DNA from: Borreliella garinii
Lineage (GTDB): Bacteria > Spirochaetota > Spirochaetia > JABEVK01
Reading direction: 5' to 3'
DNA length: 34,391 nucleotides
Assembly (NCBI GenBank): GCA_020720765.1
Contig: DYOB01000018.1
Coordinates: 1 to 34,391 of the forward strand
The position numbers and the translations under genes are program-made. The notes beneath the pieces are model-generated. The model did not search any database, was not told the DNA's origin, and saw nothing but the letters and a program-made list of their open reading frames with translations. Shown in pieces: positions 1 through 34,391 of this stretch (positions are counted from its first letter, which is position 1; each line of letters begins with the position of its first letter).

Positions 1-1
1 A

Positions 2-187
2 TCAGCACGGCATCAAAGGAAATATGACTTTCGACCGCACTCCCACACCCAGCTCAAAACGCCGAAAAAACACCACAAGAAGTGGGTTGTAGAAATGAAA
101 GAAGCAATGGAACAAGAGTGGCAGTTGGTGAGCTGTGCTTATAACCTTAAAAGATTGGCGGTTTTGGTCAGATATAAGGTAGAATAG
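2..187 (+). pseudogene. Transposase C-terminal fragment (IS1182-like, DDE type)
   Basis: This is an open frame from the window edge to a TAG at 185-187. The first part (SARHQRKYDF through WVVEMKEAME) matches the transposase remnant of copy B. The last part, QEWQLVSCAYNLKRLAVL, resembles the conserved end of IS1182/IS5-like DDE transposases (the N-L-x-x-x-A-Y-N-L-K-R motif). The two are fused directly after EAME. The segment with the last catalytic Glu, present in copy B (KKRKTTVEPVFGIIKG), is missing here. An active enzyme is therefore unlikely, whatever lies upstream of the window. Confidence 0.75.
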
Positions 188-201
188 GCACTCTTTCAGG
201 C

Positions 202-322
202 TTTTTGACACAGACCAGGGTTTCCGGGCGCCCAGAACACCTCATCCATCGGGCCAGAGCCCAGCTATGGCCCTCAGTCTTCGGCGCTCTGTGCATCCCA
301 GCTCCCCGGTCCTGTGTCAAAA
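202..322 (+). repeat. Subterminal inverted repeat in the IS noncoding tail
   Basis: TTTTTGACACAGACC (about 202-215) is complementary to GGTCCTGTGTCAAAA (308-322) with one bulged base. The pair encloses about 90 nt that contain smaller palindromes such as GGGCGCCC. The tail from about 225 onward is almost identical to the matching end of copy B (18215-18335), although it encodes no recognisable protein. The left arm is lost in copy B through its deletion. Confidence 0.55.
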
Positions 323-341
323 TCTCAAGCGCAACAGGCTC

Positions 342-653
342 CTAATAACTTCATCATAAGCTAAGGTAAACCAGTCGGGCAGACCTTGGTCGCATAAATG
401 CCCATATAGTAGACGGCTATATGAGCTTTCTGGTTGGCAAGGGCCAGAAAAGGCAGGGGTGTGTCGGCGGTGACGTGGTAGCCTTTGGGGTAGAGTGAAA
501 AAGGAACAACCAAGTTGATCATTCTATAAAGTACGATTTCCTCGAAGCCAGCTGGAATACGCGTGCAAATCAAGTTGTGCAGTTCTGTTACGGTCTGCCG
601 GCTGTCTTCAGGAAGACCATCCAGGTAGCTTGAGACCGTGCTTTATTGACCAT
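342..653 (-). pseudogene. DUF1801 family protein, two frameshifts, 3' end cut by the IS
   Basis: Three frames must be joined to recover a DUF1801-like protein: MVNKA (ATG 653), shift near 638-642, TVSSYLDGLPEDSRQTV and on through LYPKGYH, LPFLALANQKAH and VYYMGIY, shift near 391, then DQGLPDWFTLAYDEV running into copy A. Family hallmarks are the SYLxxLPED start, F-E-E, the SLYPxGYH segment and the YYMGIY segment. DUF1801 proteins have a small YdhG/Fra-like fold of about 120-140 residues and unknown role. The gene follows the histidine kinase stop by 12 nt, so it was probably cotranscribed with it. The two shifts plus IS insertion suggest a decayed gene. Either shift alone could be a sequencing error. 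Confidence 0.7.
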
Positions 654-665
654 TTTCGGGGGCAC

Positions 666-1925
666 TCAATATTTATTATCCAGTAGAATAAAAATCTTCT
701 CCCTGATTTCCCTTGGGCTCAAATGTTTCATCCATACCTGGTCCACTGTATTAGCCCTGGGGAGATTCCATAGAACGCTCGCCGTGGAGCTACTGATTAA
801 GACCATGGGTATCTTTTCAAGATCTTTATAGAGGCGGGCTTTATGGATCAAATCCTGGCCGTTCATGTCGGGTAAATGGTAGTCGGCGAGAATGGCATTA
901 GGCCGTTCTCCTTCTTCAAGTTTTTCAAGCATGGGACCGGGGCGTGAGAAAACCGATACATCCGCAAAAACCTGGACCTGGGCGATAAATAATTTGGCGT
1001 AAAGTGCATCGTCTTCAACCAAATAGATTTTCGGACGGATTTGGTAGGCATTATTAATTGAATTATTCTGCGGGGGTGAAAGCAACAATTCGAACTCCCA
1101 AATTGTTCCTCTTTCAGAAGGGATGACCGAGAGTTTAGACCCATGGCTTCGTAGAATTTCAGCTGTTAGCCTTAGCCCGATTCCCGTGCCGTTCACCCAC
1201 GAAGGCAGATGTTTTAAATGCAGGGGTTTAAGAAACCGTTCTGAGAAGTCACGAGGTAAACCTGGACCATCATCGATGATTCGCGTGCGCAGAACATTGT
1301 TGACTACCTTTGTTTCAACCGTAATAGGACCTGTGACGGCAAACTTGACAGCATTGCCCAGAAGATTAAAAAACACTTGGCGAAGCCTGACAGAATCGGC
1401 CTCTACCATGACCGCCCCGGTCAAATGGGAGTGGTACCTTTGTTTAAAATCCGTGCTGATGCTTGAAAGTAAGTCGGTAACTTCTTTGAGCAGGCTATGG
1501 AAATCGAGGGATTCCCGGTGAAGGACCATGGATTTTTGGCGCAAGGAACGGAGGTCCAGGTTCCTTTCAACAAGGATGCGCATCCACCTTGAGTTGTACA
1601 AAACAAGTTTCCACGATTCCTTTTGCTCATCGGTGGCTTCTTCCATCTGGGTCTCACTGATAAGGGACATCGAGAGAAGGGGGGCCCTCAGGTCGTGGCT
1701 GACCTTTTCCAGACCGTCTTCGTAAGTTCTAAGAATTTCTTCCCTTTTTCGGATCGTGCTGAGACTGTAATTATAAACGAGGACCAGAATTAAAGAAAAA
1801 ATGCCGATGGCGGAGAGTATCAATAGGCAGTAATTTGTCTGAAGGTTGGAATTGCTGATAAAAAGTCCAATCAGCCCGATCTGGAGAATCCAGATACCCC
1901 AAGAAATGAAACGCAAGTTCCTCAT
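666..1925 (-). CDS. Membrane hybrid histidine kinase with C-terminal receiver domain
   Basis: This 419-residue protein has two hydrophobic segments at about 9-24 and 31-51 with almost no periplasmic loop, so there is no obvious ligand domain. A HisKA-like helix carries phospho-acceptor His77 (VSHDLRAPL). The HATPase domain follows, with N box NLLGNAVKF (188-196), G1 DDGPGLP (218-224) and G2 GTGIGL (246-251). A receiver domain occupies about 298-419, with acidic pocket E304/D305/D306, phospho-acceptor Asp348 and conserved Lys400. It should autophosphorylate and pass phosphate to its own receiver; the output partner is not in the window. A DUF1801 remnant lies 12 nt downstream. There is no SD, but TATACT ends 7 nt before the ATG, so the mRNA may be leaderless. 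Confidence 0.9.
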   Translation of the reverse strand: MRNLRFISWGIWILQIGLIGLFISNSNLQTNYCLLILSAIGIFSLILVLVYNYSLSTIRKREEILRTYEDGLEKVSHDLRAPLLSMSLISETQMEEATDEQKESWKLVLYNSRWMRILVERNLDLRSLRQKSMVLHRESLDFHSLLKEVTDLLSSISTDFKQRYHSHLTGAVMVEADSVRLRQVFFNLLGNAVKFAVTGPITVETKVVNNVLRTRIIDDGPGLPRDFSERFLKPLHLKHLPSWVNGTGIGLRLTAEILRSHGSKLSVIPSERGTIWEFELLLSPPQNNSINNAYQIRPKIYLVEDDALYAKLFIAQVQVFADVSVFSRPGPMLEKLEEGERPNAILADYHLPDMNGQDLIHKARLYKDLEKIPMVLISSSTASVLWNLPRANTVDQVWMKHLSPREIREKIFILLDNKY

Positions 1926-1932
1926 GCTTTAC

Positions 1933-1962
1933 AGTATAGGAACATTGGGATAAAAAGTACAA
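1933..1962 (-). promoter_or_regulatory. Candidate promoter of the hybrid kinase (leaderless type)
   Basis: On the minus strand TTGTAC (1957-1962) is followed after 18 nt by TATACT (1933-1938), which ends 7 nt before the ATG at 1925. The -10 is strong and the -35 keeps only TTG. No SD lies in between. Confidence 0.5.
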
Positions 1963-2054
1963 GGGGATGGGAGAAAGTTTTCAACCCAATATCTTTTTCA
2001 TAGTAAAGTCTATCAATCTTTTTAGCAGTCAACTTTCTTCATCCTCTCCTTAAT

Positions 2055-4718
2055 TTAAACCTTTTTTCTTTTAATCCCGAATAAGGGACCTGTGATCAAT
2101 CTCATCACCGCGGGAATAAAACTCATGGTGGCAATAATTCCCCATTCTACCGGGTTCGAAAGAGGGTAGGTATTGAATAGGACCTGGAAGGGGGGAAGAA
2201 ACACAATTAAGGCGATCATTGCGAACATAAACAGGGTAAAACCTTTGAGTAGACCGTTGGGTCGCATGAAACGTTGTAAGATATTTCCATCACGCAAAGT
2301 GAAGATCGAGATCTGTGGGGCAATCAAACTGATTAGAAAGCTCGCCGTGTTGGCGTGTCTAGCGGCTTCGGCAAGCGGAGAAGCCCCCAATACGCCACCA
2401 TTGATGGTATAAACCAGGAAGTATCCCATAGTAATAGAGAGACCGAAAATCAAGCCGTCGACCATCATGCCCATGCGTTCTTTGGGCCGGATGATGGGGG
2501 CGGTCAGTTTTTCCGGCTGGAGTTTCATGGTTTCGGGGGTACTGGGATCGGTTGTGATACCGACGCCGGGAAGGGTCTCCATCACAACATTGGCCCATAA
2601 AATCTGGAGGGGAAGCAGCGCCGGGGGCAGCCCGAGGATGGGGTTTAAAAGAACGCTCAAGGTTTTTCCCACGTTATTCATCAAAAGATAACGAACGAGA
2701 CGCTTGATATTGTGAAAAATGGCCCGACCTTCGCGGATGGCCTCAACGATCGTGGTGAAGTTATCGTCGGTAAGGATAAGGTCGGCGGCTTCCTGGCTCA
2801 CCTGTGTTCCGGCCCTACCCATGGCGATACCCACATCGGATTTTTTGAGGGCCGGAGCGTCGTTCACCCCGTCCCCCGTCATGGAGACAATGTGGCTTTT
2901 CTCGCGGAGCTTATCGACGATGCGTAGTTTATCCAAAGGAGCAACCCTGCTGTAGACACGCAGGTCTTCGACTTTCTTATCAAACTCATCTTCGCTCAGG
3001 GCTTCGAGTTCTCGGCCTTCCATGGCTTGGTCGAAATTATCCGCTATTCCCACCTGTTCGGCGATAGCGAACCCGGTTTTTTTACTGTCTCCGGTGATCA
3101 TGACCACATTGATACCGGCAGACCGCGCTGTCCTGATAACTTCCTTTACCTCGTCCTTAGGGGGGTCGTAGATAACTGTCGCACCTAGCCAGTTCAGCCC
3201 GGAAACTGCCTTCATCTCCAGGGGACCGGTCGAGACTTTCTCTGCAAATCCTATCAGACGGAACCCTTTTTCGCTCCGGGAATGGAGTTCGTGGAGGGTT
3301 CGCTGTTTTTCCTTCTCTGCGAGATTGCACAAAGCAAGTATTTTCTCGGGGGCACCTTTTACTAGTACGAGTTGCTCCTTCGAGGAGTTTTCTACTAAGG
3401 AAGCGCTGAACATATTTTCGCTGGAGAAGGGGATGGATTCCTTGATTTTCCAGTCCGAATCAAACTGTCCAGGCGGGTAACCGCTTAGGAGAGCCGCTTT
3501 CAATAGGGCTACCTCGGTCGGGTCGCCGTTTTCCTGGATTATGGTGCCGCTTTCAACACGGATGGATGCGGTGCTTGTTTTCGTACCGATAAGGTAGAGC
3601 TTATCCAAAACGTCCCCGTGTCCTTCGGCGGTTAGACCCAAGACCTCGGCACTGCTGAGGAAGTGGTCCTTCAACCAATATTCCCTGACGCTCATATTAT
3701 GCTGGGTGATGGTTCCCGTCTTGTCCGTACAGATGTAATCCACGCTTCCCAGGGTTTCGACAGAAGAGAGTTTTTTTACGATGACGTTATTCTTGGCGAG
3801 CCGCTCCACAGCCAAGCTCAGGGCTATGGTGATGCTGGCGGGCAATCCTTCAGGGAAAAGTGCGACCATCACGCTGATGGCGATGAGAATAGCTTCCTGG
3901 ATTCCCATAGACCTAAGGATACTCACAAGAAGAATCAGAAGAGCCGAGGAAACGGCCAGAGCGAGAATGAATTGCGTCTCCCTGCCGAGTTTTTTCTGCA
4001 AGGGGGTCTGTTCCTCGTCGGCGTTCTGAATGTGGGCGGCAATCTTCCCCATTTCCGTGCGTTCACCCGTCGTGACAACGAGGGCCTTTCCATGGCCATC
4101 CAGGACTCGTGAACCTGTAAAAAGGATATTGCCCATCTCAAAGGGTTTCAAATCCTTGCCATCGAGAGGGTCTGCTTTTTTATGGACGGGCTCGCTTTCA
4201 CCCGTAAGGTGGGCTTCATCCACGAGGATCTTCGAACCCTCGGTCACCCTGCAGTCTGCCGGAAGAACATCACCGGCTTCGAAAATGACGAGGTCGCCGC
4301 TGACGAGGAAGCGGCTGGCTATGACTTCGAGCCTTCCGTTTCTCATCACACGGAAGGTCGGTGCCAACATTTTTTTTAATTCTTCCAGGGCCTTTTCAGC
4401 CTTGCTCTCCTGGGCTATTCCGATGATCGAGTTGATGATCACTACCCCGAGAATGGCTATTCCTTCCAGCGGCTTTCCCGTCAGGATGGAAAAAATTGTA
4501 GCGCCCAAAAGGACGAGAGCCATGGGTTCAAGAAAACTTTTGAAAAACTTAACGATGATGGGGGTTTTAGGTTGGGGTTTGATTTCATTCCAGCCATCTC
4601 GTTCTCCGCGAGGCCTTACTTCGTCTTCAGACAAGCCGGATGGTGAACTCTGGAGGGTCTTATAAAGATCCTGCACCTTGGGTTGGTAAAAACTATTCCA
4701 ATTCAGTGAATTACTCAT
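2055..4718 (-). CDS. P2-type (PacL/SERCA-like) cation-transporting ATPase
   Basis: The layout is a full P-type ATPase of 887 residues from ATG 4718: N-terminal cation-ATPase domain, TM1-2, actuator domain with TGES (172-175), TM3-4 with PEGLP (from 289), phosphorylation Asp332 in DKTGT, nucleotide domain with KGAPE, hinge TGDGVNDAP, then TM5-10. The signature FPEGLPA fits the P2A/P2B Ca2+-type group. Compared with SERCA, TM5 keeps Asn (N682, equivalent to N768) but has Lys685 where site-I Glu771 sits. TM6 has Asn710, Met713 (for T799) and Glu714 (for D800). Site II looks usable and site I broken, so the cargo is uncertain (Ca2+, Mn2+, Na+ or another ion). An in-frame GTG at 4742 is an alternative start; I prefer ATG 4718 because a -10-like TATGCT ends 6 nt before it. 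It is divergent from leuS. Confidence 0.88.
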   Translation of the reverse strand: MSNSLNWNSFYQPKVQDLYKTLQSSPSGLSEDEVRPRGERDGWNEIKPQPKTPIIVKFFKSFLEPMALVLLGATIFSILTGKPLEGIAILGVVIINSIIGIAQESKAEKALEELKKMLAPTFRVMRNGRLEVIASRFLVSGDLVIFEAGDVLPADCRVTEGSKILVDEAHLTGESEPVHKKADPLDGKDLKPFEMGNILFTGSRVLDGHGKALVVTTGERTEMGKIAAHIQNADEEQTPLQKKLGRETQFILALAVSSALLILLVSILRSMGIQEAILIAISVMVALFPEGLPASITIALSLAVERLAKNNVIVKKLSSVETLGSVDYICTDKTGTITQHNMSVREYWLKDHFLSSAEVLGLTAEGHGDVLDKLYLIGTKTSTASIRVESGTIIQENGDPTEVALLKAALLSGYPPGQFDSDWKIKESIPFSSENMFSASLVENSSKEQLVLVKGAPEKILALCNLAEKEKQRTLHELHSRSEKGFRLIGFAEKVSTGPLEMKAVSGLNWLGATVIYDPPKDEVKEVIRTARSAGINVVMITGDSKKTGFAIAEQVGIADNFDQAMEGRELEALSEDEFDKKVEDLRVYSRVAPLDKLRIVDKLREKSHIVSMTGDGVNDAPALKKSDVGIAMGRAGTQVSQEAADLILTDDNFTTIVEAIREGRAIFHNIKRLVRYLLMNNVGKTLSVLLNPILGLPPALLPLQILWANVVMETLPGVGITTDPSTPETMKLQPEKLTAPIIRPKERMGMMVDGLIFGLSITMGYFLVYTINGGVLGASPLAEAARHANTASFLISLIAPQISIFTLRDGNILQRFMRPNGLLKGFTLFMFAMIALIVFLPPFQVLFNTYPLSNPVEWGIIATMSFIPAVMRLITGPLFGIKRKKV

Positions 4719-4724
4719 GCCGAA

Positions 4725-4752
4725 AGCATAACCATAAAACACGGTTTGGGAA
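4725..4752 (-). promoter_or_regulatory. Candidate promoter of the P-type ATPase gene
   Basis: The minus strand has TTCCCA (4747-4752), a 16-nt spacer and TATGCT (4725-4730), which ends 6 nt before the ATG at 4718. Both boxes match the consensus at 4 of 6 positions. The main support is that the same spacing recurs at other operon-leading genes here. Confidence 0.3.
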
Positions 4753-4762
4753 ATAACCCACC

Positions 4763-4791
4763 TATACCCAGGGTCCGGGTTTCAATAAAAT
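4763..4791 (+). promoter_or_regulatory. Candidate leuS promoter (leaderless type)
   Basis: TAAAAT at 4786-4791 ends 6 nt before the leuS ATG. A weak -35 (TATACC, 4763-4768) lies 17 nt upstream. There is no SD in the 55 bp before the gene. Confidence 0.4.
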
Positions 4792-4797
4792 ACGTGT

Positions 4798-7224
4798 ATG
4801 AGCTATAATTTTTCTGAAATCGAACCACGATGGCAAAAGTATTGGCTGGAGAATGGAACTTTCTCAGTAACAGAGGATGAATCCTTCCCCGCCGACAAAC
4901 GTCTTTATGTCCTGGACATGTTTCCCTATCCCAGCGCTTCCGGCCTCCATGTCGGCCACCCCGAAGGCTACACAGCGACAGATATCTATTGCCGTATGAA
5001 ACGAGCCCAGGGATATAACGTTCTCCACCCCATGGGTTTCGACAGTTTTGGCCTACCGGCGGAAAACTACGCTATACAGACGGGTACCCACCCTAGACCG
5101 ACCACAGAAAAGAATATTGACAGATTTCGGGTTCAGATCAGAAGCCTGGGTTTCAGTTACGACTGGAACCGCGAGATCAGCACGCATACGCCCGAATACT
5201 ACAAATGGACCCAGTGGATTTTCCTCCAGCTTTTTAAAAAGGGCCTTGCCTACCAGGCGGAAATACCCATCTGGTTTTGTCCAGCTATGGGTACCGCACT
5301 TGCCAACGAAGAAGTCCTCAACACACCCGATGGCCCGAGAAGCGAAAGGGGAAACCACCCTGTAGAGCGCAAACCCCTTCGGCAATGGGTTCTGAAAATC
5401 ACAGCTTACGCCGAACGCCTCCTGGAAGACCTTGAAGACCTCGACTGGACCGAAAGCATCAAGGCTATGCAGAGGAACTGGATAGGAAAAAGTGAAGGCG
5501 CCGATATCCTTTATAAGGTCGACGGATCCGGAGAGGAATTCTGGATTTTTACCACACGGCCCGACACCCTTTTCGGAGTAACCTATATGGTGCTTGCCCC
5601 CGAACACCCTCTTGTGAAAACCATCACCACGAAGGAACAGTCCAAGGCAGTCGGCGAGTATTTAGATTTGACACGGACAAAGAGCGACATGGAGAGGACC
5701 GAGCTTTCAAAAGCGAAGACTGGTGTTTTTACCGGAGCCTACGCCGTAAACCCCGCAAACGGGAAAAAGATTCCCATTTGGATAGGTGATTATGTTTTGG
5801 CCACCTACGGTTTCGGTGCCATAATGGCCGTACCAGCCCACGACACAAGGGACTGGGATTTTGCGACCCGGTACAATCTCCCGATCATTGAAGTGATTGC
5901 CCCCGAAGGCAAGCCCTCTCCAAATGGACTTGCACAGTGTTACACGGGACCCGGTCTCGCGGTGAATTCAGGCGCCTACGACGGTTTTGATTCCGAGAGT
6001 TTTAAGAATGCCCTTGTCGCCCAACTTGAAAAAGAGGGGCGGGGAAAAATTGCCGTAAACTACAAGCTCAGGGACTGGATTTTCAGCCGCCAGCGATACT
6101 GGGGTGAGCCCATTCCCATTATCCACTGTTCCGATGGAACCCTTGCTGCGGTCGATGAAAGCGAACTTCCCCTCACCCTGCCTGAAGTGGAGACGTATTC
6201 GGTGAGCGGAACGGGTGAAAGCCCTCTTGCGAAGATCACGGATTGGGTCAATGTCGAAAACTCGCCGTGCGGCCAGGCCAAGAGGGAAACCAATACCATG
6301 CCACAATGGGCTGGAAGCTGTTGGTATTATCTGAGGTACCTTGACCCCAAAAATACCCAGGCGCTGGCGGATAAGAAAAAAATCGATTACTGGATGCCGG
6401 TGGACCTGTACGTCGGCGGCGCCGAACACGCCGTTCTCCACCTTTTGTACGCGCGGTTTTGGCATAAGGTTCTCTTTGACTTGGGAATAGTCAACACAAA
6501 GGAACCCTTTCAGAGGCTGATCAACCAGGGAATGATCCTCGGGGAAAATAACCAGAAGATGAGCAAGAGCGAGGGCAACGTTATCAACCCCGACGACATC
6601 GTGAAAGAATTCGGAGCCGATACCTTAAGGCTCTACGAGATGTTTATGGGGCCCCTCACGGATTCCAAACCATGGAACACGAGCGGTGTCATGGGGCTGC
6701 ATAGATTCCTAAAAAGAGTTTGGGCTCAAGCTGAAAGACCGCTCAGCGACGAGGAACCTTCGCGGTCCCAACTGGGTATCCTTCATAAGACTATTAAAAA
6801 GGTCAGTCAGGATACGGATGCCCTCCTTTTCAATACAGCGATCAGTGCGATGATGGTGTTTATCAACGAGGCGCATACCTGGAAAACCCTGCCCAGGACT
6901 CTCTGGGTGCCTTTTATCCAAATCTTGGCACCGTTTGCACCCCATATGGCCGAGGAGCTGTGGGTGATGGCGGGCAATGCTCCCAGCGTGAGCAAGGCGG
7001 TCTGGCCTTCGTGGGACGAAAATTTTTGTAAAGAAGAAGTGATCACCATCGTTGTGCAGATCAATAGCAAAAACCGGGCGGAATTTACAGCCGCGCCTGA
7101 TACCGATGTGGAAACGATAAAAACCATGGCCCTTGAACTCCCCCGTATTAAAGAATTGATGGAAGCCAAAGAGCCAAAAAGGGTCATTGCCGTGCCGGGT
7201 AAACTAGTGAATATTTTAGTTTAA
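4798..7224 (+). CDS. leuS: Leucine--tRNA ligase
   Basis: This class Ia aminoacyl-tRNA synthetase charges tRNA-Leu in the cytoplasm. At 808 residues it is near the usual bacterial length of 800-880. The HIGH-type motif is HVGH at 51-54, preceded by [11 protein letters not shown]. The connective-peptide editing domain lies at about 220-400, with the conserved TTRPDTLFG segment and the [12 protein letters not shown] segment. The KMSKS loop is intact at 587-591, followed by the anticodon-binding helices and a C-terminal extension with VVQINSKNR. All landmarks look intact. The gene stands alone, divergent from the P-type ATPase and convergent with 7251-8033; only 26 nt separate the two stop codons and no terminator hairpin is visible between them. 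Confidence 0.98.
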
Positions 7225-7250
7225 TTTCATCCGCTTTTGACCTTTCCTCG

Positions 7251-8033
7251 TTACATCTTCTTCCAGAACTTGTAATTGAGCTTTTCAATTTCAGCAGGAG
7301 ATGGCATGGGAAAAAATTTGACCTTGTCGCGGGAAGCGAACATAAACCCATGCCGGATCTGGCGGTAACCGATCTTCCAGAGCGGGTTCACCATGCTCAA
7401 TCCTTTCGTGTGCTTGCTTGGGAATTTTCTAATCTCATTGATGCCGTCTCGGAGCAAGCTCGGGTGGACTTCGGGTATGGGGCTGGGAAGGAAGGGGTTG
7501 ATTTCCAGCTCCCGCAGAAAATCATCGATTTCGAGCTCGATCTGGGAATAGAACATCTTAGGCGCCCCGACGGGATTCTCGGGGTTCGTGATGTAGGAAG
7601 CAAATTCCATAAAGTTGTAGTCGGACAAGACAAGCATGTTGATGGGACTGATCTCTGCGAAGACCCTCACTAAGCTTGGTTGGTGCTGTGCCTTGTACTC
7701 ACTGGCGTTCAGTGTGATGGTGTGGCCCTCGGGGGTGCTGATATGGAGTGAGAGGATGGCGTCGTAGTCGATATTTTCCAGAACCCGGTAGGTGGCTATG
7801 TACTTAGTCGCCTTGGGTCTACCGTCTTCGTGGGGTACAACTTGGGCCATGACCTTATCTATGGGGAAAAAGGGGTTGCGGAAACCAGGGTCAATTTCGG
7901 CAAAGATCAGCTTTCCTGAATAGTACTTGGAACTGCCGCTGTTAAAATGCCTGGCAAAAGCATCGGGTTCCAGCTGGGAACCCACTAGGGCATTGATAGG
8001 ATAAAGGATGCAATAAAGACGTTTTTCGTTCAT
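7251..8033 (-). CDS. Conserved-looking unknown protein, last gene of the hppA operon
   Basis: I do not recognise the family. The product is 260 residues with no signal peptide or membrane segment and a mixed alpha/beta composition, rich in aromatic residues and prolines. It has an acidic stretch near the middle ([18 protein letters not shown]) and a basic C-terminus ending FWKKM. The start is taken as ATG 8033, which forms an ATGA overlap with the hppA stop and has a G-rich SD-like run just upstream; an in-frame start 12 nt earlier has no SD. The overlap implies translational coupling to the pyrophosphatase, but no function can be assigned from that. There are no Cys/His clusters or nucleotide-binding loops. 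Confidence 0.8.
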
Positions 8034-10114
8034 AAGACCCCCCAAAAGGTTTTCATCATCGGTGCGGTGACTAGGGCAACAACCGCCATCAGTTTAATAA
8101 GAATGTTGATGCTGGGTCCAGCGGTATCCTTAAAGGGATCACCCACCGTGTCTCCGACGACAGCTGCCTTGTGTGCCTCGCTACCCTTACCCTGACCTTT
8201 TGGTCCATTCCCGCTTTCTATCATTTTCTTTGCATTGTCCCAGGCTCCGCCGCTATTGCTCATAAAGATAGCCAATACAACACCGCTTACCGTTACACCT
8301 GAAAGAAGCCCGAGGAGCATCTGGGGGCCGCCGAGAAAACCGACGAGAAGCGGAGTGATGGCCGCAGTGAGTCCTGGTAGGATCATTTCTTGCAGAGAAC
8401 TGTTGGTACTGATATCGACGCACTTCTTGTAATCCGGTTCTTCGGTCTCATTGAGGATACCGGGCTTTTCACGGAACTGTCTTCGAACCTCTTCGATCAT
8501 GGCGAAAGCAGCCTTGCCTATAGCGTTCATAGCCATGCTTGAAAAAAGAAAGGGGATCATGGCGCCGAGCAGGAGACCTGCGACAACCCGGACATCGGTA
8601 AGCTCAACGATTTTAAGACCTACAACTTCCTTAAAAGCGGCAAAAAGGATGATAGCGGTGAGTGCAGCGCTCCCGATAGCAAAACCTTTGCCTATAGCAG
8701 CTGTTGTGTTTCCGACAGCGTCGAGTTTATCGGTAACTTCGCGCACGTTGTGGGGCATTTCGCTCATTTCGGCAAGACCGCCTGCGTTATCCGCTATAGG
8801 GCCGTAGGCGTCCACAGCGAGCTGGATGCCCAAGGTCGCCAACATACCCAGGGCCGCAATGGCGACACCGTAAAGACCACCGAGGCCGTAGCTTGATAGA
8901 ATAGCCCCCGCTATAAGGATGACCGGTGGGAAGGTCGAAAGCATTCCCATACCCATGCCGGTTATTAAGGTAGTGGCAGGTCCGGTTTCTGTGCTGCGAA
9001 CGATAGCTCTTACGGGCTTGGTACCGACACCAGTGAAAAACTCTGTTAAAAGTCCAATTCCGACACCGGCAGCCAGTCCTAGAAACATGGCGAGCCAGGT
9101 ACCAAAGCTGCCGAGATTCCACCAGGGGCCTACAGGAGCATCGGAGCCGAGAAACCACTGGATAACAAAAAAGTTTGCGAAAGCTGCAATTATCGCCGCC
9201 CCGAAACTTCCCCTGTTGAGTGCCGCCTGAGGGTTCTTTCCCTCTTTTACACGTACGAGTAAAGAACCTAGAACCGAAGCCAGTGCTCCAACCGCGGATA
9301 TGATAAGTGGAAGGGCGGCGAGTTTTAGCCCGGCTTCCCCTGTGGCAACGGTCATACCCAGGATCATTGCACCGATAAGACTTCCCACATAGCTTTCGAA
9401 GAGATCGGCACCCATACCGGCGACGTCACCGACGTTGTCCCCTACGTTATCAGCAATGACTGCGGGGTTCCGATGATCGTCTTCGGGGATTCCCGCTTCA
9501 ACCTTACCGACCAGGTCGGCGCCGACATCTGCCGCCTTCGTGAAAATCCCGCCGCCCACACGGGCGAAAAGGGCCATACCGCTCGCTCCGAGGCTGAAGC
9601 CTGAAAGGACAGGTAAAATACTCTCTTTCATAACAAGGCTTCCATTACCCCAAAAATTTTGAGACATAAAGAGGATTCCGGTAATGCCGAGCAGGGCTAA
9701 ACCTACCACGGTCATCCCCATGACGCTGCCCCCGGCGAAACTGACCTTCAGAGCCGGTCCTATACCTTTCTGGGCGGCGCTCGTTGTGCGGGAGTTGGCC
9801 GCAGTAGCTGTTTTCATACCGATAAAACCGGCGAGTGCGCTTGTCACGGCTCCCAATGCAAAACTAACGGCCTGGAACTTCAATATACCCGATTGCCCCA
9901 GCCAGAGAAGCACAGCGGTGACGGCAACAAAGGGTACGAGAACCCGGTATTCCCTCGTGAGAAAGGCCATAGCGCCCTGGGAAATATACCCGGCAATTTT
10001 ATCGAGCCGAGGGTTATCGGTTTTCTGTCTAAAAATCCAGACAGCCCTGGCAAGAGCGTAAAGCCCAACAAGAAGCGCCGACACAACAGCGCTGATCATG
10101 GCCAAATTCCACAT
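8030..10114 (-). CDS. hppA: Membrane-bound ion-translocating pyrophosphatase, K+-dependent type
   Basis: This integral membrane PPase hydrolyses pyrophosphate to pump H+ and/or Na+. At 694 residues with about 16 hydrophobic helices it has the normal family size. The catalytic segment [13 protein letters not shown] (about 197-209) is followed by [20 protein letters not shown], with the Asp cluster for Mg-PPi. A second Asp-rich set ([12 protein letters not shown]) and a third near the C-terminus ([15 protein letters not shown]) are intact. The loop [11 protein letters not shown] has Ala472 and Gly475, as in K+-dependent enzymes; K+-independent ones have Lys and Thr there. The ion gate reads DLFESYVGS with Glu240, the position used by Na+-pumping enzymes rather than the plant H+-pump DLFGSYAES pattern. 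AAAGGA lies 6 nt before the ATG. It sits 10 nt after the osmC-like gene. Confidence 0.96.
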
Positions 10115-10124
10115 ATGTCATCCT

Positions 10125-10550
10125 TTAAACAATAGAGTAGGTAAATTCCTTTTCGGTGATGGTCGAATTTATGATCATACACGCCCCGGAAGCTTTTTCA
10201 AGAAGGCGCTTGGCTTTTTCTACATCGGAAGGACCTGTAAGAACGGCTTGAATGACGATTTTTTTCATTATCATGCGTCCTTGCTCATTTTTACCGGGAA
10301 AAAGCCGGCCTTTTACCTGGAGATCCTGAAATGTTAGACTGCTTTTTTCTGCGATTACCTTAAAAGTTGCGCCGAAGCAATTGATAAGACTTAAAGCAAA
10401 GAGATCTTCGGGCGAAGCGCCGCCGCCGGGACCCTCGAATTCTGGGGGTATGGCCATCGTGATATTCTTAACGTCTTTGCAGGATGCCGACCATTCCGCT
10501 TGTCCACTCGACATACCCGTCATTTCCACATCAAAAAAGGCATCTTCCAT
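10125..10550 (-). CDS. OsmC/Ohr family protein
   Basis: This family comprises small cytoplasmic thiol peroxidases acting on organic hydroperoxides, plus related proteins of unknown substrate. The 141-residue length fits. The two family cysteines are present: one in the SLINCFGATF helix with the upstream EDLFALS segment, and one in SGACMI near the C-terminus. A conserved Glu (SPEDLF) is also visible. I cannot tell Ohr, OsmC and YhfA-type members apart by eye, so no symbol is given. A strong SD (AAAGGAG) lies before the ATG. It is the first gene of a three-gene unit with hppA and 7251-8033. Linking a peroxide-type gene to a PPase is unusual, but no function follows from it. Confidence 0.88.
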   Translation of the reverse strand: MEDAFFDVEMTGMSSGQAEWSASCKDVKNITMAIPPEFEGPGGGASPEDLFALSLINCFGATFKVIAEKSSLTFQDLQVKGRLFPGKNEQGRMIMKKIVIQAVLTGPSDVEKAKRLLEKASGACMIINSTITEKEFTYSIV

Positions 10551-10626
10551 TGTGTACTCCTTTCGATAACAGTAATGAATTTGTACTTTAAAGAAAAGCC
10601 GCAGGAAAGAATATTCAAAAATGCAT

Positions 10627-10632
10627 TACATT
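10627..10632 (+). promoter_or_regulatory. Candidate -10 box of the 10640 histidine kinase
   Basis: TACATT ends 7 nt before the ATG at 10640. No convincing -35 is visible at 16-18 nt. The GAAGGG touching the ATG is too close to act as a normal SD. Confidence 0.3.
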
Positions 10633-10639
10633 TGAAGGG

Positions 10640-12847
10640 ATGAGACTTAGAACTGTCCTTCTGTTTACTTACCTCGTTGTGCTTCTTACACCCCTCGGTG
10701 TTCTTTTTGGCGTATCTGAACTGTATATCCAGCGGACACTACACGAAGATGCACTGGCCTACCAGAAAGATTTCAGCGGCTTATTGGTCAATAATCTCCA
10801 ATCTTTTTTTGATTTAACCCGGCTGATTTTAGCCAGAGTAAGCGTTGACATGGATGAATTTTCAACCTCCGCAGAAGAAAATGAGTTTTTGACGGAAAGA
10901 ATCCATCAAATCTCCTTTGTCAGTACCATAGTCCGTTTGGACGGTGAAGGCAGGATTTTATTTTCGGTTCCATCCAGGCCCAGTCTCCATGGCATCAGTC
11001 TTGCGAGATCCTTCAGTTTAGAAGAATTGCCCAGAAATGAAATCGTTTTCGGATCTGCGGGTATATCCTTCTTCAGCGGCCAAGCCACGGTAGTGGCTGT
11101 TGTGTCTTTGAGTGAAGGCAAGGGTGGTTATCTCGTGTTTGAACTTGCCCTCGACGGCCTTAACACCCAGTTTACCTTGGAAAACTCACCCATGTCTCAT
11201 CGCATCGAAATCACCGATAAAGTAGGAACGGTAGTGGTGAGTCCAGATGCGAAGGATGTTCTTGAGAGGAAAAATATTTTCCCTATGGTACGGCAGGATG
11301 GGTATGGAAGGATAACAAGGGGTGGAGAAACTTGGCTGACCTTTGTTAAGACACTGCCAAGTACGAATTGGAAGATTCTCACAAGTTTCCAAGAAGATAT
11401 TCTATTCCGGGGGTATAGGCTCCTGAGGTTAACCCTGGTAATAATTGCAGTTTCTGTTGGCCTCTTGTTGACCCTTATTGTCCTGGTAATAATCCGGTCT
11501 GTTTCACATTCGCTTTCCAACCTTCAAATTCGGATCAACGAACTTGAAAAGAGTTCCAACCCCTCGGAACACCAACCGCTCCATTTTCAAATTAAAGAAT
11601 ACGAAGAGCTTGATGAAAGGTTCCGAAAGTTAGCTGAGGTTGTTAAACGAAGAGAGAGCGATATTCGGAGCTTTTATCAGAGGTTTGACGCACTGGTCAG
11701 CAATATGCCGGGGATCGTATTCAGAGTTGCGTACGATGAAAACGGAGCTAGAAATCTTGATTATATAAGTCCCCAGGCAAAAGAAATTTTAGGGGTCGAA
11801 TATGAAAAGATTTACGAATTGAGCGAAGGCATTGAAGAACTCATACTTCCGGATGATCTTGAGAGATTTATCGAGGCGGAGAGGTTTTCGAGGAAAACCG
11901 GAACACAGTTTTTTTGGGAAGGACAGATTCTTACAGCAAAGGGCATCCTTCATATCCGTATCAATTCAAAGCTACACTACCAGGATAAAACGCAGGTTTG
12001 GGATGGAGTTGTCACAGATATAAGCAATGAGGTCAGACTCCAGGAAGCCTTGATCCAAACGGAAAAGATGACAATGATAGGTGGGCTTGCAGCTGGTATG
12101 GCCCACGAGATCTTTAACCCTATTTCCGCTATTCTCCAGTCAACGGAAGCCTTGGAAATAAAGTTTTTCCAGGCTCCCTCCGCTCAAAACCTGGCGAAAA
12201 CCCTTGGTCTCGACTGGGAGAAGTTGACAGAATTCTTTCGGGGGCTCGAGTTGGGTTCTTCACTGAAATTCATCAGAGAATCCGGTCAGAGGGCAGGGCA
12301 TATCATCCGTGATATGCTGGAATTCAGCAGAAAGGATCAAGAAGAAAAAGAAGAAGTTCTTCTCACGGATCTGATAAATTCGGCTGTCAATCTAGTTCGA
12401 ACGTCCTTGGAAGAGAAAGAACGAAAAGCCTTTTCTGAATTGGAAATACTCATTAGGGAGCCTGCTCATCCTATAAAAGTGCGGTGTGTGCCGACACAAA
12501 TAGAACAGGTTTTTATCAACCTGATTAAAAATGCATTCGATGCGATAACCCAGAAGAAAAATCAAAAACACACTTTCAGTCCCAGGATCGGCATCAATAT
12601 TCTCGGCGATGATCAAACTGTAATCGTTGAAGTCACCGACAATGGGTTAGGAATTTCCGATGCTGATAAGCGCAGGATTTTTGAACCGTTTTTTACAACC
12701 AAGCCTGTCGGCAAAGGCACTGGTTTGGGTCTGTCAGTGAGCTACTTTATCGTTGTTAGAAACCATGGAGGGACACTCGATGTGGAAAGCCGGCTCCACT
12801 GGGGTACGAAATTTATCTTAAAGCTGCCTTTGGTTCAAGCAGAATAG
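10640..12847 (+). CDS. Membrane sensor histidine kinase with Cache-like and PAS domains
   Basis: The 735-residue protein has a TM helix at about 5-25, then a periplasmic region of about 240 residues that looks like a double-Cache sensor ([11 protein letters not shown] near its end), then TM2 at about 267-287. A linker and a PAS domain (about 348-460, [11 protein letters not shown]) precede the kinase core. The phospho-acceptor is His489 in GMAHEIFNP, where most kinases read HEIRNPL or HEINNPL. The ATPase domain has the N box [11 protein letters not shown]1 DNGLGI, F box [16 protein letters not shown] and a typical end. The DIRDML-type helix ([11 protein letters not shown]) fits the NtrB/AtoS-like group. 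No response regulator is adjacent, so it is an orphan kinase. Its last 35 nt overlap the convergent LacI-type gene. Confidence 0.92.
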
Positions 12848-13808
12848 GACTGTAAAGCTGGTGGTAGGGTTCGCTGATTTTTCCCGAAAGAAGCCTACTG
12901 AGAAGTTGTGCCCCATCCCGTCCCATTTGCCGTGCGGGCTGGATTAAAGTGGCAATACCCAGGTATTCAGCCGGCTCCCACCCGTCAAACCCGATTACCG
13001 GCAGGTCTTTTTTCAGCTCTCTGAGTGCTCCCATTCCACCAAGGGCCATTTCGTCGCAGAGGTAGAATACCCCGTCAACACGGGCATTCTCTTGTTTAAG
13101 AAAATAGGTCCGTGTTAATTGGTAACCTTTTTCCATAAAATCGTGGGAGGTTCCATCAAAATCTGAGGTGGCAATTCCGGGTTCAATGTTTTTTTGCTGC
13201 CAGAAGGCCCGGAATCCTTCCCATCTTCCAGAGGCAGGACCTATGCCGCGCGGAGGCGAACCCAGGTAGACGGGATTTTTTACACCCCTTGAATCCAGCC
13301 ATTTTGCCGCCATTTCTCCGCCTATAAAGTTATCGACGCCGAAGGAATGGTCTTGTTCCGCGATATAGTCGAGAAGGATAAAAGGAATTTTTTTTAGCCG
13401 GAGAAATCGCCTTTCTGCATCGGAGAGATTTCTGCACAGGACAAGCATCCCGGCAAGTCCGTCTTTCGACAGGTCGTTCAGGATATGTTCTCCGCTCTGG
13501 GGATCCGGAGCTTCCTGTAAAACGAGTTTAAATTCACTTCCTTGGAGGCCTTCGCGGACACCCGTAAGGAGTTCGGAGAAAAAGGGGCTGAGTACCTGGG
13601 GTAAAGTGACCACTACGAGCCGAGCTGGATCATGTCCTAGAACGAGGTTTCTAGCCGCGGGGTTCGGTACGTAGGACTCTTTAGCCAGGACTTCTTCGAC
13701 CCGTTTTCTATTTTCATGGCTTACCTGTCTGTTTCCATTGACTACCCTGCTCACAGTAGCGATGCTGACACCCGCTTCCCGCGCTATATCTTTAATATTT
13801 ACGGCCAC
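12813..13808 (-). CDS. LacI-family transcriptional regulator
   Basis: The N-terminal HTH reads NIKDIAREAGVSIATVSRVV followed by NG, with the usual hinge (YVPNPAARNL). A type-1 periplasmic-binding-protein fold follows, with LVVVTLPQVLSPFFSELL, GMLVLCRN, a sugar-site-like VDNFIGGEMAAKWL, and GVFYLCDEMALGGMGAL. The protein should bind an operator as a dimer and respond to a sugar-like ligand. I place the start at GTG 13808, with a GGGGG run 4 nt upstream, giving VAVNIKDI as in most family members. ATG 13823 and an upstream in-frame start at 13847 are alternatives. No sugar operon is adjacent, so its regulon lies elsewhere. Its 3' end overlaps the histidine kinase on the other strand by 35 nt. 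Confidence 0.92.
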   Translation of the reverse strand: MAVNIKDIAREAGVSIATVSRVVNGNRQVSHENRKRVEEVLAKESYVPNPAARNLVLGHDPARLVVVTLPQVLSPFFSELLTGVREGLQGSEFKLVLQEAPDPQSGEHILNDLSKDGLAGMLVLCRNLSDAERRFLRLKKIPFILLDYIAEQDHSFGVDNFIGGEMAAKWLDSRGVKNPVYLGSPPRGIGPASGRWEGFRAFWQQKNIEPGIATSDFDGTSHDFMEKGYQLTRTYFLKQENARVDGVFYLCDEMALGGMGALRELKKDLPVIGFDGWEPAEYLGIATLIQPARQMGRDGAQLLSRLLSGKISEPYHQLYSPILLEPKAALR

Positions 13809-13896
13809 TTTTCCCCCTGGCATATTGAAATTTGAATTTTTACACAATGAGTTATTAAGAAATTAGATAGGTTTTGAAAGTTGGTTGGTCCTTAGC

Positions 13897-13931
13897 AGAA
13901 AAAGGCGCCCCGAACTTAGGACCGGGGCGTC
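13897..13931 (-). terminator. Rho-independent terminator of the 13957-14229 gene
   Basis: A 9-bp stem (13904-13912 with 13923-13931, core CGCCCCG/CGGGGCG, one GU pair) with a 10-nt loop is followed on the minus strand by TTTTT. It sits 25 nt after the small gene's stop and upstream of the LacI start, so it separates the two units. Confidence 0.82.
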
Positions 13932-13956
13932 CTGAAATCGACTTTATAGTGCGGTA

Positions 13957-14229
13957 TTACCCGAGAAGTCTTCCCGCTCTTGGAGGAACGCCTTTACGAA
14001 TATCCTTGTTTGCGACAGACTTTTGAAGTTCCTGGTAGTCCCCGTAACTATAGTTACCAAAACCTTTCTTAAGCATTTCACGTTTCATGGCGTACTCGAT
14101 CTCTTCCCGGCTTTCGTGAGAGATGATTTTATTTCCATAAGTGTAATAATCCCGTCCGAGAGCGGGTTGCTGTGAGCCGCACTGGGGCTCAATGGGTTTA
14201 CCGCTAAAATCGCAATATAATGGTGACAT
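13957..14229 (-). CDS. Small unknown protein, monocistronic
   Basis: This 90-residue protein matches no family I recognise. It starts MSPLYCDFSGKPIEP, with Cys6 and Cys17 as the only cysteines, followed by tyrosine-rich stretches (RDYYTYGN, NYSYGDYQ) and a charged helix (SREEIEYAMKREMLKKG). It ends with a Pro/Arg-rich tail. There is no signal peptide or TM segment. A perfect SD (GGAGG), a good promoter (TCGACA, 17 nt, TAGATT) and a strong terminator frame it, so it is a real and probably well-expressed gene. The paired cysteines near the N-terminus could bind metal, but two alone are not a motif. Confidence 0.8.
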   Translation of the reverse strand: MSPLYCDFSGKPIEPQCGSQQPALGRDYYTYGNKIISHESREEIEYAMKREMLKKGFGNYSYGDYQELQKSVANKDIRKGVPPRAGRLLG

Positions 14230-14246
14230 ATTCTACCTCCAGAGAC

Positions 14247-14275
14247 AATCTAGCGTAAAGTTGTCTTTTTGTCGA
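14247..14275 (-). promoter_or_regulatory. Promoter of the small 13957-14229 gene
   Basis: On the minus strand TCGACA (14270-14275), a 17-nt spacer and TAGATT (14247-14252) form a sigma70-type promoter. The predicted leader is about 10-18 nt and contains the GGAGG SD. Confidence 0.6.
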
Positions 14276-14299
14276 GTATTTTTCGCATTTTCCGATATT
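14269..14299 (+). promoter_or_regulatory. Candidate promoter of the neuB-like gene
   Basis: GATATT (14294-14299) ends 5 nt before the ATG, and TTGTCG (14269-14274) lies 19 nt upstream, a long spacer. The -35 region overlaps the divergent promoter of the small gene. There is no SD. Confidence 0.28.
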
Positions 14300-14304
14300 G
14301 AAGT

Positions 14305-15375
14305 ATGGAAATTATTGCTGAAATCGGTACGGGGCACTCGGGGGACCTAATAAAAGCCCGTGAAATGGTCCATGCCGCTAAGGAAGCGGGTGCGGATACG
14401 GTTAAATTTCAGGCTGTTTACGCTGAAGAAATCCTTCACCCCCGGTCGGGAACTGTCCTCCTCCATGGTATCGAAAGGCCGCTATACGAGGAATTTCTCT
14501 CGCTTGAACGGCACGAGGATTTTTATGCTCAGTTAAAAACTATAACAGAAAGTGCCGGATTGAACTTTCTCTGCAGTGTGTTCGGCATAAAATCAGCTAG
14601 GATGATCAAGTCAATAGGCGGTCAAAGGATAAAGGTCGCTTCTCCAGAATTAAACCATCTTCCACTTCTTCGGGAATTATCGGGTTACGGGATGCCGCTT
14701 ATACTTTCCAGCGGTGTTTCGACGGCAGGGGACATTGAAGAGGCTCTGGATTTAGTACGGGATTCAAAACCCTCCATTCTCCACTGTGTCACTGCATACC
14801 CTGCTCCGCCCGAGGACTACATGCTTTCCCTTCTTCCTCATATGGCTGGGGTCTTCGGTGTGCCTTTCGGTGTTTCAGACCATAGCCTGGATCCACTGAT
14901 CGTACCGTTGACGGCTATGGTTTTTCATGCGGCGATACTTGAAAAACACATGACACTTTCCAGAAAAGACAGCGGACTAGACGATCCTATCGCCCTTGAA
15001 CCTGATGCCTTTCGGACGATGTGCCGTGAAATAAAAAACCTTGAATCTGTCAAAGATTCTGAACGTCTGGCCATTGTTCAGGAAATGTTAGGTGAAAGTT
15101 TCCAGGCGGCAGCTGGAAAAGGATACAAACATCTTGCTCCCTCGGAGAAGGATAATTACGGAAGGACCAATAGGTCGCTTCATGCAGTCAGGGCTTTAAA
15201 AAAAGGTGAGTTTCTTCAACCTGGTGATATAGCTGTTCTTCGGACTGAAAAAAAGCTGGGACCCGGACTCCATCCTCGCTTTTTAAACCAAATCACCGGT
15301 GCCCGGCTCACAAGGAACGTGGAATCGGGCGAGGGTTTGGTCTGGGAGGATATTCTCGACTACGGTGTTCCCTGA
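14305..15375 (+). CDS. NeuB-family sialic acid-type synthase
   Basis: This family condenses phosphoenolpyruvate with an N-acetylated hexosamine to form a nonulosonic acid. Visible landmarks are EIGTGHSGDLIKA at the start, the KFQ motif (AGADTVKFQAVYA), KVASPELNHLPLL, LSSGVST, HCVTAYPAPPEDYML, GVSDHS and EKHMTLSRKDSGLDDPIALEPDAF. A C-terminal SAF/antifreeze-like domain starts near 290 (RSLHAVRALKKGEFL) and ends LVWEDI. The 356-residue length fits NeuB/SpsE/LegI. The substrate (sialic, legionaminic or pseudaminic) cannot be read from sequence. No activating or epimerase genes flank it, which is unusual, so it is an orphan. Its last 16 nt overlap the convergent membrane-protein gene. Confidence 0.92.
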   Translation: MEIIAEIGTGHSGDLIKAREMVHAAKEAGADTVKFQAVYAEEILHPRSGTVLLHGIERPLYEEFLSLERHEDFYAQLKTITESAGLNFLCSVFGIKSARMIKSIGGQRIKVASPELNHLPLLRELSGYGMPLILSSGVSTAGDIEEALDLVRDSKPSILHCVTAYPAPPEDYMLSLLPHMAGVFGVPFGVSDHSLDPLIVPLTAMVFHAAILEKHMTLSRKDSGLDDPIALEPDAFRTMCREIKNLESVKDSERLAIVQEMLGESFQAAAGKGYKHLAPSEKDNYGRTNRSLHAVRALKKGEFLQPGDIAVLRTEKKLGPGLHPRFLNQITGARLTRNVESGEGLVWEDILDYGVP

Positions 15376-16625
15376 AGGATGGCCTTGCCAGGCATTTCCA
15401 GCCGGTTTTGCTCGAAGACTTCTGGGTCGCCGGCGAGAAGGTAGGTCTGGAGGAATCTTCTGGCAAGTTCCCGCGCTGTGTTGTACCTCAAAGATGCATC
15501 GGAACCTAGCAGGCTGAGGTGGGGGAGTCCCATCCAAGGGCGTAAAACTGACTCGTCGGAAATACCGGCTGGTTTTGCACCGTCCAGCGTGAGCATAGCC
15601 CGAACCGATGCGGGTTTGGGGTCGAGGGTGGAGGTGATGCTAAAAGTTGCCATTCCTTGAGCCCCCAGCGGCACCGAGCCGGTATTCCAGAGAATCAGGG
15701 TTTTTAGACCGCCGGGAAGCCTCCAGCGTGCAAGGTTTTCCCATGCACCGAGGAGAACAAGACCCTCGATCCTTTTTCCTTTAGCCGACGCTAATCTGGA
15801 ACCTTCAGCGTATAAGGTCGTGAGTTTTGAGGCATTGACCGCCTGGCCTGCCCAGCGGCTCTGGGCATCGTTGGTGAGTTTGCTTAGAAATTCCGGCCAG
15901 CGGAGCCAGTTCCAACTTTGAGGGGGACCCCAACCAGACTGTTCTATCAATTCTTCCTGAGGATCTGCATTACACCACACTTCAAACCCGCCTAGGGTAA
16001 GCTCTTCAAGGAGCATGCGGTACGAGTAGGGGTTCCCTGCGTTTAAGACTAGGATGGCCGGGGCTGAATTTCTGGCTGATTCCTCCAGGCGCGGGATAGT
16101 CCAGTAATCAAGATAATCGTCGAGGACTGCCCTCTGGTTAGGGTACCAACGGATGTCCCGCCCGCCTTTTTCGCGTAAAAACCTGAGCCATACCCCGTTC
16201 TGACTTTCAATGCGGGACATAGAAACCATCTTGTCAGGACTGTTTGGAGGCGGAGGAAAGGCAACCACAAGACCGAAGCACACCAGAGAAGCGAGAAAGA
16301 GGGTGATGGAACCAAACATTCGTAACACTCCGCTTAAACCGCCGGTTCCCGGTTTTTTCATAGACTTGAGTGTTGCAAGAACGTAGGCAAGATCCGCTAA
16401 AGTCAGGGCTAGCATGGGGTAAAGAGGCCAGCGGAAACTGGGTTTGACGAGGGAAAGTATCAGGAGAATAATCAGGGCTACAGCGGGTAGGGCAACCAGG
16501 GCATTGAGGTAAACAGGGCGCTTATTCCGCGGGAAAATCGCTACCAGGTGGAAGAGGACTAAAAATGCGGCTCCGACCCATTCCAACCAGAAAAAAAGAT
16601 TCCATTGATCTGCCATGGTTTTCAT
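15360..16625 (-). CDS. Unknown membrane protein with a C-terminal alpha/beta hydrolase-like region
   Basis: I do not recognise this 421-residue protein. The N-terminus has four hydrophobic helices (about 10-30, 41-62, 66-85, 101-125) ending in a proline-rich linker (AFPPPPNSP). A soluble domain of about 290 residues follows, probably extracytoplasmic. It alternates strands and helices (PAILVLNAGNPYSYRMLLEEL, IEGLVLLGAWENLARWRL, LKTLILWNTGS), which resembles an alpha/beta hydrolase fold, but no Gly-x-Ser-x-Gly nucleophile is visible. It contains many Trp residues. The ATG at 16625 and one at 16616 are both possible; neither has an SD. The 3' end overlaps neuB by 16 nt on the other strand, and the start is divergent from 16654-17430. 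Confidence 0.75.
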   Translation of the reverse strand: MKTMADQWNLFFWLEWVGAAFLVLFHLVAIFPRNKRPVYLNALVALPAVALIILLILSLVKPSFRWPLYPMLALTLADLAYVLATLKSMKKPGTGGLSGVLRMFGSITLFLASLVCFGLVVAFPPPPNSPDKMVSMSRIESQNGVWLRFLREKGGRDIRWYPNQRAVLDDYLDYWTIPRLEESARNSAPAILVLNAGNPYSYRMLLEELTLGGFEVWCNADPQEELIEQSGWGPPQSWNWLRWPEFLSKLTNDAQSRWAGQAVNASKLTTLYAEGSRLASAKGKRIEGLVLLGAWENLARWRLPGGLKTLILWNTGSVPLGAQGMATFSITSTLDPKPASVRAMLTLDGAKPAGISDESVLRPWMGLPHLSLLGSDASLRYNTARELARRFLQTYLLAGDPEVFEQNRLEMPGKAILQGTP

Positions 16626-16653
16626 TCTATCATATATTCGGGAGTCGAAAAGA

Positions 16654-17430
16654 GTGATTAGAGTAGATTATTCCGCTTTACAGGAAAAATTTCAGGACAG
16701 ATTAGTAAAAGTCGACTCGTATTTTCTCAATTCGACGGGAATGGTTGTAAACCAGACCCAACTTGGGTTGGGCGAATACACTATTCTAGGGATACCCGCA
16801 GTTATCGGAATGAAACAGATTCGGTTGCTCGTGGTATTCACTCCAAAAGAGGTTGTCTTTTTTTCCAAGTTTATTGGTTCCCTTCATATGTTGACGATTT
16901 CTTTTCAGAAAGCAGGGATTAAGGAGCCCTTTAGAATTCCGCTTCGGGGCAATATGGAAATCATCGAAAGCGTGCCGGACAGGGAAAATCTTGCTTTATT
17001 AACCTTTAAGGTGAAAAGTATTTCGACTGAACTTGTGGAAATCTTAGGGAATTTCCATGTCAATATGGATTCAAGAAAGGAAACATGGGAACAGTATAAA
17101 ACGGAGAAAATTCTTTTAACACCGGCTATTTCTGATTCTCTAGGTTACAACAATTTCTCCGAGTTGGTGTATTTAGATAAAAAGGTGCGCGTAAAAATCC
17201 AGGGTTTTTCTTCAGACTATGCCGAGTTCACCCAAAAAACCGAAGCTGACCCTAGTTTCCCCTGGCAGTTAAAATGGTATTTCCGTTCAGGGATGATTGT
17301 CACCCTAGGAAAACTTGTGGTAAACGAGACAGGAAACTCAGGTTTTCAAATGGAATTCCATCCTGCAATCGTTGAAAAAATTGAAGAGTTTAAGTTCAAA
17401 CTTTCCTTGGCAAAGAAGCAGAAAAATTGA
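16654..17430 (+). CDS. Unknown cytoplasmic protein, possibly PilZ-like
   Basis: The start is GTG 16654 with GGAG 9 nt upstream; upstream in-frame codons overlap the divergent gene. The 258-residue product has no signal or TM segment and a high beta-strand content, with two similar-sized halves. It ends in a short basic helix (EKIEEFKFKLSLAKKQKN). The overall shape recalls long PilZ-type proteins of spirochaetes, but I cannot find the c-di-GMP motif RxxxR with DxSxxG, so that is only a guess. Its stop overlaps the start of the PhnP-like gene (TGATG), implying a two-gene operon and coupled translation. Confidence 0.7.
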   Translation: MIRVDYSALQEKFQDRLVKVDSYFLNSTGMVVNQTQLGLGEYTILGIPAVIGMKQIRLLVVFTPKEVVFFSKFIGSLHMLTISFQKAGIKEPFRIPLRGNMEIIESVPDRENLALLTFKVKSISTELVEILGNFHVNMDSRKETWEQYKTEKILLTPAISDSLGYNNFSELVYLDKKVRVKIQGFSSDYAEFTQKTEADPSFPWQLKWYFRSGMIVTLGKLVVNETGNSGFQMEFHPAIVEKIEEFKFKLSLAKKQKN

Positions 17431-18188
17431 TGCGCTACGAGTTTCTTGGAACAGGAACTTCGACGGGTGTTCCCGTCGTGGGGTGTAACTGCGCTGTCTG
17501 TACCTCTATGGACCCGCGTGACTATCGCCTGCGTTCCTCCCTCTTAGTTGAATGGGACGGGTTAAAAATTCTTATTGATGCCGGGCCTGATTTCCGTGGC
17601 CAGGCGCTTAGGGCCGGATTAAAAAAGGTCGACCACCTTCTGATAACACATTCCCATGCGGATCACGTGAATGGCCTTGATGATTTAAGGCCCATTTCCT
17701 TTCTCAATCCCATTCCTGTGTGGACCGGGACTGCTACTCTTTCGGCTTTAGGATCGAGGTTTTCCTACATGTTTGGAAAAAATACTGGACCGAGTTCGCG
17801 GCCCGAATTCAGGTTTCAGGAGATAACCGGACCGATTCATCTGGGTGAAGGTAAAACTGTAATTCCTATAGTTATCCACCACGGCCCACAGGATATCTTC
17901 GGCTTCCGGCTTGGCGACTTGGCCTACCTCACAGACTGTTCCGGCATTCCCGGGGAAAGCATGAAGCTCTTAGAGGGCGTTAAGCATATAATCGTGGGGG
18001 CCTTAAGACCTAAACCCCATCCTACGCATTTTTCTTTTACACAGGCTATTGAAGCCGTTCGACCTTTAGGGGCGGAAAAAGTTTGGTTGACACACCTCTC
18101 GCACGAGGTATCCCACACCCAAACAGAAACCCTGCTTCCCGAGGGATTTTGCGCCGCCTGGGACGGCTTATCCGTCCAGATTCCATAG
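17430..18188 (+). CDS. Metallo-beta-lactamase fold hydrolase, PhnP-like
   Basis: Landmarks of the PhnP-type branch are LGTGTSTGVPVVGC, the zinc-binding CNCAVC cluster (about 20-25), LRSSLLVEWDG, the metal motif THSHADHVNG (about 70-79), an HHG turn, the LTDCSG metal-bridging Asp, and LTHLSHEV with the last His. PhnP itself is a cyclic phosphodiesterase acting on ribosyl 1,2-cyclic phosphate. No other phosphonate (phn) genes are present, so the substrate is open. The 252 residues match the family. ATG 17430 overlaps the preceding stop by one base, so translation is probably coupled. IS copy B begins 26 nt after the stop without harming the gene. Confidence 0.9.
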   Translation: MRYEFLGTGTSTGVPVVGCNCAVCTSMDPRDYRLRSSLLVEWDGLKILIDAGPDFRGQALRAGLKKVDHLLITHSHADHVNGLDDLRPISFLNPIPVWTGTATLSALGSRFSYMFGKNTGPSSRPEFRFQEITGPIHLGEGKTVIPIVIHHGPQDIFGFRLGDLAYLTDCSGIPGESMKLLEGVKHIIVGALRPKPHPTHFSFTQAIEAVRPLGAEKVWLTHLSHEVSHTQTETLLPEGFCAAWDGLSVQIP

Positions 18189-18214
18189 AAGAAACCCAAC
18201 CAGTCGTTCCTTAG

Positions 18215-18765
18215 GAGCCTGTCGCGCTTGAGATTTTGACACAGGACCGGGGAGCCGGGATGCACAGGGCGCCGAAGACTGAGGGCCATAGCTGGGCTCT
18301 GGCCCGATGGATAAGGTGTTCTGGGCGCCCGAAAACCCAGAACTCCTTTTATGATTCCAAAGACCGGTTCGACGGTAGTCTTGCGTTTCTTATACAACTC
18401 CTTGGCCCTGTCCGTCTCCATTGCTTCTTTCATTTCTACGACCCACTTCTTGCGGTGTTTTTTTGGCGGTTTGAGCTGGGTGTGGGAGTGTGGACGGAAG
18501 TCAAATTTCCTTTGATGCCGTGCTGATTCAGAGGGGACAGATACAAGAACTTCCACACCTTGGGTCAACTGTTCGTCTTTTCCTTCTTCTTTTGAATCGG
18601 CGTCCTTGGCTTTCTGCAGCAATTCAGCGACTTTCTCTGAAAGTTCCTTCTCCAATTCCACCGCCCGGTCGTTGCGAATACTTTTGTATCGTGTCGCCAT
18701 GGGCAACAAAGTATCACACAGTTCAACCTCAAGTAAATTCCTGCGGTCTCAAGTGCAACAGGCTC
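18215..18765 (-). mobile_element. IS1182-like element copy B, 551 bp deletion derivative
   Basis: Both ends are visible. The terminal inverted repeats (GAGCCTGTYGCRCTTGAGA, 19 bp) start at 18215 and end at 18765. They are flanked by a perfect 4-bp duplication, TTAG at 18211-18214 and 18766-18769. Transposase orientation is minus. Against copies A and C it has two internal deletions: one right after MATRYKS, joining the extreme N-terminus to the C-terminal third, and one after GIIKGVLGF, joining coding sequence to the noncoding tail. At 551 bp it is MITE-like and depends on a transposase made elsewhere. The insertion falls exactly behind the bpt coding region, so the stop codon TAA is inside the duplicated TTAG/CTAA. 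Confidence 0.88.
18333..18700 (-). pseudogene. Transposase remnant of IS copy B
   Basis: From ATG 18700 the frame reads MATRYKSI, then jumps to RNDRAVELEKELSEKVAELL, a linker rich in Asp, Glu and Lys, then FDFRPHSHTQ, then WVVEMKEAMETDRAKELYKK, then RKTTVEPVFGIIKG. This is the start plus the C-terminal third of an IS1182-type DDE transposase. The final catalytic Glu (TTVEPVF) is kept; the two Asp are in the lost segment. The true C-terminal motif kept by copy A (AYNLKR) is missing. The frame stays open through the tail into the neighbouring gene by chance. Confidence 0.75.
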
Positions 18766-19467
18766 TTAGGTTAGATTTGAGTCACGGTGCCATTTTCCAG
18801 TGTGCCAATCCATGATCTCGTGAGGGTGGAAATTCCCCTTGTAGGCCATGGATGGATTGCTTTTTACGAGGAACCCGAGGTGGTAATGGGTTAAACCTCG
18901 GGCTACGGCTTCTTTGCATTCAGCGAAGACCGAAAAGATTCCCAGGCTATAGTCCTGGAATTCCCGGGAATAAATAAAATAGACCGAACTCATGGCTGAT
19001 TCGCTATAGTCGAGAAAACCCGCTCCTGCAAGTTTTCCATCGATGTAATATTCAGAGCGTAAGGCTGGAGCCCCGTTGAACCTGAAACTTTCGTTGAAAT
19101 CCTCCAGCTCTACCGGTTCTCGGCCAAACCGGAAGTAACTATGTTCGTTATAGAGATGAAAGACGGATTCAGAAGGCGGTTCTTCTGTGAAAAATACCTG
19201 GGTTTTCAAGTTTTTATGGAAAACACGCCTTTGACTTTTTGTGGGTTTAAGCTCGCGCGCCAGAATCCGGATAGGTCGGCATTCGAAACACACTTCGCAG
19301 TTAGGACGAAAAAAATTTCGGCCGAAGCGCCTCCAACCCGAACTGAGAAAAAATCCCCACTCTGAAGGGGTGAGATTTCCCGAGAAAAAAGTATTTTGGA
19401 TAAAAGTCCTCCCTGGCAAATAGGGGCACGGGGAATCATTCCTGAATATTTCTGTGTATTTATTCAT
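18766..19467 (-). CDS. bpt: Aspartate/glutamate leucyltransferase (bacterial ATE family)
   Basis: The enzyme transfers Leu (or Arg in relatives) from aminoacyl-tRNA to the N-terminus of proteins, which marks them for Clp degradation (N-degron pathway). The N-terminal domain has DSPCPYLPGRTF (about 11-22), then CEVCFECRPIR (58-68), the conserved Cys set. The C-terminal GNAT-like domain has the family end SLGIFSVFAE, then HYHLGFLVKSNPSMAYKGNF, then a Trp-rich tail. The 233-residue length is normal. The stop codon TAA (18768-18766) lies within the TTAG duplication of IS copy B, so the coding frame was not damaged. The gene is divergent from fabH. TAGATT ends 6 nt before the ATG and there is no SD. 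Confidence 0.93.
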   Translation of the reverse strand: MNKYTEIFRNDSPCPYLPGRTFIQNTFFSGNLTPSEWGFFLSSGWRRFGRNFFRPNCEVCFECRPIRILARELKPTKSQRRVFHKNLKTQVFFTEEPPSESVFHLYNEHSYFRFGREPVELEDFNESFRFNGAPALRSEYYIDGKLAGAGFLDYSESAMSSVYFIYSREFQDYSLGIFSVFAECKEAVARGLTHYHLGFLVKSNPSMAYKGNFHPHEIMDWHTGKWHRDSNLT

Positions 19468-19473
19468 AATAAA

Positions 19474-19479
19474 AATCTA
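19474..19479 (-). promoter_or_regulatory. Candidate -10 box of bpt
   Basis: On the minus strand TAGATT ends 6 nt before the bpt ATG (19467). It overlaps TATAGA, which is another possible register. The -35 is unclear. Confidence 0.3.
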
Positions 19480-19491
19480 TACCATAACGTC

Positions 19492-19519
19492 TTGACCATG
19501 AAAGCACATTGATTAGAAT
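19492..19519 (+). promoter_or_regulatory. fabH promoter, predicted leaderless
   Basis: TTGACC (19492-19497), a 16-nt spacer and TAGAAT (19514-19519) form the clearest sigma70 promoter here. The predicted start of transcription, about 19526, is next to GTG 19527. The -10 overlaps sequence that would be coding if the upstream TTG (19509) were the start. Confidence 0.65.
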
Positions 19520-19526
19520 AAGTACA

Positions 19527-20504
19527 GTGGAACCTAAAATTCTTTCTACCGGCTGGTACCTTCCAAACCGAGTGGTGACAAACGAAGAGCTTTCTCGGAC
19601 TGTAGATACCAACGATGAATGGATCTTTACCCATACAGGAATTCGCGAAAGGCACATCGCAGCAGACGAGGAAGCTGCGTCGGATCTCGGTGCTTTTGCC
19701 CTTCAGGACGCTTTAGAACGGGCAGGAATTCAAGCACAAGACCTCGATTTGATTATCGTGGCCACCTCAACACCTGATTATCTGAGTTTTCCTTCTACGG
19801 CCAGTTTGATTCAAGATAGGGTGGGTGCCACGCGGGCTGGAGCTTTCGACATCAGTGTTGCTTGTTCTGGATTTACCTACGCCGTAGAGTTAGCCAGGGC
19901 GCATGTGCTTACCGGCGCAGGGCGCTACGTTGCTGTTATTGCGGCGGAGGTTTTCTCCAGGATTTTAAACTGGACCGACCGTAACACCTGCGTCCTTTTC
20001 GGGGACGGAGGCGGAGCGGTTATTATCGGGCCTTCAGAAAGTGGTCAAGGTATTCTGGGATCGATCCTGCGTTCTGAAGGCCAGGGGGCTCATGCGCTTG
20101 AACGCCCCGGCGGCGGATCGAGGTCCCCACTTCAGGTTGGCGAAGGACCCGAACATTTGTGGATGACCATGGACGGTAGAAGGGTTTATAATTTCGCAGT
20201 CAGGGTCTTAAAAGACACAATAGAAGAAATTCTTTTAAAATTCGGTAAAAAATTAGCGGAAGTCAGGTGGATCGTGCCCCATCAGGCAAATAAACGTATA
20301 ACTGAAGGTTGTGCCAAGCGCATGGGAATCGAGGATTCCCGGTTCTTTATGAATATTGACAGGTTTGCAAATACTTCAGCCGCAAGTATCCCTATAGCTT
20401 TAGCCGATATGGATCGTAAAGGTCTTTTAGTGCGAGGCGATCTCCTGGTCTTTATCGGTTTTGGTGCAGGGCTCGCCTACGCTGCGAATCTTATTTATTG
20501 GTGA
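19527..20504 (+). CDS. fabH: 3-oxoacyl-ACP synthase III (FabH)
   Basis: FabH condenses acetyl-CoA (or a branched acyl-CoA) with malonyl-ACP to start fatty acid synthesis. The catalytic triad is complete: Cys113 in SVACSGFTY, His252 in PHQANKR and Asn282 in DRFANTSAASIP. The start EPKILSTGWYLPNRVVTNEEL aligns residue for residue with the E. coli start when GTG 19527 is used. A TTG 18 nt upstream would add six residues and lie inside the promoter. The 325-residue length is normal. It is not in a fab/plsX/acpP cluster. Ser-Ala-Ala-Ser after Asn282 and the glycine-rich GFGAGLAYA end are typical. It lies upstream of the partner-switching operon on the same strand. Confidence 0.96.
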   Translation: MEPKILSTGWYLPNRVVTNEELSRTVDTNDEWIFTHTGIRERHIAADEEAASDLGAFALQDALERAGIQAQDLDLIIVATSTPDYLSFPSTASLIQDRVGATRAGAFDISVACSGFTYAVELARAHVLTGAGRYVAVIAAEVFSRILNWTDRNTCVLFGDGGGAVIIGPSESGQGILGSILRSEGQGAHALERPGGGSRSPLQVGEGPEHLWMTMDGRRVYNFAVRVLKDTIEEILLKFGKKLAEVRWIVPHQANKRITEGCAKRMGIEDSRFFMNIDRFANTSAASIPIALADMDRKGLLVRGDLLVFIGFGAGLAYAANLIYW

Positions 20505-20521
20505 TTTCTATAAAAAATCAC
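20501..20521 (+). other. Weak hairpin overlapping the fabH stop
   Basis: GTGATTT (20501-20507) pairs with AAATCAC (20515-20521) around a 7-nt loop. It is AT-rich with no T-run after it on this strand, so it is at best a weak terminator before the promoter at 20522. Confidence 0.2.
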
Positions 20522-20550
20522 TTGCTATATTCCATTTTCTGCTTTACTAT
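20522..20550 (+). promoter_or_regulatory. Promoter of the partner-switching operon
   Basis: TTGCTA (20522-20527), a 17-nt spacer and TACTAT (20545-20550) make a good sigma70-type promoter. The predicted transcription start near 20557 leaves a 23-nt leader holding the SD GGTAGG for the ATG at 20580. Confidence 0.65.
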
Positions 20551-20579
20551 GAGGTATAACGGTAAAAAAAGGTAGGAAA

Positions 20580-21050
20580 ATGGCAAAGAAACCTGATGGT
20601 TATATAGAGTTAAAGTTCGGACCTCGTTGGAGGTACATTGCGCCGGCGCGCGGGTTTATTCAGAGTTTCGTCGCTATTGCGATAGAAGATCAAAATAAGG
20701 CCGACGGTATAGCCATGGCAGCTTCGGAACTTCTTGAAAATGCTGTGAAATACTCGGCCGGTGAAGAAACAATTATTATAGTTCAGGCTTATCCTGATCA
20801 GAATCTTATCAGTTGTTCCGTCACCAACCAAGGTACAGCAGAATCCGCCAAGGAACTCCAGGGTCTTTATAAAAGAATAATGTCAGGTGACGCTCTAGAA
20901 GCTTATATCTCTCAAATGCGCGAAGCAGCAGTTCGTCAGGATGGAAAAAGTCAGCTCGGGTTAGCTCGTATTCGGTACGAGGTCGGAGCAAATATTAAGC
21001 TGGAGGTATCTCCAGATTATAAGATTACCATCACTATTGAAGTACACTAA
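20580..21050 (+). CDS. RsbW/SpoIIAB-like GHKL ATPase-fold protein (possible anti-sigma or switch kinase)
   Basis: This 156-residue protein has the single-domain GHKL shape of anti-sigma kinases. The N box is clear: MAASELLENAVKYS (46-59) with Glu50, Glu53 and Asn54. The G1 box, usually DxGxG, reads TNQGTAE (82-88), so the Asp is replaced by Asn83 and the second Gly is absent. A G2-like GKSQLGLARI follows at 122-131. ATP may be bound poorly or differently; the protein could be a pure binding switch. A STAS gene follows 17 nt later, and a PP2C phosphatase closes the operon, as in Rsb modules. No sigma factor gene is in the window, so the final target is unknown. It has its own promoter and an SD. 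Confidence 0.8.
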   Translation: MAKKPDGYIELKFGPRWRYIAPARGFIQSFVAIAIEDQNKADGIAMAASELLENAVKYSAGEETIIIVQAYPDQNLISCSVTNQGTAESAKELQGLYKRIMSGDALEAYISQMREAAVRQDGKSQLGLARIRYEVGANIKLEVSPDYKITITIEVH

Positions 21051-21067
21051 GGTTAAAGGAAGGTATC

Positions 21068-21454
21068 ATGGCCAATAATAAACTGGGGATTGAATCTGTT
21101 GCTCAGGAAAAGATAAAAATTGAAGTTATTGATGTAGGACCCGGTATCGGGGTAAATTTTGTTGGTGATATCGACATGGAAGATCCTAGTATCATCTTGG
21201 ACCCTGTTTTTGAGAAGATTCATTTAGGGGTTGTTGCTAATAAAATTCCCGATGTTTACGCTGATTTCAAGGGACTCAATTTTCTTAACTCTTCCGGTAT
21301 TAAGGCTGTAGCCAAGTGGATTATGAAACTTGCCATGCTTCCTCCGGATAAAAAATACAATATCCGAATTCAGCACAATAAAGCGATCACATGGCAGGTG
21401 ACGAGCCTTCCCACTTTGACCTTCCTAGTACCGGGAGCCGTCAAGATCGAATGA
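21068..21454 (+). CDS. STAS-domain protein (anti-anti-sigma-like antagonist)
   Basis: The 128-residue product has the STAS layout: an N-terminal strand pair, a helix, then GLNFLNSSGIKAVAKWI (69-85). That matches the phospho-Ser loop DSSGL of SpoIIAA/RsbV with Asn in place of Asp. Ser75 aligns with the phosphorylated serine. The strands before it are longer than in RsbV. It is presumably phosphorylated by a GHKL kinase and dephosphorylated by the PP2C protein at the operon end; both steps are inferred. The SD AGGAAGG is strong. The stop forms an ATGA overlap with the next gene, so STAS and MCP-like proteins should be made together. Confidence 0.8.
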   Translation: MANNKLGIESVAQEKIKIEVIDVGPGIGVNFVGDIDMEDPSIILDPVFEKIHLGVVANKIPDVYADFKGLNFLNSSGIKAVAKWIMKLAMLPPDKKYNIRIQHNKAITWQVTSLPTLTFLVPGAVKIE

Positions 21455-22509
21455 GTTTAGAACGGAGATGGGTTCTCCGGCTCGCACTTAGTTTTTTCCT
21501 CGTTGGGATTTGGGGATTCCTACTTCTTTGGCAAGGCCCTATGCTCCTTCGTGGGGTCATTGCCGTAGCGACAGGGTTCACACAGCTCCTTCTTATCTTT
21601 TTTGATCGAATGAAAGTTGTCATTAAGGCGCCCGAACCTCTGACTATGCTCGAATCTCCCGAGGTACTGACAGCACGGCTTGAAGAAACTGTAAAACCTG
21701 AGAATTATCCAAAACTGACCGAGATGGTGGAAGAACTCAGGAACGCTGTTTTAGACCTTTCAAACGATGTTCAGGAAAAGGCTCTTACGAAGGATTCATT
21801 CCAAGGTATCCATGATTTCGTCGAGAGTTCCCAATTTATCAACGAAAACGTGTACCGTGCGTATGAAATTTCGGATAATTTGGCAAATACTGCGAAGCAA
21901 GCCTTTGAACTCAGTGAAAACGTTCAGACTGGTGTGAAAATTGTTACAGAGTCACTTTCTGAAAGTCTAAAATTCACCGAGCTCCTTTTTTCCCAATCAA
22001 AAAAAATATCCAAGATATTAACAATTATGAGCGATATTTCTGAAAAAATTCACGTTTTATCCATTAATGCCTCCATTGTTTCAGCTCGAGCTGGTGTGAG
22101 CGGGAAGGGATTTGAGGTGGTGGCCAAAGAAATCCGAAACCTTGCCAAGGAAACCGAAAATAGTTTGTCGGATATAGAAAATGTGATTGCAGAAGTTCAG
22201 CTTACGATACAGAATGTAATAGAGAAGGTTGAGGTTGCTCATAAAGAAGCCGAAACTGAAAAGGGTTCTCTTCTTTCTGTCGCCGGTTCGCTCCAAGGTG
22301 TTATACTTGCTGTTGAAATCATCAGGGCCGTTAGCGGGGTGGCTAAAGAGCGAGGGGAAACCCAAACAGATCAAATCAACCGATCCTTGGATACAGCGAC
22401 CAAGAACCGGAAGAATGAGGTTCTCGATGAAGTGGCAACGTCCTTCTCCGAGATCGGTTTACGGGTGGAGGATTTGATTCAAATGCTTCATGCTTGTCAA
22501 GAGGAGTAA
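21451..22509 (+). CDS. Membrane-anchored MCP-like signalling protein with altered tip
   Basis: The start is ATG 21451 (ATGA overlap with the STAS stop), giving 352 residues. Two TM helices (about 7-25 and 31-50) form a hairpin with hardly any outside loop, so no ligand domain exists. There is no clear HAMP. A long coiled coil follows, with an MCP-like hairpin tip at about 190-230. The tip reads SINASIVSARAG, then SGKGFEVVAKEIRNLAKE, close to chemoreceptors. Residues used for CheA/CheW contact are changed: canonical QTN is K199-I200-H201, and the Glu residues of NAAIEAARAGE are V210 and V216. A role inside the partner-switching cascade fits better than chemotaxis, but this is inference. The next ATG lies 2 nt after the stop. 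Confidence 0.82.
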   Translation: MSLERRWVLRLALSFFLVGIWGFLLLWQGPMLLRGVIAVATGFTQLLLIFFDRMKVVIKAPEPLTMLESPEVLTARLEETVKPENYPKLTEMVEELRNAVLDLSNDVQEKALTKDSFQGIHDFVESSQFINENVYRAYEISDNLANTAKQAFELSENVQTGVKIVTESLSESLKFTELLFSQSKKISKILTIMSDISEKIHVLSINASIVSARAGVSGKGFEVVAKEIRNLAKETENSLSDIENVIAEVQLTIQNVIEKVEVAHKEAETEKGSLLSVAGSLQGVILAVEIIRAVSGVAKERGETQTDQINRSLDTATKNRKNEVLDEVATSFSEIGLRVEDLIQMLHACQEE

Positions 22510-22511
22510 GT

Positions 22512-24677
22512 ATGCTTGAAAATTTTATGTTGTTTTACCTGTTTTCATTTTTCCCCGTCATTGGGATAGGGGTCATCCTTTGGTTTGAGAGGATATCCAG
22601 GAGAGGGTCGGGTTCGCGCACTTTTTTCCTCTTCTTATCCCTGCTTTTGGTGACATTAACGGGTATTTTTCAGGCTTTTACCCAGAGCTTCAGGGAGTAT
22701 TTCCCTCCGACTTCTAACTTTCAGATCATAGCTCTGAGCGGTTTTTTTCTTTTTCTTGCTCAATTGACTCTTGAGTACGCCATCCACTCAAGGCGTATCC
22801 AAGAAAGTTTTCTCATGCCCGACTTTATCAAGGGACTTAGACCTTTGATTCTGATGATTATTGCGACTTTCATTGTGATCCTTGTGACTTTTATCTATAT
22901 GCCCTACCATGCGAAGCTCCTTGGTAATTCCATGGAGTCTTTCCTGGTTCCCGCTGGCCAGCGAAATAACCCGCTCGTTGTGTATTCGACGAATATCGGG
23001 TTCTTCAGTACTATTTACTTTCTCTTAATGCTCGTCATGACCTTCCAGGCGACGAATTCCATATTTAAGTTGCAGGAAGGGGTTATTCGTTCCAGATCTT
23101 ACCCCTTTTTCTTCCAGTTTCTTATCTTGGTTTTCTTCGGAATTTTTCTTTTCGGCTCGAAAGGAACTATCGATGGCGTTGCTCCGCTGTTTTATTTCAT
23201 TGTTTCCATCCTCTTTTTTATGATCCGTATGGTCGAGGAATTCTTCTTCTGGTCCATGTACAACCTGAGGAGCGACAGGGTGAGGATCGAACAGCGGCAG
23301 CATGATTTGAACCTCCTTATCCGCAGGGTTATCTCGAGTCCGGATGAGGAAGATATTAAAATCGTGCAGGAGACCATTGAGAATGCCCTGTCCAAGGCTA
23401 AGGGCAGGATGGTGGTACACGAATATAATATCACTGGCTTCCTCGCTTTCCGCGTCCATGGGAATGTTCTGAAGATGGATAGTCCCGATCTGCTTTTCGG
23501 CTACTGTACTCCACTTGTGGACAATAAAAACTTTAAATCCCTGGATAAAGCCAAACTCAATGATATGGTTATCCGCTCGACCTATGATTTGGAAGTTCTT
23601 CGTTCCACACCTATCGAAAATCTCAAAGATTTTGGTATGAAACTTCTTAAAAAAGCCATGATGGAAAAGGATGCGGTCATACTTTCTGAATTGCCCGAGA
23701 ACTTCAGGGGATTACAGCGTCTTATCGGTGTATATCCCATTATGGACACGAACAACTTTGTCGGGGCCGCAGTTTTCTTCAAGGATAGTTTTTACCAGCT
23801 TTATCCTTTAGAGAAAGAAATTATCGGTGAGATGGTAGAAAACCTTGGTACGATATTTGCCCTGATGAATGGAAAAGAGATCCAAAGAGAACGGAATAGA
23901 CTCCAGGGTGAGATGAACACCGCACGTAACATTCAGACTTCTATTCTACCGAAGAAGCTTGCTATCAAGGGCTACCAAGTCGGCGCAAGCATGCAGACAG
24001 CTACCGAGGTAGGAGGAGACGTCTATGATCTGGTACCCCACTTGAAGGGGAACTACATCAGTATCGGTGACGTCAGCGGACACGGACTACCTGCCGGAAT
24101 GATGGCGACCATCGAAATGTCGGCATTCCACGGCGCTTTGGAGACAGCAAGGACCCTTGAAGTCGATCTATCGGTTGATAAAATTTATGACATTGTCAAC
24201 AGGGTTTTATGCGTGATCAACCGAGACCGAATAGGCAGTGATAAGTTTATGACCATGAACTATCTGTTTGAAAACGAAGGAAAGTTCATACACGCAGGTA
24301 CTCACGAGGTAGCACTTGTTTTCCGTCAAGCTACGGGTGAGATCGAGGAGCTGAGCAACTGTATTGATAAGACCGGTTTTCTCGGTATTTCCGAGTTTGT
24401 TGTGTCCACCCAGTCATTAGGCAAATTTGAACTTGGAAGCGGAGATATTCTCATTCTTTATACCGATGGTGTAATTGAGGCCAAGACGATAACGGGTGAA
24501 CAGTACGATATTCAGCATCTCAAGGCGATTGTAAAAGAAAACTACGCTCTGACGCCCGATGAAATCATCGTTAAAATAAGAGATGACCTGGAAAGGTGGG
24601 CCAAGGATGGTGATATCAAGAAAAATAACGGACACTTTGCCGACGACGTCACTCTTGTTGTTCTGAAGAGGGACTAA
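22512..24677 (+). CDS. 7TM-GAF-SpoIIE/PP2C-type serine phosphatase
   Basis: The SD GAGGAG sits just before ATG 22512; an earlier in-frame start overlaps the MCP-like gene. The 721-residue protein has seven hydrophobic helices in the first 260 residues (first at about 5-25, last near 240-260, VAPLFYFIVSILFF), then a coiled linker. A GAF-like domain follows at about 290-450, and the SpoIIE/RsbU PP2C core at about 480-721. Metal ligands are present: GGDVYD with Asp503, GDVSGHG, YTDGV-E and DDVTLVV. It should dephosphorylate the STAS partner in response to a membrane or cytoplasmic cue. The last 29 nt overlap the TPR gene on the opposite strand. No terminator is visible. Confidence 0.92.
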   Translation: MLENFMLFYLFSFFPVIGIGVILWFERISRRGSGSRTFFLFLSLLLVTLTGIFQAFTQSFREYFPPTSNFQIIALSGFFLFLAQLTLEYAIHSRRIQESFLMPDFIKGLRPLILMIIATFIVILVTFIYMPYHAKLLGNSMESFLVPAGQRNNPLVVYSTNIGFFSTIYFLLMLVMTFQATNSIFKLQEGVIRSRSYPFFFQFLILVFFGIFLFGSKGTIDGVAPLFYFIVSILFFMIRMVEEFFFWSMYNLRSDRVRIEQRQHDLNLLIRRVISSPDEEDIKIVQETIENALSKAKGRMVVHEYNITGFLAFRVHGNVLKMDSPDLLFGYCTPLVDNKNFKSLDKAKLNDMVIRSTYDLEVLRSTPIENLKDFGMKLLKKAMMEKDAVILSELPENFRGLQRLIGVYPIMDTNNFVGAAVFFKDSFYQLYPLEKEIIGEMVENLGTIFALMNGKEIQRERNRLQGEMNTARNIQTSILPKKLAIKGYQVGASMQTATEVGGDVYDLVPHLKGNYISIGDVSGHGLPAGMMATIEMSAFHGALETARTLEVDLSVDKIYDIVNRVLCVINRDRIGSDKFMTMNYLFENEGKFIHAGTHEVALVFRQATGEIEELSNCIDKTGFLGISEFVVSTQSLGKFELGSGDILILYTDGVIEAKTITGEQYDIQHLKAIVKENYALTPDEIIVKIRDDLERWAKDGDIKKNNGHFADDVTLVVLKRD

Positions 24678-26412
24678 AAGGAATCACCCGGTGTGTAGAA
24701 CGAAGCAGGTCTATCCAGACCTTCGTTGAAGCCGGGTCCCCCTGGATAATTCCGTTTCTCTGAGGCAAGCCTTCACCCACCAACGACCATGTGAGCGAAT
24801 CTGGCCCGACCTTCAGTTTGAGGGTATTACCTCTTTTCTCCGGATCACCCCAGCCAGCAGACCACCTCCAGACATTAAAACGACCAAGCCAATCCGGTTT
24901 TGTCCCTTCCCATTCTATGTTGAAAGGAAGAGGTAGGTTATTGATCGCCAAGAGTCCTGAATTGCGTTTAAATAACGCCAGTCTCGTGTCTTCCGAAAGA
25001 AATGACCCGCTTGAAGGAGCTTTTCTCAGAAGGAAGAGCAGTCCCTCTTCAATCATATCCGAGTCCCATACGGTGTCGAGGTTTTCGAGAGCCCGTCTGA
25101 CCGATGCGGGATCCTCTTTTATCAAGGCTGTTTGAAAGGTATAAAAAGGCGGTGATTTGGGAATCACGCTTTCTTCCCATTTTCTGCTGAGTTCCAAATA
25201 TTTCTCTGCAGGCCATGGGTAGTCTTCATAGGAAAGAAAATTCTTCCATAGTACGAGTGGAGTATTTCCTTTGGATGAGGATTCTGTCGCGCTTTCCCAT
25301 GTCAGACTTCTCCAAGTTTCCCTGTGATGAAAGCCTTGCCAGGCGTAGCCGATTTTTTTAATGAGCCACGAGACCCATTCCCAAGGCCAGAAACGGTCCT
25401 CATAATCTGCAAGGGCTGTCAATTGTTCGTACGCGTCGGTATAAGCCCTATGTAGGTCTTTTTGCCAAGCTGATTCCCGCAAACCAAAGTTATAGATCCA
25501 GCTAGGGTCAGGGTGCATTTCTGCTGATCGAATATATTCTAAAGCAGCCTCAGGATTACCTGTTTGCAGATAAAGCATGGCTAGATTCATCTTCGACAGT
25601 GGCGTATCGTCTCTTGAAGCCGCTTCTTCATAAGTTACCCTGGCAAGTGCATAATCACCCCTCATCTCTTGCATTTCCCCGAGTGCGATGTACCCCGAGG
25701 CTCGTTGAGCGTATTCCAAGGATCGTTGAATGGATTCGAGAGCCTGCCCTGGTTCATAAAATGTATTTTCTAAAATGGAACGGTTGTAATATGCGATGCT
25801 CACAAAAACACGGGATCGCTGTGTTAATCCAAGATCTATGCTTTTTTGATAGTGAAACCTGGATTTTTCGAAGTCATAGAGGCTGGAATAGAGGGTGCCG
25901 AGGGTCATTTCAGCGTTTGGATTTTCACCCATGCGCTTAGTAGCCTCAAGGATAAGATCAATACCTTTTGAATACTCTTCGAGTTTAAAATACAGCCATG
26001 CCTGGGCCTGAATGAGATCCCAGTCGTCCGGGAAAAGTAAACGTGTTTCTTCCAATACTTTGAGTGCGTCGTTATCCAGGTTAAGGAGACCATAGGATTC
26101 AGCAAGCCTGTAGGCGTACTCGTATTCAGTGGGTCTGAGCCTGCGTGCCTTTTCATATTCTGCTGCGCTCAGTCTATAGAGCTTTTTTTCATAAAACATG
26201 TCAGCCAGTGCCGCTGGAAAACGAACCTCTTCAGGGTATAGAATCTGACCCAGGTGCCACCACTCAAGGGCCTTCTGGAAATTTTCGGCACCCCTTGCGC
26301 TCGAACCTTTTTGCAGAAGGGTTTCCCTGTCGGGTACGTTGAGTCCGTCTTGTCCGTAGAGGCAGAAACTGAAAAAGGCGAGCATAAGGATCCAGTGTGA
26401 TCTTAAAACCAT
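24649..26412 (-). CDS. Secreted TPR-repeat protein
   Basis: The N-terminus is a signal peptide (WILMLAFFSFCLYGQ). At least eight TPR-like units run from about 28 to 310, for example AENFQKALEWWHLGQILYP, AAEYEKARRLRPTEYEYAYR and GNPEAALEYIRSAEMHPD. A Trp-rich region of about 280 residues without clear repeats follows. The protein is probably periplasmic or outer-surface and scaffolds a complex. It ends the operon HD-GYP, MoxR, DUF58, TgpA-like. In Bat (Bacteroides aerotolerance) operons a TPR protein occupies a similar place, but the BatA/BatB von Willebrand proteins are missing here. The SD GGAGG lies 5 nt before the ATG, and the start overlaps the transglutaminase stop by 10 nt. Confidence 0.85.
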   Translation of the reverse strand: MVLRSHWILMLAFFSFCLYGQDGLNVPDRETLLQKGSSARGAENFQKALEWWHLGQILYPEEVRFPAALADMFYEKKLYRLSAAEYEKARRLRPTEYEYAYRLAESYGLLNLDNDALKVLEETRLLFPDDWDLIQAQAWLYFKLEEYSKGIDLILEATKRMGENPNAEMTLGTLYSSLYDFEKSRFHYQKSIDLGLTQRSRVFVSIAYYNRSILENTFYEPGQALESIQRSLEYAQRASGYIALGEMQEMRGDYALARVTYEEAASRDDTPLSKMNLAMLYLQTGNPEAALEYIRSAEMHPDPSWIYNFGLRESAWQKDLHRAYTDAYEQLTALADYEDRFWPWEWVSWLIKKIGYAWQGFHHRETWRSLTWESATESSSKGNTPLVLWKNFLSYEDYPWPAEKYLELSRKWEESVIPKSPPFYTFQTALIKEDPASVRRALENLDTVWDSDMIEEGLLFLLRKAPSSGSFLSEDTRLALFKRNSGLLAINNLPLPFNIEWEGTKPDWLGRFNVWRWSAGWGDPEKRGNTLKLKVGPDSLTWSLVGEGLPQRNGIIQGDPASTKVWIDLLRSTHRVIPFSPSSEQQE

Positions 26413-28415
26413 AGTAGCCTCCAGAAAGATGGACGGTGGGTTCTCCTCGAAAGAATCATCCGGTGCGCTGCTTGAGATTCGATGAAAGCCGAAGTAGGTA
26501 GCTCCCGTGAGTATAGCGCCATTTCATAGAAGGTAGTTATAATTTTTAATTCAGGGGAAGGTATTATATGGAAAATTTCATTGGGAGTAAGGCGTGACGC
26601 ATCGTTGCTCAATGAGAGTTGAAGGTAGTCCCTGACCCATTTGTAAAGAGCAATAATTCTTAGTCTTTCCGGTCGAATGAACATTAACCACAGATATCTC
26701 CGGAACTTCCAGAATATTGCCGCAAGGATAAAAGTGATAAAGAGGAAAATTACCAAGTCGGTTGAACTGGGCCACCATCTTTCGGAATGAGAATCGGCTA
26801 TTGATTCTACTTCATTAGTCTGTATCTCGGTGAGATGGGCACCCAGAATATCCTCAACCATGGAAAGGAAAGCATCGTCGGCAGATGCGTTTAGGTTCCA
26901 GTCCTCTCCCGGGGCAAGGGTTGCACTTGTCGGGTCGAAAGTCACCCATCCGTTTTCAAGCGACAACACTTCAACCCAGGCATGCGCCTGAAAAGACTTG
27001 ATGGGATAAAACGATAGAACTTCAGAATTTTTATCTACCAAAAATCCCACTGCTACACGGCTGGGGATTCCGAGGCTACGAAGCATCAAGACCATGGAAA
27101 AAGCAAAATATGAACAGTATCCTTTCTTAGCCTGGAAGAGAAAATGGTGAAGCGGTGGCTGGTTTACCGCTACACCAGGTTTCAGAGAATAGAAGAAATT
27201 TTCGAGAAGATAAACCAGGATCCTTTTGGTGATGGCATTTGAATCAGATAAACCTTGGGTTATTTCCTTAGCAAGACCAGCTATTTTTTCATCATCACCA
27301 TAATTGGTGTAGTAGGCATAAGCTTCTGCTGTGAGCTTGCCTGGTGAATCGGATATAGTCCAAACTGAACTTTCCAAAACTTGACTTGTAACTCTATACG
27401 CCCCTCGAAACTTGTTCATGTCCCATCCTGTTAGAGGGATGGCCCTTACAGGCTGGTTGAGGGCAAAAACCAAACTTGGGTCGAGGTTGACGAGGTAAAC
27501 TTCCTGTTGGACTTCAGTTCGTGTTAGGGAAGGTGCAGGTTCCATGACGAGTTCAGAAGAACCTAGATTCCAAGGCACCTCATCATCCTCGGGGGCTTGC
27601 TCATTCCAGAAAAAGCCCTTTTCTGAATCGTAGCCGCTGAGGACCTGCCTTCTGAGCATCTGATCCCTGGGATAACCCTCCCTTCTATAAATCATGACGA
27701 GGTCGTCATCGAGTTTGATTTCACTTTCCAGTTTAATAATCGGGGCAAAGTCGAAACCGAATAGGGTGGGTTGGATTAGACCCGCACCTTCGGAGGATGA
27801 GTTTTTTTGGTATTGGTTGAAGGAAAGGTACCCAGTGAAAAGGGCGAGGGGTAAAAAAAACAACCCGCCTACTAAAGGTCTCCAATGACGGATTTCGTTT
27901 TGATCTCTGTAGAGTTGATCCAACTCCCAAAAAATAAAAGCAAAAACGAGAAAAAGAGGGAGAAGCGGATGGGTCCAGAAAGGGGCGAAGGCTATTTTCT
28001 GAAAGAAGAAGAGAAGTAGTGCTAAGGAGATGTGGAGTAAGTGACGCCACTTAGAAAGTTCGGGTTTTTTTTCCACCGCCCTGAAACCTATCCAGAAGAA
28101 GACTCCTTGAGCAAGTGAGAGTAACATCGCACGGTCCCATAACGGGAAAAAGGTATCAAGCGGGGTGGGTTCACCGAAAGTTAAAAGCCTGAAAATTCCC
28201 TTAATAAGAAAGTTAAGGAGAATGGTTGATAGTACTGTGGAGAAAATACTGGAAGCCCAGTTCAAATTAAAATGATGTTGTATAACGCCGATAACGAAAA
28301 AAAACGCGATCCAGGCAAGCACAGGCCAAACTGCAACAAGGTCTGGAAAGAAAGTCCAGGAAAGAAAACCGAGGAACAGTCCACTTAACAGTCCTGAGAT
28401 TCTTTGTCTTTTCAT
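26403..28415 (-). CDS. TgpA-like transmembrane transglutaminase
   Basis: The start is ATG 28415 (ATGA overlap with the DUF58 stop, GGGAG upstream), giving 670 residues. Five or six TM helices span about 5-205. A long extracytoplasmic part contains the transglutaminase core, with catalytic Cys434 in GYCSYFAFSMVLMLRSLGIP, His in AHAWVEV and Asp in FDPTS. Another TM helix (DLVIFLFITFILAAIFW, about 560-580) and a C-terminal cytoplasmic stretch like DUF4129 follow. TgpA-type proteins are membrane cysteine enzymes acting at the envelope; substrates are mostly unknown. The MoxR-DUF58-TgpA string is a common conserved neighbourhood. Confidence 0.9.
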   Translation of the reverse strand: MKRQRISGLLSGLFLGFLSWTFFPDLVAVWPVLAWIAFFFVIGVIQHHFNLNWASSIFSTVLSTILLNFLIKGIFRLLTFGEPTPLDTFFPLWDRAMLLSLAQGVFFWIGFRAVEKKPELSKWRHLLHISLALLLFFFQKIAFAPFWTHPLLPLFLVFAFIFWELDQLYRDQNEIRHWRPLVGGLFFLPLALFTGYLSFNQYQKNSSSEGAGLIQPTLFGFDFAPIIKLESEIKLDDDLVMIYRREGYPRDQMLRRQVLSGYDSEKGFFWNEQAPEDDEVPWNLGSSELVMEPAPSLTRTEVQQEVYLVNLDPSLVFALNQPVRAIPLTGWDMNKFRGAYRVTSQVLESSVWTISDSPGKLTAEAYAYYTNYGDDEKIAGLAKEITQGLSDSNAITKRILVYLLENFFYSLKPGVAVNQPPLHHFLFQAKKGYCSYFAFSMVLMLRSLGIPSRVAVGFLVDKNSEVLSFYPIKSFQAHAWVEVLSLENGWVTFDPTSATLAPGEDWNLNASADDAFLSMVEDILGAHLTEIQTNEVESIADSHSERWWPSSTDLVIFLFITFILAAIFWKFRRYLWLMFIRPERLRIIALYKWVRDYLQLSLSNDASRLTPNEIFHIIPSPELKIITTFYEMALYSRELPTSAFIESQAAHRMILSRRTHRPSFWRLLWF

Positions 28416-29421
28416 GCTTTCTCCCATTCAGAGGGAATCACCCATTGGGTGTTCTTCCTGGAAAGTAGGCTCAGGTGGTGGTTAAAGTTGGGTGATGAAG
28501 GATCTCCGAAAATCAGAGTATATTCAGGCCAGAGCTCTGGCTTCCAACTGGTAGGGGCACATGGAAAAACTCCCGCCATCAATTTTCTAAGCTTACCTGT
28601 ATCTTCACCGGTGGTCCATGTTCCGTCGGGAAAAAAAATATGAAGGGGATGCATTTTCAATTCACAATAAGACAGACAATTTGCAAGTGCATTGATTCCC
28701 TTATCGAGAAGGTATAAAGCCCATTCATTTCTCGAAGACACCCAGGGATCAAAAACTATTGTAATTTCATCGTGCGGAGGAGGTGTTGATTCTTCGGTGC
28801 GGAGGATAAGCTGTCCCGAGTGGGCTAGAAGCTTCCAATTGATATGCCTGATGTCGTCGCCAGGATAATAGGGGCGGGCGTCAAATCTGTCCTCGAGAAT
28901 ACGAGGTCTTCCGGAGGAGGTAGAGGTCTGCCCTGTTGTTTTTGAATCTATTTCCATAAAGGGATTAAGTTCATGGATAGGAATCAAAACTATTTCTGCT
29001 TCGCCGTGTACCTTTACGGAAAAATTGAACCAGCGGAAAGCGTCCCTAAGCTCTAGGGAACCGCAAGAGCCTTTATATAAACCTCTCGGGCCTTTTTCCT
29101 GGAACATCAATTCAGAACGACCAGATAATACTCGATGCTGCCCCTCTAAACTTCTTGAATCGGTAAATGACCATTGATATTCCCAGAAAAGCAGGATGCC
29201 AGGAAGGAAGATTTTATCTACTCTAGTCTCGAGAACCCAAGAGTCTTCTTCTGTCTGGCGCCAAATATGTTTGCGCCCAGAAAGTCTAAGATAGGTAAAG
29301 AATAGCCCTAACCATAAAAGAAGAAATAGCGTCAGAAGGAATCCGCCTCCTGCGAGGAAGATCAGATCTGATTGTAAAAGTCCTGTAAGAACGAAAAAGA
29401 CGGAGATAAAAAAAAAGCCAT
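28412..29421 (-). CDS. DUF58 membrane protein, frame interrupted at an A9/T9 tract
   Basis: The DUF58 motif is clear: FDARPYYPGDDIRHINWKLL, then LILRTEE. The motif domain starts shortly after an in-frame TTG (29110), but the same frame stays open upstream to the moxR stop. It encodes two TM helices (ISVFFVLTGLLQSDLIFLAG, then FLLTLFLLLWLGLFFTYL) and a beta-rich linker that ends in SELMFQEK. That is the normal N-terminus of DUF58 proteins, so the gene really begins near ATG 29421. The ATG is one base out of frame; adding one T to the T9 run (29408-29416) restores it. A GGAGG lies at 29438-29442. Possible causes are a sequencing error, phase variation or transcriptional slippage. TTG 29110 would give only 232 residues. 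Confidence 0.72.
29408..29416 (-). repeat. Homopolymer A9 (T9 on the coding strand) at the DUF58 start
   Basis: Nine consecutive A on the plus strand lie 2 nt past the ATG codon of DUF58 (29421-29419). The run is one base short of joining the ATG to the long frame. Runs of this length are known sites of replication or RNA-polymerase slippage. Confidence 0.85.
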
Positions 29422-29446
29422 ACCAAAGGCCGTTATGCCTCCGATT

Positions 29447-30409
29447 TTAACAATGTTGTTTTTTGATTTCATCGCGTATCCAGTTTTCTACGAGTTCGGT
29501 ACTTTTTTTCTGGGTATTTTTAAGGAGCATTCTATGGGCAAATACATCAATTCCAAGGTCGAGGACATCTTGGTCTGTAACAAAATTTCTACCATGGAAA
29601 AGAGCCCAAACGCGTACAGCACGTAGGAGGTGGATGCCTGCCCGGGGTGAAAGACCGAGTTTCACCTCAGGAGATTTCCTGCTTGCAACCAAGACTGAAC
29701 GAACGAGCGCGGTAATTTTAGGGTCAACAAAGACTTGATGGCTAGTCTCCCTTATTTTTAGAGCTTCTTCAGCAGAGAATAATGGTGAAAGGTTGAGTCC
29801 TCCGCTTCTCGAAGAAACCTCGTTAAGAATTCTGAGTTCGTCCTCTTCTTCAGGGTACCCGACTGAAAGCTGAAAGAGAAACCTATCCAGCTGTGCCGCA
29901 GGAAGAGGGTACGTACCTTCCATGTCGTGTGGATTCTGGGTTGCGGCCACGAAGAAGAGCGGATGCAGAGGCCTTGTATAATTGCCTACGGTTACAGACC
30001 CCTCTTCCATGGCCTCCAGCAAGGCGCTTTGAACCTTTGGGGTGGCCCTGTTGATTTCATCTGCAAGGACTATGGCTGAGAAGACGGGCCCAGGTTGAAA
30101 ACGAAAACTCCGAGATTCCGGGTCGAAGATATCGACACCCGTAATATCGTAGGGGAGTAGATCTGGTGTGAATTGAATTCGGCGGAACATGACCACACCG
30201 CGCTTGGCCTTAAAGACCTGAGCAAGGGCCTTAACAGCTGTGGTCTTTCCGACACCCGGGACATCCTCAATTAAAACATGCCCTCCGCAGACAAGCCCGG
30301 TAACGAGTTTCATCAAGAATGAAGTTTTACCATTGACAGCCATGGAAAGCGTTTCAACGAGTTCCTTACCGAACTGAAAAGCCAAATCTTTCTCTTTATC
30401 TGAAACCAT
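29447..30409 (-). CDS. MoxR-family AAA+ ATPase
   Basis: This 320-residue chaperone-like ATPase has Walker A GVGKTTAVKAL (about 50-60), Walker B AIVLADEINRA, sensor 1 in FVAATQNPHDMEGTYPLPAAQLDRF (the NP-x-E-x-GTYPLP-E/A-AQLDRF signature of MoxR), sensor 2 in GLSPRAG, and a C-terminal lid. MoxR ATPases usually act with DUF58 or vWA partners to mature envelope or metal-containing complexes. The start overlaps the HD-GYP stop by one base (TAATG), so translation is probably coupled. The stop TAA is in the same frame as the DUF58 open frame that follows. Confidence 0.95.
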   Translation of the reverse strand: MVSDKEKDLAFQFGKELVETLSMAVNGKTSFLMKLVTGLVCGGHVLIEDVPGVGKTTAVKALAQVFKAKRGVVMFRRIQFTPDLLPYDITGVDIFDPESRSFRFQPGPVFSAIVLADEINRATPKVQSALLEAMEEGSVTVGNYTRPLHPLFFVAATQNPHDMEGTYPLPAAQLDRFLFQLSVGYPEEEDELRILNEVSSRSGGLNLSPLFSAEEALKIRETSHQVFVDPKITALVRSVLVASRKSPEVKLGLSPRAGIHLLRAVRVWALFHGRNFVTDQDVLDLGIDVFAHRMLLKNTQKKSTELVENWIRDEIKKQHC

Positions 30410-32445
30410 TAGTGTGTATCCGAGTTGATGAGAGTTCCTGTTTCGAGGGGTTCAAAACGTTTATGCTGAAGGTAAAGTTGCTTGTCCAAAAACAGTTTTA
30501 CGAGGTCTTTATCAAGTTTTCCTTTTTCAGCGTCACTGGAAAGAATTGCTAAAACTTTCTCTAATGGCATGGCTTTCTTATAGGGACGGTCCGACGCCGC
30601 CAAAGCATCGAAGACGTCGGAAAGGGACATGATACGAGCAGTTAGGGGAATCTCATCACCCTTAAGCTGGTAGGGGTAGCCGCTTCCATCAAGCATTTCG
30701 TGGTGCTTTACTGCGATCTGGGGAATTTCAGCTAATTCGTCGGGCCAAGGTATTTTATTCACGAAGTTAAATGTGTGTACAACGTGGCTTTGAATGATGG
30801 ACCGTTCTTCGTCGTTTAAGGATCCGCGGGCAATTTTTAAATTCATAACTTCGTCGTCTGTTAAGACGGGGACAGGTTTACCATCCAGGTCGTTGACGTA
30901 GATGTCTTGGACCATAGCCAGCATTTCCTGGATCTCTTCGTCCCTGTTACGGTTTGTCACTTCGGGTTCCACGAGCTCATTCACTTTGAACCAAAGATTT
31001 TTCAACCTTTCAAAAGATTGAGCCGGGACCGTTGGAAGAGGGAGTCCGTTTTTCAAGCATTTCACTTCCTCTTTTATATGCTCGAGTTCAAGACTGCGAT
31101 AGATCAAGGCAACACGGTAGCGAAGGATTTCCATCTGTTGTGGAGTGAGTTTTTTAGCTTTCATAAAGACGGCTAGGTCGATGTAAACTTTACCGAAGTC
31201 ATGAAGAAGAGCGGCGTAATAGAGCTCTTTTAATTTCACATGTGAAAAAGTAACATCCTTATACGGGCCCTCTTTTTCCTGATTGACAGCCTCGGCGAGA
31301 AGGATACACATCATGGCTACCCTTATGGAGTGTCCAGAAGTTGCGGGATCGCGGGACTCAATGGCAAATACCGATGCCTTAACAAACTCTTCGAATTGCT
31401 GTTCAATTTGTCTGATCATTCTGTTGTTTTCAATAGCGATGGCGGCTTGACCTGCGACAGCCTGCATAAGGTCTTCGTAGCGTTTTTCAAAAGGTACAAC
31501 ATTTACTTCAAAATCCGAAGCATCTTTTAATACAATTTCAAACGCTTCATTCCCTGTGAAGTTTCGTTTCGAATCAAAAGATTCCTTACTGTTTATAAGC
31601 TGAATTACACCGATGGTTTTCCCCTGGTGGTTGGTCATCGGTGTGACAAGCATACTCTTGGTACGGTAACCATGGAGCTGGTCGAACTTGGAGTTAAATG
31701 TTACAGGTGCACCCTCGCCCATTTGATAGACATCAGGAAGGTTCAGGGTTGTTCCGCTAAGAGCAACGTAGCCGGCTATGCTAGAGCCGTCTAGAGGCAT
31801 CGTAAACTCTTCATAGCCAAGATCTTTTGAAAAGGTATGGGAGTATTTGAACCGCAGGAGACTCATACCTTCTTTTTCTTCAGCGAGAAAAATACTCCCT
31901 GCGTCAGCGCCGGTAATTTTTTTACTAAGAAAGAGGATGGTTCTGAGGAGTTTATCGGGATCACGTTCTGAGGAAAGGCTTTTTCCGATGCGAATTAGGG
32001 CGTCCTGGTCCATGATCTGGTCGCTTTCCTGGCAACTTTCGGTACGTCTGAGTTCGGTGTTTGACGTCAAAACCTGAAGGTCCTGGAACTTTTGAAGAAT
32101 AAAGGCCCACTCTGTTTCAGAGATTTTTCCAAATCGGTAATCAAGTAGTGGAGCAAGGTTTTTGGTCAGGTTGATTTCACAAGGGACCTCGGTTAATAGG
32201 GTGTAATAGAGCTTTAACCGGCTTTCTTCCGAGGTCTGGAATATACCCTGAAGCTGGCTTATTTCGTCGCTTCCTGCTACGCAGAGAACCACGACCATTT
32301 CCCCATCATTTTCACGGACAAGCGAGAGTATCCTCGTTGTGATCTGCTCGCAAAAATACACATCTCCACTGCTCGGATTAAAGCCTGAAAAAAGAGAATC
32401 TAGTGGCTTGGAAATTAGGATAAAAGATTTCGGCGGTCGAACCAT
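30409..32445 (-). CDS. GAF and HD-GYP domain protein (predicted c-di-GMP phosphodiesterase)
   Basis: The 678-residue protein has an N-terminal region of about 145 residues of unknown type, then a GAF domain at about 150-340 (DAGSIFLAEE, SIAGYVALSG, TPMTNHQGKTIGVIQLIN), then an HD-GYP domain. HD-GYP landmarks are SGHSIRV (first metal His), LLHDFGK, a helical insertion of about 80-100 residues, the second His in SHVVHT, HHEMLDGSGYP, and SLSDVFDALAASDRPYK. All metal and GYP residues look intact, so it should hydrolyse cyclic-di-GMP in the cytoplasm under GAF control. It is the first gene of a five-gene operon with MoxR, DUF58, TgpA and TPR genes. There is no SD; TACCAT ends 6 nt before the ATG. 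Confidence 0.93.
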   Translation of the reverse strand: MVRPPKSFILISKPLDSLFSGFNPSSGDVYFCEQITTRILSLVRENDGEMVVVLCVAGSDEISQLQGIFQTSEESRLKLYYTLLTEVPCEINLTKNLAPLLDYRFGKISETEWAFILQKFQDLQVLTSNTELRRTESCQESDQIMDQDALIRIGKSLSSERDPDKLLRTILFLSKKITGADAGSIFLAEEKEGMSLLRFKYSHTFSKDLGYEEFTMPLDGSSIAGYVALSGTTLNLPDVYQMGEGAPVTFNSKFDQLHGYRTKSMLVTPMTNHQGKTIGVIQLINSKESFDSKRNFTGNEAFEIVLKDASDFEVNVVPFEKRYEDLMQAVAGQAAIAIENNRMIRQIEQQFEEFVKASVFAIESRDPATSGHSIRVAMMCILLAEAVNQEKEGPYKDVTFSHVKLKELYYAALLHDFGKVYIDLAVFMKAKKLTPQQMEILRYRVALIYRSLELEHIKEEVKCLKNGLPLPTVPAQSFERLKNLWFKVNELVEPEVTNRNRDEEIQEMLAMVQDIYVNDLDGKPVPVLTDDEVMNLKIARGSLNDEERSIIQSHVVHTFNFVNKIPWPDELAEIPQIAVKHHEMLDGSGYPYQLKGDEIPLTARIMSLSDVFDALAASDRPYKKAMPLEKVLAILSSDAEKGKLDKDLVKLFLDKQLYLQHKRFEPLETGTLINSDTH

Positions 32446-32451
32446 TTCTTA

Positions 32452-32480
32452 ATGGTAATCTTTTCCGAACTCCTTGACAA
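32452..32480 (-). promoter_or_regulatory. Promoter of the HD-GYP/MoxR operon (leaderless type)
   Basis: On the minus strand TTGTCA (32475-32480), a 17-nt spacer and TACCAT (32452-32457) end 6 nt before the ATG at 32445. The -35 shares five bases with the -35 of the tRNA promoter on the other strand. Confidence 0.5.
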
Positions 32481-32502
32481 TCCTTTTCACGTTCACTATT
32501 GT
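32474..32502 (+). promoter_or_regulatory. tRNA-Ala promoter
   Basis: A perfect TTGACA (32474-32479), a 17-nt spacer and TATTGT (32497-32502) sit upstream of the tRNA. The predicted start near 32509 leaves an 8-nt 5' leader for RNase P. Confidence 0.7.
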
Positions 32503-32516
32503 TAAACTGGTCGTTT

Positions 32517-32590
32517 GGGGGTGTAGCTCAGTTGGCTAGAGCGTTTGAATGGCATTCAAAAGGTCAGGGGTTCAATTCCCCTCACCTCCA
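32517..32590 (+). tRNA. tRNA-Ala (anticodon GGC)
   Basis: The 74-nt cloverleaf has a 7-bp acceptor stem (GGGGGTG with CACCTCC) containing the alanine identity pair G3-U70. The D loop has AGTTGG. The anticodon stem TTTGA/TCAAA holds loop ATGGCAT with anticodon GGC, and the T loop is TTCAATT. The discriminator is A73. CCA is not encoded, so it is added enzymatically. Its 3' end is 26 nt before the next gene. Confidence 0.97.
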
Positions 32591-32606
32591 ATCTCAAAAT
32601 TTCCGA

Positions 32607-32612
32607 TATACT
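32607..32612 (+). promoter_or_regulatory. Possible -10 box of the 32617 gene
   Basis: TATACT matches the consensus at 5 of 6 positions and ends only 4 nt before ATG 32617. Its -35 would fall inside the tRNA. Read-through from the tRNA promoter is the alternative. Confidence 0.28.
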
Positions 32613-32616
32613 ATGT

Positions 32617-34302
32617 ATGTCTGATCATTCAAGTTTTTCTGACGATATTGACCCGGAGATAGCTGCGCTTCTTGGATCTGCCTCCGAATCCACAGGCCCT
32701 TCGAGAGACACCCCGAATTTTGACGCTCTTTTTGAGGCAAACCAGCCATCCGGTGGTGCGCAAAAGGGTTCCAAACGCAACGATGAAGCAAAATTTATCG
32801 ATTTTAATGTTAAAACATTTCCTCCCATCGACGTATTTGAACAAAAGCCTCCCAACGCTTTTTTCACCGACAAAGAATACTATAAAAAGGCCATGGCTGG
32901 TGAAGGGGACGTGGGTTCCAGGGTCCATAGTCTCTTGTCGGACTTTCTGAATGCCAAGGACCCTGAATCAAAAACAAACGCCCGATTGCGCTTAACAAAC
33001 GCCTATTGGGAACTTGTGGGTAACCTGGCTGTCCAGCTAGGCGGCAGGATGCCGGAATCGAAGAGGGTGGTGTTGCGGTACGGAGCCTTGTTGCCTAGTC
33101 TCATAAGTCCGGAACAGAGGACTACGATAGCGAGCATAATCTGGAACAACCAGTTTCAAGAACCTTTGTATTTTCTCGACGAGTGGCTGGAAAAAGTTGC
33201 CACTGGTGAATTAACCCCGCTTGCTACTGATGAACCCGTAAAAAAACAAGCTCAAAAAGCAGGAAGCGAAGCTGCTCAATTTGCCCAAAAACTGGACCGC
33301 GCAGAGTCACAGCGCGGGGCTCAGATTGGCTTGATCCAGAATAAACTCAACGAAATGACCAACCTGGAAAACATCATTATGGAGCACGCCAATACTCTAA
33401 AGAGAAAAACCCCCCACCGCATTTCAAAAGAAATCAGCCTAGGGTACGAATCCACCCACCGCCATTCCCTGAATCAGATTGCAGATACAGTCCGTTCCTT
33501 AAACCTGCTCGACAGGGAGGTGACGACTTACCTCAAAGAACTTGAAAAATTAGACCAGGAAGTACGCACTTGGAAACAGCGTCTCGACTCTACTGGTGGG
33601 GGTGATGCCATGGTTGACGCAAAAGTCGTGGCTAGTGAGGTCATTAGTCTAAGGCAAATAGCTAAATTGACCTGCGGTCGCCAGGGTAATCATTTCCCTA
33701 TTTTATTGAAACCTTATATGCCTTTTCGCAGGCAGGACATCGGTTCACGCGAAAATGTCTTGAAGACAATGAGCGACGTTGAGAGGCTTGACCCAGGATT
33801 ATTTATCAGAAGGTATAAACAGGTAGATACCCGCATCGTTCCCCATGTCATACTCGTTCCATCCTACGGAGATTATGGAGTCTGCTGGGAACCTTACGAG
33901 AAGGGTAAAGGAAGGAATAGTAGAGGGCGTTTAGCCATGCCCATGTACCCAAAAAATCTAAAACTTTCAGTTCTCTATGGACTTGCGGATTTCAGGTGGC
34001 AGCTTGCTAAAGAGATAGCCGGCTTCCACTGGATGGAAGAGGGGATTACAGGACTTTATTATGCTTGGTTCGACCAGCATAAACTCAAAGGCGACGTTCG
34101 TATGTTTTTTATCCGCGATTATATCCTCTGGATCACCAAGGAATCCGAAGGAGCCCAGAAACTTGATAAGGAGATCCGTGGGATCTTTTGGAGGAATATG
34201 CCTTTTCCCCCTGAAGTACGGGAAGACCTGCGTAACCGCGGCGCCATCTATAATGATTTATACAAGAAGGATATCAACCGTTCCATGTCCGACGGTTATT
34301 AG
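32617..34302 (+). CDS. Large unknown cytoplasmic protein next to the tRNA
   Basis: I do not recognise this 561-residue protein. The start is ATG 32617; upstream in-frame codons run through the tRNA. The N-terminal 60 residues are low-complexity and polar (SDHSSFSDDIDPEIAALLG). A helical domain follows (about 95-210), then a coiled coil rich in Lys, Gln and Glu (about 215-335), then a globular C-terminal domain (about 350-540) with many aromatic residues (YGDYGVCWEPYEKGKGRNS, LADFRWQLAKEIAGFHWMEEG). No signal peptide, TM segment or catalytic motif is visible. The stop TAG (34300-34302) lies within the TTAG target of IS copy C, so the native end appears kept but is directly abutted by the element. 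Confidence 0.78.
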   Translation: MSDHSSFSDDIDPEIAALLGSASESTGPSRDTPNFDALFEANQPSGGAQKGSKRNDEAKFIDFNVKTFPPIDVFEQKPPNAFFTDKEYYKKAMAGEGDVGSRVHSLLSDFLNAKDPESKTNARLRLTNAYWELVGNLAVQLGGRMPESKRVVLRYGALLPSLISPEQRTTIASIIWNNQFQEPLYFLDEWLEKVATGELTPLATDEPVKKQAQKAGSEAAQFAQKLDRAESQRGAQIGLIQNKLNEMTNLENIIMEHANTLKRKTPHRISKEISLGYESTHRHSLNQIADTVRSLNLLDREVTTYLKELEKLDQEVRTWKQRLDSTGGGDAMVDAKVVASEVISLRQIAKLTCGRQGNHFPILLKPYMPFRRQDIGSRENVLKTMSDVERLDPGLFIRRYKQVDTRIVPHVILVPSYGDYGVCWEPYEKGKGRNSRGRLAMPMYPKNLKLSVLYGLADFRWQLAKEIAGFHWMEEGITGLYYAWFDQHKLKGDVRMFFIRDYILWITKESEGAQKLDKEIRGIFWRNMPFPPEVREDLRNRGAIYNDLYKKDINRSMSDGY

Positions 34303-34391
34303 GAGCCTGTTGCGCTTGAGACCGCAGGAATTTACATGAGGTTGAACTGTGTGATACTTTGTTGCCCATGGCGACACGATACAAAAGCGTC
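34303..34391 (+). mobile_element. IS1182-like element copy C, left end, runs off the window
   Basis: The left terminal repeat starts GAGCCTGTTGCGCTTGAGA right after TTAG (34299-34302). The next 65 nt match copy B's 5' region with few changes. The transposase ATG is at 34368. Eight codons later the sequence departs from copy B (AAAAGCGTC against AAAAGTATT), exactly where copy B has its first internal deletion. Copy C may thus be a fuller copy. The end of the window hides the rest. Confidence 0.82.
34368..34391 (+). CDS. Transposase N-terminus, partial (IS copy C)
   Basis: The first eight codons (MATRYKSV) are visible before the window ends. This resembles the usual MARYKP-type start of IS1182-family transposases. 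Whether the gene is intact cannot be judged. Confidence 0.6.

Follow-up and report, generated by a model that had tools for sequence, protein, structure and literature searches.

A conserved partner-switching gene cluster with an MCP-like hairpin protein as its accessory member

Gene content and core proteins of the locus

The window analysed here, that is, the whole stretch of 34,391 nucleotides, contains four adjacent genes on the forward strand. They encode a GHKL switch protein resembling the slr1658 superfamily (20580..21050), a STAS protein resembling the slr1659 superfamily (21068..21454), an MCP-like protein (21451..22509), and a phosphatase with seven transmembrane helices, a GAF-like region and a SpoIIE-type PP2C domain (22512..24677). 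All four open reading frames lie where the sequence-only reading had placed them. Its spacing also stands: the STAS stop and the MCP-like start share an ATGA at 21451-21454, and the MCP-like stop (22509) is separated by 2 nt from the phosphatase ATG (22512). The MCP-like frame can be extended 5' to 21391; we set its start at the ATG at 21451 because of the ATGA overlap and because the nearest relatives start at the same point. An ATGA or GTGA overlap between the STAS and MCP-like genes is retained in 5 of 11 loci, the remaining spacings ranging from -11 to +27 nt.

The claim that the four genes stand under one promoter was not supported, as a promoter scan of 20350-20580 gave no sigma-70-like match. 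The nearest good consensus match at an operon start lies at 19492-19519, before fabH (beta-ketoacyl-ACP synthase III; 19509..20504, forward strand; TIGR00747, 361 bits), which adjoins the GHKL gene on its 5' side and is possibly the first gene of the transcription unit. Further upstream, 17924-18774 has by eye the look of a transposase fragment. On the 3' side, a convergent operon (24649-30409: a TPR protein, a transglutaminase-like membrane protein and two further genes) is kept beside the module in several relatives.

The assignment to partner switching is borne out by the core proteins, which include a SpoIIE-type PP2C with its metal-binding aspartates and a STAS protein with a conserved phospho-acceptor serine. 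The GHKL protein has only sub-threshold Pfam matches and is best described by the NCBIfam slr1658 superfamily (E 1.4e-17; 63.7 bits against a cut-off of 100). Its N-box (SELLENAVKY) is invariant, while the canonical DxGxG G1 box is absent and the G1 region atypical. For the STAS protein the Pfam scan gave no match, and the NCBIfam slr1659 superfamily was again hit below its cut-off (E 3e-11; 43.6 bits against 100). In a profile alignment with SpoIIAA that spans the phospho-serine, S75 takes the aligned position, and the surrounding NSSG motif (N74, S75, S76 and G77) is invariant among homologues. Judging from its own motifs, the GHKL protein is a likely, though still putative, kinase of the STAS protein. 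The phosphatase matches SpoIIE (PF07228) with 88.7 bits for a cut-off of 25, and its metal-site aspartates D503, D520, D652 and D711-D712 are invariant in 17 homologues; the enzyme is probably active. The earlier 7TM-GAF-PP2C description of this protein stands for its two ends: hydropathy and the AlphaFold model support the seven hydrophobic helices, and the PP2C domain (~488-720), following a helical linker (432-473), has SpoIIE and SiaA-PP2C as its closest solved folds when the model is compared with known structures. The middle part (278-430) is GAF-like only by its predicted order of strands and helices, Pfam making no call there.

Among known systems, the GHKL and STAS pair resembles slr1658/slr1659 of cyanobacteria, both proteins matching these models (NF047703/NF047705 superfamilies), although the scores fall below the curated cut-offs and a 7TM-PP2C phosphatase and an MCP-like protein are added here. 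The GHKL protein also reaches 16.5 bits against DUF6272 (Pfam gathering threshold 26.6), the family to which we take SiaB to belong. The same logic of phosphatase, kinase and antagonist is found in SiaABCD of Pseudomonas aeruginosa (PP2C SiaA, kinase SiaB, STAS-like SiaC, cyclase SiaD), where the target of this three-part switch is a cyclase instead of a sigma factor (PMC7647112). The SiaC phosphopeptide LLYLNTSSIK (PMC7647112) resembles FLNSSGIK of the STAS protein; in contrast to the Sia operon, there is no diguanylate cyclase here and an MCP-like protein is present. With SpoIIAA/SpoIIAB/SpoIIE and RsbV/RsbW/RsbU the locus shares the SpoIIE-type phosphatase and the STAS serine, which sits in an SSG motif and aligns with that of SpoIIAA, but it differs from them by the atypical GHKL protein without a canonical G1 box (the SpoIIAB model scores only 12.6 bits) and by a conserved operon with no recognised sigma gene. 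In the mapped loci, where domain scans covered part of the neighbouring ORFs, none of the conserved genes was recognised as one for a sigma factor; a distant one is possible. Since the core resembles the slr1658/slr1659 and SiaABC switches and not the sigma-B systems, a missing sigma factor is unsurprising. The sequence-only reading had taken this absence to mean that the output could not be told, a step that does not follow, as known outputs of switches of this type need not be sigma factors.

Conservation of the cluster and history of the MCP-like gene

To place the locus among its relatives, 395 genomes of the class were searched with a STAS profile and an MCP-like profile. Strong matches to the STAS lineage were found in 20 genomes. 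The MCP-like profile matched 12, all of them also carrying the STAS match, and, wherever no contig end falls between them, the two matches are close neighbours with the same orientation. Counting one further genome (G006), in which the gene is inferred because the contig ends shortly into an MCP-like N-terminus with its start in the same ATGA, 13 of the 20 STAS-lineage genomes carry the MCP-like gene. The order GHKL-STAS-MCP-PP2C, on one strand and one contig, is seen in ten loci (G000, G001, G005, G058, G183, G032, G068, G140, G300 and G255, the last with its phosphatase cut by the contig end after the transmembrane region). Two loci are spread over more than one contig (G003 and G115). The contig-end fragments of G003 and G006 are compatible with the same order, while G115 is reordered to PP2C-GHKL-STAS-MCP. 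In the remaining 7 of the 20 loci, the MCP-like gene is missing while GHKL-STAS-PP2C is there; in one of them, from the same family (G004), only 3 nt separate the STAS stop from the PP2C start. The four-gene order proposed for a search in other genomes is thus conserved across many genera, which puts the arrangement beyond a chance grouping, and the MCP-like gene, whose absence from all related operons would by the sequence-only reading have refuted its model, is present in 13 of 20.

The MCP-like proteins form a sharply separate family: orthologues score 340-439 bits, and a clean gap divides them from the remaining MCPs, none of which exceeds 97. On this ground, an ordinary chemoreceptor that has lost its sensor was rejected. 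A phylum-wide search of 393 genomes found no orthologue outside the class, and in the genomes searched none occurs without this STAS lineage. On a tree of concatenated GHKL, STAS and PP2C sequences, at least six changes in MCP-like presence are needed, each of the six being required by well-supported branches. The tree of the MCP-like proteins, whose branches are long and whose backbone is weak, repeats well-supported groupings of the core tree (G000/G001, G003/G005 and G032/G068 with G255) and joins G183 with G140, two members of a single core-tree clade. The simplest reading of these trees would be a single early acquisition followed by vertical descent and repeated loss. For the G032/G068 pair, dN/dS of the MCP-like gene was 0.24, versus 0.07-0.18 for its neighbours (other pairs are saturated), and the gene is therefore under purifying selection; as judged by this measure, it is evolving faster than its neighbours, yet constrained. 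No residue of the GHKL, STAS or PP2C proteins convincingly tracks the presence of the MCP-like gene in our comparison of the core, and so no interface was identified. Because the gene was repeatedly lost with the three-gene core retained, and because no core residue follows it, the MCP-like protein is an accessory, and the core can presumably work without it.

A rewired chemoreceptor hairpin

The MCP-like protein matches MCPsignal (PF00015) with 73.8 bits for a cut-off of 34.6 and shares this domain and the hairpin fold with methyl-accepting chemotaxis proteins (Tsr, Thermotoga receptors). Two transmembrane helices near the N-terminus and a variable linker are all that precedes the MCP-type hairpin (~130-297), no sensor, ligand-binding or HAMP domain being called. 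The orthologue of G300 is without transmembrane segments, and membrane tethering is therefore not universal. In structure comparison of the hairpin, chemoreceptor hairpins were returned first; as the monomer model is of moderate confidence (pTM 0.42, DSSP running through the turn), it was used for fold assignment only.

We compared the 12 orthologues with 35 other MCPs, taken from these genomes and from related ones, using Tsr numbering by alignment. At tip position 385, all 12 orthologues have Val and all 35 other MCPs have Glu. Position 376 is His in 9/12 versus Asn in 29/35, and position 391 is unconserved among the orthologues, while the canonical tip residues R388, N381 and F396 are retained. 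E385 and R388' of adjacent dimers form an inter-dimer ionic lock in receptor trimers (PMC8144572). With this lock lost, an array of the kind suggested by the sequence-only reading is unlikely. Its other suggestion, that the protein does not serve CheA/CheW, fared better: such a role appears unlikely from the alignment, since the tip has lost a residue kept by every other MCP compared. The presence of CheA and CheW is no discriminator, as both occur in nearly all MCP-like carriers and in nearly all genomes, nor is much to be read from methylation-like motifs (2/12 hairpin-bearing orthologues), given that they are seen in only 18/35 of the other MCPs, a weak control.

Invariant in the family, besides tip residues, are the base residues D142, N143, Q159, G279, Q282, G283 and E289. 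They include a base motif unique to these proteins, invariant or nearly so, in which D142-N143 of the first arm roughly faces G279-S-L-Q-G283 of the second, close to the hairpin base. The strong conservation of a tip whose trimer lock is gone suggests that it may have a new binding partner. Taken together, the exclusive, separate family and Val385 identify a dedicated, rewired MCP-type hairpin and not an ordinary chemoreceptor.

A candidate mechanism, its alternatives and the output of the module

We propose, with about an even chance of being right, that the locus encodes a membrane-linked, Sia-like partner switch of the slr1658/slr1659 type with its own MCP-type hairpin tuning the cycle. The GHKL protein would bind the STAS protein and probably phosphorylate it at S75, the 7TM-PP2C phosphatase would strip this phosphate on a membrane or cytosolic signal, and the phosphorylation state would decide which partner the STAS protein binds. 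Having lost a key chemoreceptor contact and being inherited with the cluster, the MCP-like protein probably works for the cluster rather than in chemotaxis: it would no longer join CheA/CheW arrays, and its coiled-coil hairpin, membrane-tethered in most lineages, may hold or gate one module protein (STAS, GHKL or phosphatase), using the re-specialised tip and the base motif for that hold and so tuning the phosphorylation cycle. A scaffold role, as in the earlier working model, is plausible. More tentatively, and we consider it rather unlikely in this specific form, the tip that in chemotaxis controls the GHKL kinase CheA could now control the GHKL/STAS pair.

The hairpin could also act on the 7TM phosphatase only and never touch the STAS or GHKL proteins; a coiled coil formed with the dimerisation linker of the phosphatase would be one way. 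The MCP-like gene adjoins the phosphatase gene 5' in all ten single-contig loci, both proteins have N-terminal transmembrane segments, and the helical linker ahead of the PP2C domain would offer a site for such pairing. Nonetheless, in G115 the phosphatase gene precedes GHKL and the MCP-like gene is still found after STAS, the G300 protein does without a membrane segment, and covarying residues are none, so that we hold this version to be unlikely too. That the protein is a real chemoreceptor subunit, feeding the module's state into CheA/CheW arrays or recruiting the module to an array, seems improbable to us. It has on its side the strong MCPsignal match, a hairpin model that aligns with receptor structures, the retained R388, N381 and F396, and carriers that nearly all possess CheA and CheW; yet the E385V change is universal in the family, there is no sensor domain, methylation-like motifs are few (a weak point, given the controls), and one carrier that is 94% complete (G003) shows no CheA dimerisation domain. 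A passive passenger of the operon, working elsewhere in the cell, would fit the persistence of the core without the MCP-like gene in 7 genomes, but orthologues are never found outside the module, they occupy the same slot across families and are under purifying selection, and we regard this reading as very improbable. For the tuned partner switch, we found no precedent in open-licence papers linking MCP-like proteins to partner switching.

As for the output, fabH lies directly 5' on the same strand in 11 of the 20 module loci, and fabD, fabG and fabF are near the module in several relatives. This linkage hints at a connection to lipid or envelope state or to fatty-acid synthesis, but it may reflect nothing more than synteny. 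A second, orphan STAS protein of the slr1659 superfamily, with no adjoining GHKL gene, is encoded in the organism's own genome (G000:C383) and in a congener (L103:4412-4792 and L104:7049-7429), and could be a competitor or an output partner. Just 3' of it (L103, 4789-5094) is a short ORF very similar to that of the transposase-like region at 17924-18774. Both congeners also encode, next to an AAA ATPase of 587 aa, another GHKL protein of this type (L136:4721-6998 and L137:2773-5095). Elsewhere, one family of the class has multiplied its GHKL and STAS genes, with a tandem array of seven genes at L138:4856-8519; in this family, the SpoIIE phosphatase of one module bears a LacI-type sugar-binding domain (L140:1293-5177), and another module adjoins a glycoside hydrolase gene (L142:2222-5774).

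Almost the only role known for MCP signalling hairpins is the control of CheA/CheW. A hairpin family tied to a partner switch, with its trimer lock lost and its tip conserved, is a natural experiment on what other partners such a tip can have. It also adds an accessory layer to a partner switch whose operon has no recognised sigma factor, and for which the fabH linkage is a first lead on the output. If a chemoreceptor-type tip does control the GHKL/STAS pair, chemosensory and partner-switching signalling would be directly bridged in evolution.
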